NCBI GenBank assembly: GCA_007996965.1
Contig: BIMP01000001.1
Coordinates: forward strand, 868,001 to 932,000
Length of the DNA: 64,000 bases
Origin: a cyanobiont of Ornithocercus magnificus
Lineage (GTDB): Bacteria; Cyanobacteriota; Cyanobacteriia; PCC-6307; Cyanobiaceae
Reading direction: 5' to 3'
The notes under the pieces: model-generated
What the model saw: only the letters and a program-made list of their open reading frames with translations
Databases searched by the model: none
Told to the model about the DNA's origin: nothing
Translations under genes and position numbers: made by a program
Part shown: positions 1 to 64,000 of the stretch, in pieces
Layout: each line of letters opens with the position of its first letter
How positions within the stretch are numbered: the stretch's first letter is position 1

Positions 1-396
1 TGTTACCACCTCTTGGTTGAGGGTCGCATCGATGGTGCACTTCTCAGTGGTGGCGAGACTGTCTTCCCAGAACAGCTGGAGCGACGCCTATTAGATCAGG
101 CGAAGGCAGCCTCGCTTCCCTTGGCAGCTGTGTTAGTGCTCGCTATTCCAGAGCGTGAATGGGGCGAACGACCAGTAGCCCTTGTTCGCTGGCATGACAG
201 TATTGATATTGATAAGCATCAAAGTGAACATCTTGAGAGCTTGCAGCTGATGGTCCGTAGCTGGCCTCCAGCAGAGCGTCCACTGTATTGGTACCACTGT
301 TCTGAGCTAAGGCCTGGACCTGCTGGCAAATGGCAGAGAGAGTTCTGGCGATGCTGGCTTCGTCACAGGATTTTAGTAAAAGGACGACCTAACTAG
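1..396 (+). CDS. menE: O-succinylbenzoate-CoA ligase, C-terminal part
   Basis: The reading frame is open at the left edge, so only the last 131 residues are present. They match the C-terminal lobe of an acyl-CoA synthetase: a GRIDGALLSGGE stretch followed by FPEQLE (hinge and A8-type region), and near the end PAGKWQR, where the lysine is the usual catalytic A10 lysine. MenE activates o-succinylbenzoate with CoA for menaquinone/phylloquinone synthesis. The convergent neighbour is a DHNA-CoA thioesterase of the same pathway, which favours MenE over other AMP-forming ligases. The N-terminal AMP-binding domain lies outside the window. Confidence 0.8.
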   Translation, partial: CYHLLVEGRIDGALLSGGETVFPEQLERRLLDQAKAASLPLAAVLVLAIPEREWGERPVALVRWHDSIDIDKHQSEHLESLQLMVRSWPPAERPLYWYHCSELRPGPAGKWQREFWRCWLRHRILVKGRPN

Positions 397-401
397 TCAT
401 C

Positions 402-836
402 TCAAGATGAGGCATCCAGCCAGCTATTGATACTGTCTGGTAATAAGCAGCATTGACGATTGGTGGTACTTATTGCTAGATGTCGTATTACTCCTAAAGC
501 CGCAGTTTGATTATCTAGGGAGATTTCACTCCTTACTTCAAAGCAACTGAGGCTTAGGCGTTTAGGTCTCAGCGTTAAGACCAGATTATCGCCAACACGT
601 AGGGGATGTAAAAAGTCTGCCTCGCAATGCACAATTGGTAGAGAGATAGTTAATTGATTTAATCCAGCTCGATTAGTGGGAAAAATTTTCTCCGCTTTAA
701 TCCCAAACTGATAGAGGCTTTCCTCCCAAGCTTGATGGCACCAGTTAAGTATAGCTTGAAAATGGACTACGCCAGCGCCGTCTGTTTCGCCGAAGTGGAC
801 GACACGTTGCAATTCTAGCCAAGTAGCTGGACTCAA
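402..836 (-). CDS. 1,4-dihydroxy-2-naphthoyl-CoA thioesterase (4HBT hotdog fold)
   Basis: This 144-residue protein has the 4-hydroxybenzoyl-CoA thioesterase signature near its N-terminus ([10 protein letters not shown], with the candidate catalytic Asp) and an overall hotdog-fold length. Cyanobacterial homologues such as Synechocystis slr0204 hydrolyse DHNA-CoA in phylloquinone synthesis, which supplies the photosystem I quinone. Its start overlaps the stop of ndhH by 4 bp (ATGA), so translation is probably coupled, and menE converges on it from the other side 5 bp away. The assignment rests on family and context; broader acyl-CoA thioesterase activity is possible. Confidence 0.8.
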
Positions 837-2017
837 CGGTCTACAGAACCCATGATCACATCTATTGAGCCCAGGATCGCCATGATATCAGCGACTTTGT
901 GGCCGCGTAGAATATGTGGGAGGATCTGCAGATTGTTACTGTCTGCAGCACGAATCTTAAAGCGCCAGGGGGTAACATCATTATTGCCTTGGATAAAGAT
1001 TCCTATCTCTCCCTTACCCGACTCAAGTCGGGTGTAGAGCTCACCTTTAGGAATCTTGAAGGTTGGCGCCACCTTTTTAGCAATGTACTGATAGTCAAAG
1101 CGAGAAAACTCGCTCTTTTTACCTTCGATTAGTCGCTGGGCTTCAAGATTCTCAGTTGGACCGCTAGGGATCATATCGCAGGCCTGAATCAGAATTTTTA
1201 ATGACTGGCGCATCTCTTCAATTCTGACGCGATAACGGGCATAACAGTCACCTTCTTTCTCCCAAGCTACATCCCACTCAAGCTCATCATAACACTCATA
1301 GTGATCCACCTTGCGCAAATCCCAAGGTACTCCAGAAGCGCGCAACATAGGTCCGGAAAGACTCCAGTTGATAGCATCACTACGGTTGATTATTCCTAGA
1401 CCCTCGATACGGCGCCGGAAGATTGGATTGTTAGTAATTAACCGCTCGTATTCATCAATCTTGGGGCCAAACCAGTTACAGAAGTCTTTGCACTTTTCGA
1501 GCCAGCCCCAGGGAAGATCGGCAGCTACACCACCAATCCGGAAGTAATTGTTATTGATTAGGCGTTGGCCAGTGGCTGCTTCCCAAAGGTCGTAGATCAT
1601 CTCTCGCTCTCGGAAGATGTAGAAGAAAGGTGTTTGCGCTCCTACATCTGCAAGAAAGGGACCAAGCCAAAGCAAATGATTGGCAATGCGGTTAAGCTCC
1701 AGCATTAGTACCCGGATATAACTGGCGCGTTTAGGCACTCTAATACTAGCCAGCCGCTCTGGGGCGTTAACTACAACAGCTTCATAGAACATACCAGCTG
1801 CGTAATCCATGCGGCTGACATAAGGGACAAACATCACGTTTGTCCTATTCTCAGCAATCTTTTCCATACCGCGGTGAAGATAGCCAATTACAGGCTCACA
1901 GTCGATGACATCTTCGCCGTCGAGTGTTACCACGAGCCGTAGTACCCCATGCATTGATGGGTGATGGGGGCCGAAGTTGACCACCATCGGCTCCGTGCGC
2001 GTTTCCAACTGCGTCAT
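833..2017 (-). CDS. ndhH: NDH-1 (NAD(P)H-quinone oxidoreductase) subunit H
   Basis: NdhH is the 49-kDa-type subunit of the peripheral arm of thylakoid NDH-1, which takes electrons from ferredoxin to plastoquinone in cyclic flow, respiration and CO2 uptake. The 394-residue protein has the family N-terminus ([18 protein letters not shown]), the GYLHRGMEK motif, and the C-terminal [12 protein letters not shown]. An upstream in-frame ATG at 2038 would add seven residues; the [10 protein letters not shown] start at 2017 fits the family better. It is followed by the thioesterase gene with a 4-bp overlap and is divergent from rsmH, with only 45 bp between the two start codons. Confidence 0.95.
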
Positions 2018-2062
2018 GGGAATGGAGGTCCGAAGCATCTACGTGATCTTAGTGAAGTACCT

Positions 2063-2974
2063 ATGCTCAAACCAACAGCTGTAGAGAATTTCCGGCATGA
2101 GCCAGTGCTCTTAGGAGCTGTGCATGCTGCAGCCGGGACAATACCGCCTAGCTTGCTTGCAGATGGACTACTGGTTGACGTAACGCTCGGCAGTGGCGGA
2201 CACAGCGCCTGTCTTCTACAGACTTACCCTGGACTCCGGTTGATTGGATTAGATCAGGATGGAACAGCACGGGCTGCAGCTGAGAAGCGTCTAGCACCTT
2301 TCCAGGATCGTGTACGCATAGTCGCTAGTAACTTTGCCATTTACCACCCTGTAGAACAGGCTGTAATGGTACTTGCTGACTTGGGCGTTAGTAGTGCTCA
2401 ATTAGATGTTGCTTCCCGCGGCTTTAGTTTCCGCAAGAATGGACCTCTCGATATGCGAATGGACCAGCAAAGTGGTGGCGAGACGGCAGCCTCTCTAATC
2501 CAAAGGTTAGATGAGACTTCACTCGCTAATCTGATATATGCTTTCGGCGAGGAGAAATTTTCCAGACGTATTGCACGACGTATTAAATCTGATCTGTCAA
2601 TAGCAGGGCCCTATAGTGGAACAGTAGAGTTTGCTCATGCTATTGTCAGTTGCTTTCCACCAAGCGCTAGGCGAGGCAGGACTCACCCAGCTACTCGCAC
2701 TTTTCAGGCGCTGCGAATTGCCGTTAATAGTGAGCTAAGCGCACTAGAGAGTTTACTTCGACATGCACCAGGCTGGCTTCAGCCGCAGGGAGTTATAGGC
2801 ATAATAAGCTTTCACTCTCTCGAAGATCGCCTTGTAAAAAGGGCTTTTCTTGAGGACTTACGCCTTGAGCCAATCACCAGGAAACCAGTTAGGGCAGATC
2901 CTGAGGAGCAGGTAAAAAACCCACGTAGCCGTAGCGCAAGGTGGCGGCTGGCTAAACGTCGTTTATTCCTGTAG
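2063..2974 (+). CDS. rsmH: 16S rRNA (cytosine1402-N4)-methyltransferase
   Basis: RsmH (MraW) methylates C1402 in the ribosomal P site. The 303-residue protein shows the opening HEPVLL, the SAM-binding GSGGHS motif near residues 43-48, the acidic IGLDQD end of strand 2, the [10 protein letters not shown] motif, and the C-terminal [15 protein letters not shown] motif. The frame is open further upstream, into ndhH on the opposite strand, but [10 protein letters not shown] at 2063 is the first sensible start. The gene is divergent from ndhH. A 157-bp intergenic stretch separates it from the convergent cysteine desulfurase. Confidence 0.95.
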
Positions 2975-3131
2975 GTCCTACTGGCTGACTACCATTTGCT
3001 CTCAAGGCAGAAGTTTGGAACAGAGCCTTAGCCTGAGGGTCTTAGTATATTGTTGAGATTTTAAGGATCGACAACTGTGTAAATTGCACACTGTTTGCTC
3101 AGGACTCTTGGTAATGTGTTACTCTTAATTC

Positions 3132-4280
3132 TTAGGATGTACCTCTCAACTTTTTTACAGCCTCGCCGATAATTTCAACTGTAGTTTCTATGTCTGCAAT
3201 TTCTGTCTGCCGCCCTAAACTAAGCCTTAGCGAAGCTTCTGCTTCTGCAGGACTACGACCAAGTGCAAGTAGCACGTGAGATGTTTTGCCTTGACTACAG
3301 GCAGAGCCACTGCCACAGTAGATTTGTCTTCTTAAAAGTCTATGCAGTGCGGTTCCCCGCACACCATAAATACTAAAGTTAAGGTTGTGGGGTAGTCTAT
3401 GCTCAAGACATCCATTTAAGGCCAGGCCAGATAGACGTTCCTGTAATCCCTGCCAGAGAAGTTCCCGCAGCTTAGACAACCTTGCACTACGTTCAGCCAG
3501 ATCAGCCATTGCCAGCTCAGCCGCCCGGGCAAACCCAATAACCAACGGTACCGGCAATGTCCCAGGTCTTATACCTTGCTCTTGTCCACCACCCCACTGT
3601 AGGGGATCTATTTCTAAACCCTCGCGGATTAATAAGGCTCCAATCCCTTTAGGGCCGTAAAGCTTGTGAGCGCTTAGACTAAGCAAATCAATACCAGTTC
3701 CATCAGGATCTAGCGGGCAGTGTCCAAAGGCTTGGGCAGCATCACTGTGTAAAGCCACTCCTCGCTCTTGGCAGACTGCGGCAAGCTTTTGTAATGGCTG
3801 CAGCACGCCAATTTCGTTGTTAGCAACCATTATACTTGCTAGTAAGGTATCAACCTCAAATGCAGCAGAAAATTGCTCAGGATTGATCAATCCTGTTGGC
3901 TCGGGAGTCATCTCTGTGATGCGAAAACCTTCACGCTGCAATTGTCTCAAGGGGTTAAGTACTGAATGGTGTTCAGTACTTAGTGTTATCATGTGCCCAG
4001 GTGTGCCACGCTGACGTGCTATTGCTCTCGCATGACCAAGTAATGCAAGGTTGTTGGCCTCAGTAGCACCACTGGTAAAAATTAGACGTTCAGGTGCAAC
4101 GTTTAAACAGGCTGCTAAGCGCTCTCGCGCTATTTGCACAGCTGCTGAGCTCTCTAGGCCAGCTCCATGCTGGCGGCTAGAGGGATTGCCCCAGAGCTTA
4201 CCCCAGTAGGGTAGCATAGCCTCCACAGCTTCTGGAGCACAAGGTGTAGTCGCTTGGTAGTCAAGCTGGATTGGTAACAT
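3132..4280 (-). CDS. Cysteine desulfurase (NifS/IscS-like, PLP enzyme)
   Basis: The enzyme removes sulfur from cysteine for Fe-S cluster and thio-cofactor assembly. The fold-type I PLP features are present: TSGATEANN, a conserved His in STEHHSVL, SDAAQAFG, and SAHKLYGPKG with the Schiff-base lysine at about residue 206. The C-terminal GSGSACSQG loop carries the candidate persulfide cysteine at about residue 328. A GTG two codons upstream (4286) is an alternative start. The gene is transcribed alone towards rsmH, with 460 bp of non-coding DNA upstream. It could be called IscS or NifS-like; no scaffold gene is adjacent, although an IscA-like carrier lies at 63 kb. Confidence 0.9.
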   Translation of the reverse strand: MLPIQLDYQATTPCAPEAVEAMLPYWGKLWGNPSSRQHGAGLESSAAVQIARERLAACLNVAPERLIFTSGATEANNLALLGHARAIARQRGTPGHMITLSTEHHSVLNPLRQLQREGFRITEMTPEPTGLINPEQFSAAFEVDTLLASIMVANNEIGVLQPLQKLAAVCQERGVALHSDAAQAFGHCPLDPDGTGIDLLSLSAHKLYGPKGIGALLIREGLEIDPLQWGGGQEQGIRPGTLPVPLVIGFARAAELAMADLAERSARLSKLRELLWQGLQERLSGLALNGCLEHRLPHNLNFSIYGVRGTALHRLLRRQIYCGSGSACSQGKTSHVLLALGRSPAEAEASLRLSLGRQTEIADIETTVEIIGEAVKKLRGTS

Positions 4281-4286
4281 GGCCAC

Positions 4287-4742
4287 CTATGCTAGCAGTG
4301 TATTTAGCTTCTTCAGTATCTTTATAGCTCAACTTTTTTATATTTCGACCTACCTGTTGGCAACTCCAGATGCTGAAAGCATGATAGTAGTTGCCTAACA
4401 AATGACACCTACGCTAAACATTTCAGTCACGTGAAGTTCTAACACATTTAGCTTATGATCCTAGCTAAGTAACTGACCAACAGCTCTAAATGCAGTGTCC
4501 TTAGAGTTTCCTGTCGCTAAGTTCATTGGTCTTAATATTCAGTTATTGCTAAACTACTGATTCAAGCCGCAATTTGACAAGGGTTTCGTCAGCATTACAT
4601 CGATGTCGATTATGGCGAAGGTTAAATCAGTTAAGGAATCTCATCCTCAAGAATTATAGAACTAAGTACTGAACACTTATCTTCGTATCTTTCAAGAGTC
4701 CCGTCCTTCAGACTTTAGACTCTGAGCAGATGCATACAGTGC
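4287..4742. other. Intergenic region between divergent cysteine desulfurase and Ycf29-type genes
   Basis: This A+T-leaning stretch separates two divergent genes and should hold both promoters. I see no open frame with coding character. A short dyad (TTAGCT at 4448-4453, AGCTAA at 4463-4468) is the only symmetric element I noticed, and it is too short to interpret. Confidence 0.5.
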
Positions 4743-5459
4743 ATGAGTGAACTCTCCTCTCCAGCAAGACTGCTACTAGTTGATGATGAACCTGGCTTAC
4801 GCTCTGCTGTCCAAGCCTATCTTGAAGACGAGGGTTTTGAGGTTTTAACAGCGATAGATGGAGAAGATGGCTGGGAGAAAGCTCAGCAGCAGTTACCTGA
4901 TCTAGTTATTAGTGATGTTATGATGCCACGCTGCGACGGTTATGGATTGCTAAAACGTATGCGTGATAATGAGCAACTTGGCGGAACGCCCCTAATTTTT
5001 CTCACTGCTAAGGGTATGACAGCTGACCGTACTCAGGGTTACTTAGCAGGTGTGGATGACTATATTCCTAAGCCATTTGATCCCGAGGAATTGGTAGCCC
5101 GTATCCGTAACGTTGTACGCCGTCAGGATCGTCTACTTGCAGAGGCTGCACGATATGCTGAGGTAGACGTTAGCCAAATGGCACGTCAAATTAGTGAGAT
5201 ACGCTCTATGCTTGGCCGCGGAAGGGGTGAAGTCTCACTCCTAGTAGCTGACGATGCTGTCAATATAGATTTTACCCAACGTGAATCCAGTGTATTGCAA
5301 CTAGTAGCTGAGGGTCTTATGAACAAGGAGATTGCCCGCCAACTGGAGACATCGATTCGTAATGTAGAAAAATATGTGAGTCGCCTATTCAACAAGACCG
5401 GTACTTGTAGCCGTACGGAGCTAGTACGCTATGCGCTAGAACACCGACTTGTCAACTAG
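4743..5459 (+). CDS. LuxR-type response regulator, Ycf29-like
   Basis: The 238-residue protein has an N-terminal receiver domain with the acidic pair Asp14-Asp15, phospho-acceptor Asp58 in ISDVMMP, and Lys110 in the YIPKPF loop. A linker of about 50 residues leads to a C-terminal LuxR/GerE helix-turn-helix (EGLMNKEIARQLETS, then VEKYVSRLFNKTG). This matches the Ycf29 (TctD-like) family kept in cyanobacteria and some plastids; its target genes are not well defined. No sensor kinase is adjacent. The gene is monocistronic and faces chlM convergently. Confidence 0.8.
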   Translation: MSELSSPARLLLVDDEPGLRSAVQAYLEDEGFEVLTAIDGEDGWEKAQQQLPDLVISDVMMPRCDGYGLLKRMRDNEQLGGTPLIFLTAKGMTADRTQGYLAGVDDYIPKPFDPEELVARIRNVVRRQDRLLAEAARYAEVDVSQMARQISEIRSMLGRGRGEVSLLVADDAVNIDFTQRESSVLQLVAEGLMNKEIARQLETSIRNVEKYVSRLFNKTGTCSRTELVRYALEHRLVN

Positions 5460-5596
5460 AGTAATATGAAGATAAAATGTTAGCTAAGCTGGCATCACAG
5501 TAGTGGAAAAGTAGAGACTCTGGTGGTTATTTCTACGCTGCAAAACTTCATCCACTTTATACTCTAATTTGATTAATCTGAGATAATAGGGCCTAG

Positions 5597-6310
5597 TCAA
5601 CGCCGATGAAACTCAATCAGTCGTGAGAAGTAGAAAGGAGCTCTGTTAAGTGATCGCCGTACTGGCTTAAAGTCACACTTGAGTGCAGCGAGCACTATTC
5701 CTTGCTCCTGCAATGTGTAGGCACGAGTCGCTTTACTAGAACCTGGGAAAAGCTTACCAATAGTTTTCAGAGCGGCTAGCATTGGTGTATAAGGTGCAAA
5801 GCTTACGATTAAACGCTTATTCGCAAGGCTACATAAGTGTTGCACCATTGTCTCAGCAGCTTTCTGTGGATAATGGATGAAAACATCAAGACAGATTACT
5901 ATGTCGAAGCATTCATTCAAATCCTCTAAATCTTTAGTAAGAAATGTAATTCGCTCCCCATCTACACCAAGCTTTTCGGCACGACAGCGTGCCTCTGCAA
6001 CCATCGATTCAGAGATATCGCTGGCATTCACGAATTTAGCACCCATCTGCACTAGGGGCAGGGCAACACTACCGACACCACAACCGGCATCGCAGAAGCT
6101 GTACTGCTTTAGATCTCCACGCTCATGGATCCAACTTAGTGCTTCATCCACAGTTTTCTGGTGGCCGATACGTATGCTTCGCTGTACTTTATTAACATCT
6201 TCGCTATCGCTGTAAATCCGGTTCCAGCGGTCAAACCCAGTGTTGTTAAAGTAATCTTCTACCCTTGTTTTTTCAATCTGATTTGCGGACTGCAGATCCA
6301 GCATAGCCAT
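5597..6310 (-). CDS. chlM: Mg-protoporphyrin IX O-methyltransferase
   Basis: ChlM transfers a methyl group from SAM to the C13 propionate of Mg-protoporphyrin IX, an early chlorophyll step. The 237-residue protein has the family N-terminus (VEDYFNNTGFDRWNRIY), the SAM site CDAGCGVGS near residues 73-81, the DISESMV strand-2 motif, and the C-terminal FYFSRLIEF ending. The length is as expected. A second ATG lies two codons into the frame. It stands alone, convergent with the Ycf29-type regulator and followed upstream by a 604-bp gene-free stretch. Confidence 0.93.
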   Translation of the reverse strand: MAMLDLQSANQIEKTRVEDYFNNTGFDRWNRIYSDSEDVNKVQRSIRIGHQKTVDEALSWIHERGDLKQYSFCDAGCGVGSVALPLVQMGAKFVNASDISESMVAEARCRAEKLGVDGERITFLTKDLEDLNECFDIVICLDVFIHYPQKAAETMVQHLCSLANKRLIVSFAPYTPMLAALKTIGKLFPGSSKATRAYTLQEQGIVLAALKCDFKPVRRSLNRAPFYFSRLIEFHRR

Positions 6311-6914
6311 GGGCAGATGCAGTTATGGAACTATTGAAATTCTAAGCGGTGCTTTACTATGTGAGCCTCCTGTCGTTTTCTCAGGCAAGGCAGGACAAAG
6401 ACATGGCTTAGTAGAATGCATGCTATTAGCAGTTGGCGCAAACTCAATATAGTTCTTCCTTGACGGAGGCCCTAAGAGGGCAGACTTAAGGATGTAGTAG
6501 TCTGGTCTGTGATATATTCAGTCATACTTAATATCTAGACTTCTAGCAACCACAGACTTTAGCTTGACTAAGTATCTAGAGGTATTTCACCCAATGTAAG
6601 ATACACAGGTATTATTAGGAGTACTTAATAATCGGTAGTAATTTTGCCCCTATTTGTTTTTTTAGGTTAGATGTGCATTAGGCTTGGCCATACTATTGAT
6701 TCGATCTTAATAGTCGTTCCTATACCATCGGCGGCAACACATACATATTAAGCTGCCACAACCAACTGTGCAAGAAAATGTTGCGGTGATTGCCAGCATC
6801 TGCGATAGCGTGGAGGGAAAGAGGAATCGAGAAACTTGGGTACCAGTAAACCGTTGTATGTAGAGGGACTAATGCAAGACTATGTCAGTCTGACATACCT
6901 TTATCATATTCCTT
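6311..6914. other. Intergenic region between divergent chlM and purE
   Basis: These 604 bp are A+T-rich with many stops on both strands; I found no supportable gene or RNA. One near-perfect dyad, TATGTCAG at 6881-6888 and CTGACATA at 6890-6897 around a single base, lies 17 bp before the purE start and could be an operator. It is long for this compact kind of genome. Confidence 0.45.
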
Positions 6915-7451
6915 ATGTCCAAAACCTTGAGTTGTTCTCTACAAGCAGCAGTAGTCATGGGTAGTGATTCTGATCTACCTACGATGCATTCAGCTGTTGA
7001 TGTGCTCCAGGAATTTGGGGTCATTGTTGAAGTGAGAATTTTATCGGCTCATCGTACACCTTTAGAGATGGTCAACTTTGCACGCGAGGCACGTAAGCGT
7101 GGTCTTGGAGTTATTGTGGCTGGTGCTGGAGGAGCTGCACATCTGCCTGGTATGTTAGCAGCGCTCACCATTCTGCCAGTAATAGGAGTTCCTGTTGTGA
7201 GTAAGGCGCTTCTTGGTATGGACTCACTCCAATCAATTGTGCAGATGCCTACTGGAATTCCTGTTGCTACTGTCGCAATCGGTGGAGGACGTAATGCTGG
7301 GCTGCTAGCAGTACAAATTCTAGCCATTGCAGATTCTGATCTGGCTGACCGCTTGGAGACATTTCGTCTAGCCCAACACGATGCAACTGTCGCTAAGGAT
7401 ACACATATGCTCACAGTCGGTAGTGCTACTTATCTCTCAGAAATGAATTGA
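6915..7451 (+). CDS. purE: N5-carboxyaminoimidazole ribonucleotide mutase
   Basis: PurE class I converts N5-CAIR to CAIR in purine synthesis. The 178-residue protein carries the nucleotide-binding [12 protein letters not shown] motif near residue 14, the SAHRTP motif with the conserved active-site His, the [12 protein letters not shown] loop, and the [14 protein letters not shown] segment. It has a C-terminal tail of about 15 residues beyond the core. The gene is single, divergent from chlM, and convergent with cysC across about 195 bp. Confidence 0.95.
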
Positions 7452-7646
7452 AGTCTGAAGTCACATAGACTAAATTGTAGGTGGTTTCAACTATGGTAAA
7501 AATGCTCAGGGTTAATGAGTGTTTGGGTGGTTCAGTGCCTAAAAAATGCAGGTTAGGCTATGCTTAGATTAACACACTTTTAGTATAAACTTTGGTACTT
7601 CACGCATATTTTACCCACTTTAACTTTTATCTGTTAGACTACTATC

Positions 7647-8324
7647 CTAGTCAACTATCTGTGTCTTAGAAACTTGGAGAGCTCTGGCAGGAATTAGTAA
7701 CCGGCCTCTTAACATCGAGAGTACATCATCAACGCAGTCACTTAGGCCCCTACTACCAGTATCCAAACTCAACTCAGGAGCTTCAGGGATCTCGTAAGGG
7801 CTGGAAATTCCAGTAAAGTCTTCGATCAGACCAGCACGAGCTTTAGCATAGAGACCTTTGGGATCACGCTGTTCACAGATGTTCAGATCGGCAGCACAGT
7901 GAACCTCGAGGAAATCTCCATCATCTACTAGCATGCGTACTCTTTCGCGGTCGCTTCGGAAAGGTGAAACAAATGCAGTAAGGACAATTACGCCTGCGTC
8001 TACAAATAACTTAGCAACCTCTCCAATCCGGCGAATATTCTCTTCTCGATCACTATCAGAGAAACCAAGGTCTCGGCAAAGTCCATGTCGAATGTTATCG
8101 CCATCGAGTATATAAGTAGCTAAGCCCTCAGTATGGAGTGCGGCACCTACCATGTTAGCTATAGTGCTTTTCCCAGAACCTGAGAGTCCCGTAAACCAAA
8201 CAATTGTGCTGTGATGTCCGTAACGATCTTCGCGCATGGCTCGATTTACCAAGGTCTCATGCCAGAAGATATCCGGGTTCCTTGGAGCAGTTTCTTTAGG
8301 TGTTGGACGTAGATGTTTAGCCAT
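7647..8324 (-). CDS. cysC: Adenylylsulfate kinase
   Basis: CysC phosphorylates APS to PAPS in sulfate assimilation. The 225-residue protein has a P-loop GLSGSGKS at residues 46-53, the LDGDNIRHGL substrate motif, the SPFRSDR segment with the conserved serine, and the DPKGLYAKARAG lid region. The N-terminal extension with IFWHETLVNRAMRE is typical of stand-alone bacterial enzymes. It is transcribed away from trpB and converges on purE. Confidence 0.95.
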   Translation of the reverse strand: MAKHLRPTPKETAPRNPDIFWHETLVNRAMREDRYGHHSTIVWFTGLSGSGKSTIANMVGAALHTEGLATYILDGDNIRHGLCRDLGFSDSDREENIRRIGEVAKLFVDAGVIVLTAFVSPFRSDRERVRMLVDDGDFLEVHCAADLNICEQRDPKGLYAKARAGLIEDFTGISSPYEIPEAPELSLDTGSRGLSDCVDDVLSMLRGRLLIPARALQVSKTQIVD

Positions 8325-8705
8325 TCTGCATGTCTGTTACTATCAGGCTACTGTGGATTAGGGCCTGGATTCTGGGTCAGAAATTTAGAGGTATAGTGAC
8401 TTTACCTTAATTGCATTGTAAGCCCTTGGTTCTCGCTGCTGCCAGTATGTTTCTCAATTCTTCCCAAAGCCTTCATGATACGCAGCTGATCCTACTACAG
8501 CCACAAGTAGGCCCTACAAGCCTGTGTTATTTAGGATGAGCCTAAAGTCGGCTAACTAAATATTTGGGTCCCCTGCATCTGGACTCAGTTCTCTAAAAAT
8601 ACCGATCTACTACCACTTGACAAGAATACTTTGGCGAACTGTCATGCTTTTCTAGCTGAAGCCAGGTGGTTCACTATCATACTCTCCGCAGATGTTGCAT
8701 TATCC
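8325..8705. other. Intergenic region between divergent cysC and trpB
   Basis: This 381-bp stretch has no intact gene. The frame of trpB stays open upstream to a TTG at 8631, but those 25 residues do not resemble TrpB. On the minus strand, pieces around 8402-8510 faintly recall part of a SUI1/YciH-type translation factor in broken frames; this is weak and is treated as a finding only. Confidence 0.4.
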
Positions 8706-9956
8706 TTGACTAGTATTTCACTACCTCAGCATAACCTGGCCAATTTTGTCAGCACATCCCAGCCTGACCGCTTCGGTCGCTTCGGTCGCTTCGGAGGCCA
8801 GTACGTACCCGAGACACTGATGCCTGCATTAGCGGAGCTGGAATGTGCAGCTGCTTCGGCCTGGCGTGACCCCAAGTTTACTGAAGAACTTGGTCATCTC
8901 TTACAAAGCTACGTCGGGCGTGCTACTCCCTTGTATGAAGCAGAGAGACTAACTGAGAGGTACCGCCACACAAATGGCGGACCTCGCATCTGGCTCAAGC
9001 GCGAGGATCTGAATCACACCGGAGCTCACAAGATCAACAATGCTCTTGGCCAGGCTTTGCTTGCACTACGGATGGGCAAGCGGCGAATCATCGCGGAGAC
9101 TGGTGCTGGCCAGCACGGTGTAGCAACTGCCACAGTTTGCGCTCGCTTTGGTCTTGACTGCATTATTTACATGGGTGCCGAAGATATGCGGCGTCAAGAA
9201 CTCAATGTTTTCCGCATGCAACTGCTTGGAGCTACAGTACAACCTGTTACATCCGGTAGTGCTACGCTCAAGGATGCAACCAGTGAAGCAATACGCGACT
9301 GGGTCACTAATGTTGAAACTACACACTACGTACTTGGCTCGGTTGCTGGACCTCACCCTTATCCAATGATAGTGCGTGATTTTCACGCCGTCATCGGTCA
9401 CGAAACCCGTCTTCAATGCAGTGAGGCATTTCATCGCCTTCCTGATGTTCTGCTCGCTTGTGTTGGCGGTGGTTCCAACGCCATGGGTCTATTTCATCCA
9501 TTTATAGGGAACCCTAAAGTGCGCCTGATTGGTGTTGAAGCAGCTGGTGATGGCATTAGTACTAAGCGTCATGCTGCCACTCTTACTAATGGACGTGTCG
9601 GCGTACTACATGGTGCTATGAGCTTTCTGTTGCAGGATGCAGAAGGACAGATACAAGAAGCACATTCCATCAGCGCTGGCCTTGATTATCCTGGGGTTGG
9701 GCCAGAGCATAGCTTTCTGCGGGAGACTGGTCGAGCTGAGTACGTCACCGTGACTGATGAGGAAGCTTTGAGAGCTTTATGCCTTGTCAGTCGACTTGAA
9801 GGCATCATCCCTGCTCTAGAAACTGCTCATGCTTTTGCCTGGCTGGAGAATTTATGTCCTAGCCTGCCCCCTGATACTGAGGTAGTAGTTAATTGCTCTG
9901 GTCGCGGCGATAAGGATGTCAGTACTGTTGCCAGTCATTTGGGAACGCAACTCTAA
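8706..9956 (+). CDS. trpB: Tryptophan synthase beta chain
   Basis: TrpB condenses indole with serine. Reading from TTG at 8706 gives 416 residues, the usual cyanobacterial length, beginning MTSISLPQ. No ATG or GTG lies close by, and the frame extends upstream to another TTG at 8631 with non-homologous residues. Key features are [16 protein letters not shown], the PLP lysine in HTGAHKINN (about residue 109), GETGAGQHG-type sequence ETGAGQHGV, and the phosphate-binding GGGSNAMG loop. A 9-bp unit (CGCTTCGGT) is tandemly repeated at 8769-8795 and codes for GRFGRFG. No other trp gene is adjacent. It converges with hrcA. Confidence 0.93.
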
Positions 9957-9989
9957 AGATTGCACTCTTAACTTGCTAGGTGTAGTGCT

Positions 9990-10985
9990 TTAGGTGAGCA
10001 GTCGCTCCAGATGAAGAGCCACGCTGCGAACAGAAGCCATTGCTGTGGCATAAGCCATGCGCATTGGCCCAACTAAAGCCACCTGACCGATGCCATCACC
10101 AGAGCTACGGAAGCTTGCCTGCACCACTGAACAATGTTCTAACGCGAGTTCCGGATGCTCGCGACCAATCCAAACACCATTACGGGGGGCTGTTGTAGCA
10201 ACCACCTCAGCTGGATGGCTATCCATCAATTCCAGAAGTGGCTGCAGACGTTCGCTGTGATGAAATTCAGGTTGCGCCACCAGGCGTGCAAGTCCGTAAA
10301 ATGTGATGTCGCTAGAGCCTAGCGTGCGAGCTTTGCGGTGATTATCAATGCTTTCACGCAGTAAGTCGCCCCAAATTTGCAGATGTGGCGGTACTGATGA
10401 CCAGTCTGGGCTACCGTCAGGCTGTCGTTGCAGCTGATCGCGCGTCCAATGCTCCATAGCCTCTAGATCGCCTACCCGGTCAGAAGGCAAGCGAAGGTTG
10501 AGGTGGCTGGCCTGACAGGAAGTATCTACTAGCAACACAAGCAAGTGGTTGCCGCTGCGGACAAGGCGTAGATCTTTTAGGACGGGTTTAGATTTGACTG
10601 GAGGAGTAATCAAACTCATCAAGCCGGTGAAAGCCGTTAAGCGTTGAGCTAGCTGAACCAACAGGTCGTCTAAGGCTGCCCAGTGCAAATCTAGGGAAGT
10701 AAGTTCTCGCTCCAGATGCCCCACGCTAGGTCCAGGGGCAGGCAGTAGGCAGTCTACATAGTGGCGATAGCCCTGGGGACTTGGTATCCTTCCAGCGGAA
10801 GCATGCGGCTGCGTAAGAAGTCCACGTTGCTCCAAAGCTCCCATAGTGGACCTTACCGTCGCTGAACTTGCTTTCAGGCCAAAGCGCTGTACCAAGGTAC
10901 GGCTGCCGACAGGCTCGATGGTATCGACATAGTGGTGCACCGTAGCTTGGAGAACCTGCTGCTGGCGAACGGACAGGTGCTTCAA
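9990..10985 (-). CDS. hrcA: Heat-inducible transcription repressor HrcA
   Basis: HrcA represses chaperone operons by binding CIRCE elements. The 331-residue protein begins with the family winged-helix region (LSVRQQQVLQATVHHYV, then EPVGSRTLV and SSATVRSTMGALEQRGLL), followed by HASAGRIPSPQGYRHYVD and a C-terminal GAF-like domain ending in VALVGPMRMAY. No CIRCE-type inverted repeat was found next to it, so its targets lie elsewhere. The rhodanese gene lies 80 bp upstream on the same strand and is probably co-transcribed. Confidence 0.92.
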   Translation of the reverse strand: MKHLSVRQQQVLQATVHHYVDTIEPVGSRTLVQRFGLKASSATVRSTMGALEQRGLLTQPHASAGRIPSPQGYRHYVDCLLPAPGPSVGHLERELTSLDLHWAALDDLLVQLAQRLTAFTGLMSLITPPVKSKPVLKDLRLVRSGNHLLVLLVDTSCQASHLNLRLPSDRVGDLEAMEHWTRDQLQRQPDGSPDWSSVPPHLQIWGDLLRESIDNHRKARTLGSSDITFYGLARLVAQPEFHHSERLQPLLELMDSHPAEVVATTAPRNGVWIGREHPELALEHCSVVQASFRSSGDGIGQVALVGPMRMAYATAMASVRSVALHLERLLT

Positions 10986-11065
10986 GGCAACAACGATCCA
11001 GACTACATCGGTAGCCCGATGTTATAAATAAAGAGCATCAATAGGTAGTGTCTCGCCAGAGATTT

Positions 11066-11416
11066 TCAGTAACGCGGTACTGCTGGGTCGACATCGACAC
11101 TCCAAGCGTCGATCCCACCCTCGAGGTTCCAGACCTCTACTCCCCAATTCTGTGCCAGCAGCCAACTTCCGAACTGCCAGCTTCTTACACCTGCGTGACA
11201 GAGTACCACTACTGGGTGTTGCACCGTCAGTAAGTCTGGTAGAGACGGCACCCAGTAAGAGGATTTGCTTAGTGGCAGATGCAGGAACTCAAACGGTAGA
11301 CGCGCAAGGTCTAACTCTGCTAGTTCACGCACATCAATCAGCATGGGCGGATTAGCTTGCTGCAACCAACACTGAAGTTCTACTGCAGTCAGCCGAAGCG
11401 GAAATTTTGAGAACAC
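11066..11416 (-). CDS. Single-domain rhodanese
   Basis: This 116-residue protein is one rhodanese module: the opening PLRLTAVEL, the MLIDVREL motif, and the active-site loop CHAGVRS with the candidate sulfur-carrying cysteine at about residue 73, ending NLEGGIDAW. Such proteins transfer sulfane sulfur, but the physiological acceptor is unknown. It has no signal peptide. It lies upstream of hrcA on the same strand, 80 bp apart, and is divergent from the DUF3352 gene. Confidence 0.88.
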   Translation of the reverse strand: MFSKFPLRLTAVELQCWLQQANPPMLIDVRELAELDLARLPFEFLHLPLSKSSYWVPSLPDLLTVQHPVVVLCHAGVRSWQFGSWLLAQNWGVEVWNLEGGIDAWSVDVDPAVPRY

Positions 11417-11528
11417 TGATCCAGGAGCTCAAAGATACAAAACAGCAATACTCTTACCGGGTGATCTCGAGACGGCAGCAGTTGACGAACTCAAGGGTGG
11501 TTAAATCTCTCTTATCTCAGATTGGCCT

Positions 11529-13172
11529 ATGAGGGCTCGCCCCTTTCTAAGCGCTCTAGCTGTGGTGCTAGCTGTGACTCTCACAGGGTTTGCTGCACTC
11601 ACCTGGGCAACGGCTCATAAGGGCCCAATGAGCTTAGTTGTACAGCCTCTCAATGTTCCCAAAACTGCCCGTTTTATACCACAGCAAGCAGACCTGGCTC
11701 TACATTGGCTTGGAGATCCAGCACGTCTGCCAGCCTATGCACAAGCGGTTGCCCCAGATCACCGGCGTCGTGAGGCGCGGGAGACTGTTGCGAGCTTACG
11801 TACAGGTCTTTTCGCTCTCGCTAGCATCGACTACGAACGTGAGCTGCGCACCTGGCTAGGGCCTGAGGTGAGTGCTGCTCTGTTGATACAGTCTGAGGAC
11901 ATAACAGACTCCGGCTGGATATTAGTACTTAGTAGTCGTGACCGTGATGGTGCTCGCCAATTTCTGCAACGTTTCTGGCAAACGCGCAGTTTTGCAGGAG
12001 CTGAACTTCAAACCAGTCAATACCGTGGTGTGAGCTTGATCAGCGGCCGTGGTACCTTTCTAGGACGTGAGCCGCAGACCCTAGCTACAGCACTGGTCGA
12101 TGATGAGCTGTTGCTCGCTTCAAGTCAGGGGATTCTGAAGCAGGCTTTAGATAATTCCCAGTTTGGCCTAGAGAATCAGCTAGAGGATGGTAGATACGAC
12201 TGCATCACGCAGAGATACCGTTCTGGAGTTGCTTTACTCAGCGCTTCACCCCGCGGCCTTGAGGTATGGCTCGGAATGTCCCCTGCTTTAACTCAACGCT
12301 CAGATCTGGTTGGTTTAGTAGCTACTCTAAGCCTCGACAACACCACTCTGCAGCTGGACGGAAGCATTAACTTCTCGAGTCTCTTTGAGAGCACCACGAC
12401 TTCAGCTGATACCTCCCAGCTTCTCGCAAATGCGGGTGGTGCAGCTTCTGCTCTTGCCCTCTTAAGCAATCCGGCTGACCTGCTTATTGGCAAGGGATCC
12501 AATCCCCTAGTCCAGTGGATTAGACCCATCCTGCGTCGTCAGCTTGGCGGTGCTGGTTTTGCTGCTAGCGCAGTCGCTGAGCTTGACAGGGGACCTCTAC
12601 TTTGGTTACAGGAAGCAGCAGGTTGGGCATTTGTAACCTCTGATGGTCAGCCGGATATAACTACTGTTGATGCACAACTTACCAACAATAGCATTGTGCA
12701 TAGCTCCCTACCAGCTGAGTCATTTTCAGGTGAGGGAACAAACAGTGTCGATGTTTGGACATATATCGCACGCCAAAGGGGTCGTGGTAGCAACGATGCA
12801 GATGCTCTGCGAGCAGAGCTCGTTATGGCGCATGCAGTAAGTCCAGGACAATCATGGTGGTCGAACTCTTTAGCCGCTTTACAGCAGCGCCACATTAAGC
12901 GAGATCTGCAACCACGACTTGCCCAAGTCCGTGATCTTGCGACTAACGAGGCACCCAAATGGACACAGCAGGTCGCTCTCAATGCTGATCTTGCTGCAGG
13001 TCTACTCAGTTCTTGGCGCCCATGGATCCTGATGCAGACTCTGGCTGGCAGGCAACTCTTGCCATCTCTCAGAGGATTAGCGCTTGCAGTAGCGGCTGAG
13101 AACCCGACAGTAGATGGACAGGGTGAAAATCACACAAACTTGCAACTGCGCGCCCGACTTAGTTTTGGCTGA
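11529..13172 (+). CDS. DUF3352 conserved cyanobacterial protein
   Basis: The 547-residue protein has an N-terminal hydrophobic segment (about residues 7-27), then a long soluble domain containing FIPQQADLALHWLGDP and YERELRTWLGPEVSAALL, typical of the DUF3352 family. It is probably membrane-anchored with most of its mass outside the cytoplasm. The function is not established. Its last codons overlap the preferred start of the downstream SixA-type phosphatase, indicating an operon; citrate synthase follows. Confidence 0.75.
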   Translation: MRARPFLSALAVVLAVTLTGFAALTWATAHKGPMSLVVQPLNVPKTARFIPQQADLALHWLGDPARLPAYAQAVAPDHRRREARETVASLRTGLFALASIDYERELRTWLGPEVSAALLIQSEDITDSGWILVLSSRDRDGARQFLQRFWQTRSFAGAELQTSQYRGVSLISGRGTFLGREPQTLATALVDDELLLASSQGILKQALDNSQFGLENQLEDGRYDCITQRYRSGVALLSASPRGLEVWLGMSPALTQRSDLVGLVATLSLDNTTLQLDGSINFSSLFESTTTSADTSQLLANAGGAASALALLSNPADLLIGKGSNPLVQWIRPILRRQLGGAGFAASAVAELDRGPLLWLQEAAGWAFVTSDGQPDITTVDAQLTNNSIVHSSLPAESFSGEGTNSVDVWTYIARQRGRGSNDADALRAELVMAHAVSPGQSWWSNSLAALQQRHIKRDLQPRLAQVRDLATNEAPKWTQQVALNADLAAGLLSSWRPWILMQTLAGRQLLPSLRGLALAVAAENPTVDGQGENHTNLQLRARLSFG

Positions 13173-13650
13173 TCTCTTCCTATTGCGCCATGGTATTGCT
13201 GAGGCTCAAACCAACAGTCAAAGTGATGCAGGGCGTAAGCTGACTATGGTTGGCCGCCAAAAAACCTTAGCAGTAGCTCGAAGGCTTCGGAAACTTGGCT
13301 TCCGAGCAGACCGACTCTTCAGCAGTCCTTACCGGCGAGCTCGCGAGACTGCCGAGATCGCAGTGCTATGTGGACTCGCTAACCGGATGGAATTGGAGGA
13401 CAGCCTGATGCCAGGTGGTGACTGTCTTCCTCTGCTTGTTAGTTGTCATGCACGGTGGCTTTTTGTAGGCCATGAGCCAGATCTGAGCAAACTTGCAGCA
13501 CGTCTTATCGGTGCCAATGTAGGCTGTTTCGCACTTCACAAGGCTGGCTTTGCTCATCTCCACTGGACAGCTGGCAAGGCTAATCCCTGTGGTAGTGCTG
13601 TCTTAATGGTGTTGCTGCGGCCTCGCGTACTTCTATCAGACTCCGTTTAA
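13165..13650 (+). CDS. sixA: SixA-type histidine phosphatase
   Basis: The protein begins LADLFLLRHGIAE, containing the RHG catalytic motif, then SSPYRRARETAEI and a second histidine in FVGHEPDLS, as in the small SixA branch that dephosphorylates histidine phosphotransfer domains. Read from TTG at 13165 it has 161 residues and overlaps the DUF3352 gene by 8 bp. An ATG at 13114 would add 17 residues that do not resemble the family. Its partner phosphoprotein cannot be inferred. The gene sits between the DUF3352 gene and gltA in one orientation. Confidence 0.8.
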   Translation: MADLFLLRHGIAEAQTNSQSDAGRKLTMVGRQKTLAVARRLRKLGFRADRLFSSPYRRARETAEIAVLCGLANRMELEDSLMPGGDCLPLLVSCHARWLFVGHEPDLSKLAARLIGANVGCFALHKAGFAHLHWTAGKANPCGSAVLMVLLRPRVLLSDSV

Positions 13651-13679
13651 GTTGCGCTGCGATGGTGTGAAGTGTGGCG

Positions 13680-14882
13680 ATGGGACAGCAGATGCCGCAG
13701 ACTCCCGCCGGCGAGATCCGCCATGAACAGAGTGGCCTCATATTCCGTCCTGGACTTGAGGGTGTACCTGCAACACAGTCTGCTATCTGTGATATTGATG
13801 GCCAACTAGGCCACCTTACTTACAGAGGCTATTCTCTTGAGGAGCTTGCCCTCCACAGCACCTTCCTCGAAACTGCTTACCTACTGATCTGGGGTGAACT
13901 TCCAACGCAGCAGCAGCTAAAGGCATTTGAGCATGAGGTACAAATGCACCGCCGGGTTAGTTTCCGTGTACGCGACATGATGAAATGTTTTCCTGCAACT
14001 GGGCATCCTATGGATGCTCTGCAGTCTAGTGCGGCATCTCTCGGGCTATTTTACTCACGTAGGGCAATTGATAATCCACAATACGTCTATGATGCTGTAG
14101 TGCGGCTAATTGCGAAGATTCCTACGATGGTTGCTGCTTTTCAGCTAATCAGGAAAGGACAAGATCCAATCCAGCCAAGGGATGATTTACCATATTCTGC
14201 TAACTTTTTGTACATGCTCACTGATAGGGAGCCTGATCCTCTCGCAGCGCGTGTCTTCGACCGCTGCCTAATTCTGCATGCTGAGCACAGTCTCAATGCC
14301 AGTACTTTTAGTGCTAGGGTTACTGCGAGCACTCTTACCGACCCCTACGCAGTTATAGCGTCTGCTGTTGGAACTCTTGCTGGCCCACTGCATGGAGGTG
14401 CCAATGAGGATGTTTTGGCAATGTTGGAAGAGATTGGCAGTCCTACTAAGGCGGTAGTTTATCTAGACGAAGTGATACTTTCACGGCGTAAGCTGATGGG
14501 ATTTGGACACCGTGAGTATAGAGTCAAGGATCCACGGGCAGTCATTCTGCAGTCTCTTGCTGAAGAACTCTTCGCCAGATTTGGGCAGGACTCACTATAT
14601 GACGTAGCTAAGGCATTGGAGCTTGCGGCAGAGTCGCGACTTGCTCCAAGGGGCATCTATCCAAATGTCGATTTCTACTCTGGTCTCGTCTACCGTAAGC
14701 TGGGTATTCCCAGAGATTTATTCACCCCTGTCTTCGCTATTGCCCGCGTTGCTGGCTGGCTTGCTCACTGGCGTGAGCAACTAGGTGCTAATCGGATCTT
14801 TAGGCCTACGCAGATCTACACTGGCTCGGAGCCCCGTTCCTGGATCCCCCGCGAAAACCGTATAGCCGCCATGGTCGTCTAA
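13680..14882 (+). CDS. gltA: Citrate synthase
   Basis: The enzyme condenses oxaloacetate and acetyl-CoA. The roughly 400-residue protein carries FRPGLEGVPATQSAICDIDG, LTYRGYSLEELA, the active-site histidine regions (HAEHSLNAST and GPLHGGANEDVL), and GFGHREYRVKDPRA, and ends with RIFRPTQIYTG. A GTG two codons upstream (13674) is an alternative start. It follows sixA by about 30 bp and precedes ndhA by 24 bp, so it could be read into the ndh operon. Confidence 0.95.
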   Translation: MGQQMPQTPAGEIRHEQSGLIFRPGLEGVPATQSAICDIDGQLGHLTYRGYSLEELALHSTFLETAYLLIWGELPTQQQLKAFEHEVQMHRRVSFRVRDMMKCFPATGHPMDALQSSAASLGLFYSRRAIDNPQYVYDAVVRLIAKIPTMVAAFQLIRKGQDPIQPRDDLPYSANFLYMLTDREPDPLAARVFDRCLILHAEHSLNASTFSARVTASTLTDPYAVIASAVGTLAGPLHGGANEDVLAMLEEIGSPTKAVVYLDEVILSRRKLMGFGHREYRVKDPRAVILQSLAEELFARFGQDSLYDVAKALELAAESRLAPRGIYPNVDFYSGLVYRKLGIPRDLFTPVFAIARVAGWLAHWREQLGANRIFRPTQIYTGSEPRSWIPRENRIAAMVV

Positions 14883-14906
14883 GTTGCTTGCACCTGCCCT
14901 CTGCCC

Positions 14907-16055
14907 ATGGTGACGTCCACCGCCACCTCTGCTATGCTGAGCTCGGGTCTCGACCTCGAGACAAGCTTTAGTCAGGCCCTAGGCGGGCTAGGCATCTCGC
15001 CACAGTCTGCCCGGCTGATTTGGCTTCCTCTGCCAATGCTTCTTGTCTTGGTCGCGGCTGTTATTGGAGTACTTGTGACTGTATGGCTAGAACGCAAGAT
15101 TTCTGCTGCTGTCCAGCAACGCATTGGCCCGGAATATGCTGGAGCTCTTGGCATACTTCAGCCCATCGCGGACGGATTGAAGCTCTTATTTAAAGAAGAT
15201 ATCATTCCTGCTCGTGCTGATGGGATTCTGTTCACGCTAGGGCCAATACTGGTAGTAGTGCCAGTTATTCTTTCATGGTTAATCATTCCTTTTGGCCAAA
15301 ATCTGCTGATTAGTAATGTCGGCATTGGCATTTTTCTCTGGATCTCACTAAGCAGCATTCAGCCAATCGGCCTGTTAATGAGTGGTTATGCCTCTAACAA
15401 CAAATACTCCTTGCTAGGAGGTTTAAGAGCCGCTGCACAGTCGATTAGCTACGAAATCCCATTGGCTCTGTCCGTATTGGCCATTGTGATGATGAGCAAC
15501 TCCCTAAGCACTATTGATATAGTTGACCAGCAAACAGGAGTAGGACTTCTTAGCTGGAACATCTGGCGTCAGCCAGTTGGTTTCTTAATCTTTTGGATCT
15601 GCGCTTTAGCAGAGTGCGAACGCCTGCCATTTGACCTCCCAGAAGCAGAAGAAGAACTAGTTGCAGGCTATCAGACTGAGTATGCTGGTATGAAATTTGC
15701 ACTTTTCTATCTTGGCAGTTACATCAATCTTGTACTATCAGCTCTGTTAGTCTCGGTCTTATACCTTGGTGGCTGGGGTTTTCCTATTCCAGTGGAGTGG
15801 TTAGCCAGCTGGCTTGGTCAATCTATAGATTCTGCGCTGGTACAGGTCATAACAGGATCTGTCGGCATCGTAATGACAGTGCTCAAAGCCTACTTGCTGG
15901 TCTTCCTTGCAATATTATTGCGCTGGACTACTCCCCGTGTGCGTATTGACCAGTTACTAGACCTTGGCTGGAAGTTCTTGCTTCCTGTCTCCCTAGTAAA
16001 TCTGCTAATAACTGCAGCCCTTAAGCTAGCATTTCCCATTGCTTTTGGAGGTTGA
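14907..16055 (+). CDS. ndhA: NDH-1 subunit A (membrane)
   Basis: NdhA is the membrane subunit linking the peripheral and membrane arms of NDH-1 at the quinone site. The 382-residue protein has about eight hydrophobic helices, [20 protein letters not shown], and the acidic [22 protein letters not shown] loop, split here as [16 protein letters not shown] plus LVAGYQTEY. An internal ATG at 14934 (MLSSGLDLE) may be the true start, since family members begin near that point. It is the first gene of an ndhA-I-G-E operon. Confidence 0.95.
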
Positions 16056-16128
16056 CCGCGATCCACTACCTCTACCTGCAATGATGAGTAGAAATACTTG
16101 TTCCTCTCAACGATCCCGCTTTTGAGTC

Positions 16129-16749
16129 ATGTTCGATTTTCTCAAGCAGGTAGGTGACTACACCCGTGATGCTGTTGATGCAGCTCGCAATCTTACACAG
16201 GGTCTAGCCGTCACCTTTGACCATATGAAGCGCAGGCCAGTTACAGTTCAATACCCCTACGAGAAACTGATCCCTTCGGAACGCTACCGCGGGCGCATAC
16301 ATTATGAGTTCGACAAGTGCATCGCCTGCGAAGTTTGCGTACGCGTTTGCCCTATAAACCTGCCAGTAGTTGACTGGACTATGAATAAGGAGACTAAGAA
16401 GAAAGAGCTCCGCGATTATTCTATCGACTTCGGTGTCTGCATCTTTTGCGGTAACTGTGTAGAGTACTGTCCAACCAATTGTCTCTCTATGACGGAAGAG
16501 TACGAACTTTCTGCCTTCGACCGTCATAGTCTTAACTTTGATAATGTTGCTCTCGGGCGTTTACCCACAAATGTCACAACAGATCCCTCAGTACAGTCTC
16601 TGCGAGAGTTAGCCTACTTACCAAAGGGAGCAATAGATCCGCATGATGTTTCTAACAATGAACCTCGGGCTGGTCGTCTTCCCACAGAAATATTGAAAAG
16701 CCAGGAATCAAGCCTTGATCCTGGAAAAGATACGGAGAATAGCAAATGA
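16129..16749 (+). CDS. ndhI: NDH-1 subunit I (two [4Fe-4S] clusters)
   Basis: NdhI passes electrons through two [4Fe-4S] clusters towards the quinone site. Both cluster motifs are intact: [12 protein letters not shown] and [12 protein letters not shown], at about residues 64-75 and 104-115. The C-terminal region with [10 protein letters not shown] is typical of cyanobacteria, followed by a variable tail. The length is 206 residues. Its stop overlaps the start of ndhG by 4 bp (ATGA), and it lies 73 bp after ndhA. Confidence 0.95.
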
Positions 16750-17339
16750 CGGTCTCTTCGTTAACCGAGCAGATCTGTTTTCTCACCCTATCCTCAATAA
16801 TTGCAGTGGGGAGCTTGGGTGTGGTCCTGTTACCCAGTATTGTTTATTCTGCTTTCTTACTGGGTGCTGTATTTTTATCTGTGGCGGGTCTTTACCTGCT
16901 GTTAAACGCCAGCTTTGTAGCAGCTGCTCAAGTACTAGTTTATGTCGGTGCAGTAAATGTCTTGATACTGTTCGCGATTATGTTGGTAGACAAAGGAGAA
17001 AATCTGCAGCCTGTTCCTGGATTACTCTTAAGGCGCTTGCTGTCTGGCATAGTTTGTGCTGGACTGTTAGTTCTTCTCATACGTGTTACCTTCGATACAA
17101 ACTGGGCAATTCCCGGACCAGTATCTGTTGGTGAAGCCGCTACTGAGAGAATAGGCGAGCATCTCTTCAGTGATTATCTGCTGCCCTTCGAACTTGCCTC
17201 CGTGCTACTTTTGATGGCCATGATTGGTGCCATAGTCCTAGCCCGCCGTGATGTGCTGGCTCCTGATGTTGAGACTGGCGAGATTACTGACCAAGGGCTA
17301 ATTGAGAAGCCCAAGACCCCTCTCTTTGCTGACAAGTAA
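16746..17339 (+). CDS. ndhG: NDH-1 subunit G (membrane)
   Basis: NdhG is the small membrane subunit corresponding to NuoJ. The 197-residue protein has five hydrophobic segments and the family motif [22 protein letters not shown], of which [17 protein letters not shown] is clearest. A charged loop precedes the last helix ([14 protein letters not shown]). It overlaps ndhI by 4 bp and is followed by ndhE after 46 bp. Confidence 0.94.
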
Positions 17340-17385
17340 GTTTTGGGGACTACAACCAAACCAAAAAACTCTGCTAGTTAGATCA

Positions 17386-17715
17386 ATGCTTCCTGAGTCA
17401 ATTTCTCCCGTGCCTCTACAAGCTTTTCTGCTACTAGCAGCTTTCTTATTCTGTATTGGTGTCTGGGGCCTTATCAATAGCCGCAACGCAGTGCGTGTCT
17501 TGATGAGTATTGAGCTGATGCTTAATGCAGTTAACATTAACTTGATGGCCTTTTCCTCCTATATCGATGGCTCTTTAATCCACGGCCAGGTCTTTGCAGT
17601 CTTCGTCATTACTGTTGCAGCAGCAGAAGCTGCTGTTGGTCTAGCGATATTGCTTTCCTTGTACCGCAACAGGGTTACGGTTGATATGGAACAGTTTAAC
17701 TTGTTGCGCTGGTGA
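17386..17715 (+). CDS. ndhE: NDH-1 subunit E (membrane)
   Basis: NdhE corresponds to NuoK. Reading from ATG at 17386 gives 109 residues with three helices and the conserved acidic helix [17 protein letters not shown], then [18 protein letters not shown]. The frame is open further upstream to 17302, but that extension overlaps ndhG and is not family-like. It is the last ndh gene of the operon, and nadK follows 9 bp later. Confidence 0.95.
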
Positions 17716-17724
17716 TCAAACATT

Positions 17725-18660
17725 ATGCGTCTTAAGCGCGTTTGGGTCATTTATAGAGCAAATAGTCAAGCAGCACAGACCGAGTCACGTCGCTGCACCT
17801 GTGAGCTTGAAAAACTTGGGACTCACGTGGTTATGGCCATGAGTGGGCTCTCAGTTAACCCATTTCCCGGATTGCTGGCCTCTGAGAAAAACTTACCTGA
17901 TTTGGTAGTAGTTCTTGGTGGAGATGGAACTGTGCTGGGAGCAGCACGCCACCTGGCTATCTACGACGTACCTATCTTGAGCTTCAATGTTGGCGGCCAT
18001 TTAGGTTTTCTCACTCATGAGCGTAATCGTCTTGAGGATAAGGAAATTTGGAACCGCTTCTATGAAGATCATTTTGCGCTCGAACGACGCATGATGCTCG
18101 AAGGACACATTGAGAGAAGCAGCAGATCAACTCGTAAAACCGCTAATGCCAACAAAGATTGGGACCATGAGCCTCACTGGGCCTTAAATGATCTCTATAT
18201 GCGTCCTTATCACAATGAGATCTCTCCAACTTGCTCTCTTGAGCTGGAGATTGATGGAGAGGTGGTTGATCAGTATCGTGGCGATGGATTAATTATCGCC
18301 ACGCCGACTGGGTCTACTGGTTATTCAATGGCCGCTGGTGGCCCAATTCTGCATCCCGGCATCGATGCTATGATTATTAACCCAATCTGCCCAATGAGCC
18401 TGTCGAGCCGACCAATTGTAGTGCCTCCACGTTCTCGACTCAAAGTCTGGCCTCTAGGTGACTCTTCTAGCCAGGTTAAACTCTGGAAAGATGGTGCAGG
18501 TGCTGCAGTACTTGAACCCGGTGACTGCTGCATAGTGCAGCGCGCACGCCACTGTGCTCTAATGGTTATCCTTGACCGCAGTCCATCCTACTACCGCACT
18601 TTGTCCCACAAGCTTCACTGGGCTGGCACGCTCGTAAGCAGTAGTCCTTCCCTGAACTGA
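17725..18660 (+). CDS. nadK: NAD kinase
   Basis: NadK phosphorylates NAD to NADP. The 311-residue protein has the diagnostic GGDGT motif at residues 65-69, [11 protein letters not shown], the conserved LNDLYMRP-type segment (usually LNE), and [16 protein letters not shown] with the NAD site. It follows ndhE by 9 bp, so supply of NADP(H) and NDH-1 subunits may be co-transcribed. A CYTH protein follows after 4 bp. Confidence 0.94.
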
Positions 18661-18664
18661 AAGC

Positions 18665-19138
18665 TTGGCACTAGAAATCGAAAGACGCTTTCTGGTAACT
18701 TCGGATGCTTGGCAGCCATTGGCTAGCGAGCCTCAAGCCCTGCGTCAGGCTTATCTGACTACGATCCATGAGACATTTACCATCCGTGTAAGGATCCTTG
18801 ATAACAAGTCCGCTTGGCTGACCATCAAGTCATATGCAGGTAGATCTAGAAACTACGAGTTTGAGTATGGAATTCCTATGGAGGATGCCCAGCATCTCTG
18901 GCAGCTTTGCCCTCACCGTATTTATAAGACGCGCTATGCACTAAGGCTAACAGGTGGTCACTGGGTCATTGACTGCTTTAAAGATGAAAACTACCCGCTC
19001 GTACTGGCAGAGGTTGAGCTTCCTAAGGAGAAAGTGGAAATCAACATACCCTCCTGGTGTGGCCGTGAACTGACTGGTGACGTGCGCTGGAGCAACGTGG
19101 CCCTTGCAATCACACCCTTGAGCAAACGGCCTCGATGA
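18665..19138 (+). CDS. CYTH-domain protein (triphosphate tunnel family)
   Basis: The 157-residue protein is a single CYTH domain: the opening LEIERRFLV (ExExR version of the family motif), then IRVRILDNKSAWLTIK, YEFEY, and a C-terminal LVLAEVELP acidic motif. CYTH proteins bind and hydrolyse triphosphates such as tripolyphosphate in a charged tunnel; the substrate here is not known. The start is TTG, 4 bp after the nadK stop; no ATG or GTG alternative fits. It is the end of the gltA-to-nadK gene run. Confidence 0.82.
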   Translation: MALEIERRFLVTSDAWQPLASEPQALRQAYLTTIHETFTIRVRILDNKSAWLTIKSYAGRSRNYEFEYGIPMEDAQHLWQLCPHRIYKTRYALRLTGGHWVIDCFKDENYPLVLAEVELPKEKVEINIPSWCGRELTGDVRWSNVALAITPLSKRPR

Positions 19139-19255
19139 CCAGCTTTATAACAGCCTGATCTAGCAGACAAGGACTCAAGACGCCTAATATTTCCTTTAGA
19201 ATTTGCTGTAGCGGTTTTTACACCGCTCTCGTCTTCTAATCTTGGAGTAAGCCTC

Positions 19256-19447
19256 TTGGCACTGTTTGATCTCTATGACCAGGAGGGCATCTTGCGCTTC
19301 ACAGGGTGCGACCGCGATGCATGCCTCGATTACGCTGAGCTCTTCAGCCTGGATGTGCCCAGCTGCTCTTTACTGTCTATCCGGGAGCAAGAAATCGATG
19401 TTAGCTCGAGCCATTCGCATCTCGCTCCGGCAGAGAGCAGCAGTTGA
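19256..19447 (+). CDS. Small conserved-looking hypothetical protein
   Basis: A 63-residue frame begins at TTG with ALFDLYDQEGILRFTGCDRDACLDYAELF, which reads like a compact acidic soluble protein and uses codons like its neighbours. I recall similar small proteins at this place in picocyanobacteria but cannot verify that. Its 3' end overlaps the end of the convergent LuxR-type gene by 47 bp. No function is suggested. Confidence 0.5.
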   Translation: MALFDLYDQEGILRFTGCDRDACLDYAELFSLDVPSCSLLSIREQEIDVSSSHSHLAPAESSS

Positions 19448-19682
19448 AGCCATCACGACAGATCTTGCCGCGATCCATAGCCCAATTCAGTAAGGCCACT
19501 CTGTTCTTTGTCCCAGTCTTGGTGAACACGTTACTGACGTGATTGTCCACCGTGCGCTTGCTGATAGTAAGACGCCCAGCGATTTCCTGGTTGGTCAACC
19601 CCTCAGCTACCAATTCAATAATCTCAACCTCGCGCGGCGAGAGAGAGACACCGGCACTGCCGGCAGCTTCACCTGTGGCCAT
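19401..19682 (-). CDS. Small LuxR-type DNA-binding regulator
   Basis: The 93-residue protein consists almost only of a LuxR/GerE helix-turn-helix: LSPREVEIIELVAEGLTNQEIA, then TISKRTVDNHVSNVFTKTGTKNR. There is no receiver domain. A cysteine pair appears near the end (FNCCSLP). It starts at ATG 19682; an upstream ATG at 19700 is possible. It is divergent from metF with 83 bp between starts. Targets are unknown; small stand-alone LuxR proteins of this kind recur in marine picocyanobacteria. Confidence 0.78.
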   Translation of the reverse strand: MATGEAAGSAGVSLSPREVEIIELVAEGLTNQEIAGRLTISKRTVDNHVSNVFTKTGTKNRVALLNWAMDRGKICRDGFNCCSLPERDANGSS

Positions 19683-19765
19683 GCGCTGCTGTCCCAGCAT
19701 CCCAAGTCATCCTAATCAGACCTTCTGGCTCCTTCTCAATCAATCCCCCATAGTGAGACACCTGG

Positions 19766-20674
19766 ATGCAAGCAAGCCCCTTGAGCTCTGCGCTGCAGCG
19801 TGCCTTTACTTCTGGAACATCCACAATCACCGCTGAGGTAATGCCGCCACGAGGTGGAGATCCTGCGCGAACTCTCGCTATGGCTAGTGGACTTAGGGGC
19901 TGGGTACATGCCGTCAATGTCACTGATGGCAGCCGTGCTGTGATGCGTATGTGCAGCCTAGCTGTCTGCCGCTTACTACTGGACATTGGTATCGAGCCTG
20001 TACTTCAGCTTGCCTGCCGCGATCGCAACCGTATAGCTCTGCAGGCTGATCTTCTTGGTGCCCATGCACTTGGGATACGTAATCTACTTTGTCTCACTGG
20101 CGACCCTGTTCAAGCAGGTGACCAGCTCAAGGCCCGTGCAGTGCACGATTACGAGTCTGTCAGGCTGCTTGAACAGGTGAGTGCCTTCAACCGTGGTGAG
20201 GACCCAGTCAATAATTGCCTAGCGGAGGGTTCAACAGCATTATTTGCTGGCGCTGCAGCTGACCCGAACAACCGCAACCTAAGTAGTCTCCATCGCAGAC
20301 TTGAACGTAAGCGCAACGCGGGAGCTCGCTTCCTTCAGACACAGATGGTGATGGATCCAGCCATTCTTGAACATTTCCAGACAAAATTGGCAGGCCCGCT
20401 TGAACTTCCTGTGCTAGCTGGGGTGTTCTTGCTTAAGTCAGCAAGAAATGCTCGCTTCATTAACCAGATGGTTCCCGGAGCCTGTGTTCCCGAGTCCCTT
20501 ATCACGCGCCTCGAAAATTCTTCTCACCCCTCATATGAAGGTATTACTATTGCTGCCGAGCAAGTGCGACGATACCGTGATATTTGTGCGGGGGTGCATG
20601 TAATGGCTGTGCGAGCTGAGGATAAAATTCCAGAGATTTTGGACCGGGCTGGAGTTAGTCCTGTACTGCTGTAA
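19766..20674 (+). CDS. metF: 5,10-methylenetetrahydrofolate reductase
   Basis: MetF reduces methylene-THF to methyl-THF with a flavin, supplying methionine synthesis. The 302-residue TIM-barrel protein has the N-terminal ITAEVMPPRGGDP with the catalytic Glu, VNVTDGSRAVMR, and the LCLTGDP loop. The length fits the family. Its 3' end overlaps the convergent sugar nucleotidyltransferase by 20 bp. Confidence 0.92.
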   Translation: MQASPLSSALQRAFTSGTSTITAEVMPPRGGDPARTLAMASGLRGWVHAVNVTDGSRAVMRMCSLAVCRLLLDIGIEPVLQLACRDRNRIALQADLLGAHALGIRNLLCLTGDPVQAGDQLKARAVHDYESVRLLEQVSAFNRGEDPVNNCLAEGSTALFAGAAADPNNRNLSSLHRRLERKRNAGARFLQTQMVMDPAILEHFQTKLAGPLELPVLAGVFLLKSARNARFINQMVPGACVPESLITRLENSSHPSYEGITIAAEQVRRYRDICAGVHVMAVRAEDKIPEILDRAGVSPVLL

Positions 20675-21833
20675 AGTTTGTTCCTAGAAGTTCAGCTATC
20701 GCCTTCTGCTGGGGTGAAGGTTTGACTAAATCCTGCCGTCTTGCATCGGTAATTAGCCAATCGAGAGCTGCTTCTTGCAAGTCAAAGTGGTTACCGTCAC
20801 GTCCGACGCAGTAGCGGCCAAATACTAGCTTTTCTACTAGTTGAACACCAGGACCAATACGTGAGTAATCGAAAATAATTGAGTTGTCAATCGCAGAACC
20901 CTCGCAGATATAGCAGCTAGGGCCGATCATCGCAGGCCCGATGATTGAGGTACCATCTTCGATCTTGGTCATGCCCCCTACATAAACAGGTCCTTCCGCG
21001 TGGATGCGATCCCAGTTGGCAGCGACATTGAGACCTGTGTATATGCCTGGGCGTACTTGCTTGCCAGGAATCGCAACTTGCCGCACCTCTCCCAGAAGAA
21101 CACGACGGATTGCTTGCCAGTAGTCAGGCACTTTACCTATGTCAACCCATTCAAAATCCATTGGCAGGGCATAGAATGGTGCTCTAGCTTCAACAAGCTT
21201 TGGGAAGAGATCAGAACCGATATCAAATGATACGCCGGAAGGAATATGGTCGAAGATTTCTGGCTCAAAGATATAGATGCCAGTATTAATTCTGTTACTG
21301 AGAGCATCTGTGACGTTTGGCTTCTCTTGAAAGGCTTTGACGTGGTCTTCACCATCAGTTACGACAACTCCGTAACTGCTTACCTGGTCTATTGATACTT
21401 GTTTAGTAACCAGGCTTGCCAGAGCACCTTTCTTTCGATGTCTTCGGACCGCTTCAGAAAGATCTAGATCAATTAGGGCATCTCCACAAAGCACAATAAA
21501 TGTGTCATCGAAGAAACTCTGGAAATCCTGGATTTTTTTCAGGCCACCAGCAGAACCAAGAGCTTCACCAATCAACTCTCCATCCTCAATCCGCCCCTCA
21601 AAGCTGTAAGCAATTTCGACGCCGAAACGCTGGCCATCCCTAAAATAGTTTTCAATTTCTTCAGCAAGGTGAGAGACGTTAACCATCACCTCGACAAAGC
21701 CATGCTCCTTGAGTAGCTCGAGGAGAAACTCCATCACGGGCTTCTGCAAGATCGGAATCATCGGCTTAGGGATCACATGTGTGATCGGCCGGATACGCGT
21801 TCCTTTGCCGGCCGCCAGGATCATCGCCTTCAT
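20655..21833 (-). CDS. NDP-sugar pyrophosphorylase (mannose-1-phosphate guanylyltransferase-like)
   Basis: The 392-residue protein begins MKAMILAAGKGTRIRP, the nucleotide-binding signature, with KPMIPILQKPVMEFLLELL, a metal-binding CGDALIDLDL, and EWVDIGKVPDYW. The C-terminal third is a left-handed beta-helix-type region of hexapeptide repeats (VYVGGMTKIEDGTSIIGPAMIG and on). It makes an activated sugar for surface polysaccharide; GDP-mannose is the common assignment, but glucose-1-phosphate thymidylyl or uridylyl transfer cannot be excluded. An in-frame ATG lies nine codons upstream (21860). No glycan cluster is adjacent. Confidence 0.82.
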   Translation of the reverse strand: MKAMILAAGKGTRIRPITHVIPKPMIPILQKPVMEFLLELLKEHGFVEVMVNVSHLAEEIENYFRDGQRFGVEIAYSFEGRIEDGELIGEALGSAGGLKKIQDFQSFFDDTFIVLCGDALIDLDLSEAVRRHRKKGALASLVTKQVSIDQVSSYGVVVTDGEDHVKAFQEKPNVTDALSNRINTGIYIFEPEIFDHIPSGVSFDIGSDLFPKLVEARAPFYALPMDFEWVDIGKVPDYWQAIRRVLLGEVRQVAIPGKQVRPGIYTGLNVAANWDRIHAEGPVYVGGMTKIEDGTSIIGPAMIGPSCYICEGSAIDNSIIFDYSRIGPGVQLVEKLVFGRYCVGRDGNHFDLQEAALDWLITDARRQDLVKPSPQQKAIAELLGTNFTAVQD

Positions 21834-22380
21834 TGGCGTTGTCAACTTCAGGTCGGACAAGTCAGTTAGATCTTAGCTCATGGTAGCAATCTCTGCCACA
21901 GCCGGCGCTGCAACTGGCCACAGCATCCTTGATGAACGGAGGCTACTAACAAATATTGATGGTGGCAAGCGTCTAAGACATTCCGCTTGCCTTGGAATGA
22001 GAGAAAAAGCAACATCCAGAACGCACTGACTTAACCTAGTGGCAAAATACCTACCTGCTACTATCAAAAGCCACCTGAGTTTTTGAGGTCAGCTCTGCCA
22101 CTTAGCTTTGGACCTGACTAGTTATCTCATCGCAGCTAAGTGGCTGCACTATGCTTGCCTTCAAGCCTTTAAGTGTGATTTGCTTTTGCTGTGGGTTTTA
22201 GTTACTCAACTAGCTTTTCAAGCTATTGATTATTATAACACCGTGACTAATTTTTGCACAAAATGCAGCTAATCTTACTGTTTTTAAACACACCGGGCTG
22301 GCTGGCTTGACTAAGGCTTGCGAAGCTTGGTTCAAGCGCAGTGTCTATTTTATGTACCTCCATCTAAGCAATCTAAACTA
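21834..22380. other. Intergenic region between ndhD and the sugar nucleotidyltransferase
   Basis: About 550 bp without a convincing gene. A 64-codon minus-strand frame (21873-22067) has no recognisable features. The clear structure is an 11-bp perfect inverted repeat, GCCACTTAGCT at 22097-22107 and AGCTAAGTGGC at 22134-22144, with a 26-nt spacer. It lies past the ndhD stop in transcript direction and could be a processing or termination element. Confidence 0.45.
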
Positions 22381-24060
22381 CTATGATTTTACGTTACCGG
22401 TCTTAGCCAATGGCGGTGATATTATAGGAGCATGTAGCACCATAGGTGTCAAAACAAAGTTACGTACTAGTGGTGCTGCTGGGCTTTTTATCGCGGTAAT
22501 ATTTCTAGCAACTAGTTTCTCAATCGAGCTACGGTAACTGTCGGTGACTAAGCGAGGATAAAGTCCAATGCCAATAATTGGTACTAGTAAACAACTGATG
22601 ATGTAAACCTCGCGCGGTTCTGCATCCACTAGGCTGTCACTATTAGCAAGGTAGGTATTCTCGCGGCCAAAAAAGATCTCTCTGAGCATGGATAGTAGGT
22701 AAATGGGCGTTAGGATCACTCCGATTGCTGCAAGACCAGCAATTACAATCCTAAATGGCAGCGTATAGGCCTCACCAGTAGTAAAACCAGTAAATACCAT
22801 AAGTTCAGAGACAAAACCGCTCATGCCTGGTAGTGCAAGTGAGGCGAGTGAGCAGATTGTCCATAGAGCAAACATTGTTCGCATTCGTTGACCTACACCT
22901 CCCATTTCATCAAGTTGAAGGGTGTGTGTGCGGTCATAGGTAGCACCTACAAGGAAAAATAAACTAGCGCCGATCAAACCATGGCTGATCATCTGTAACA
23001 TTGCCCCACTAGTGCCCAAATCGCTAAAGCTACCTATTCCTATTAGAACAAAGCCCATATGACTAATTGAGCTGTAAGCAATCTTGCGCTTGAGATTCCT
23101 CTGAGCAAAAGATGTCAAAGCGGCATAGATGATATTTACAACGCCTAGCACAACAAGTAGCGGTGCAAATTGGGCATGGGCCTCAGGAAGCATCTCAGCA
23201 TTAAAGCGAAGTAGTGCATAACCACCCATCTTGAGCAAAACTCCTGCTAGTAACATATGTACCGGTGCAGTCGCTTCACCGTGAGCATCAGGGAGCCAGG
23301 TATGAAGAGGGATAATTGGTAACTTGACGCCGAATGAGATTAGTAGTCCTGCATAGCACAGTAACTGAAAGCTTCCACTAAAGTTTTGCTGGCTCAAGTA
23401 AGAATATCCGAAATTAGGTTCGCCTGGACTCTGAAAGCCCATTGCTAAAGCTACGATAAGGATGAACAGTGAGCTGCCGGCAGTATACAAAATGAACTTA
23501 GTGGCAGCATACTGGCGCCTTTTACCTCCCCAAATAGCTAGTAACAGATAAACAGGGATAAGCTCTAATTCCCAAGCTAGAAAGAAAAGGAGCATATCTT
23601 GAACAGCAAAGACAGCAATCTGCCCGCCATCCATGGTCAGCATCAGAAAGTAAAACAGACGCGGCTTGAACGATACGGGCCAGGCGGCTAGCACAGCAAG
23701 AGTCGTTATGAAACTAGTTAGTAAGATCAGTGGCATTGACAGTCCGTCAGCCCCAACGGACCAAGCCAGACCAAGCTCTGGGAGCCAGCTCACCTGTTCA
23801 GAAAGCTGCAGACCGCTCAATGAGGGGTCATAACCCTCGAGATAGGCTGCAGCTGTAATCAGGAAGGTAACTAGAGCGATACTGAGCGCATACCAACGCA
23901 GTCGGCGACCATCACCCGAGTCAGGAATAAATGGGATAAGCAGTGAGCTAATGATCGGAAACAGGATTGACAAACTCAGCCAGGGGATCCGCGCCGAAAT
24001 GATTTCCGCAGTGAGAGCCCCTGTTGGGTCAAAGGGTAGACTGACATCAAATTCCAGCAC
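22381..24060 (-). CDS. ndhD: NDH-1 subunit D (membrane, antiporter-like)
   Basis: NdhD is one of the large proton-pumping membrane subunits. The 559-residue protein has about 14 hydrophobic helices with the conserved Glu in [14 protein letters not shown], the lysine helices, and [18 protein letters not shown]. Similarity is to the NdhD1 type paired with NdhF1, used in respiration and cyclic flow rather than CO2 uptake; that subtype call is from context. It lies 80 bp downstream of ndhF in the same operon. Confidence 0.94.
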
Positions 24061-24140
24061 GGACAGGTTTTCCCATCTCTAAGCTGAGTGTAGAAATCCT
24101 CAGCGCCTTGACATCTTTTTGATAGGGGGATGAACACAAC

Positions 24141-26156
24141 TCACAAGGCAACGCCGAAGGCGCCGAACAGAGCAACCAGTCCAATTACGCCGCCAAAGAC
24201 GATCAGGGCATAGAACTGAACACGTCCAGTCTCAAAATACTTAAGACCTTCACCGCTACCGAGAGTTAGCAGACCGGTGAGATTTACCACTCCATCTACG
24301 ATCTTAGCATCGACCTCTAAAACTTCTCTAGCTATCTTACGGCTGCCACGAACAAAGAAGTGTTCGTTAATTGCATCTAGATACCACTTATTAGCAAGAA
24401 AGGAGTTCAATGCTGGCAGCCGTGTGGTGGCAAATTTTGCGAGGTCAAGGCGGTGTAATGCATAAGCTAGTGTTGCAACTATAATACCGAGAATAGAAAT
24501 AGCCACAGAAGCTCCTGCAAGAGTAAGGAACTCAGACCATCTAAAGTGCTCAGTCATTTCTACTGCCTCAGAAGCATCAAGCAATTCTGCAAAACGGCTG
24601 TTCCAGGGTGTTCCTAGTAAGCCAATTAATATTGAAGGCACTGCGAGCACAGCTAGAGGGACCGTCATCGGCCAAGGTGATTCATGCAGAGAAAGCAAAC
24701 TACCTTGGTGAGAATGCTCTTCCTCTCTTGCACAGCCAGCTACAGCCATAAGCTGCTTTTGCAACTCTTTATCTTCTCCACGGAAATTGCCCTCAAAAGT
24801 TAAGAAATAGAGGCGAAACATGTAAAATGCTGTCATGCCGGCAGTTAAAAAACCAACAGCCCATAAGACAGGAAAAGTCTGGAAGGCTCGCCCAAGGATT
24901 TCATCCTTGCTCCAAAAACCTGCCAGTGGTGGGATCCCACTAATGGCAATGCACCCGATTAAAAAAGTTATTGCAGTAACAGGCATCTTGTGGCGGAGAC
25001 CTCCCATCAAACGCATGTCTTGTGCTAAAATTGGTTCATGTCCAACAACTTCTTCCATAGCGTGGATAACAGACCCAGAGCCAAGGAATAGCATTGCCTT
25101 GAAGAAGGCGTGTGTCACTAGATGAAATATGCCTGCTATGGGGGCACCACAACCCATTGCTAACATCATGTACCCTAGTTGAGAAATAGTGCTGTATGCT
25201 AGTCCTTTCTTTAGGTCCATCTGAGTTAGCGCGATTGATGCCCCAAGGAAGCAAGTAATCGTGCCGATAACAGCAATTACTGAACCTATGACTGCAAACT
25301 GACTGTAGAGAGGCTCTAGCCGCGCAACGAGAAAGACACCTGCTGCAACCATCGTAGCAGCGTGAATTAGTGCTGAAATGGGAGTAGGTCCTTCCATCGC
25401 ATCTGGCAACCAGACATGGAGCGGGAACTGGGCTGACTTTGCCATCGGCCCCATGAATACCAATAAACATAAAGTAAGTGCTGCCCACTGTGGTACATTG
25501 CCTTTGTCTATAGAGATAGCTAGACCATCAGCAATATTCTGGAAATCAAAGCTACCAGTGGCCCAGAACAAGCCCAAGATGCCTAAAAGCAGACCAAAGT
25601 CTCCAACTCGATTCACCACAAATGCTTTCTGGGCAGCATGAGCTGCCCCATCACGGTCATACCAAAAGCCCACTAATAGGTAAGAGCACATCCCTACAAG
25701 TTCCCAAAACACATAGGTCTCAAGCAAGTTTGGACTAATTACAAGGCCCAGCATCGAGCTGCTAAATAGGGCTAGGTAAGTAAAGAAACGCACATAGCCA
25801 CGGTCATGAGCCATGTAGCCGTGCGAATAAATCATCACCAGGAAAGTGATGAAGGTGACTAGCGTTAGCATCACTGCCGCAAGCGGATCTATCATGTAAC
25901 CCATTGGCAGACTAAAGTTGCCAGCGCTTGCCCAAATGAACAGATGCTCCGCCGGCGGTGCACCACTGATTTGTTGGCTAAGAATAATTATGCTGATTAC
26001 GAAAGCAGCTCCAATCAAGCTGATCAATAACACAGCCACCGGCTTGCGTAGGCGGTTAATCGTGCGGTTAAAACCGATGAGCGATAGTCCCGTCAAGAGT
26101 GCCCCGACAAGGGGTAGAACTGGGATCAACCAGGCAAAATCAGTAGCCGAATGCAT
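24141..26156 (-). CDS. ndhF: NDH-1 subunit F (membrane, antiporter-like)
   Basis: NdhF is the distal pumping subunit carrying the long lateral helix. The 671-residue protein has many hydrophobic helices, FWELVGMCSYLLVGFWYDR, SAQFPLHVWLPDAMEGPTPISALIHAATMVAAG (shown in part), and a C-terminal amphipathic region. The length and the adjoining ndhD fit NdhF1. Upstream by 34 bp on the same strand is the NnrU-like gene, giving the order nnrU-like, ndhF, ndhD. Confidence 0.95.
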   Translation of the reverse strand: MHSATDFAWLIPVLPLVGALLTGLSLIGFNRTINRLRKPVAVLLISLIGAAFVISIIILSQQISGAPPAEHLFIWASAGNFSLPMGYMIDPLAAVMLTLVTFITFLVMIYSHGYMAHDRGYVRFFTYLALFSSSMLGLVISPNLLETYVFWELVGMCSYLLVGFWYDRDGAAHAAQKAFVVNRVGDFGLLLGILGLFWATGSFDFQNIADGLAISIDKGNVPQWAALTLCLLVFMGPMAKSAQFPLHVWLPDAMEGPTPISALIHAATMVAAGVFLVARLEPLYSQFAVIGSVIAVIGTITCFLGASIALTQMDLKKGLAYSTISQLGYMMLAMGCGAPIAGIFHLVTHAFFKAMLFLGSGSVIHAMEEVVGHEPILAQDMRLMGGLRHKMPVTAITFLIGCIAISGIPPLAGFWSKDEILGRAFQTFPVLWAVGFLTAGMTAFYMFRLYFLTFEGNFRGEDKELQKQLMAVAGCAREEEHSHQGSLLSLHESPWPMTVPLAVLAVPSILIGLLGTPWNSRFAELLDASEAVEMTEHFRWSEFLTLAGASVAISILGIIVATLAYALHRLDLAKFATTRLPALNSFLANKWYLDAINEHFFVRGSRKIAREVLEVDAKIVDGVVNLTGLLTLGSGEGLKYFETGRVQFYALIVFGGVIGLVALFGAFGVAL

Positions 26157-26190
26157 CCCTGGTCAAACATGCTGTGATGAGTGTAGGCAG

Positions 26191-26973
26191 TTAGTTGAGC
26201 AATCCCTCTAGTGGGCTTTGCAGAAAGGCAAGGGAGACTACTGAAATATAGCGATGGGCCCACCAGAAAATGCCTACTGCGACTACTATGCCTAATTGGG
26301 CTGGCTTAACAAACTCCTGCCACACAAGTTGCTGCCGTCCGTCCAAGATTGCTAGGAACGGCACAACGGACGTGCTACGCCGAAGCTCCTCAAAAGAATT
26401 GCCAAATCGTTCTTGGAGTCGCCGATCACCATGCCAAACCCCGAACAGGTGGTGGCCTATAAGTCCTATGCAGGTAACAAGCATAAAACTGCTGCCAATC
26501 CAAAGAGCGTGGGCAAGACACCAGAGGATCTGGCCGATTGCCTGTGGGTGACGACTAATTCGAATTATGCCCGTTTCATAGAGACGGACTCGTGGCTGTA
26601 GAACAGCTGGTATCTCCAATAGATTATATGTAGCTGGGTATAGGAAGAGAAAGCTGATTGCGGTTAAGGCCCACACACCTGGAACTACACCGGGGAATCC
26701 CTGAAGATTCCAAACACGATAGCCATCGTAGCGGTGGGCTAGAAAGTAGCCGATAATGGTGGTTGTTGCTAGCAAGCTCAGCCCAGCAAAGAGAAGACGC
26801 CAGATGCGTGCTCCTACTATGCGCTCTGCATGTTGCCGCAGAGCAGCGCCGCCACTATGCAGCACAGCAAAACCAATCAACAGCAGCAGCATTACCAAAC
26901 TGCTGTGGTGAAGGCCATCTGGGTTAAGGAAAGCCGGTGATTCGGTCATGACCTGGGGAACGGAGGCTGTCAA
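26191..26973 (-). CDS. NnrU-family membrane protein, candidate 15-cis-zeta-carotene isomerase
   Basis: The 260-residue protein has about six hydrophobic helices and the NnrU core: a histidine near HSGGAALRQHAE, then TGIIRISRHPQAIGQILWCLAHALW and GHHLFGVWHGDRRL, which supply conserved histidines suited to haem binding. Plant Z-ISO, which isomerises the 15-cis bond of zeta-carotene, belongs to this family. Phytoene desaturase and phytoene synthase lie 2-5 kb away and zeta-carotene desaturase at 63 kb, so a carotenoid role is plausible but inferred. It heads the ndhF-ndhD operon and is divergent from rbcR. Confidence 0.72.
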   Translation of the reverse strand: MTASVPQVMTESPAFLNPDGLHHSSLVMLLLLIGFAVLHSGGAALRQHAERIVGARIWRLLFAGLSLLATTTIIGYFLAHRYDGYRVWNLQGFPGVVPGVWALTAISFLFLYPATYNLLEIPAVLQPRVRLYETGIIRISRHPQAIGQILWCLAHALWIGSSFMLVTCIGLIGHHLFGVWHGDRRLQERFGNSFEELRRSTSVVPFLAILDGRQQLVWQEFVKPAQLGIVVAVGIFWWAHRYISVVSLAFLQSPLEGLLN

Positions 26974-27044
26974 TTCTTGCTGTCGGGCGTCTGTATGTCA
27001 CTTAAGGTTGTTGGGAGTGTCTACGGATCAGCGGGTCTCCACCG

Positions 27045-28028
27045 ATGGCTGATCTGCCTTTCACACTCGATCAGCTGCGCATCCTTCGAGCCATCGTCAG
27101 TGAAGGGAGCTTTAAGAAGGCTGCCGATAGCCTGTATGTCACTCAGCCAGCAGTCAGTCTTCAGATCCAGAATCTAGAAAAGCAGCTCGAAGTGTCCCTA
27201 TTCGACAGGGGCGGTCGCAAGGCACAACTAACTGAAGCTGGGCAATTACTCCTGAGTCACTGCGACCGTATCCTCAGCCAATGCAATGAGGCTTGCCGGG
27301 CTCTCGAGGATTTACACAATCTTAAAGGAGGCTCTTTAGTAGTTGGAGCAAGCCAGACGACTGGCACCTACCTAATGCCTCGGATGATTGGTTTGTTCCG
27401 TCAGAAATATCCTGACGTTGCAGTTCAGCTACAGGTTCACAGCACTCGCAGAACAGGCTGGAGCGTTGCGAATGGCCAAATTGACCTAGCGATTATCGGA
27501 GGTGAGCTACCGCCGGAACTGAATGATTTGCTAAATGTCGTACCCTATGCAAGTGATGAACTAGCCCTTGTACTCCCGGTAAAGCATCCTCTTTCCAAGT
27601 TACTCGGACTTACTAAGGAGGATCTGTACCGCTTAGGGTTTATCTGCCTCGATGCCCAGTCGACCACTCGTAAGATGGTAGACCAGCTTTTGGCCCGCTC
27701 AGGCCTTGAGGTACAACGCCTCCGCTTAGAGATGGAGCTCAATTCGCTTGAGGCTATTAAGAACGCTGTGCAGGCTGGTCTTGGTGCAGCTTTCCTGCCA
27801 GTGGTTTCAATTGAGCGTGAGTTAGCCGCTGGAACTATCCACCGACCAATGGTTGCTGATCTCCAAGTGCGCCGCCAGCTTAAGCTAATCTCACATCCTG
27901 CTAGGTACTGCTCCCGAGCTGCCGAAGCATTCCGAAGAGATGTACTGCCAGTGTTTGCTAGCCCTGACAGTCCTCTGAAGCAGAATAAGATTGAACCCAG
28001 TAAACATGAATCAGTAGCAGAGCTATAA
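27045..28028 (+). CDS. rbcR: LysR-type regulator of carbon fixation (RbcR-like)
   Basis: The 327-residue protein has an N-terminal LysR helix-turn-helix ([22 protein letters not shown], core shown as [20 protein letters not shown]) and a periplasmic-binding-like effector domain starting near residue 95 ([21 protein letters not shown]). This is the RbcR/Ycf30 branch, related to CmpR and NdhR, which senses carbon metabolites. It is divergent from the NnrU-like/ndhF/ndhD operon with 71 bp between starts, a common arrangement for regulation of the neighbour by LysR proteins. The exact branch was judged by eye. Confidence 0.85.
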
Positions 28029-28043
28029 ACCTTTCTAAGGTTC

Positions 28044-28661
28044 CTAGAATTGGCTGGCCTCAGGGGTCATACCCAGAGAATCATCAGCTATGCCACGGAT
28101 TATAAACTTGTTTTCACTGATATCTGTCTGATAGACACAGCGGACTACGGGCTTGTCGCGGATTGAGCCTATGTATGCAAAGGTGTTCATTCTCTGCTTG
28201 CACTCACGTTCCTGGGCTGCAGTAATTGCTCCTTCCTTGCGCAGGACTGTCCAATTCTCACGGCGGATTACGCAACCAGGCTGTAGCTTGGGTTGTGTGA
28301 CAAAGCTACTGGATGGATTCATCGTAGTATACATTTCTACGTCCACTACAAAAGCGCTAGCACCCCACTGCCGACAGAACTCAGGATCTGGCACAGCCAT
28401 GTCGAGCTGCTGTGAGCTTGCAATGTTGCCTTGGTTTCCCTGAGTTGTGCTGGTGACGGCACTGCCGATCCCGACTCCTACGACCAACACACCCGCGAGT
28501 ACCGCTATGGTAGAAGTATTGAATTTTAAGTCGACACCGTTAGAGTCCCCAGCAGAGCCACTGTATCTGTAGCGTGCCTGCTCAGGTAGAGAACGCTGGT
28601 CATAAAAATCACGTTCGTATGGGCCCTGCTGAGACCACCGGTCATACCGAGAACGGCTCAC
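28044..28661 (-). CDS. DUF3172 membrane-anchored protein
   Basis: The 205-residue protein has an arginine- and tyrosine-rich start, one hydrophobic segment at about residues 50-70 ([19 protein letters not shown]), and a conserved soluble domain with three cysteines ([35 protein letters not shown]). This is the DUF3172 family of cyanobacteria and plastids; the function is not established. It overlaps the ndhM stop by 4 bp, so it is translationally coupled to an NDH-1 subunit, which may hint at a thylakoid role. Confidence 0.75.
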
Positions 28662-29005
28662 AGCAGTCCTGGAGTTCTGGGTAGACCCATGGAGTAGTTT
28701 AGAACTCGACAGTTTGGGTTATAGCTTAATTCACCAGCTTGGAGCATCTGGCGAATAAGACCCTCAATCTCTGTCCCGATCTGGCGGAGACTATAGTCAC
28801 TAAGACTACAGCCAGCAGCTCCTGCAACAAGCTCGCGGAAATAACTATGGACCTTACCAATGGCTTCCTGAGTCCACAGGAACTCATTATCTGGATCTAG
28901 GTCCATAGTTAGCTTGTCATCAGAAGATATGAGAGTGCCATCATGCATGAACGCTGTAAACAGGCGTACGTGGCGGGTTGTGCATTTTAGCAGGGTATTG
29001 GCCAT
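28658..29005 (-). CDS. ndhM: NDH-1 subunit M
   Basis: NdhM is a peripheral subunit specific to oxygenic phototrophs. The 115-residue protein reads [18 protein letters not shown], then [18 protein letters not shown] and a C-terminal [16 protein letters not shown], as expected. An upstream in-frame start at 29017 would add four residues. It is the first gene of an ndhM-DUF3172 pair and is divergent from crtP with 100 bp between starts. Confidence 0.92.
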
Positions 29006-29066
29006 GACAGTAGGCACTGCGCGGGTGCATCAATTTACCTAGATTCTAAGAAGCAGCGCCAGCTGA

Positions 29067-30527
<1,461 letters not shown>

Positions 30528-30669
30528 AGATAACAATCTCTTGAGATATGCTGAAAGTGGATGTTAGTACTTTTCAAGATCAATTTGTGAAGAGTTATAC
30601 TGCCAAATGCTTCACTGTTTATCAAACTGTTCAAACACCTGTAGAAAGTGTATGTATGCTGCAAATGTC

Positions 30670-30675
30670 AGGAGG
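30670..30675 (+). promoter_or_regulatory. Strong Shine-Dalgarno site of crtB
   Basis: AGGAGG lies ten bases before the crtB ATG at 30686. Strong ribosome-binding sites are rare among the genes in this window, so this one both fixes the start and suggests efficient initiation. Confidence 0.75.
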
Positions 30676-30685
30676 CTGATTAATA

Positions 30686-31630
30686 ATGGACTCCACAGAT
30701 TATCGACCTTTCCTAGCAGGCAATCGGACTAAGTGTACTCTATCTCTAGAAGAGGCCTATGAGGGCTGTCGTCGCGAGACAGCTAAGTGGGCCAAGACTT
30801 TTTATCTTGGCACACTACTGCTACCGCCTGAAAAACGTCGTGCTATCTGGGCAATCTACGTCTGGTGTCGCCGTACTGATGAGATTATGGATAGCCCTGA
30901 AGCATTGCAAAAGCCCTATCAGGATCTTGTACATCAGTTAGACCTCTGGGAGAAAAAGACGCGCGCTCTTTTTCAAGGAGTAGTGCAAAGTCCTCTCGAT
31001 CTGGTAATGTCCGATACGATCCAGAAGTTCTCCCAACCACTTCAGCCTCACTTAGACATGATCGACGGTATGAGGATGGATCTTAATTACTGTAGGTACA
31101 GACATTTTTCAGACTTGCAACTTTACTGTTATCGCGTGGCAGGGACTGTTGGCCTAATGTCACAGAATATTATGGGACTAGATCACAGTTATACATCAGC
31201 CCCCTGGAGTTTGAGGGCTGACACATCAGAAGCTGCCATTGCACTAGGGATTGCTAATCAACTGACCAATATCTTGAGAGATGTTGGCGAAGACCGTTAT
31301 CGTGGAAGAATATATCTCCCCTTAGAAGATCTAGAGCGCTTTGATTATACGGAGAGCCAGCTTATGGCCGGAGAGCTAAATGACAATTGGATTGCATTAA
31401 TGCGCTTTCAAATTGCAAGAGCTCGGTCTTGGTTCCAGCATTCTGAAGATGGGATTCGTTACCTATCACCTGATGCACGATGGCCTATCTGGACTTCTTT
31501 GCGGCTATACCGTAGTATTCTCTGCGCTATTGAGTTCAATGGCTATGACGTTTTTAGCCGGCGAGCTTTTGTATCGCGCTTCAGAAAACTGATTGATTTA
31601 CCATTTTCATTTCTTCTCGCTCAACTATAA
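30686..31630 (+). CDS. crtB: Phytoene synthase
   Basis: CrtB joins two geranylgeranyl diphosphates to phytoene. The 314-residue protein has both aspartate-rich motifs: RRTDEIMD at residues 63-69 and NQLTNILRDVGEDRYRGRIY near residue 195. The length fits the family. A strong AGGAGG site precedes the ATG. It forms a unit with crtP, and its 3' end faces the convergent hydrolase gene 40 bp away. Confidence 0.95.
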   Translation: MDSTDYRPFLAGNRTKCTLSLEEAYEGCRRETAKWAKTFYLGTLLLPPEKRRAIWAIYVWCRRTDEIMDSPEALQKPYQDLVHQLDLWEKKTRALFQGVVQSPLDLVMSDTIQKFSQPLQPHLDMIDGMRMDLNYCRYRHFSDLQLYCYRVAGTVGLMSQNIMGLDHSYTSAPWSLRADTSEAAIALGIANQLTNILRDVGEDRYRGRIYLPLEDLERFDYTESQLMAGELNDNWIALMRFQIARARSWFQHSEDGIRYLSPDARWPIWTSLRLYRSILCAIEFNGYDVFSRRAFVSRFRKLIDLPFSFLLAQL

Positions 31631-31670
31631 GAAGCTCTTGCCTCAAGGGCACAAGTGACTCGTTTTAATG

Positions 31671-32624
31671 TCAACTAAGACATGAGTGTAGCTGAAGCAT
31701 TGATAGTAGCACCGGGTTAACTCTGTCTGGAGCCTCATCATGTGGACAGTGTCCTAGTCCTGGTAATTCTTCTAGCTGTTGAACGCAGGGGAAGGAGGTC
31801 CAAAGGCGTGCCTCTGAGATTGGTTCCCAGGGATCTGCCTGCCCCCAAAGTATCCGAACAGGTGTTTTCAGCTGTGCAAGTAGCTCTGTAACTAGCACAT
31901 CATTAAACATATTGATAAACCCGCGAAAGGATTCAGTTGCGCCAGGATCTGTGGCAGCGCGATGAAGCATCCTGACTAAATCTGCATCAATATGCGATCC
32001 AGTTGGGTAGGCAAGCTTTAGGATTTTTTGGATCACTGCTGGCTTGGATAGTAGCCAGAAGAGAGGTTCTGTCAGCCAGCGACGCCTCACGAGTTGCTTT
32101 AGCAGAGGCCTACCAAGATGATGCAATGTTGCTTGGTCTTTAATATTCTTGTCATCCATTGCCCTTTGGGCGCAGTTGATCAATATGATTCCCGTCACAT
32201 GACCTCCTTTGCACTCAATTTGATGAGCAGCAGCGAGAGCCACAACACCACCAATGGAATTGCCGATGAGATGGACCCGCGTTGTTAAGCGCTCACGTAT
32301 AAGCGAAGTAACTTGCTGTGCCCAAAGATCTATTCCATAACAGACAGAATGTTTGTCAGCGGGCTCGCCTTTGAGGCGGGAATGTGGCTTGGCACTAGCA
32401 CCAAAACCTAGTAAATCGACGGCTATGACGTCATACTCGCGCTTAAGGGCACCAATGTTGAAGCGCCAGTGTTCCTTGCAGGCGCCGAACCCATGGATTA
32501 GTATGACTACATCACGTTTTCCTGAAATTCCTGGAGAGGCTAGACTAATAGACTGTCCGTTCCACTCCCAGTCCTCTATCCAAGCAAGAGGAAACAGTGT
32601 GCTTGAGCAAGAGACATTGCTCAC
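31671..32624 (-). CDS. Alpha/beta hydrolase
   Basis: The 317-residue protein has an alpha/beta-hydrolase core: ILIHGFGACKEHWR with the oxyanion HG motif, DLLGFGAS, the nucleophile elbow GNSIGG (serine at about residue 122), an acidic residue in WGQADPWEP, and a final catalytic His in LPGLGHCPHDE. The full triad is present, so it is likely active. Substrate is unknown; plant and cyanobacterial relatives include chlorophyll-related esterases, but nothing here settles that. It is monocistronic and convergent with crtB. Confidence 0.8.
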   Translation of the reverse strand: MSNVSCSSTLFPLAWIEDWEWNGQSISLASPGISGKRDVVILIHGFGACKEHWRFNIGALKREYDVIAVDLLGFGASAKPHSRLKGEPADKHSVCYGIDLWAQQVTSLIRERLTTRVHLIGNSIGGVVALAAAHQIECKGGHVTGIILINCAQRAMDDKNIKDQATLHHLGRPLLKQLVRRRWLTEPLFWLLSKPAVIQKILKLAYPTGSHIDADLVRMLHRAATDPGATESFRGFINMFNDVLVTELLAQLKTPVRILWGQADPWEPISEARLWTSFPCVQQLEELPGLGHCPHDEAPDRVNPVLLSMLQLHSCLS

Positions 32625-32888
32625 AATACGCGAGGCTTGTAGGTGGTAATCCTAATTATATTGGCCGACAGCGGCTGGCTGATCTTCAGTGCTTTAAGGT
32701 TTGAGAATATGTCTTGAGAGGACAAAAGTTTGCCAAGTGCAAATATGCATAAATTAAATATCGCTGATATCGGTAGAATTGAAAACAATTTTGTAAGATC
32801 ACTTGTTAGAGAGGTACTAGACTCTGTTGGCGAGGATACAGAGATTACGTGATATCAAGATCTTCTTCAGCCCTGGTTCAGGATTCGT

Positions 32889-33317
32889 TTAAGCAATGGT
32901 CTTCTGACTTTCCAAGAGTTGCTTCAGCTTAGATAGCTCACCACCCCAGCGAGGATCTGGAGCATCTTCAGCAGGGGCATCACTATGTACAACCTTGTTC
33001 ATGACACGGCGTTGGCTTCCTTGAACTTGGTTGCCAACACTGCTGTTGCGCCGGCTACTGTTTCCTGCTTCACGACGTTCAGAGCGTTCAACTCTCAGTG
33101 CGCTTCCGTTGAAATTCCGCCCATTGAAGTGTTCAATCACAGCCTCAGCCATCTTCTCGTCATTCACGGTGGCGAATCCGAAGCCACGACAACTACCGGT
33201 TCCACGGTCGAGCACCGGCTTGAAACGGATGCCTTGCACAATGCTAGCGAGCTCTTCCTCAAGCTCCTTGCTCTCAAAGGTCTGTGGCAGATTGCCAAAA
33301 TACAGGCGAATGCTCAT
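32889..33317 (-). CDS. RRM RNA-binding protein (cyanobacterial Rbp type)
   Basis: The 142-residue protein has one RNA-recognition motif at residues 1-80 with RNP2 (IRLYFGNLP) and RNP1 (CRGFGFATV), followed by a polar, arginine- and serine-rich linker and a conserved acidic C-terminal patch (DPRWGGELSKLKQLL). Cyanobacterial Rbp proteins bind mRNAs, some near thylakoids or under cold stress. The C-terminal box is seen in the longer picocyanobacterial members. It lies 69 bp downstream of cca on the same strand. Confidence 0.85.
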   Translation of the reverse strand: MSIRLYFGNLPQTFESKELEEELASIVQGIRFKPVLDRGTGSCRGFGFATVNDEKMAEAVIEHFNGRNFNGSALRVERSERREAGNSSRRNSSVGNQVQGSQRRVMNKVVHSDAPAEDAPDPRWGGELSKLKQLLESQKTIA

Positions 33318-33386
33318 GGAAGGGGAAAGGGAATAAAGGAAGCCGGTCGGCTAGCCAAATCTATAGATAGATCTGGGTAGGTGAAG

Positions 33387-34616
33387 TTAATCACAGCTTG
33401 GGCGACGGCAATGCCACCACCGACTAGCTTCTACAAAGGCTGTATGCCGCTGAGCACCTAAGCGACCAAAAGCTCTCTCTTGCTCCAGATGTCGCAACAG
33501 CTGTCCGAGTACTGGTCCTGCGGGTATGCCAAGGTTTTCTTGTAGCTCCTTACCGCTGAGTGGCGAGGATGGGTGAAATAGTGGGTCGCTGGGATTGCGC
33601 CAACGATAGAGCCATGATAGCCGTTGCTCAGTATTCAGAGAGGGAATCAGAGCTGGCAGATCCGAACTTAAATCGCGATGTAGACTGAGACGCTGTTGCT
33701 CGTCTAGGTAGTCGGGATTGGTCTTGCTTAAGCAATTCTGCCACTGCCGCAGCACATAGCAGCGACGAATCCAGCGCTTGCTAAACCGTAAGTTGTTGAG
33801 TCCTTCATTACTGACAAGTTCTGTCAGGCGATGCAATGGCAGGAATCGATGTCTCTCTTCATGATCCAGAAGATCAGCAACTTCTGACCTCGCGTTAGCA
33901 TTGGCTTCCGCATTATCATTGCAGTCTGACTGCCAGGGCTTGAGTAACTTTGTGCAGCGGAGAATTGACAAAGCTACCTCAGCATAGGGAGCCGAGGTAA
34001 TCCGCAGTAGCTCGGCATTAATTCTTTCTGGGGCAGCTTGCTGTAGTAGACTAGCATAGCGGTACAAACATATCCTTGTTGCCGGCTCAAGATGCAGATT
34101 GAGCTCAGCCACGAAGCGTATTCCTCTGAGTAGTCGTAAAGGGTCTGCTACTAGGTTTTTCTCAGATACAGCTACTAGACAGCCATTCCGCAAATCATCT
34201 AGGCCTCCAGTAGGGTCAATCAGTCTTATCTTTGGACTGAGGACTAACCCTAAGGCATTGAGACGATAGTCTCGACGACACAGGTCTTCCTCTAGGCATT
34301 TGCCTTCGCGCCGGGTGAAATCAAAAGTCCATCCTGCTAGTACGAGACGCGCCATATCCCGCTGCATATCAAGAGCAATGCAGGTGCCTCCAAACCGCTC
34401 TTTCAGATGCCGACAGAGAGCTAAAGCTCCCTTTTCTACTACCAGATCAAGATCGAGTTGCTGCGATAGACGGTTAAGCAGCGCATCACGCACGGCTCCA
34501 CCCACTAACACACAGTTGTTCGGAAGAGCACTGGGATGTACTGGCCAAGAATATCTTTGCAGCCTTTGCCAAGCCACATTCGCCAGCGCAGATGACACCT
34601 TCTTTGAGAATGACAA
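33387..34616 (-). CDS. cca: CCA tRNA nucleotidyltransferase / poly(A) polymerase family
   Basis: The 409-residue class II nucleotidyltransferase has GGAVRD at residues 39-44, the metal-binding DLD at 55-57, RRDYRLNALGL, and DPLRLLRGIRFVAEL. It most likely adds or repairs tRNA CCA ends; the local tRNA-Asn lacks an encoded CCA, which fits the need. Cyanobacteria can also split or combine CCA and poly(A) roles, so the specificity is not certain. It is divergent from ycf34 with only 27 bp between starts. Confidence 0.85.
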   Translation of the reverse strand: MSFSKKVSSALANVAWQRLQRYSWPVHPSALPNNCVLVGGAVRDALLNRLSQQLDLDLVVEKGALALCRHLKERFGGTCIALDMQRDMARLVLAGWTFDFTRREGKCLEEDLCRRDYRLNALGLVLSPKIRLIDPTGGLDDLRNGCLVAVSEKNLVADPLRLLRGIRFVAELNLHLEPATRICLYRYASLLQQAAPERINAELLRITSAPYAEVALSILRCTKLLKPWQSDCNDNAEANANARSEVADLLDHEERHRFLPLHRLTELVSNEGLNNLRFSKRWIRRCYVLRQWQNCLSKTNPDYLDEQQRLSLHRDLSSDLPALIPSLNTEQRLSWLYRWRNPSDPLFHPSSPLSGKELQENLGIPAGPVLGQLLRHLEQERAFGRLGAQRHTAFVEASRWWHCRRPSCD

Positions 34617-34643
34617 TATTAACTGCCGTGTTGGAGGCTAAAG

Positions 34644-34895
34644 ATGTGCATCTGTGTGAATTGCCGATGGGTTGACCGCTGTCAGACCTATCATGCAGTA
34701 GAACGTCAGCATGGAGTACCTCACCTATCAGGCTCACCGGACCTTATGCCTGTGAGCCCACGTGTTCACATCAGTGTGACTGATCTCCCTGATGGAGGCA
34801 CAGGCATTGAATGGGATGTACAAGCGTGCGATAGCTTTGCTTCTGATCTCGGGCGTTGGCAGCGGCTTCGGCCTGGGGAGATTTGCCCCCAGTGA
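34644..34895 (+). CDS. ycf34: Ycf34 Fe-S protein
   Basis: The 83-residue protein begins MCICVNCRWVDRC, with cysteines at 2, 4, 7 and 13, followed by QTYHAVERQHGVPHL and the C-terminal IEWDV and LRPGE segments. Ycf34 of cyanobacteria and red-algal plastids has been linked to an Fe-S cluster and photosynthetic fitness. Its stop overlaps the GTG start of tsaB by 4 bp (GTGA). Confidence 0.85.
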   Translation: MCICVNCRWVDRCQTYHAVERQHGVPHLSGSPDLMPVSPRVHISVTDLPDGGTGIEWDVQACDSFASDLGRWQRLRPGEICPQ

Positions 34896-35518
34896 CCAGA
34901 TCATTGCTGCTCGTACTTCACAGTTCATCACAATCGCTTGGGGTAGCAACCCTTGATCTTTGCAAGCCACTGACTAGCCAGTGCTCAGAAGTGTTTCCAG
35001 TGGGTCGTAACCTCACTAATGTTTTGTTTAACTGTGTCCAAGAGCTTCTACCAGCTAGCCGCTGGCCTGAGATCTGTCGCCTCGCTGTGGCTATAGGTCC
35101 AGGTGGTTTTACAGGAACTCGTTTGACAGTGACTATGGCCAGGATATTGGCACAGCAGCTTGACTGTCCACTTGATGGTATCAGTAGCTTTGCTCTAATG
35201 GCCCCAAGGCTATCTGAGAGCTTAAGTGAGGAGCAGCGACAGTGCCCATTTTGGCTAGTACGCCACTTGCCCCGACGTGGAATGCTAGGAGGGCGCTATT
35301 GGCTAAATGGAAGAGCTGGCCAAATAGTAGAGCTTGATTTACCCCATCTACTTAATGAAGCTGATGAGGTCATACCACCAATCCTAAAGGCTGTAGACGA
35401 TGTTGCCAGAGATACACTAACGCTCTTAGATTGCTGTGCCTTGGCAGCAAGGAAAAATACTCCGGGACCTTGGCATAGCGTACTACCACTCTACGTCACA
35501 TCACCAGTAAGCTCCTGA
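34892..35518 (+). CDS. tsaB: tRNA t6A synthesis protein TsaB
   Basis: TsaB is the scaffold partner of TsaD in making t6A37 on ANN-decoding tRNAs. Read from the GTG at 34892 it has 208 residues: LLLVLHSSSQSLGVA, then the family motif AIGPGGFTGTRLTVTMAR and a variable C-terminal part. An upstream ATG at 34856 lies inside ycf34 and adds non-homologous residues. The GTGA overlap makes translation coupling with ycf34 likely. Confidence 0.9.
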   Translation: MTRSLLLVLHSSSQSLGVATLDLCKPLTSQCSEVFPVGRNLTNVLFNCVQELLPASRWPEICRLAVAIGPGGFTGTRLTVTMARILAQQLDCPLDGISSFALMAPRLSESLSEEQRQCPFWLVRHLPRRGMLGGRYWLNGRAGQIVELDLPHLLNEADEVIPPILKAVDDVARDTLTLLDCCALAARKNTPGPWHSVLPLYVTSPVSS

Positions 35519-35850
35519 TTGTTAGTCAACAGTTACTTACTTTCTGTGCTGTGTGACTTTTTCCTAATCATGCTCTAGCTGTGTGACTTCTAACGCTACT
35601 CTCATAGGGCTGCCATCTTGAGTTAATTAATACTTCTAGCAGCAGTGCATAGTGCTTGCTCAGCACTATGCACTGCTGCCCAGGCCTAAGCCGGAAAGTC
35701 ATTAAGCTAACTTTGCCGTTGCTACTCGGGCGGGCAGTAACAACAGTTCACCCATTACCCATTTTGCTCGAAGTTGATATAACCCACTAGCTTGTGGGCC
35801 CAAAATCTACTCTTCGGTGATATCTGGGATCTCTCACACAAGGGCCACTT
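35519..35850. other. Convergent intergenic region between tsaB and plsC
   Basis: This 332-bp gap has no coding frame I can support. It holds a direct repeat of GCTGTGTGACTT (35548-35559 and 35578-35589) and, further on, a very strong 18-bp hairpin described separately. Transcripts from both sides end here. Confidence 0.5.
35639..35679. terminator. 18-bp perfect hairpin between convergent genes
   Basis: The arms 35639-35656 and 35662-35679 pair perfectly over 18 bp around a 5-nt loop (core GTGCATAGTGCT and its complement). There is no T-run on either side, so it is not a classic intrinsic terminator, but its place between the ends of tsaB and plsC suggests a bidirectional transcript-end or RNA-stability element. 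Confidence 0.5.
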
Positions 35851-36555
35851 CTAAGGAAGTATGCTGGGCCGCTGTTCGCTGTAGGTAATTAGGCCCTGAT
35901 CCAAGAGGGCGTTTATACGAGACATTAGTTCATGAGTGATACTCCTGAGATCACTCTTACGACAACTCATGGGAGGCAGAATAGGCTTTCCGATCCTGAG
36001 ATGTACGGGAACTGGAACAGGCCAGCATCGACCGCGACCAAGCGCGCGGTGACTGTTAATAATCGCCACTGGCAGCAGGGGCGCTTGGTAGCGTGAGGAC
36101 AAAAGTGCAGCTCCAGGAAGTGGCTGATGCACCCTTCCATCACTCTGTCGTGTCCCATCCAGGAATACGCCAGTTGCCCAACCATCTGCCAAACGTTGGC
36201 TTGCCACTCGAATGGCGTTGAGATCACCAGTACCACGATATACAGGATAAGCACCACAAGCACGAATTAGAGGGCCTAGAAGCGGAACGTAGAAGAGCTC
36301 AGCCTTAGCCATAAAGGCTACAGGACGGCCAAGTGCATGTCCAAGAAGGGGCGGGTCAAGGTAAGACCCGTGATTAGCTACAACTACAATCGGGCCTTGT
36401 CTGGGTACCCACTGGCTACCGCTAATTCTACCGCGCAATACTATACGGAAAATTGGAAATACCAGTAAACCATTAACTAAGCGGTAGGCAAGGCTCGGGC
36501 GAGCGTTTAGTAAAAGCGGGACCTGGTGAGTGCCTCTCTTCCAAAAAGACTTCAT
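35851..36555 (-). CDS. plsC: 1-acyl-sn-glycerol-3-phosphate acyltransferase
   Basis: PlsC acylates lysophosphatidate to phosphatidate at the membrane. The 234-residue protein has the catalytic NHGSYLD (HX4D) motif and a FLDGTRQSDG motif where most relatives have FPEGTRS, and a hydrophobic N-terminus. It overlaps fabD by 4 bp and is the last gene of the rpaB-plsX-fabH-fabD-plsC series, so lipid initiation and assembly enzymes are made together. Confidence 0.9.
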   Translation of the reverse strand: MKSFWKRGTHQVPLLLNARPSLAYRLVNGLLVFPIFRIVLRGRISGSQWVPRQGPIVVVANHGSYLDPPLLGHALGRPVAFMAKAELFYVPLLGPLIRACGAYPVYRGTGDLNAIRVASQRLADGWATGVFLDGTRQSDGRVHQPLPGAALLSSRYQAPLLPVAIINSHRALGRGRCWPVPVPVHLRIGKPILPPMSCRKSDLRSITHELMSRINALLDQGLITYSEQRPSILP

Positions 36556-37454
36556 GGGTCCGTGTGGCCGAGATCCCCAGCACTACTTATCTGACTAGTG
36601 TTAACTCCCTCCATTGCTCTTTTTGCAAGCCCACTAAGCACATTTCCTGGTCCAATTTCTACTAGGGTACGGACATTTTCTCTGGACAAGGATTCCATTA
36701 TCTCACGCCAGCGAACCCCAGTTGTCATTTGATCATGAAGGCGTTTCTTCAATACGGCACCATCACAGGATGGAGTTGGATCGGTGTTGCTCAATACTGG
36801 AACCTTTGCATCTTCAAAGGCCGTTTGTTCCAATTCTGCCCCAAAAATATTAGCCGCCTCGGCCATGAAAGGTGAGTGAAATGCTCCGGAAACTGCCAGA
36901 GGAACCACACGTTTGCAGCGCAGACGTGTGGTTACACTACTAACTGCATCCGGCGTGCCCGATAAAACTACCTGAGCAGAACTGTTGTCGTTAGCAATTA
37001 CTACATCAGTAGATTGGGCTACTAGTTCTTCTAACTCAGAGCGATTGAAGCCGATAACTGCTGACATGGCACCACCGCCAGCAGCTGCCATTAAATCTGA
37101 TCGCCTCAGTATTAGTTTCAGACCAGTCTCAAACTGGAAAACGCCAGCAGCATAGAGGGCGATCAGTTCACCCAAGCTATGCCCAGCCATGAAAGATGGT
37201 TCTCGGCCCTGTTGTAGTAAATCGTCAACTAATACAGAGGCTATGGTGAAGAGAGCTGGCTGTGTATTGCGCGTATCATTTAGATCACTAGGGCCATTTC
37301 CTGCTGTTTCCCCGCGGCAGATAGCGAGAAGGTTTCTCCCAAGTAGATGAGACGCTAAAGCAAAGCGCTCCTCGGCATTAGGCAGAGTTAAGACTGGCTC
37401 GGCCATACCTACTTTCTGGGAGCCTTGACCAGGAAAAACCCAAGCAATTGACAT
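36552..37454 (-). CDS. fabD: Malonyl-CoA:ACP transacylase
   Basis: FabD loads malonyl groups on ACP. The 300-residue protein has the N-terminal FPGQGSQKVGM, the nucleophile motif GHSLGE with Ser93, and the histidine segment SGAFHSPFM, then IGPGNVLSGL. It starts 29 bp after fabH and its stop overlaps plsC. Confidence 0.95.
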   Translation of the reverse strand: MSIAWVFPGQGSQKVGMAEPVLTLPNAEERFALASHLLGRNLLAICRGETAGNGPSDLNDTRNTQPALFTIASVLVDDLLQQGREPSFMAGHSLGELIALYAAGVFQFETGLKLILRRSDLMAAAGGGAMSAVIGFNRSELEELVAQSTDVVIANDNSSAQVVLSGTPDAVSSVTTRLRCKRVVPLAVSGAFHSPFMAEAANIFGAELEQTAFEDAKVPVLSNTDPTPSCDGAVLKKRLHDQMTTGVRWREIMESLSRENVRTLVEIGPGNVLSGLAKRAMEGVNTSQISSAGDLGHTDP

Positions 37455-37483
37455 AGAGGGATTGTTAAAGATGCATTCAGATC

Positions 37484-38503
37484 TTAGTTGGGACCTTTCC
37501 AGCGGAACAGGGCAGCCCCCCAGCTAAGACCTGCACCGAAGCCGCTGCTAGCAATGCAATGGCCTGGCAGGACTCGTCCGTCGCGCACAGCCTCATCCAA
37601 CATCAAGGGAATAGTTGCTGCTGAAGTGTTGCCATAGGCTGCTAGGTTGCTGAGGACCCTTTCTGCTGGGATAGAGAAGCGTGTCGCTACTGCATCCAGA
37701 ATACGCTGGTTGGCTTGGTGCAGTAGCAACCAGTCAATCTCTGGCGGAGATATTTCTGCTGCAGCCATTACCTTCTCGAGAAGAGCTGGAACTTCCCGAA
37801 CAGCAAATTTGTACACCTCTTGACCATTCATCTGGATTGGTTGATAACCACCTTGTTGATGGCGATGCCCGTCCACTAGTGGCAGAAAAGTCTGTGTTTG
37901 CGGTAGATTTAAGCAATCACCACGTGCACCATCAGAGCGTATACGGAATCCAAGGAGACCATTGTTCTCCACATCGACTGCTTCCATGGCAAGAGCACCA
38001 GCACCATCACCAAACAGCACGCAGGTGCGCCGGTCGTTCCAATCAACCCAGCGGCTGAGCTGGTCGGCAGCAATCACAAGGGCTTTGCGCACAACACCAG
38101 TCTGGAGAAACTGTGCTGCGGTTACCAGACTAAAGAGAAAACCACTGCAGGCTGCTGTTAGGTCAAAGGCTGCGGCTTTAGAATTTCCAAGTGCAGCCTG
38201 TACTGCTGGGGCCATACCAAATAAATCATCAGGTGTAGATGTGGCCAGGAGGATAAGGTCCACATCAGCAGGACTCCAGCCTGCCATCTCCAGAGCCTTC
38301 TGACCTGCACCGGCGGCTAGAGCAGTAAGACCACCCTCCTGATCGACAATACGTCGTTCTCTAATGCCAGTACGGCTGCGTATCCATTCGTCGTTAGTCT
38401 CGACACGCCGACTGATCTGATCGTTGCTGATCCTGAGCTGGGGGGTGGCACTGCCGCTACCGACTAAGGCCACTCCGGTGAGGGTTGCGACTGAACCAGC
38501 CAA
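37484..38503 (-). CDS. fabH: 3-oxoacyl-ACP synthase III
   Basis: FabH starts fatty-acid chains by condensing acetyl-CoA with malonyl-ACP. The 339-residue protein has the active cysteine in DLTAACSGFLFS (Cys119), the His in LLLHQANQRI, and the Asn in YGNTSAATIP. It lies 54 bp after plsX and 29 bp before fabD. Confidence 0.95.
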   Translation of the reverse strand: MAGSVATLTGVALVGSGSATPQLRISNDQISRRVETNDEWIRSRTGIRERRIVDQEGGLTALAAGAGQKALEMAGWSPADVDLILLATSTPDDLFGMAPAVQAALGNSKAAAFDLTAACSGFLFSLVTAAQFLQTGVVRKALVIAADQLSRWVDWNDRRTCVLFGDGAGALAMEAVDVENNGLLGFRIRSDGARGDCLNLPQTQTFLPLVDGHRHQQGGYQPIQMNGQEVYKFAVREVPALLEKVMAAAEISPPEIDWLLLHQANQRILDAVATRFSIPAERVLSNLAAYGNTSAATIPLMLDEAVRDGRVLPGHCIASSGFGAGLSWGAALFRWKGPN

Positions 38504-38557
38504 AGTAGAGAGGGATCCCGGGTCGCGTCAGTTAACCATAGTCGCAGGTCTGATTGT

Positions 38558-39970
38558 TCAAGTACCTGCAGCAGCAGAGGGTTCTAGTGCAGCTAAGTCA
38601 TCCATGATGCTGTGGCTAGCTGCAGAGTGGGCGAGACGGAGAGCGTTGATAACTGAAGGCGCATCACTACTACCGTGTCCAACCACACATACTCCGTTCA
38701 CACCTAGCAACAAGGCACCACCGTGCTCTGCATGGTCTAGCTGCTTTCTGATACGCCGTAGATTGTTGCGCAGAAATGCAGACCCTACCTTACCTCTGCG
38801 ACCCCGTGGCAGTTCTGTGCGCAAGACGTCCAGCAACACCCCGCCCACCGACTCGAGGAACTTCAGTAGGACATTGCCAGTAAACCCGTCGCAGACAATT
38901 ACGTTGAAGGCACCTGAGAGAATGTCATGCCCTTCACAGTTGCCTGCAAAGTGGAGCCGTCTATCTTGACGAAGCAACTTGTAGGTGCGTAAGCAGAGCT
39001 CATTACCCTTGCAATCCTCTTCCCCAATATTGAGCAAACCTATGCATGGTCTTGGCACTTGCAAGATGTCTCGACTGTAGATGTTTCCCAACAGTGCGAA
39101 TTGGTGTAGGTATGCTGGCTTGCAGTCCATATTAGCGCCCACGTCCAGCACCAAGACTGGTTGCCCTGGCTCTTTTGTTGGCAAGAGGGCGCCGATGGCA
39201 GGTCTATCAATTCCTGCAAGACGCCCAAGACGGAAGATAGCAGAAGCCATAACTGCACCAGAGTTGCCAGCAGAGAAAACTGCGGCAGCTTGGCCTTTTC
39301 TCATTAGGTCCATAGCTACATTGACGCTGGCATCCCGCTTGCGACGCACGGCGGTGACATCATCATCCATTCCAACTGATGGTCCGCTGGCAACTAGTTC
39401 CAGGCGCTTAGCCGCAATAGCTGTCTCAAGGCCTTCGCTGAGATTCATCGATTGAGCCGCATTGCGGACAGTGTCAGTCTCTCCAACGAAGCGGATTTTC
39501 AGTGGCAGGCACTCCAGTGCTTGTAGACATCCTTGTAGGACAGGCCCAGGCGCACGATCGCCCCCCATTCCATCTACAGCGATCCAGATCCGCTCAGCAT
39601 CGTCAATGTTTTTATCTCCTGCCCTAGCCCTAGGCGATGGGACAACACCTTGTAGACGTCTTAGTGGGTCAATTACTAGCGGTTGCAGCACTGTCCCAGC
39701 TCCTGAGACAATATTGCAGGCCGCATTTCCAGCAACGTTGCTGGCTGCCATTGCCGATGTTGTCGCTGTCCCTACCAAATTTGTGACGGTTGAACTGCGC
39801 CGGTACCAGACCGCAAGCCGGCGTATCGCCCGAGCGGGTCCAATCCTGCTCTGCGGTCCGGAGGCTGGGGCTTGATCAGGATCCTTCGGAGGCAACGGAG
39901 TCGACGATGCGCTGGAACAAGTATCCGGTGCCACGGGCTGTGAGGATAAGCTCGGGGTTGGCCGGGTCAT
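38558..39970 (-). CDS. plsX: Phosphate acyltransferase PlsX
   Basis: PlsX makes acyl-phosphate from acyl-ACP for phospholipid synthesis. The conserved enzyme begins near IWIAVDGMGGDRAPGPVLQG and contains VFSAGNSGAVMASA, DVGANMDCKP, and CDGFTGNVLLK. About 125 N-terminal residues precede it, rich in Ala, Ser and Thr; long N-terminal extensions occur in picocyanobacterial PlsX. The start is uncertain: ATG at 39970 gives 470 residues but overlaps the end of rpaB by 95 bp, GTG at 39934 overlaps by 59 bp, and no ATG, GTG or TTG exists just after the rpaB stop. Confidence 0.88.
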   Translation of the reverse strand: MTRPTPSLSSQPVAPDTCSSASSTPLPPKDPDQAPASGPQSRIGPARAIRRLAVWYRRSSTVTNLVGTATTSAMAASNVAGNAACNIVSGAGTVLQPLVIDPLRRLQGVVPSPRARAGDKNIDDAERIWIAVDGMGGDRAPGPVLQGCLQALECLPLKIRFVGETDTVRNAAQSMNLSEGLETAIAAKRLELVASGPSVGMDDDVTAVRRKRDASVNVAMDLMRKGQAAAVFSAGNSGAVMASAIFRLGRLAGIDRPAIGALLPTKEPGQPVLVLDVGANMDCKPAYLHQFALLGNIYSRDILQVPRPCIGLLNIGEEDCKGNELCLRTYKLLRQDRRLHFAGNCEGHDILSGAFNVIVCDGFTGNVLLKFLESVGGVLLDVLRTELPRGRRGKVGSAFLRNNLRRIRKQLDHAEHGGALLLGVNGVCVVGHGSSDAPSVINALRLAHSAASHSIMDDLAALEPSAAAGT

Positions 39971-40625
39971 CCTCTAGTTTGGACCGAAGTCTGGAGATAT
40001 GGACATCAACTACACGGGTATCTACGTGTCGCTCTGGGGTATAACCCCAGACTTCCTTCAGGATCTCGCCACGGCTAAAGGGCTCACCAGAGCGACTTAC
40101 TAGAAGCTCTAGTAGGCTAAACTCCATGCCAGTCAGTCGCATGCGTTCATCATCGCGGAAGACTTGCCGCTTGTTTGTGTCTATCCGTAGGTTACCGACC
40201 AAAATTACACCAGAATTGGGAATACCAGCGATCTGCTCTTTCTCAACGCGACGCAAGACGCATCGAATACGAGCTTCTAGCTCCTTAGGACTAAAGGGTT
40301 TGACAACATAATCATCAGCTCCTAGCTCTAGTCCGGTGATTCGGTCAGCTACATCGCCCAGTGCGGTAAGCATCACAATCGGGACATCTGACTCCTTTCT
40401 CAATTCTTGGCAGACGCCGTAGCCATCAAGTTTTGGCATCATGACATCTAGCACGACGAGATCTGGCTCGCAAGTGCGGAAGCTTTCCAGTGCCTCTTGC
40501 CCGTCACTTGCCGTAATGACGTCGTATCCGATCATTGAGAGGCGGGTTTCAAGGATACGGCGGATGCTGGCCTCGTCGTCTACAACGAGAATTTTTTCCT
40601 TGGAGGATGGACTGTTTGCCGTCAT
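39876..40625 (-). CDS. rpaB: OmpR-type response regulator RpaB
   Basis: RpaB controls high-light and photosynthesis genes by binding HLR1 elements. The 249-residue protein has a receiver domain with phospho-acceptor Asp60 in VVLDVMMPK and Lys109 in YVVKPF, and a winged-helix domain with EVWGYTPERHVDTRVVDVH and ARGTGYLFQ. The sequence fits the RpaB/Ycf27 branch rather than RpaA, which is also in the window. It is divergent from radA (45 bp between starts) and heads the plsX-fabH-fabD-plsC series. Confidence 0.9.
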   Translation of the reverse strand: MTANSPSSKEKILVVDDEASIRRILETRLSMIGYDVITASDGQEALESFRTCEPDLVVLDVMMPKLDGYGVCQELRKESDVPIVMLTALGDVADRITGLELGADDYVVKPFSPKELEARIRCVLRRVEKEQIAGIPNSGVILVGNLRIDTNKRQVFRDDERMRLTGMEFSLLELLVSRSGEPFSRGEILKEVWGYTPERHVDTRVVDVHISRLRSKLEDDPANPELILTARGTGYLFQRIVDSVASEGS

Positions 40626-40670
40626 GGGATCTATGGATTTTTACGACATCTCGACACACATAAAAGAGAC

Positions 40671-42134
40671 GTGATGTTCCTGACTCAGCCAAAGTCAGCT
40701 TTCTTCATGGATTTGTGTGTGGCCCATCCAACAGCTGTTACCTACGTCTGTCAAAGCTGCGGTGCCCGAACGCGGCAGTTCTTTGGCCGTTGTCCCAAGT
40801 GCGGGAGCTGGGGTTCCCTGGCTGCATGTGCTCGCTCTAAAACTAACAATCGACGGCAGCATCCGCCATCAAATTCGCTGGCAGTGCCTAGCGCCCGGCG
40901 AGCAACGCCTATAGCAACATCTAGCGGAGAACAGCCATGGCGCCTGCCGACAGGCTGTGGAGAGTTTGACCGTGTACTTGGTGGAGGTCTTGTCACAGGC
41001 TCTTTAGTCCTAGTGGGTGGAAATCCCGGTATCGGCAAGAGCACTCTCCTGTTGCAAAGTGCTAACGCCATGGCCAGATCTAGCTCTGTTCTCTATGTCA
41101 GTGCAGAAGAATCGGCACAGCAAGTAAGACTGCGCTGGCAGCGACTCGCAGTTGCTGAGACAGATCTGCAGCTACTAGCTGAGACTGACCTTGATCTCGT
41201 GCTCGAAGAAATCCAGGCACTACAGCCAGCAGTCACTGTAGTTGACAGTATTCAGGCATTACATAGTGCTGACCTAGACAGTTCACCAGGATCTATCGCT
41301 CAAGTGCGCGAGTGCACAATGGCACTTCGATGTCTTGCTAGGCGACAGGGCACTACTCTGATCCTGATAGGGCATGTTACCAAGGAGGGGATATTAGCTG
41401 GCCCCAAAGTACTTGAACATCTCGTAGACGCTGTGCTCACCTTTGAGGGAGATCGCTTTGCTAGTTATCGGTTGCTACGAGCTGTCAAAAATCGCTTCGG
41501 AGCCACACATGAGCTCGGACTGTTCAAGATGCATGGATGTGGCTTGATTGAGGTCAGCAAGCCTAGTGAGCTATTTCTTAGTGAGCAGCGTTCTGTTGGC
41601 GTTGCCACCATTGTTGCCTGTGGAGGCACACGCTCACTAATAGTAGATTTACAGGCTCTTGTCAGTGCTACTAGCTATGCCAGCCCCCGGCGCACAGCTA
41701 CCGGGGTGAGCACCAATCGCTTGCACCAGATCCTAGCTGTGCTCGAGAAACATACGAGAATTCCACTCTCGCGTCACGACTGCTATTTAGCAGTTGCTGG
41801 TGGCTTAGAAGTAGAAGAACCAGCTGCTGATCTGGGTGTAGCTGTTGCTATTGTATCCAGCTTTCGTAATTTGATACTTCCTGTTAGCACAGTACTCATA
41901 GGCGAGCTAGGCCTCGGTGGCCAGCTACGGCCGGTTAGCCAGCTTGAACTGCGCTTACAGGAGGCAGCTCGCCTCGGATTCCGTCGTGCGGTTATTCCAA
42001 GGAGCCCTAGTTTGGAGACATCGGTGCTCGGTCTGCGAATTCTTGAAGCCAGCAGCATTACAGAGGCCCTAATGCTAGCTATGAGTAGCGAGGCAACATC
42101 AAAAATAGACGTCGACATTGCTACGACCAGTTGA
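40671..42134 (+). CDS. radA: DNA repair protein RadA
   Basis: RadA is a RecA-like helicase that aids branch migration in recombination. The 487-residue protein has the four-cysteine zinc motif (Cys27, 30, 41, 44), a Walker A loop [10 protein letters not shown] near residues 116-125, the RadA signature KNRFG, and a C-terminal Lon-like domain ([22 protein letters not shown] in part). Several starts are possible within the first 13 residues. Its 3' end overlaps the convergent ycf3 by 36 bp. Confidence 0.93.
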
Positions 42135-42620
42135 TTTCAGCCAGTTCTCAATATCGAGGTAACCACCAGGATTGAGCCGTACCGCCTGTGTCCAAACCTC
42201 AGCTGCACGATTGAACCAGATATCAGCTTCATCTTTTCGGCCAGCTTCCTCAGCTATGCGCCCGCGCTTCTCATAGATGAGGCCCATATTTTTTAGACAA
42301 GATGGTTGTTTAGGGTTTTCGCTCAGGGATTTTTGATATGTCTTAATCGCATGCTCCTCATCCCCATTGCTCATGTAGATAATAGCCATATTCTTGAGAG
42401 TCTCACTTCGGTCAATGGCGTTTTCCTCGAGCTTTAGACTCTCCTCATAGTTCTCTAGAGCCTCAGCATAGTCACCATCATTCTGTGCTGAGAGGCCATC
42501 ACGGTAGTATACGTAAGCTTCCTTGGCTCTTGTATTAATTGGCAGTAATTTTACAATTAAGTCTGCCATTACGGTAAAGCTTTTGTCTATGAAATTGTCA
42601 TTGCGGCTGCTGCGAGGCAT
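42099..42620 (-). CDS. ycf3: Photosystem I assembly protein Ycf3
   Basis: Ycf3 is a tetratricopeptide chaperone for photosystem I assembly at the thylakoid. The 173-residue protein reads [20 protein letters not shown], then [23 protein letters not shown] and two further TPR units, ending [15 protein letters not shown], all family-typical. A start five codons upstream is possible. The last 36 bp overlap the end of radA on the other strand. Confidence 0.95.
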
Positions 42621-42739
42621 GGGATGACAGGTCAAGGCAGTATCTATCCTCGCTACCTAGTGCAATGTTTGAGCACAATGTAAACCAGCAGTCTGACTCC
42701 TAGCTTGAAGTCACTCTCGTCTCAGTGAGGTAATTGGTT

Positions 42740-45064
42740 ATGCGTTCAGTAATTACTCAGGCTCCTTTCCTTGGCTGCCATAGACTTTTAGTGCTTAGTG
42801 TTGAGGGAATGAAGTGTGGTGCTTGTACTCGCGCAGTCGAGCGTACGCTACTTGAGCAGCCATATGTACGGCAGACAAGTGTGAACCTGGTTACCCGTAC
42901 TGCTTGGGTGGACTACTGCGGAGACAGCTCTAAGGTTGAGCTCCTACTCCAAGCACTTGCTGCACGTGGATTTCCTGCCCGGCTTCACAGTGATGAAGGA
43001 AAGCAAGAACTCAATAACAAGAGTAAAACTACTTGGTGGTATCAATGGCAAAGCTTAGTAGTAGCTTTAGTATTACTCTTGATTTCAATCTTAGGACACC
43101 TAGCTGAAGGTGGAAAGCTACCATTATCTCCCTTAGGCACGCCATCTTTTCATGCCATTTTAGCCACAGGTGCCCTAGTTGGTCCCGGGCGCTTGATTCT
43201 GACAAATGGCCTTCGTAATGCCTTAGCTTTTACCCCCAGCATGGACACCTTGGTAGGTCTCGGGGTTGGTAGTGCCTATACAGCCAGCTTAGTAGCGTTG
43301 ATCTGGCCCGCTGTCGGTTGGCCTTGCTTCTTCAATGAGCCAGTTATGCTACTCGGCTTTGTGCTACTTGGCCGTTTTCTTGAAGAGCGTGCTCGTCTAC
43401 AAACCGGCCGTGCCTTACAACATTTGGTGCAGCTTCAGCCAGAAGTTGCACGACTTTGTATTGATGATGATAAAGTTATTAGAGAAGTTCCGGTTTCTAG
43501 CCTTAAGCCTGGCGATCGCTTACAGATAATTGCAGGAGACAGAATTCCCGTAGATGGTTTAGTAATCACAGGCTACGCAGCAGTCGATGTCTCCAGTCTC
43601 ACGGGAGAACCAATGCCTCTTGAAGCAGGTCCTGGTATAGAACTAAGTTCAGGAATGCTGAACCTTGATGGCACATTCCTGATGGAGATACAGCGTGTGG
43701 GCACTAACACCGCGCTAGCCCAGATCATCCAGCTTGTTGAACAGGCACAAGCACGCAAAGCACCAATTCAGAGATTGGCAGATCGTGTCGCTGGAAGCTT
43801 TTGCTATGGCGTAGTTACCCTTGCTTTAGCAACACTGCTGTTTTGGTCTACTATTGGTACCCGTATATGGCCTAGTGTTCTCCATGACTCGGCACAGGAT
43901 CTAGTCCATGGTCATGTGTCTCTCGGCAGCACAGCAGAGACACCCCTTGGTCTTGCTATACAGCTTGCTATAACCGTGTTGGTTGTTGCTTGCCCTTGTG
44001 CTTTGGGACTAGCTACTCCTACAGTTATTACAGTAGCCTCTGGTCTTGGTGCAAGGCACGGCTGGCTGTTTCGTGGTGGAGATGTTATCGAACGGGCTGC
44101 GTCCCTTTGTCAAGTCGTATTTGATAAGACCGGCACGCTCACGACTGGCCGACCAACAGTCATATCTGTGCTTGATCCAAAGCATCCTGGCCAGGCTCTT
44201 AGACTAGCTGCTAGCCTAGAGCAGCAAAGCCGCCATCCTCTTGCCCATGCCTTGCTGCAAGAGGCCCAACGTCGAAAACTTGAATTGTTGACTCCTCGCA
44301 CGTGCCATACTGTACCCGGGCAAGGACTAGAAGGAGAGTTACAAGATATCTGCGGCGTTGTGCGAATAGGAAAGCCTGAATGGTTAGAATCTTGTGGAAT
44401 TAATTGGGATAAGGAGCTAAGATATCACCATCCTGAAGAGATTATTTCCCAGCAGTACTCGCTTATAGCAGTAGCTGTAGATCAAAGGTTAATAGGGATT
44501 ATAACTGTAGCTGACCAGCCTCGCCTCGATGCCCAAGTTGCAATTCAGCGCTTGAAGCAGCTTGGTCTCCGGCTATGGATTTTTAGCGGTGACCGGCGCG
44601 AGTCTGTTCAGCACCTGGGTGCGGAGCTCAATTTTGACTCAAAGTATCTCTACTGGAATATGTTACCTGAAGATAAGCAAATGCATCTGCAAGCTTTGAG
44701 TGCTAGCGGCACTACTGCCATGGTTGGCGACGGTATAAATGATGCTCCCGCTCTAGCAGCTGCAGACCTAGGTATTGCAGTCGGTACAGGCACAGCTATT
44801 GCCCAGGAGTCGGCTGACCTTGTCCTGATGGGAGATCGTCTTGAGGCATTACCGGAGGCCTTAGTCTTGGCACGCCGCACGATGAACAAGATCCGTCAGA
44901 ATTTGATTTGGGCCTTCAGCTATAACTTGGTTGCCCTGCCAGTAGCAGCTGGTGTCCTCCTGCCAAAGTTTGGTCTATTACTCTCGCCTCCACTAGCAGC
45001 GCTACTAATGGCACTGAGTTCTATTGCTGTCGTAGTAAATGCACTCACACTGCGTCTGCCATGA
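42740..45064 (+). CDS. Copper-transporting P1B-type ATPase
   Basis: The 774-residue pump has an N-terminal heavy-metal domain with MKCGAC (cysteines near 26 and 29), about eight membrane helices, the metal-binding CPC motif near residues 418-420 in VVACPCALGLATPT, phosphorylation site DKTGT near 462, the SRHPLA histidine motif, and MVGDGINDAPAL. CPC points to Cu(I). Cyanobacteria have a thylakoid (PacS) and a plasma-membrane (CtaA) version, which I cannot separate here. TTG at 42734 is an alternative start. Its stop overlaps tmk by 4 bp. Confidence 0.9.
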   Translation: MRSVITQAPFLGCHRLLVLSVEGMKCGACTRAVERTLLEQPYVRQTSVNLVTRTAWVDYCGDSSKVELLLQALAARGFPARLHSDEGKQELNNKSKTTWWYQWQSLVVALVLLLISILGHLAEGGKLPLSPLGTPSFHAILATGALVGPGRLILTNGLRNALAFTPSMDTLVGLGVGSAYTASLVALIWPAVGWPCFFNEPVMLLGFVLLGRFLEERARLQTGRALQHLVQLQPEVARLCIDDDKVIREVPVSSLKPGDRLQIIAGDRIPVDGLVITGYAAVDVSSLTGEPMPLEAGPGIELSSGMLNLDGTFLMEIQRVGTNTALAQIIQLVEQAQARKAPIQRLADRVAGSFCYGVVTLALATLLFWSTIGTRIWPSVLHDSAQDLVHGHVSLGSTAETPLGLAIQLAITVLVVACPCALGLATPTVITVASGLGARHGWLFRGGDVIERAASLCQVVFDKTGTLTTGRPTVISVLDPKHPGQALRLAASLEQQSRHPLAHALLQEAQRRKLELLTPRTCHTVPGQGLEGELQDICGVVRIGKPEWLESCGINWDKELRYHHPEEIISQQYSLIAVAVDQRLIGIITVADQPRLDAQVAIQRLKQLGLRLWIFSGDRRESVQHLGAELNFDSKYLYWNMLPEDKQMHLQALSASGTTAMVGDGINDAPALAAADLGIAVGTGTAIAQESADLVLMGDRLEALPEALVLARRTMNKIRQNLIWAFSYNLVALPVAAGVLLPKFGLLLSPPLAALLMALSSIAVVVNALTLRLP

Positions 45065-45693
45065 AAGGCCGCTTCCTTGTCCTAGAGGGTATCGATGGCT
45101 CTGGAAAAAGCACTCAGCTAGATCATTTGCTGCGGTGGTTTCCTGTTAGTGGACTCATGCCGTCTGGCAGCCGGCTACTCCGGACCCGCGAGCCTGGTGG
45201 TACATCTCTGGGTTGTGTTCTGCGTGATCTCTTGCTTCAACCATCAAGCAGTGACTCTGTGCCAGAAGCTATGACGGAGCTACTGCTTTATGCAGCTGAC
45301 CGTGCTCAGCACGTTGCTCAGGTAATCCGTCCAGCACTTGACCGTGGAGACTGGGTTATCACTGAAAGATTTAGTGGCTCAATGCTTGCTTACCAAGGTT
45401 ACGGTCGTGGCCTAGACCACAGTTTAATCCGTTACCTAGAAGGTGTTGCTACCTCTAACTTGCACCCTGATATTACTCTCTGGCTAGACTTGACCTTAAC
45501 TGAGAGCAAGCGGCGCTGTAGAGAAGGAAGAGATCGCATCGAGTCTGAGGGAATTAACTTTCTGTCAAGAGTAGCTCAGGGATTCAGCGATATTGGCCGT
45601 GAGCGTGGCTGGATTCGTATCGATGCCGCGTCTGCAGAAAGCACTGTTAGTGCTGAAATCAAGACTGTGTTGCATTCTGTTCTCAGTAAGTAG
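45061..45693 (+). CDS. tmk: Thymidylate kinase
   Basis: Tmk phosphorylates dTMP to dTDP. The 210-residue protein has the P-loop GIDGSGKST at residues 10-18, the substrate motif TREPGGT, and ITERFSGSMLAYQGYGR. It overlaps the copper ATPase by 4 bp (ATGA) and precedes holB by 21 bp, so the three form one transcription unit. Confidence 0.95.
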   Translation: MKGRFLVLEGIDGSGKSTQLDHLLRWFPVSGLMPSGSRLLRTREPGGTSLGCVLRDLLLQPSSSDSVPEAMTELLLYAADRAQHVAQVIRPALDRGDWVITERFSGSMLAYQGYGRGLDHSLIRYLEGVATSNLHPDITLWLDLTLTESKRRCREGRDRIESEGINFLSRVAQGFSDIGRERGWIRIDAASAESTVSAEIKTVLHSVLSK

Positions 45694-45714
45694 GCCTGAC
45701 ACATCCTTTGAGAA

Positions 45715-46695
45715 ATGGCTAGCCCCCTAAAGTCTTCTCCTGAGCTTTTTGATGATCTTATTGGTCAGCCACTGGCCGTAGCCTTGTTACAGGCAGCTCT
45801 TGACCAGGGTCGTTTAGCTCCCGCCTATCTATTCGCTGGCCCTGATGGCGTTGGTCGTCGTTTAGCTGCTCTTCGCTTTCTTGAGGGTGTGCTTTCTGTC
45901 AGTAGAGTGAGCCCAATTCTTCCGAGACAACAGCGACGCCGGCTCGAGGATCGCAATCATCCTGATCTTCTCTGGGTTGAGCCCACCTATATGTATCAGG
46001 GTCGTACCGTGCCCCTATCAGCCGCTGGCAAAGTTAGCTCGCATCGACGTTCACCACCTCAACTACGTCTGGATCAGATCCGTGATGTAACTCGTTTTCT
46101 TGCCCAACAACCCATTGAATCTTCCCGTGGCCTTGTAGTAATTGAAGCAACTGAGAGGATGACTGAAAGTGCGGCGAATGCTTTACTCAAGACATTAGAA
46201 GAACCGGGGGCTGGTCTATTTCTACTGTTGACATGTGCACCCAGCCACTTGGCTAGTACAATTCGGTCACGTTGTCATCTTATCCCATTCCAGTATCTCA
46301 AACCCGAGGCAGTGGACCGCATACTAGCTAGATTAAATTGTGGCCACCAGAGTGATAGCACTGAGATTATCTCTATGGCTGCAGGATCACCAGGGGCGCT
46401 TCTAGAACATCGGCGCCGCTTTAAAGAGATCCCTGATCAAGTCCGAGGTCGACTTAGTCTCCTACCAAACTCAGCACTAGAGGTGCTTTCGCTAGCAAAA
46501 GAAGTCAGTGAGGTTCTCGATGTCGAGCAACAACTTTGGCTAATCAGCTGGTGGCAGCAACATCTGTGGATGCAGCGTAGAGATGCTAGAAGCCTGCGAT
46601 ATTTAGATCAGCTCCAAAGAAACCTTCTTGGACTGGTACAGCCAAGGCTCGCTTGGGAGGTAGCTCTCCTCCAACTCATCAATGCTTGTACTTAG
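45715..46695 (+). CDS. holB: DNA polymerase III delta-prime subunit
   Basis: The 326-residue AAA+ protein reads [18 protein letters not shown], then [19 protein letters not shown], where the usual P-loop lysine-threonine is replaced, as expected for the non-ATPase delta-prime subunit. Further motifs are [17 protein letters not shown] and the SRC arginine-finger region ([10 protein letters not shown]). It assembles in the clamp loader. Its stop overlaps the convergent rpaA by 4 bp. Confidence 0.88.
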
Positions 46696-47417
46696 ACTAC
46701 ATGGTCCTGAGTACCAGCAGGCAGCTCTAGGCAATATCCTGCACCGTAGATAGTCTTGATAAATTTAGGTTTGCGCGGATCAGGTTCAAGCTTTGTGCGT
46801 AGGTGTCTGACATGGACGCGGATGGTCTCAATATCATCGTCGGGCTCGTAACCCCAGACCTCCTTGAGAATTATCGATGGCGCAACAGTCTGTCCATGGC
46901 GCTGGAGTAGGCAATGCAGAAGCTCAAACTCAAGATGCGTAAGCCGGACCGGACAGTCAAACCAAATAGCCTCAAATCTTTCTGGAACTAATATAAGAGG
47001 CCCAAAGCTAAGAACTTCATGATGGCTGCTGCTAGCAGGAGCACGATCGCTGCGTCGCAGGAGGGCTTTGATTCTGACCTGAAGTTCCTCAAGATCGAAG
47101 GGTTTGGTTAAATAGTCATCAGCTCCTGAGTTAAACCCGCTCACTTTATCCTTTGTGCCGCCAAGAGCGGTTAGCATTAGGATGGGAATTGAAGCTGTGC
47201 GATCGTCTCGGCGAAGTCTCTGGCACAGTGTGAGGCCGTCGACTTTGGGAAGCATCAGATCTAGCAAAATCAGGTCAGGCGTATATTGCAGAGCAAGTGC
47301 TTGCCCCTTGATACCATCTTCAGCTCGCTGAACGCTAAAACCACTGTGCTCAAGATGGCATCCGACAAGCTCTCGCATGTCCTGGTCGTCTTCGATCAGA
47401 AGAATGCAGGGCTTCAT
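46692..47417 (-). CDS. rpaA: Clock-output response regulator RpaA
   Basis: RpaA is the OmpR-type output regulator of the Kai clock in cyanobacteria. The 241-residue protein begins [18 protein letters not shown], has phospho-acceptor Asp53 in [11 protein letters not shown] and Lys105 in YLTKPF, and a winged helix with [25 protein letters not shown] (in part) and [11 protein letters not shown]. The sequence fits the RpaA branch in picocyanobacteria. Neither kai genes nor sasA lie in the window. Confidence 0.92.
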
Positions 47418-47695
47418 CAGAGGGCAGAGCAGGAGTGGGAGCGTTCAATTTTGCTACCTTGGAGGCGATGGGGCGATCCTCTCAAGCTTTTACAGTCTCC
47501 TAAAAGTCTGTGTTGGTAGTTAATTACTGCATACCAGCAATGCAGATGCACTCCACTGCAATGGATCGACCCACTCTAAGGGTGGATGGAAGCAAACTCG
47601 TCTTTAAGAAAGTTTCTAGGTTTGTGTCGTGCTTCTGTTCCATACCGGTCAATTTAGCGAATGGGTGCCACAGCTGTGCAGCCGTAGTTTTAAAG

Positions 47696-47767
47696 CTCCT
47701 CGGGCGGGATTCGAACCTGCGACCAATCGATTAACAGTCGACCGCTCTACCGCTGAGCTACCGAGGA
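47696..47767 (-). tRNA. trnN: tRNA-Asn (GTT)
   Basis: A 72-nt cloverleaf on the minus strand: acceptor TCCTCGG pairs with CCGAGGA, the D-arm is GCTC/GAGC, and the anticodon loop CTGTTAA gives GTT for asparagine. The anticodon stem closes with a G-T pair. The T-stem is GCAGG against CCCGC and has an A-C mismatch in its centre, unusual for this otherwise regular tRNA. No CCA is encoded. It is the only tRNA found in the window. Confidence 0.93.
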
Positions 47768-47791
47768 ATGATTTTCAAGGAACACTACCTC

Positions 47792-48484
47792 TCAGCGTTG
47801 CCGTGCTGCAAGGGCCTCAATCTTTCGCCTAAGGCTATAGCCCGATTGCCATGGCCCAATGCTTCCATTCTGAATCCAGGCCGCGCCGTCAGCCTCTTCC
47901 AATTCATCAAGACGGTGAGTGACCCATAATGCCGTGAGTGGGAGATGCGGACGGCGACAGAGTTGAAGAACTGTGGTAAGCACGCTTCTTTGACTTATAG
48001 GGTCTAGCAATGCTGTCGGCTCGTCTAACAGCAGTAAATCAGCTTGACTAGCCAGGGCCCCTGCAATTGCTAGCCGCTGCTTTTGTCCGCCGCTTAGCGT
48101 GTGAACGGGGCGAGATGCCATGCCCATAAGCCCAACCTCCTCGAGAGAGCAGCGAACTTGGTGATGTCGCCTTGCCTGTGGGAGCTCCCTAGGGAGGTGA
48201 AGCAGCAACTCACTGCCACAGCTTGGTAGTAAGAGTTGATGGTCAGGATTCTGGAACACCAATGATGTTCGTGTTGGTCGGTATATGCAGCCATCTTGGG
48301 GGTCAAGAAGACCACCAATTATCTTTAGCAAGGTGCTTTTGCCACTGCCGTTATTTCCTGCCAGCATCCACAAACCTGGAGTTGCAAGCAACATATTGCA
48401 GTTGTTGATGGCAGGTTCTCCAGATGGCCATCTGAAACTGACACCTTTTAGCTTGAGGCTAACTGTATTCGACATGGCTCTCAA
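47792..48484 (-). CDS. ABC transporter ATP-binding protein (CbiO/ECF-like)
   Basis: The 230-residue ATPase has Walker [10 protein letters not shown] at residues 43-51, a Q-loop in [12 protein letters not shown], the signature [15 protein letters not shown], Walker [13 protein letters not shown], and the switch His in [16 protein letters not shown] is typical of cobalt- and ECF-type A subunits. No membrane partner is adjacent, so the substrate cannot be named. It overlaps the upstream UPF0367 gene by 4 bp. Confidence 0.85.
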
Positions 48485-48744
48485 GTCTCAATTGAGAAGC
48501 CTGGTCTTTTGCTGCCACTGCCAACACTGGACTTCTTATACAGCTGAACTGCCAAGATTTCGCTAGTCAGGACAGCAATTTGCTTATCTGTCATCTTGTC
48601 GCAACTTAGTTCAATCAGGCGTGGTTGTTGCACCTCCATGGACTGACGTAACTCCCTATATGTTTGCTCAGCAGCCTCAAGGTCCTTACGCTGCACAGAG
48701 ACAGAAACAGGACTCGATTTTAAGGCAAGCTCGATGATGTGCAC
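48481..48744 (-). CDS. UPF0367-family small protein
   Basis: Read from GTG at 48744 the protein has 87 residues: [25 protein letters not shown], then [28 protein letters not shown] and the ending GSKRPGFS. This matches the UPF0367 family conserved in cyanobacteria; the function is unknown. An ATG at 48768 would add eight residues. Its stop overlaps the ABC ATPase start by 4 bp, so the two are coupled. Confidence 0.8.
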
Positions 48745-48885
48745 GGACTTGGTTTCGGTAGGGCACATTCTCTACTGCAGGCCGGCACCATTGCATGGCA
48801 ATACAAGTGTGAGTAATTAGACTCATCTCTGACATAATCACTAGCCAGGTACCCTCGGAGCCATGACCAGCTACTAGAATCCGCG

Positions 48886-48901
48886 CGTAAAGCTTTGTAA
48901 A
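48886..48901 (-). promoter_or_regulatory. HLR1-like site (RpaB binding) upstream of psbD
   Basis: Read on the minus strand, 48901-48886 is TTTACAAAGCTTTACG. The HLR1 consensus is (G/T)TTACA(T/A)(T/A)nn(G/T)TTACA, so only the last base differs. The site ends ten bases before the psbD ATG. HLR1 is bound by RpaB at high-light genes, and rpaB is in this window. The position is closer to the start codon than usual, so it could be a chance match. Confidence 0.4.
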
Positions 48902-48910
48902 GCTCCTCCT

Positions 48911-49966
48911 ATGACGATTGCTGTAGGACGCGCGCCACAGCGAGGTTGGTTTGACCTCCTCGATGACTGGCTCAAGCGCGACCGTTTTGTTTTTGTCGGT
49001 TGGTCCGGCATCCTTCTTTTCCCAACAGCTTACCTGTCACTTGGTGGCTGGTTCACGGGTACTACTTTCGTTACCTCCTGGTACACCCACGGCATTGCCT
49101 CTTCGTACCTTGAAGGTTGCAACTTCCTTACAGCTGCTGTCAGTACACCTGCTGACGCTATGGGCCATAGCTTGCTGTTGCTTTGGGGCCCTGAAGCCCA
49201 GGGTGATTTTGTGCGCTGGTGCCAACTCGGCGGCCTTTGGTCCTTTGTTGCGCTCCACGGAGCTTTCTCCCTGATTGGCTTCATGCTCCGTCAGTTTGAG
49301 ATCGCACGTCTTGTCGGCATCCGTCCTTACAACGCCATAGCTTTCTCCGGCCCGATTGCAGTCTTTGTAAGCGTCTTTCTGATATATCCTCTCGGCCAGA
49401 GCAGCTGGTTCTTTGCGCCCTCCTTCGGTGTGGCAGCAATCTTCCGCTTTCTCCTCTTCCTGCAGGGCTTCCACAACTGGACACTGAATCCCTTCCACAT
49501 GATGGGAGTAGCTGGCATCCTTGGTGGTGCTCTGCTCTGTGCTATCCACGGTGCCACGGTAGAAAATACCTTGTTCGAGGATGGTGAGCAAGCCAACACT
49601 TTCAAGGCTTTTGAGCCTACCCAGGAAGAAGAGACCTATTCGATGGTCACTGCTAACCGCTTCTGGAGCCAGATTTTTGGCATCGCTTTCTCCAACAAGC
49701 GCTGGTTACACTTTTTCATGCTGTTTGTGCCGGTGATGGGCCTTTGGACCAGTTCAATCGGTATCATCGGTCTGGCACTAAACCTGCGCGCCTATGACTT
49801 TGTTTCACAGGAGATACGTGCTGCTGAGGATCCTGAGTTTGAGACCTTCTACACGAAGAACATTCTTCTGAACGAAGGCTTGCGTGCCTGGATGGCACCG
49901 GCTGACCAGCCACATGAAAACTTCGTCTTCCCTGAAGAGGTCTTACCACGTGGAAACGCCCTCTGA
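48911..49966 (+). CDS. psbD: Photosystem II D2 protein
   Basis: D2 forms the reaction-centre heterodimer with D1. The 351-residue protein begins [20 protein letters not shown] and contains the five membrane helices, the [19 protein letters not shown] histidine region, and the ending [14 protein letters not shown]. The length and sequence are fully typical. In the usual psbD-psbC operon psbC starts inside the psbD end; here the matching GTG at 49950 closes after eight codons and a strong terminator follows, so this is a solitary psbD, probably a second copy. CTCCTCCT, not a Shine-Dalgarno, precedes the ATG. Confidence 0.97.
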
Positions 49967-50005
49967 GAATCTCTAAAGCTTTTATATATTTTAAAGCAAA
50001 GAGCT

Positions 50006-51577
50006 TTAAACCCCCTCGTTTAGGGGGTTTTTGCTCACAGTCCTCTTAACCTGATAGGGGCAAAACCAAAGTTGCCAATCTCCAGTCACTACTGTTTCCT
50101 GCGCATAGCAACCCGGGGGCGGTTGTATAGCAATAACGTAGTGATCAGAAACCTTTTCGGCATCGTGGCTACTCTTTAAAGGTCTATTTGCATACCACTC
50201 TAGTGAGGGCCGATTGGGGCCTACAAGCCTGATGTCAGCTTCAGCTGGAAGTCGCCGAATTTGGGCAGCTACTGAACGTGGATCCCAGCTCTCATTTAGT
50301 TCCCAAAGCCAAAGACCACTGTGCCAAAGTGTAATCAGGCTGATACTCCAGCCCACCAGCAATACCGTTAGACCTCTGTGACGCTGATGATAGTGTTTAC
50401 TCTTCAACATTAGCGCACCTATTGTTAGTCCGATACCGGCTGACAGAAAAGTAATTATCGGCGCTGATAGGTGAATCCAGTTTGTGGCAACTCCCAGACT
50501 CCCAAACAGTAGCGCGATGCCCGCCAATGTCCAGAGATTACATACCCATCTATGGCACCTATGGTCCAACACTTTTATCAAGCCTTCAGCACAGATCAAA
50601 GCAATTGGCGTCCAGAGAAGTTGGCTATACCAAGGGAGTTGTGTGCGTAAGGGTAGAACCATGACAACGCTGCCAAGTAGCAAAACTATTAGCCACTGGC
50701 CTGTGATTCGATGCTGATATTGCCAGACAGCACTTAATCCAGCTGGCATTAGTGCTAGCCAAGGCCAGCCACCTTCTAGCATTTCTATGATCGGAATTAC
50801 CCAGCTGCCAGTACCATCCTCAACAACGCTGGTAATTCTTGCAAGACCCTGGCTTCCCCACATTACTAAAGCATCAGCCCCACGTGCTCTGAAATGGCCA
50901 ATGTGCCAAGACATGCCTGGTATTAGACCAGCGCCAAACCAGAGTAGAGCTTCACGACGTGGTACGACACGTTCCACAATAGAAAGAGCTGTGACTATAA
51001 AAAGGATTCCAATGATTACAGGGGGTTTTAGCATCAATATAAAGCTACCAGCAAGGCCTGCTATAAACCCCAAAGATGGCTTCCACCTACTAGATAGCCA
51101 GCCCCACCACACAAGCAAGTTAGCGCTCATGAGAGCACCATCTAGCATCACTAAACGGCCATGTCTAGCAACAGGGAGCAAAGTTGCTAAAACTAGTCCA
51201 GCAAGAATACCGCTGCAGTGTTCGCGTTTTGTCCTTGTATTGTCAGCAACACCAAGATCCCAGCGCAGTAGTGTGAGTAATGGAATCGAAAAGCTGGCTA
51301 GCAAGCAAGGAACAAAACGGATAATTGCTTCGCTGTTGTTGAATAGGTAAATCATACTGCCGACTAGCCAGTGAAGCCCGGGCGGTTTGTTTAGATAAGG
51401 TCTATCCCACTTGAAAGCAAACCAGTGTGGCCAGCCATTTATTGGCACAGTAGAAGACGAGACAATGGCAACTAAACTCTCGTCCCAGTCTCTTAGGGGC
51501 AGAGACCCAAGTCCAGGAAACCAGATAAGCAGTGTTAGAAGCCAAAGCAGCAGAAGCCAGATCCAACGTTCCCCCAT
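50006..51577 (-). CDS. Membrane glycosyltransferase, PMT/ArnT (GT39/GT83) type
   Basis: The 523-residue protein has about 11-12 hydrophobic helices and the characteristic acidic first loop (LRDWDESLVA, residues 29-37), then WDRPYLNKPPGLHWL. Such enzymes move a sugar from a polyprenyl-phosphate donor to lipid or protein on the outer face of the plasma membrane. The acceptor is unknown. Its last residues (KNPLNEGV) and stop are encoded by the psbD terminator hairpin. A related membrane glycosyltransferase lies at 57.6 kb, either side of the porins. Confidence 0.78.
   Translation of the reverse strand: MGERWIWLLLLWLLTLLIWFPGLGSLPLRDWDESLVAIVSSSTVPINGWPHWFAFKWDRPYLNKPPGLHWLVGSMIYLFNNSEAIIRFVPCLLASFSIPLLTLLRWDLGVADNTRTKREHCSGILAGLVLATLLPVARHGRLVMLDGALMSANLLVWWGWLSSRWKPSLGFIAGLAGSFILMLKPPVIIGILFIVTALSIVERVVPRREALLWFGAGLIPGMSWHIGHFRARGADALVMWGSQGLARITSVVEDGTGSWVIPIIEMLEGGWPWLALMPAGLSAVWQYQHRITGQWLIVLLLGSVVMVLPLRTQLPWYSQLLWTPIALICAEGLIKVLDHRCHRWVCNLWTLAGIALLFGSLGVATNWIHLSAPIITFLSAGIGLTIGALMLKSKHYHQRHRGLTVLLVGWSISLITLWHSGLWLWELNESWDPRSVAAQIRRLPAEADIRLVGPNRPSLEWYANRPLKSSHDAEKVSDHYVIAIQPPPGCYAQETVVTGDWQLWFCPYQVKRTVSKNPLNEGV
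50008..50032. terminator. Intrinsic terminator after psbD, overlapping the facing gene
   Basis: AAACCCCCT (50008-50016) pairs with AGGGGGTTT (50022-50030) around a 5-nt loop, with T-rich sequence following. In the psbD direction it is a canonical rho-independent terminator. Read the other way it encodes the last codons and stop of the convergent glycosyltransferase, and the A-run makes it usable in both directions. Confidence 0.88.
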
Positions 51578-51676
51578 CGGTTAGTTTTCGTTAGGATTGA
51601 CTTGTACAGTTCGCAGCAATGCGGAAGTTCAGTATTGCTCTGGTCTTCCGAAGGCATTGCCAGCGTTCACAATTCC

Positions 51677-51745
51677 ATGGAGGAGATGCCCGTGAGTTCT
51701 AGTTCTTTGATGAAGGGTTCGCTGATCGTGGAGAAGGCCGTCTGA
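51677..51745 (+). CDS. Possible small peptide of 22 residues
   Basis: ATG at 51677 opens MEEMPVSSSSLMKGSLIVEKAV and stops at TGA 51743-51745; the same frame stays open upstream to TTG 51602, which would give 47 residues. GGAGGAG stands directly before the second ATG (51686). The base composition is gene-like, unlike the A+T-rich DNA downstream, and a strong hairpin follows 55 bp later. I do not recognise the peptide, and the frame may be chance. Confidence 0.25.
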   Translation: MEEMPVSSSSLMKGSLIVEKAV

Positions 51746-51799
51746 CGGTTCAATCCTCCAACTGATTGACGGTTCCGCGTCAGAGCGGGCCCGGTGAGA

Positions 51800-51827
51800 G
51801 CCCCTGCCCACTAAAGTGGGCAGGGGC
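51800..51827. terminator. 12-bp G+C-rich hairpin
   Basis: GCCCCTGCCCAC (51800-51811) pairs perfectly with GTGGGCAGGGGC (51816-51827) around TAAA. No T-run follows (ATCACTAATTAT), so termination is plausible but not certain. It may end a small transcript beginning near 51.6 kb. Confidence 0.5.
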
Positions 51828-52281
51828 ATCACTAATTATATGACATAATTGGTAAGAAGACTTTATTCAACTGTGATGAGTTTATACTCAAAAAATTGAG
51901 GGGAATAAGCTGCCTAAATAGCAAAGTCTAGCTCAGGCAACCCAAGTAATTTTACTCGAAAAGTTACTCAGCCTACGGCTATTGACTATAGTTAACCAAG
52001 GAAGCATGTCAGACCAGTAAGATATAAACAAAACCATGTCAAACACCTATGATAGCTTGACTTAACCCGCTATTATCAAAAGGGTCTGAAAAATACGATC
52101 ATGTGCAAAAATACCAGTTAGCAATCTGGTATATCTTATCAGTAAAGGTTAAAAATATGACGTTGGTTAGCAGTATATCCTGATACGGGACGTGAGAGAA
52201 TCTGTCACATTGTAAAAAGGGTGACGACGGATAAATATGCAGAATCACGAGTGAGAGGAAGTTTTCCCGCATCATTCGTAT

Positions 52282-52740
52282 TAAGGAGCTCCGAATGAGG
52301 ATTTTCCAAAGACTACTGCTAACTCCTGCCATGCTTGGAATTCTCGCCCCTGTTGCTGTTGCTGAGACAAATGTACCTGAAGTCTCTAAACGCGCCGCAA
52401 CCAGCGAGCAAGTTACAAGCGTCTTCCAATTTTCCGACATTTACCCGACCGACTGGGCCTACCAGGCTCTGAGCAGCCTGGTCGAGCAATATGGTTGTGT
52501 TGCTGGTTACCCCAATAGGGCATTCCGAGGCAACCGAGCTATGACTCGCTTTGAGGCTGCCGCCCTGCTAAATGCATGCCTTAACCGCGTTGGTGAAGTT
52601 ACTGATGGGGTCAGGCGCTTAACCAAAGAGTTTGAGGCTGAATTGGCTGTCCTAGGTGGTCGCGCTGATGGTCTCGAGGCCCGCATCGGTGAATTGGAAG
52701 CAACTCGGTTCTCTACCACTACCAAGCTGAGAGGTAAGAC
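52282..52740 (+). repeat. 459-bp perfect direct repeat, copy 1
   Basis: This copy runs from TAAGGAG, just before the first porin's ribosome-binding site, to the codon series ending GGTAAGAC. It is base-for-base identical to 54165-54623. It covers the leader, signal peptide, SLH domain and coiled-coil linker, and stops where the barrel begins. Confidence 0.97.
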
Positions 52741-54115
52741 ATCATTCGTAATTGGCTCTAATACTTTCAGTGGTAACGCTTCTATCTCAAAACAATTCAG
52801 CTCTTCTGGGAAAGATACTATACCTTCATCCACTGAAACTACTAAGAAGATGGCAGATGTAGCTAGGGAAAACCTTGGCGCTGTCACTTTCAACTATGAC
52901 CAGCGCCTGACCCTTGATACGAGCTTTACAGGCAAAGATCTACTACGCACTCGCTTCAGGACTGGTAACTTTGGGGACAGTGCTTTTGGTTTTTCTACAA
53001 CTACTGGGATCCCTAGTCCTTTTGAAGGCAACTACAGTGCGTTCTCTGGTCTTGAAACAGCTTCTGAAGAAGATGACATCTTTAGAATTGATCGCTTGTT
53101 CTATCAGTTTCCTCTAGGTAGTGAACTCACGCTAATCGTAGGTGGCTTAGTACGTCAGGATGATATGCTTCCTACTTGGCCTAGTATGTATCCATATGAA
53201 CCGATTCTTGACTACTTTACTTATGCAGGGGCTCCGGGAACCTATAATTTAAACATTGGTCCTGGTGCTGGTATTTGGTGGAAAAAAGGTGGCTTCAGCA
53301 TCGCTGCTAATTACATCTCAAATGACGGCAACTTTAGTAGTCCTGCTATAGGAAGTTTCATCAATAACACTTCTAATTCAACTAGGACGGTCCAACTAGC
53401 ATACAGCAATCAAGGTTGGGCAGTTTCTGCTGCCTACAACTACAGCTCTAAGGAGTTTGGTAATATGTATGAAAGTACTTCAACTCCTCTGGCTACTAGG
53501 ATTGGTAGTCTTGGGGACACCAACTCTATTGGTCTCAGTGCCTATTGGCAGCCAAACAGAACTGGCTGGGCTCCCTCAGTAAATTTTGGCTGGGGGTTGA
53601 ACAATACGAGCGGAGATAGCAGCTCTAAGCTGCTGGGCTACAAATTCAACTCTGCAACCACTCAATCCTGGTATGCAGGCCTGCAGTGGAGAGATGTCCT
53701 GGCAGAGGGCAATAGTGCAGGCGTGGCGGTTGGGCAGCAAGGCTTTGTCACGTCTATAGATCTGGCAGGCACAGGCGACGGGCCTGACAAGGCACACAAA
53801 GTGGAAGATGTCCTCGCCCGCGATGGCCAGTACTCCTGGGAGATTTGGTACCAGCTGCGAGCTGCTGACAACGTCTATGTCACTCCTGCGCTTTTTTACC
53901 TAAGCCGTCCCCTAGGCGCAGCTACACAAGGCTTTACCTTTGACCAAATCGGCGCCCTTAGTCAGAGCAACGTTCGCTTTTTGACCGTGGGGACAGGGAT
54001 GTCTGCAGTCCTAGCACTGCCTCTCTGGCCCGAATTCGGGCCAGAGAGTATACTGCTGAGGGGATTTGGACCAAAATCGGCATCTCTTGTTTCCAAACCG
54101 GGAAGAATTTTGTAG
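52295..54115 (+). CDS. SLH-domain outer-membrane porin 1, reading through its normal stop
   Basis: The protein has a signal peptide (cleavage after AVA, residue 23), an SLH domain at about 45-100 (FSDIYPTDWAYQALSSLVEQ and on) that binds the cell wall, a coiled-coil at about 105-140, then a beta-barrel (OprB/Som type). The barrel should end after residue 562 with QSNVRF, matching the QTNFKF end of porin 2. A five-T run (53978-53982) places TTG where four Ts would give TGA, so the frame runs on 44 residues through a palindrome to a non-barrel tail, giving 606 residues. The terminal aromatic beta-signal is thus masked. AAGGAG precedes the ATG by 6 bp. Confidence 0.88.
   Translation: MRIFQRLLLTPAMLGILAPVAVAETNVPEVSKRAATSEQVTSVFQFSDIYPTDWAYQALSSLVEQYGCVAGYPNRAFRGNRAMTRFEAAALLNACLNRVGEVTDGVRRLTKEFEAELAVLGGRADGLEARIGELEATRFSTTTKLRGKTSFVIGSNTFSGNASISKQFSSSGKDTIPSSTETTKKMADVARENLGAVTFNYDQRLTLDTSFTGKDLLRTRFRTGNFGDSAFGFSTTTGIPSPFEGNYSAFSGLETASEEDDIFRIDRLFYQFPLGSELTLIVGGLVRQDDMLPTWPSMYPYEPILDYFTYAGAPGTYNLNIGPGAGIWWKKGGFSIAANYISNDGNFSSPAIGSFINNTSNSTRTVQLAYSNQGWAVSAAYNYSSKEFGNMYESTSTPLATRIGSLGDTNSIGLSAYWQPNRTGWAPSVNFGWGLNNTSGDSSSKLLGYKFNSATTQSWYAGLQWRDVLAEGNSAGVAVGQQGFVTSIDLAGTGDGPDKAHKVEDVLARDGQYSWEIWYQLRAADNVYVTPALFYLSRPLGAATQGFTFDQIGALSQSNVRFLTVGTGMSAVLALPLWPEFGPESILLRGFGPKSASLVSKPGRIL
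54020..54047. terminator. 28-bp perfect palindrome after the ancestral porin 1 stop
   Basis: CTCTCTGGCCCGAA is followed directly by its reverse complement. It begins 36 bp after the presumed original stop of porin 1 and probably served as its transcript-end hairpin. It now lies inside the extended reading frame. No T-run follows. Confidence 0.55.
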
Positions 54116-54164
54116 CTTCTTAGTGGATCGCCCAACGATCCAGCCACTTTCCCGACTTCTCTCC

Positions 54165-54623
54165 TAAGGAGCTCCGAATGAGGATTTTCCAAAGACTACT
54201 GCTAACTCCTGCCATGCTTGGAATTCTCGCCCCTGTTGCTGTTGCTGAGACAAATGTACCTGAAGTCTCTAAACGCGCCGCAACCAGCGAGCAAGTTACA
54301 AGCGTCTTCCAATTTTCCGACATTTACCCGACCGACTGGGCCTACCAGGCTCTGAGCAGCCTGGTCGAGCAATATGGTTGTGTTGCTGGTTACCCCAATA
54401 GGGCATTCCGAGGCAACCGAGCTATGACTCGCTTTGAGGCTGCCGCCCTGCTAAATGCATGCCTTAACCGCGTTGGTGAAGTTACTGATGGGGTCAGGCG
54501 CTTAACCAAAGAGTTTGAGGCTGAATTGGCTGTCCTAGGTGGTCGCGCTGATGGTCTCGAGGCCCGCATCGGTGAATTGGAAGCAACTCGGTTCTCTACC
54601 ACTACCAAGCTGAGAGGTAAGAC
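54165..54623 (+). repeat. 459-bp perfect direct repeat, copy 2
   Basis: This copy starts in the leader of the second porin and ends at GGTAAGAC, identical to 52282-52740 and offset by 1883 bp. The bases on both sides differ between copies, so the borders are sharp. Confidence 0.97.
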
Positions 54624-55767
54624 CGACTTCGTAATTGGCGGGACTGGCTACACCAGTGACTATGAATCAAATGATTTGGAGGACCAAAATGGCAATTACT
54701 TAGGCACCGATGCAATCGCTTTCTCCTACCGACAGACTATCGACATAAACTCGAGCTTTTCTGGAAAAGATTTGCTCCAGTTACGAGTCCGCTCTGGCAA
54801 TTTTGGAGAGAATGCATTTTCTGGTAAAGGCTATACTGGCAAGCAAGCTCAGGTTGAGTGGGCTAATAGCAATGCTGACACACTAAAAGTTGACAAACTT
54901 TGGTACCAGTTCCCTCTCGGCGATGATTTTATGGCCTACATCGGTGCTAAAATCGAAGCCGACCAGATGCTTGCTACGCAGCCTTCCATCTATAGACATA
55001 TACTCAAGCAGTTTGATCTTGGTGGCTACTATGGCGCATATAGCACGGTTGCTTCTCCTGGCATAGGTATCAACTGGAAGGGTAAGCGCAACTCTAATCC
55101 TGATGAGCCCAAACTCAGCTTCAGCGCAAATTATGTGGCTCAAAACGGCAACGTGAGTAACCCCACACGAGGTGGCATCGGCAACGATGACTCTCAGAGC
55201 AAACTCCTAACCCAGATTGCTTATGGCAATCCCCAGTGGCAGGTCTCTGCAGCCTATTCTTATATACAGGGTGGGGCAACAGTTGGCTACGGTACTCCTC
55301 TAGCAACTAGTACCGAAGGCTTTAAGGAAGCTAATGCCATAGCTGTCAATGCTTACTGGCAACCCGGTGAGAATATATGGATTCCTAATATTAGTGCTGC
55401 CTGGGGACTTACTGACTTTACACTCCTCGATAACTCTATGGGTGGTGTGCGTGATCAAAGCCAAAATTGGTTTGTAGGCTTTAACTGGAAAGATGCCTTT
55501 GCTGAGGGCAACCTTCTCGGCTTTGCCGTTGGCGGGCCTGGCTGGGTTACTGAGAGCAACGGCCCTGGCACACCTAATGATGGCAACATGGCTTTTGAGC
55601 TTTACTATAAGTTCCAAGTCACTGATAACATCTCGATCACGCCAGCAGCCTTCTACCTTAGCCGTCCTTTTGGCGAGAAAACCGGCACTAGCTACAAATA
55701 TGGTGGCTTGGGCAATGATAGTTTCGGAACCGTCGGATATCTGCTGCAGACTAACTTCAAATTCTGA
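54178..55767 (+). CDS. SLH-domain outer-membrane porin 2
   Basis: The 529-residue protein shares its first 148 or so residues exactly with porin 1: signal peptide, SLH domain and coiled-coil. The barrel that follows is clearly different in sequence and length but shares short signatures such as DKLWYQFPLGDDF (FYQFPLG in porin 1), AYWQPGENIWIPNISAAWGL and FYLSRPFG. It ends in QTNFKF, with the C-terminal aromatic residue expected for outer-membrane insertion. AAGGAG precedes the ATG. It starts 62 bp after porin 1. Substrate is unknown; such porins are the main outer-membrane channels of these cells. Confidence 0.92.
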   Translation: MRIFQRLLLTPAMLGILAPVAVAETNVPEVSKRAATSEQVTSVFQFSDIYPTDWAYQALSSLVEQYGCVAGYPNRAFRGNRAMTRFEAAALLNACLNRVGEVTDGVRRLTKEFEAELAVLGGRADGLEARIGELEATRFSTTTKLRGKTDFVIGGTGYTSDYESNDLEDQNGNYLGTDAIAFSYRQTIDINSSFSGKDLLQLRVRSGNFGENAFSGKGYTGKQAQVEWANSNADTLKVDKLWYQFPLGDDFMAYIGAKIEADQMLATQPSIYRHILKQFDLGGYYGAYSTVASPGIGINWKGKRNSNPDEPKLSFSANYVAQNGNVSNPTRGGIGNDDSQSKLLTQIAYGNPQWQVSAAYSYIQGGATVGYGTPLATSTEGFKEANAIAVNAYWQPGENIWIPNISAAWGLTDFTLLDNSMGGVRDQSQNWFVGFNWKDAFAEGNLLGFAVGGPGWVTESNGPGTPNDGNMAFELYYKFQVTDNISITPAAFYLSRPFGEKTGTSYKYGGLGNDSFGTVGYLLQTNFKF

Positions 55768-55837
55768 ATATTGGAATAGCCTAACTTAAGTATTATACTT
55801 GCCTAACTATAATCAACTCTAGCTTAGGGTAGCTTCA

Positions 55838-55897
55838 GCTGTGCCTTAGCCAGACAAAAGCCCCTACAAAGGGGCTTTTGTCTGGCTAAGGCACAGC
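55838..55897. terminator. 28-bp perfect stem after porin 2
   Basis: Arms 55838-55865 and 55870-55897 pair without a mismatch over 28 bp around ACAA. The inner part (AAAAGCCCCT with AGGGGCTTTT) is a standard terminator; the outer part extends the stem by about 18 bp. It ends the porin transcript about 70 bp after the stop and may stabilise its 3' end. Confidence 0.8.
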
Positions 55898-55955
55898 CTA
55901 GAGATTTTAGAGACTACCCTACTTGTAGTCACCATTCATTCGCCCATGCACAGCC

Positions 55956-56924
55956 ATGCCGATTGCTCATGACATCACGGCTTTGGTAGGACGAACACCC
56001 CTGGTAAGGCTAAATCGGTTACCTACAGCATTAGGCTGCAGGGCAGAGATAGTTGCCAAACTTGAGAGCTTTAACCCTACAGCTTCAGTGAAAGATCGTA
56101 TAGCCAACGCCATGGTCTACGCCGCCGAGGAGAGTGGAACTATTACACCTGGCTATTCAGTTCTTGTTGAACCTACCAGTGGTAATACAGGTATTGCACT
56201 AGCAATGGTAGCCGCTGCCCGTGGTTATCGCCTTGTGCTTACTATGCCCGACACAATGAGTACAGAACGTCGAGCTATGCTGCGGGCCTACGGTGCTGAA
56301 TTGCAGCTAACACCAGGCAGAGAAGGTATGCAAGGCGCTATTAACCTAGCGCAGGAACTAGTTCGAGAGATTCCAGGTGCCTATCTGCTCCAGCAGTTTG
56401 ATAATCCTGCTAACCCAAATGTGCACCAGCAGACTACGGCGGAAGAAATCTGGGCTGACTGTGAAGGCCGAATTGATGTTCTAGTTGCAGGTGTTGGCAC
56501 TGGTGGCACGCTTACTGGTTGTGCACGCCTACTCAAGCAGCGCAACCCAGATTTACGAGTAGTTGCTGTCGAACCAGCAGCTAGTGCTGTTCTAGCTGGC
56601 GGGTCTCCAGGTCCTCATCACATTCAGGGCATTGGAGCAGGCTTCATACCCATGGTCCTCGAAACAGCGTTGATCGACGAGGTAGTAACTATTAGCGATG
56701 AAGAAGCTATGGAAACCGGTCGGCGTCTGGCACGGGAGGAGGGTCTACTAAGTGGGGTTAGTAGTGGGGCTGCTGTTACTGCTGCTTTACGTGTGGCTAG
56801 CCGCCCAGGAATGACTGGTCAGCGGCTAGTAGTAGTACTGGCCAGTTTTGGTGAGCGTTACCTCTCAACTCCAATGTTCAGTACTACCACGCCACTAACG
56901 CCACGCCGGGATAGTGATCTGTGA
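55956..56924 (+). CDS. cysK: Cysteine synthase (O-acetylserine sulfhydrylase)
   Basis: The 322-residue PLP enzyme makes cysteine from O-acetylserine and sulfide. It has the lysine motif [11 protein letters not shown], the [11 protein letters not shown] loop, [15 protein letters not shown], and the C-terminal [10 protein letters not shown]. It is the usual CysK length. Its stop (TGA) overlaps the start of the J-domain gene by one base, so these and the following membrane protein form an operon. Confidence 0.93.
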
Positions 56925-57610
56925 TGGATCACTACAGCATTCTTGGTGTTTCTCCCACTGCCAGCACATCTGAAATTCGTGCAGCTTGGTTAGATCAGGT
57001 CAAACGCTACCATCCTGACACTGGTAATGATAGCAACCGAATACTTCTGATCAATGCTGCATGGGAGGTCCTAGGAGATCCAGAGCAACGGCACAGCTAC
57101 GATTGCGGCAGACAAGGTAATAACCTTAGTGGGAAATATCAACACAATGTTCGCGATGTGCGAGCTAGTCGGGCCTCCCGAAAGGTTAGCATGCACTCGG
57201 CGCAGGCTGATGATGACTTAGCACAATGGCTACAAGCAGTCTATATACCTGTAGACCGTCTAATTGGTGATGTTCTCAATCCCTTCCAGACCCAGCTACG
57301 CGCACTGTCAGCTGATCCTTATGATGATGACCTAATGCAAGATTTCTGTCACTACCTTGATAACAGTCGCCAGCGTCTAGAGAAAATTAAAGTACTGTAT
57401 CAATCACTAGCTGTTCCATATTCCGCTACTGAATTCGGATTAAGTCTCTACCATTGTTTCTCACAGGTTGAGGATGCTTTGACCGAGCTTGAGCGTTACA
57501 CAATGGGATATGTTGATGGCTATCTTCATGATGGTCGTGAGATGCTGAGAAATGCTAGACAAAGACGTCAGCTTCTACAGCAAGAGCGACGACGCCTGGA
57601 AATCAGGTGA
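56924..57610 (+). CDS. J-domain (DnaJ-like) protein
   Basis: The 228-residue protein starts [22 protein letters not shown], with the HPD motif at residues 30-32 in KRYHPDTG, and the J-domain ends near residue 65. The rest is helical with an arginine-rich C-terminus (RQRRQLLQQERRRLEIR) and lacks the Gly/Phe and zinc domains, so it is a type III J-protein that would stimulate a DnaK at a special site. The start ATG shares its A with the cysK stop; a GTG one codon upstream is possible. The stop overlaps the next gene by 4 bp. Confidence 0.85.
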   Translation: MDHYSILGVSPTASTSEIRAAWLDQVKRYHPDTGNDSNRILLINAAWEVLGDPEQRHSYDCGRQGNNLSGKYQHNVRDVRASRASRKVSMHSAQADDDLAQWLQAVYIPVDRLIGDVLNPFQTQLRALSADPYDDDLMQDFCHYLDNSRQRLEKIKVLYQSLAVPYSATEFGLSLYHCFSQVEDALTELERYTMGYVDGYLHDGREMLRNARQRRQLLQQERRRLEIR

Positions 57611-59676
57611 TACGAAACCGAACGTTTTCTCTAACAGTCTTTCTAGTTTGGTTTCTCAGCACAATAGCTGACCGACTTTGGTGGAGTAGCTGTAAGGGAG
57701 TTCCAGCTTGGGATCAAGCTGACTACCTCAATAGTGCACTAGATCATGGCCGCGCACTAGGGATTATGCCTGGTAATGCTTGGCAAGGCTGGCCTGCCCT
57801 ACTAGATCTTTCCCCAAAGATTCCCCCACTTGCCTCCTTGATTAATGGCTCAGTAATGGCAATGGCTGGAGACACTCCTGCGCAAGCTGCATGGAGTCTT
57901 AGTCTTTGGAATGGAAGTCTAATAATTGTAATAGCAGCTTGGGGCTGTCGCCTCAGTGGAAAGAAACTTGCCCTTCTTTCTGTGCTATTTGTTTCTCTCG
58001 CTCCGGCTTTACTATTTTTGCGCACAAACTATGTTCTCGAGCTACCGTTAGCTGCTGGCGTTAGCCTAGCACTCTGGCGACTGGGATGCTGGGCTGATCC
58101 ACACACAGGCGGAGCTTGGAATCAAGTTCTAGTGTCTGCATTTGCAGTTTCTATAGCATTACTTATAAAGCAAAGTGCTGTCTTGATACTGCTTGTGCCG
58201 TGTTTATTTGCTAGCTGGTGTAGGTGGCACCATAGTCGCGGACGCCTACAAGTTTTGGTAGGAATAGGGATAATCTTAGCTTCCATGCTGCCTTGGCTGC
58301 AGCACAATTGGGTTACAGTTGTAGCTGGAACTAATCGTGCTGTAATTCAGTCGGCAGCTAAAGAGGGAGATCCCTCTCTGCTCTCACTTGATAGTTGGAC
58401 TTGGTATCTAAGGTTATTACCACGCCAATCCGGTCTTGTGCTGCTTGGCATTGGCTTCGTCGGACTTTTGCTAGTTTGGCAATGCTATACAAAACGAGTT
58501 AGCTGTAATGAAAAAGGTCCTGAAAATGTCTGGGGCTGGCGCTGGTTAGTTTTTTCCTTGATGAGTGGCTGGCTTCTGACTACTCTCAGCCCTAACAAAG
58601 ATCCTCGCTATATTACACCATTGCTGCCATCTCTTATCCTATTACTTGCTAGAGGCTGGCTAGAATTGGGCTTCTGGCTACAACATATCGGCCAATATAA
58701 GAAACGTCATCCAATGCTTGTCATACTTTTGGCAGCTGCGTTAATCACTACTCTGCTCTCAAGTTGGTCTGCTCAGCGGCGGCGATTGGTTCAGGAATGT
58801 CATAATGCTCCTTTAGCTAAGGTCGTTAAGATAGCTGGTGGTGCAAACCCAGACAATTTGCCAGGCACACTTATTGTAGTTCCTAGTACTCCTGACATGA
58901 ATCAACATAATGTCAGCTTTTATGGTCGTCGTGCTGGTGGACAATTGGTAGGTCGTCAGCTTGGGGGACAAGATACTGACGTTAAGCCAGTTCTTGACGG
59001 CGCTAATTGGGTTGTTTTAGCGGAGGGTAAGCAGGGATCAGTACGACTCCATCAGGTAAATCGGCTAAACACTGCTATTCAGACCAGCGGTACCTTCTTC
59101 AGAGTTGCTATTTTTCCGCGGTTAGGTAGATCTAGCTATTCTCTCTGGCGTCGGCGAAAAGAATATCGCTCCCATAATGATTTTGAGAGCTATTTTTTTG
59201 GTCTTGCCACAGGTTTAGCCCAAGGACCTACTCATCTCCCTGCAATCTTTGATGCAGTAGCTGTTGAGCACATGCTAGATGGCCATCGGCACTATCAGGT
59301 CTCAGTCAGAAACATGGCACAGCAGCGCCTGATAAATGACCCCACAGATTCTGAAGCCTATTGGAGCTTGGCACTGCTAGCCATCCTTGATAATCGTCCT
59401 GCAATGGCCTCTAACTATTTCCAAGTCCTGCAGCAATTACACCCAGATTCACCTTGGCCAGCGGCCTATGCAAGTGTCACTAGCCTCGCTGCTTGGGATC
59501 CGTGGCAGTCTCGGGCTATTGCCACTGCAGCATCAAGACAGTACCAAGAGCCTGTCTTGATTGCGCTTGCAGATATTAGTAGTGTTTTCTCTGGAGCTAT
59601 CTGGCGGCTGCCTGCTGCCTTGAGCTCATTGCCTAATGCTGTAAACATGTTGAAGTCTCACTTACAGGACGTGTAG
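57607..59676 (+). CDS. Membrane glycosyltransferase, PMT (GT39) type, with C-terminal extension
   Basis: The 689-residue protein has about ten hydrophobic helices and an acidic first loop (VPAWDQADYLNSAL) of the PMT/ArnT superfamily. Past the membrane part (about residue 390) is a long soluble C-terminal region with possible TPR-like helices (EAYWSLALLAILDNRPAMASNYF, core SLALLAILDNRPAMASNYF). Donor and acceptor are unknown. It starts at GTG within GTGA, coupled to the J-domain gene. Confidence 0.72.
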   Translation: MIRNRTFSLTVFLVWFLSTIADRLWWSSCKGVPAWDQADYLNSALDHGRALGIMPGNAWQGWPALLDLSPKIPPLASLINGSVMAMAGDTPAQAAWSLSLWNGSLIIVIAAWGCRLSGKKLALLSVLFVSLAPALLFLRTNYVLELPLAAGVSLALWRLGCWADPHTGGAWNQVLVSAFAVSIALLIKQSAVLILLVPCLFASWCRWHHSRGRLQVLVGIGIILASMLPWLQHNWVTVVAGTNRAVIQSAAKEGDPSLLSLDSWTWYLRLLPRQSGLVLLGIGFVGLLLVWQCYTKRVSCNEKGPENVWGWRWLVFSLMSGWLLTTLSPNKDPRYITPLLPSLILLLARGWLELGFWLQHIGQYKKRHPMLVILLAAALITTLLSSWSAQRRRLVQECHNAPLAKVVKIAGGANPDNLPGTLIVVPSTPDMNQHNVSFYGRRAGGQLVGRQLGGQDTDVKPVLDGANWVVLAEGKQGSVRLHQVNRLNTAIQTSGTFFRVAIFPRLGRSSYSLWRRRKEYRSHNDFESYFFGLATGLAQGPTHLPAIFDAVAVEHMLDGHRHYQVSVRNMAQQRLINDPTDSEAYWSLALLAILDNRPAMASNYFQVLQQLHPDSPWPAAYASVTSLAAWDPWQSRAIATAASRQYQEPVLIALADISSVFSGAIWRLPAALSSLPNAVNMLKSHLQDV

Positions 59677-59687
59677 GAAAGTGATTC

Positions 59688-59945
59688 CTAGGCTCGTTTT
59701 TCGGCGAAAGGCTCTAGATAGTCTAGGCAAAGCCACACATCTGGCACTGGTCTGTGCCAGCGGATTTGTCCGTAGTTACCTCTTAAAGCAAGAATCTCAC
59801 CTGGGCCTTTGAAGATATAATGTGTTGCTGTGATATCTCCTGTCCCAGCTTCAGAGTTGCGAGTCCAGGCTTCATAGCTGACCCTAACTAGCGTACCTTT
59901 CCGTAGCAAGGTGGTAGTAGTTTTGGTGGTAGCAGTGTCAGTCAT
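59688..59945 (-). CDS. ndhO: NDH-1 subunit O
   Basis: NdhO is a small peripheral subunit unique to oxygenic phototrophs. The 85-residue protein has a threonine-rich start, then LRKGTLVRVSYEAW, FKGPGEILALRGNYGQIRW and the highly typical RPVPDVWLCLDYLEPF. It is convergent with the membrane glycosyltransferase (11 bp between stops) and stands alone. Confidence 0.9.
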   Translation of the reverse strand: MTDTATTKTTTTLLRKGTLVRVSYEAWTRNSEAGTGDITATHYIFKGPGEILALRGNYGQIRWHRPVPDVWLCLDYLEPFAEKRA

Positions 59946-60160
59946 GGTTTTGTTGCAATGAAGTAATCTTACAAGATAGACTAGAGCTTAGTCATATGTC
60001 CTAACTAATGCTTACAGACTTAATTTGCTGATGGTGAGTAGTCTATTTTTACGATGCTTAATTATCTTAGCGGCTATTATAAGTAGATTATCCGAAGACA
60101 GTTCATAGTCAAACACTATGACTTCCTCCTAACCTCGGCATATTCTGCCATCTTAACTTA

Positions 60161-61069
60161 ATGCGTTTATTGCTTCTAGGTTGCACAGGCCTCATTGGGC
60201 GTGAGCTAGTACCTATGCTCAAGGCTGAGGGACACAAGTGCACAATTGTAAGTAGGCACTCCAGCAAAGCTGATCTCTGCCTAGATCTATCTAAACCTAC
60301 CACTTGGAGGAACGATGCACTACTGAGGGTACTTGACTCAACAGACGGTGTAATCAATCTCGTTGGCGAGCCAATTGCGGATCAACGCTGGAGTTCTGCC
60401 CATCTACAGCGGCTACGTGATAGCCGCCTCTTGACAACTCGCTGTCTAGTTAAAGCTATGAATTGCTGTAAACATCCCCCTCTAGTATTGATTAATGCCT
60501 CAGCGGTTGGTTTCTACGGGACTGACCCAGTACGCCAATTTGCTGAGAGCAGTCCAGCAGGCAATGACACGCTTGCTAGTCTCTGTTGTGATTGGGAGAT
60601 AGCAGCCCAAGAAAAACCAGACGCCACACGCTTGCTAGTGCTACGTATTGGTGTTGTCCTAGCACCTGATGGTGGGGCCCTTGGCAAGATGCTGCCAGTC
60701 TTCCGTGCTGGTTTCGGAGGCCCAGTCGGTGATGGCCGCCAGTGGATGAGCTGGATTTATCGAACCGATCTTTGCCGAATGATTAGCAATGCCCTATTAA
60801 ATCCTGACTGGGTTGGTGTAGTCAACGGGGTTGCACCTAAGCCTGTGAGTATGACTGATCTTGCTACTTCTCTAGGTCGTGTTCTCGGTCGTCCAAGTAT
60901 TTTGGCCGTACCAGGGCCGATATTAAGAATGCTTCTCGGTGAAGGAGCTAAGGTAGTGCTAGAAGGCCAGTATGTCATTTCTGATCGTCTCGAGTCTCTC
61001 GGCTTTACATTTTCCCATCCTGATCTAGCTAGTGCCCTCGCTGCTGCCACCAAACCCACAAACCACTAA
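60161..61069 (+). CDS. NAD-dependent epimerase, TIGR01777 (SulA-like) family
   Basis: The 302-residue protein is a short-chain-type Rossmann protein: MRLLLLGCTGLIGRELV, INLVGEPIADQRWS, the SAVGFYG motif with the catalytic-type Tyr, GGALGKMLPVFRAGFGGPVGDG, and MSWIYRTDL. This is the TIGR01777 family; cyanobacterial and plastid relatives are linked to cell or plastid division, but the enzyme activity is not known. Its last 41 bp overlap the convergent small membrane protein. Confidence 0.85.
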   Translation: MRLLLLGCTGLIGRELVPMLKAEGHKCTIVSRHSSKADLCLDLSKPTTWRNDALLRVLDSTDGVINLVGEPIADQRWSSAHLQRLRDSRLLTTRCLVKAMNCCKHPPLVLINASAVGFYGTDPVRQFAESSPAGNDTLASLCCDWEIAAQEKPDATRLLVLRIGVVLAPDGGALGKMLPVFRAGFGGPVGDGRQWMSWIYRTDLCRMISNALLNPDWVGVVNGVAPKPVSMTDLATSLGRVLGRPSILAVPGPILRMLLGEGAKVVLEGQYVISDRLESLGFTFSHPDLASALAAATKPTNH

Positions 61070-61277
61070 GCAAAGAAGACAAAATAAGCACGCTGATAGT
61101 TGGTACAAAGAGTGGGCTCCATAAGAGGCGAAATAATAACATTGGCTGTTCTATATGATAGGCTAGTGCCACAACTGCTACTGTAAACCAGATAGCACCT
61201 GTTATTACCACGAAAGCGTTGAATATAAGCGCTCGATCCAGCCAGCACTTCCAGGCTGGTTCTTCCAATAGTCCCAT
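61029..61277 (-). CDS. Small two-helix membrane protein
   Basis: The 82-residue protein has two strongly hydrophobic segments (about 17-38 and 47-73: ALIFNAFVVITGAIWFTVAV and PLFVPTISVLILSSLLSGLW) with a charged loop between. I do not recognise the family. Its codon pattern and placement, 17 bp downstream of the LpxB-related gene's stop, suggest a real gene at the end of that transcript, overlapping the epimerase gene by 41 bp. Confidence 0.6.
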   Translation of the reverse strand: MGLLEEPAWKCWLDRALIFNAFVVITGAIWFTVAVVALAYHIEQPMLLFRLLWSPLFVPTISVLILSSLLSGLWVWWQQRGH

Positions 61278-61294
61278 CCTACAAACTGTTCAAT

Positions 61295-62503
61295 TTAGTT
61301 AGTTCGTAGGAGCTGGTTGATAGCCCTAGCAATGCGGGAACTGCCGCCAGGTGGCCCAAGCCTTTGCACTGCTTCCTTGCGACAAGATTGTTGAAACTGC
61401 ACATCGAAAACTGAGCGCTCAAGTAAATCTAGCGCCAAGCGTGCTGTTGCTGCTAACAGTTTGGGAGAGCCAGCGTCTCCTACGGCACAAAACACACCAG
61501 GCCCTAGCAGTCGACGCTGAGCCTCAGCAAATTTACTGGTAAACTGTGGCCCAAGTCCTGGCAACTGCAGTACGGGCCTCCCTAAGCCAACCGCTTGCTC
61601 TGTGGCTGTGCCAGCCATGCTCAAAAGTAAGTCACTGCCCTGAAGTAGAGCAGCAAACTGACCGCGCCGCACATTTACCCTATGCCTCCCCCAGCATAGC
61701 TTATGAATAGCTTCTCCTGTATAGAAGCAGTCTTCAAGTCGCCATCCTCGTGCTGCACCCAGCTGACTCAAATCCTTATCTGTTAAGCTCGCCACAAGAG
61801 CTATATCTACGGCCAGTTTTCCGCTCGCTAGCAGTGACTCTGGCAAGTGCTCTACAACCCGCATTAGCAGTTCCAGGTTATTCTTCAGCTCAGGTTGACG
61901 GCTGCCTGGTAGCAGTCCCAACCGCCACTGTTGTGGTAGTGGCGGTTGGGACTGCCACACTGGGTCCATGAAAGGATTTCCTAGGAAGGTAACTGGACAA
62001 CTAAGCTGACCGGAAAGATCTTCTGCAGTGAGGGCATCACGGCTAAACACGGCTAGTACGTGGCGTGTTGTTAGGCAGTTTCTACAAGGCCATGGAAGCC
62101 TCAACCGCCCTTCATAGTAGCTAGAGTAAGCGACTAGGTAAACGGCTGTAGGGCGCCGGCATAACCATGCTGCTGTTACAGGAACTACGTCGCCAACAAC
62201 CACTACAAGGTCGTAATAGCTAGCATAGGACAACAAATATACGAGATTGCGCAATAGATAAAGTGCTTGCCCTTGCAAGATCTCGGTCAGCCTACCACGC
62301 CAACTAGTATATCCCAGTCCACCGGTGCTAAAAACCCGCGTGCCGTTCAACAACAGAGGAATACCTAAGTCAGTATACGGGCAGCCCTGCCCTACAAGGG
62401 GTAGGGCATCCACTCTGTGGCCAAATTGCAGTAGAGACCGCCCAAGCATTGCCCCGGACAGATCTTCACCATGCCCATTGCTGAGTATGAGGAGCCGAGA
62501 CAT
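61295..62503 (-). CDS. LpxB-related glycosyltransferase-like protein (TIGR03492)
   Basis: The 402-residue protein resembles lipid-A-disaccharide synthase in outline: LLILSNGHGEDLSGAMLGR at the start, VVVVGDVVPVTAAW in the middle, LGLLPGSRQPELKNNLELL, and a C-terminal LLSMAGTATEQAVGLGRPVLQLPG. Cyanobacteria with reduced lipid A keep this branch, whose substrate is not established. It follows the TPR gene after 6 bp and is followed by the small membrane protein. Confidence 0.82.
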   Translation of the reverse strand: MSRLLILSNGHGEDLSGAMLGRSLLQFGHRVDALPLVGQGCPYTDLGIPLLLNGTRVFSTGGLGYTSWRGRLTEILQGQALYLLRNLVYLLSYASYYDLVVVVGDVVPVTAAWLCRRPTAVYLVAYSSYYEGRLRLPWPCRNCLTTRHVLAVFSRDALTAEDLSGQLSCPVTFLGNPFMDPVWQSQPPLPQQWRLGLLPGSRQPELKNNLELLMRVVEHLPESLLASGKLAVDIALVASLTDKDLSQLGAARGWRLEDCFYTGEAIHKLCWGRHRVNVRRGQFAALLQGSDLLLSMAGTATEQAVGLGRPVLQLPGLGPQFTSKFAEAQRRLLGPGVFCAVGDAGSPKLLAATARLALDLLERSVFDVQFQQSCRKEAVQRLGPPGGSSRIARAINQLLRTN

Positions 62504-62509
62504 TGTCTT

Positions 62510-62929
62510 TTAGAGCTCTAACCAAGTCTTAATTTTCAGAAGGGCTGGCCAACCGGGACGCCGCTCCAGGCCATCACCAACTGATTCACGAAGTTCGTGA
62601 GCCATTTCAGGAGTTATGCTAACAACTCGTTGAACTATTCTGATCTGGTCACGCACACCGCTGGTACCAGTCTCTAGCATAGCCAGACTAAGATTTACAC
62701 GAGCTTGGAGATCCTGACCATTAAGCTTCACAGCCATCCGTGCTGACCGCAGTGCATTTTCTGGTTGATCACAAAGCAGCTGTAGCCAGGCAAAACAAGT
62801 CCATCCCGATGACTGGTGTGGATCTGCAGCTGTGATGGCGGCGAAGTCCTCGAGCAAGTCAGTAGCAGGGGTGCCAGCCAGATAACGAGCCACGGCTTGC
62901 TCAAGAGGACTTTTATTGCTGGGTTCCAT
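62510..62929 (-). CDS. TPR-like small protein
   Basis: From MEPSNKSPLEQAVARYLAG the 139-residue protein is all helical with tetratricopeptide-like spacing (SGWTCFAWLQLLCDQPENALRSARMAV in part, then LQARVNLSLAML). An upstream ATG at 62965 would add 12 residues. The function is unknown. It sits between the IscA-like carrier and the LpxB-related gene, all on the minus strand. Confidence 0.7.
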   Translation of the reverse strand: MEPSNKSPLEQAVARYLAGTPATDLLEDFAAITAADPHQSSGWTCFAWLQLLCDQPENALRSARMAVKLNGQDLQARVNLSLAMLETGTSGVRDQIRIVQRVVSITPEMAHELRESVGDGLERRPGWPALLKIKTWLEL

Positions 62930-62986
62930 AGTTTCTAGCGCACTACACTTGAATTTCCATTTCACATAATGCCTGTAATATCCTAC

Positions 62987-63379
62987 TCATACAGCAAAAG
63001 AACTGCCACAACCGCAAGTCTGGCTAGCGTTAGGATTGTTGAAGTTGAATCCGCCTCCGATCAGGGCAGTACTGAAATCAAGCTGCATGCCGTAGATGTA
63101 CAGAAGACTCTTAGGATCACAGATAACCTGGAACTGGCTGCCATCTGGGGAGATATAGTCATAGGCCTCATCATTGTCCTGAATATCCGAGACTGGTACA
63201 AAGTCCATTGTGTAACTCATACCACTGCAGCCCCCGGAACGGACCCCAACCCTCAGTACGCAATCTCCTCCTTGCTTGCGGCAAAGCTGTGAGAGCTGCT
63301 CCATAGCAGCGTCAGTAATTAGGATGCCTCGCCCATCCTTAGCGGCATGAGCGTCATTCAATGGTGTGCTGCTTACCAT
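62987..63379 (-). CDS. A-type Fe-S carrier (IscA/SufA/ErpA family)
   Basis: The 130-residue protein has the three conserved cysteines: Cys51 in RSGGCSGMSY, and Cys122 and Cys124 in SQTCGCGSSF. FNFNNPNASQ precedes the pair. A-type carriers deliver Fe-S clusters to apoproteins. About 17 extra residues precede the domain. It is divergent from crtQ with about 110 bp between starts. Confidence 0.93.
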   Translation of the reverse strand: MVSSTPLNDAHAAKDGRGILITDAAMEQLSQLCRKQGGDCVLRVGVRSGGCSGMSYTMDFVPVSDIQDNDEAYDYISPDGSQFQVICDPKSLLYIYGMQLDFSTALIGGGFNFNNPNASQTCGCGSSFAV

Positions 63380-63489
63380 GGCATTGCAAGGCTTTCCCCT
63401 AATGTATTAAGCGTTTCATCCGCTTGTCAGATAACAGCCTGCGACTGTCACTTCATAGAGTTACTGAAATAATTATCGATGGGCAGAAA

Positions 63490-64000
63490 GTGCGGATCGC
63501 GATTGTTGGTGCTGGCCTTGCTGGTCTCTCAGCTGCCATTGACCTGGTCGACGCGGGCCACAAAGTAGACCTTTACGAAGCTCGACCCTTCATAGGTGGC
63601 AAGGTTGGCAGCTGGGAAGACCAGGACGGAAATCACATAGAGATGGGGTTACATGTCTTCTTCTTCAACTACACCAATCTCTTCGCTCTAATGCACAAAG
63701 TGGGAGCAATTGAAAACTTGCTTCCCAAAGAGCATACACATCTCTTTGTTAATAGCGGTGCTGATCTAAGGTCTCTTGACTTTCGCTTTGCCCTAGGTGC
63801 TCCATTCAACGGTCTTAAAGCTTTCTTTACAACACCACAGCTCGATTGGATTGACAAACTCCGCAATGCCCTTGCTCTTGGCACTAGCCCAATTGTGCGT
63901 GGTCTTGTGGACTATGAAGGAGCTATGCGCACTATACGCACGCTAGATGCCATTAGCTTCCAACAGTGGTTCATCAGTCATGGCGGTAGTCCCAGGAGTA
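63490..64000 (+). CDS. crtQ: Zeta-carotene desaturase, N-terminal part
   Basis: The frame runs off the right edge; 170 codons are present. From GTG at 63490 the protein reads [20 protein letters not shown], an FAD-binding fold, then [20 protein letters not shown] and [13 protein letters not shown], diagnostic of plant-type zeta-carotene desaturase (Zds). It differs from crtP in this window by HVFFFNYTN against HIFFGAYPN. It converts zeta-carotene to lycopene. No ATG occurs near; GTG is the only good start. Confidence 0.93.

Follow-up and report, generated by a model that had tools for sequence, protein, structure and literature searches.

The window, by which we mean the whole 64,000-nucleotide stretch of DNA analysed here, carries two porin genes lying in tandem on the plus strand. 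Porin 1 as sequenced occupies positions 52295-54115 (606 aa) and porin 2 positions 54178-55767 (529 aa). Pfam places an SLH domain at residues 46-89 and an OprB domain from residue 108 of the window porins, and both proteins match NF033921 (por_somb) with 268.9 and 248.5 bits against a cut-off of 100, covering positions 1-465 of the 485 in the model. By these matches they are to be classed as SomA/SomB-type porins with an SLH anchor. A wall-binding SLH domain and a periplasmic coiled-coil stem are encoded in the 5' third of each gene, and an OprB-like barrel in the rest. The predicted beta-barrel (model, mean pLDDT 69) finds OprB/OmpF fold matches, and stem residues 43-139 match in sequence the SLH/coiled-coil stalk of Veillonella OmpM (E about 1e-14). 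Domain, family, stalk and model evidence thus agree with the proposal of the first-pass annotation of this DNA that a constant secretion and anchoring stem is joined here to divergent barrels, which are of OprB type.

Identical stems in the three porins of one genome

When the window was compared with itself, positions 52282-52740 and 54165-54623 (both plus strand) proved to be the same at 459 of 459 bases, and the search of the genome's own DNA returned the second copy as well. This module comprises the Shine-Dalgarno sequence, start codon, signal peptide, SLH domain, coiled coil and about the first 7 residues of barrel strand 1. Its 5' edge is sharp, identity ending at 52281/54164; as the block begins 13 bp before the ATG (TAAGGAGCTCCGAATG), the Shine-Dalgarno sequence is included and the promoter is not. 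At the other edge, the block is followed by 4 mismatches, 12 matching bases and background thereafter. The 3' end falls in codon 149, and since barrel strand 1 comprises residues 142-160 of the AlphaFold model (mean pLDDT 69; boundaries approximate), the edge lies about 7 residues inside this strand. The base-match track follows the divergent barrels over 52741-53980 in porin 1 and 54624-55764 in porin 2, the latter with OprB/OmpF fold matches, and their nucleotide identity is 0.49. All 86 fourfold-degenerate codons of the 459-bp block are identical, while such sites in the barrels of the genome's three porins agree in only 36% of cases, which rules out chance as the source of the block. Both the base-perfect module and the abrupt divergence where the barrel begins had been noticed from the letters alone, and both are borne out, with the edge now placed slightly within the barrel.

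The same reading had assumed two copies of the module, and this has to be corrected. Own-genome searches, covering 1.88 Mb in 16 contigs, revealed three porins and exactly three stem copies. The third porin is found on the minus strand (C1:1089488-1091047), about 167 kb away from the other two, and its segment C1:1090599-1090970(-) equals block positions 88-459 at 100%. These 372 bp are common to both window stems (52369-52740 and 54252-54623, plus strand). The leader, signal peptide and barrel of the third porin differ from those of the tandem pair, and the 459-bp version of the identity is specific to the latter. In the tandem pair the shared tract therefore begins ahead of the start codon, in the third porin only just past the signal peptide; as far as sequences tell, such unequal tract lengths between different porin pairs are what gene conversion would leave. 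A TGA flagged as a break in the third porin was dismissed, as the frame continues for 519 aa up to a terminal FRF, followed by a stop of its own. As regards silent cassettes, nothing pointed to a programmed system of phase or antigenic variation: own-genome searches found no silent stem cassette, and all three stem copies head long porin reading frames.

It needs to be added that porin 1 as sequenced lacks the usual C-terminal phenylalanine and carries a 45-residue tail instead. It is the only one among 104 porins without a final F; the other 103 have it (NFKF in porin 2, SFRF in porin 3). The tail arises because a run of five T (53978-53982, plus strand) puts the expected TGA (53982-53984) out of frame. 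This run may be a homopolymer error or reflect a recent real loss of the normal end. A perfect hairpin-type palindrome of 28 bp containing GAATTC (54021-54048) lies between the porins, inside the extended frame of porin 1; it is possibly the terminator of this gene, although it has no T run. The perfect hairpin after porin 2 (55838-55897; 28-bp arms, 4-nt loop) is extremely stable and is probably a terminator.

The suspicious homopolymer, together with the fact that the analysis rests on the assembled sequence in 16 contigs, might suggest an assembly or polishing artefact in which the sequence of one stem replaced those of the other two. We consider this very improbable, for the three copies sit in unique flanks on a single 1.58-Mb contig and finished single-contig genomes show the same pattern. 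Exact blocks of 460-485 bp occur in the latter, including pairs hundreds of kb apart, and hence the pattern is not peculiar to one assembly. Consensus collapse could nevertheless have inflated the exactness of the match in this one genome.

Concerted evolution of stems across Cyanobiaceae

The comparison was extended to 27 genomes of Cyanobiaceae, almost all in a single contig, with 104 SLH porin genes between them; 111 codons of the stem were compared, the barrels of the same genes serving as a control for codon usage and age. Stems are much more alike within genomes than between them, both in nucleotides (0.945 versus 0.813) and at fourfold sites (0.883 versus 0.576), while for barrels the corresponding values are 0.547 versus 0.529 and 0.409 versus 0.362. 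The nearest stem was found in the gene's own genome for 95 of the 104 genes, and the nearest barrel for 16 of them. Likewise, where the minimum would be 26, the stem tree has 29 changes of genome label and the barrel tree 89. In short, stems group by genome and barrels by ancient type. The within-genome excess spans the signal peptide and the stem and reaches background level at the barrel, dropping sharply at the junction (0.81 in the last stem window, 0.44 in the first barrel window). An excess at neutral sites, confined to a bounded tract and absent from the control barrels, is the signature of concerted evolution. Together with the nearest-stem counts and the three base-perfect stems, it substantiates the recent homogenisation that had been suggested for the window pair; the alternative that stems and barrels diverge at the same synonymous rate among related genomes fails on the unequal values given above.

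Copies of the stem in one genome do change together. Between the genome studied here and G030, the stems show 51 synonymous and 50 non-synonymous differences, each fixed in all three copies on either side, and stem variation among the three copies of our genome is zero. Stems of barrel orthologues are no closer to each other (0.898) than stems of non-orthologues from the same genome pairs (0.892). Flanks, both upstream and downstream, track the barrel (upstream mean local score 31.5 versus about 10), which means that the stem evolves apart from what flanks it on either side.

Could purifying or codon-level selection keep the stems alike without any recombination? The stem protein is indeed well conserved across the family (0.88 aa identity between genomes). 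However, fourfold sites of stems differ by 42% between genomes and by 12% within them, and codon bias, as judged by the barrel control, contributes only about 0.05. Outside Cyanobiaceae we compared 17 genes from 5 genomes, 4 of which gave 29 within-genome pairs. Their stem proteins resemble each other closely, but at fourfold sites the identity amounts to only 0.40-0.60 within genomes against 0.395 between them, meaning that other families retain the stem protein and not its synonymous identity. Selection on the protein alone therefore does not give the Cyanobiaceae pattern, and selection without recombination was rejected on the fourfold-site contrast, its probability being practically negligible. 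Since these 17 genes show little or no synonymous excess within genomes, we do not claim a phylum-wide phenomenon. One distant cyanobacterium, G314, has five dispersed porins with nearly the same stem protein, one pair reaching 0.97 nucleotide identity, possibly a sign of older or rarer homogenisation outside Cyanobiaceae.

A second possibility is that one porin was recently duplicated in tandem and that one barrel then diverged fast or was replaced, with no continuing conversion. It would fit the observation that the longest identity (459 bp with the Shine-Dalgarno sequence) belongs to the tandem pair. It would also fit a locus at which G140 has two genes and G212 one, the difference being a stem-to-stem unit, gained or lost, in the same arrangement as in the window. 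Yet tandem duplication is not enough to account for the identity, since the dispersed third copy combines this stem with another signal peptide. Moreover, tandem pairs (0.964) and dispersed pairs (0.966) are equally homogenised, and the barrels of porins 2 and 3 are of types present in other genera. The porin 2 type is widespread (15 of the 103 clustered genes) and that of porin 3 counts 6 genes, each cluster drawing on several genera, which marks them as old types; the porin 1 barrel stands alone in its cluster, with a closest relative at 58% aa (G282.3). Simple duplication thus seems to us an improbable account. One case of a different kind was encountered in G221, where two tandem porins (G221.4 and G221.5, G221:C1:1380400-1384900) are identical over 1502 bp, barrel included; unlike the stem-only cases, this is a real duplication or conversion of the whole gene, and a recent one.

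Barrel replacement at syntenic loci of relatives

Porin genes were grouped by upstream flank, which gave 18 locus groups. Upstream-matched pairs had the same barrel in 62 cases and a different one in 46, but as these pairs are not independent, we relied on the locus groups. More than one barrel type was found in 4 of the 18, while flank and barrel stay together in the other 14.

The best swap cases are G033 versus G122 and G060 versus G248, and it should be kept in mind that the swap counts rest on few loci. The first concerns a locus syntenic across 11 genomes of genus g34, of which 10 have a porin-2-type barrel; the barrel of G033 is of the porin-3 type and finds its closest relative in genus g5. 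Compared with G122, G033 shows 87% identity upstream, 81% in the leader and 92% in the stem; the barrel and the next 200 bp cannot be aligned, and the flank beyond is again at 86%. When G074 is considered together with G122, the values are 81-88% upstream and 92% in the stem, the barrel is unalignable, and the downstream region from 200 to 3000 bp is at 83-86%. In the second case, one gene of a tandem pair differs between G060 and G248 in the same manner, with 92% identity upstream, 93% in the stem and 86% downstream around a barrel that cannot be aligned, and the neighbour gene of the pair is conserved throughout. A different barrel between orthologous flanks and behind an orthologous stem, that is exchange of a barrel cassette, is what these relatives display. 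Exchange of barrels on a constant stem, as first proposed for the window, is in this way seen directly at syntenic loci of relatives, and may have occurred in the window pair itself. One porin, G248.2 (G248:C1:2009100-2013500), has a normal stem and a barrel whose best match among the compared porins reaches no more than 47% aa; this barrel is possibly a recent import.

One might go further and assume that barrel exchange is the main process, with new barrels entering by crossover in the stem and stem identity being a mere by-product. The clean replacements just described and the 4 groups with several barrel types speak in its favour. On the other hand, swapping of barrels alone would leave stems at fixed loci unhomogenised, and in the 14 groups where upstream flank and barrel remain together the stems still go by genome. 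We regard this idea as unlikely, though less so than tandem duplication.

Proposed mechanism and known systems

In our opinion, by far the most probable explanation is that gene conversion recurs in the SLH/coiled-coil stem and nowhere else in the gene, combined with occasional replacement of the barrel in which the stem serves as a homology arm. Conversion itself we infer from the patterns. Stems of one genome, tandem and dispersed alike, would repeatedly be overwritten on each other by non-reciprocal homologous recombination, most likely RecA-type conversion between paralogues, limited to the region where homology survives. Barrels, at about 50-55% nucleotide identity, would be too divergent to take part, and tracts would stop at the stem/barrel junction. 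Purifying selection on the stem, suggested by its match to the stalk of OmpM, a trimeric peptidoglycan-binding porin, would keep its homology through the demands of a constant wall ligand and of trimerisation. Conversion, in turn, would erase synonymous differences and so preserve recombinability, which closes a loop that leaves the barrels outside; the latter may be under selection for diversity. From time to time a fixed locus would receive a different barrel, by replacement or insertion, with the stem acting as the homology arm. In the genome studied here, all three porins appear to have just been homogenised (372-459 bp identical).

The 459-bp direct repeat, with its spacing of 1883 bp, also predicts occasional deletions which would fuse the leader and stem of porin 1 to the barrel of porin 2. 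If stems are homogenised genome-wide and barrels replaced, trees of whole porin genes would mislead, and orthology should be read from barrel and flank rather than from the gene. The stem would also offer a defined recombination zone for studying surface change in picocyanobacteria, and the question of why all porins of one cell should have an identical wall anchor could be approached here as a natural experiment. Porins are the main solute route into these very abundant photosynthetic cells. A broader and rather doubtful idea is that "one stem, many pores" is a genome-wide rule of the picocyanobacterial outer membrane. Through conversion, all stems of a cell would then form one unit that co-evolves with the wall of that cell, which would permit mixed trimers or a match to the wall ligand. 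Stem homology would also be a docking site at which horizontally transferred barrels are captured, and nutrient channels and phage receptors would be turned over in this way. Any effect on nutrient uptake, phages or grazers, as the first-pass annotation envisaged, is speculation.

How does this compare with known systems? The window proteins resemble the NF033921 "iron uptake porin" family in score and in their SLH plus OprB layout, but the family description is silent on homogenised stems or barrel replacement, unlike the picture obtained here. Veillonella OmpM (PDB 8BYM/8BYS/8BZ2) is described as a peptidoglycan-binding outer-membrane tether with a trimeric stalk and a barrel (PMC10628300). 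Its stalk is like the window stem by sequence and its barrel like the window barrel by fold, although it belongs to another phylum and the sequence match is restricted to the stalk.

Long-lasting concerted evolution in prokaryotes includes cyanobacterial psbA/psbD (PMC6053082). As in the porins, within-genome conversion of dispersed paralogues recurs there across a lineage, but psbA/psbD are treated as homogenised whole genes, whereas the porins would be converted in one domain only; porins are not mentioned in that paper. Nor did the open-access literature yield any account of conversion in porins of cyanobacteria, which is no proof of absence.

The babA/babB/babC genes of Helicobacter pylori show concerted evolution, intragenomic conversion and chimeras (PMC4552749, citing Pride and Blaser 2002). 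They share with the porins the status of outer-membrane paralogues with near-identical ends, a divergent functional part, conversion and chimeras. There, however, the variable part lies in the middle, between the N- and C-ends, and contingency repeats play a role, while here a single 5' wall-anchor module is homogenised and the entire barrel varies, across a free-living cyanobacterial family. Outer-membrane families homogenised by conversion are thus already known; what sets the present case apart is that homogenisation keeps cleanly to one domain, persists throughout the family and is coupled to the replacement of barrels.
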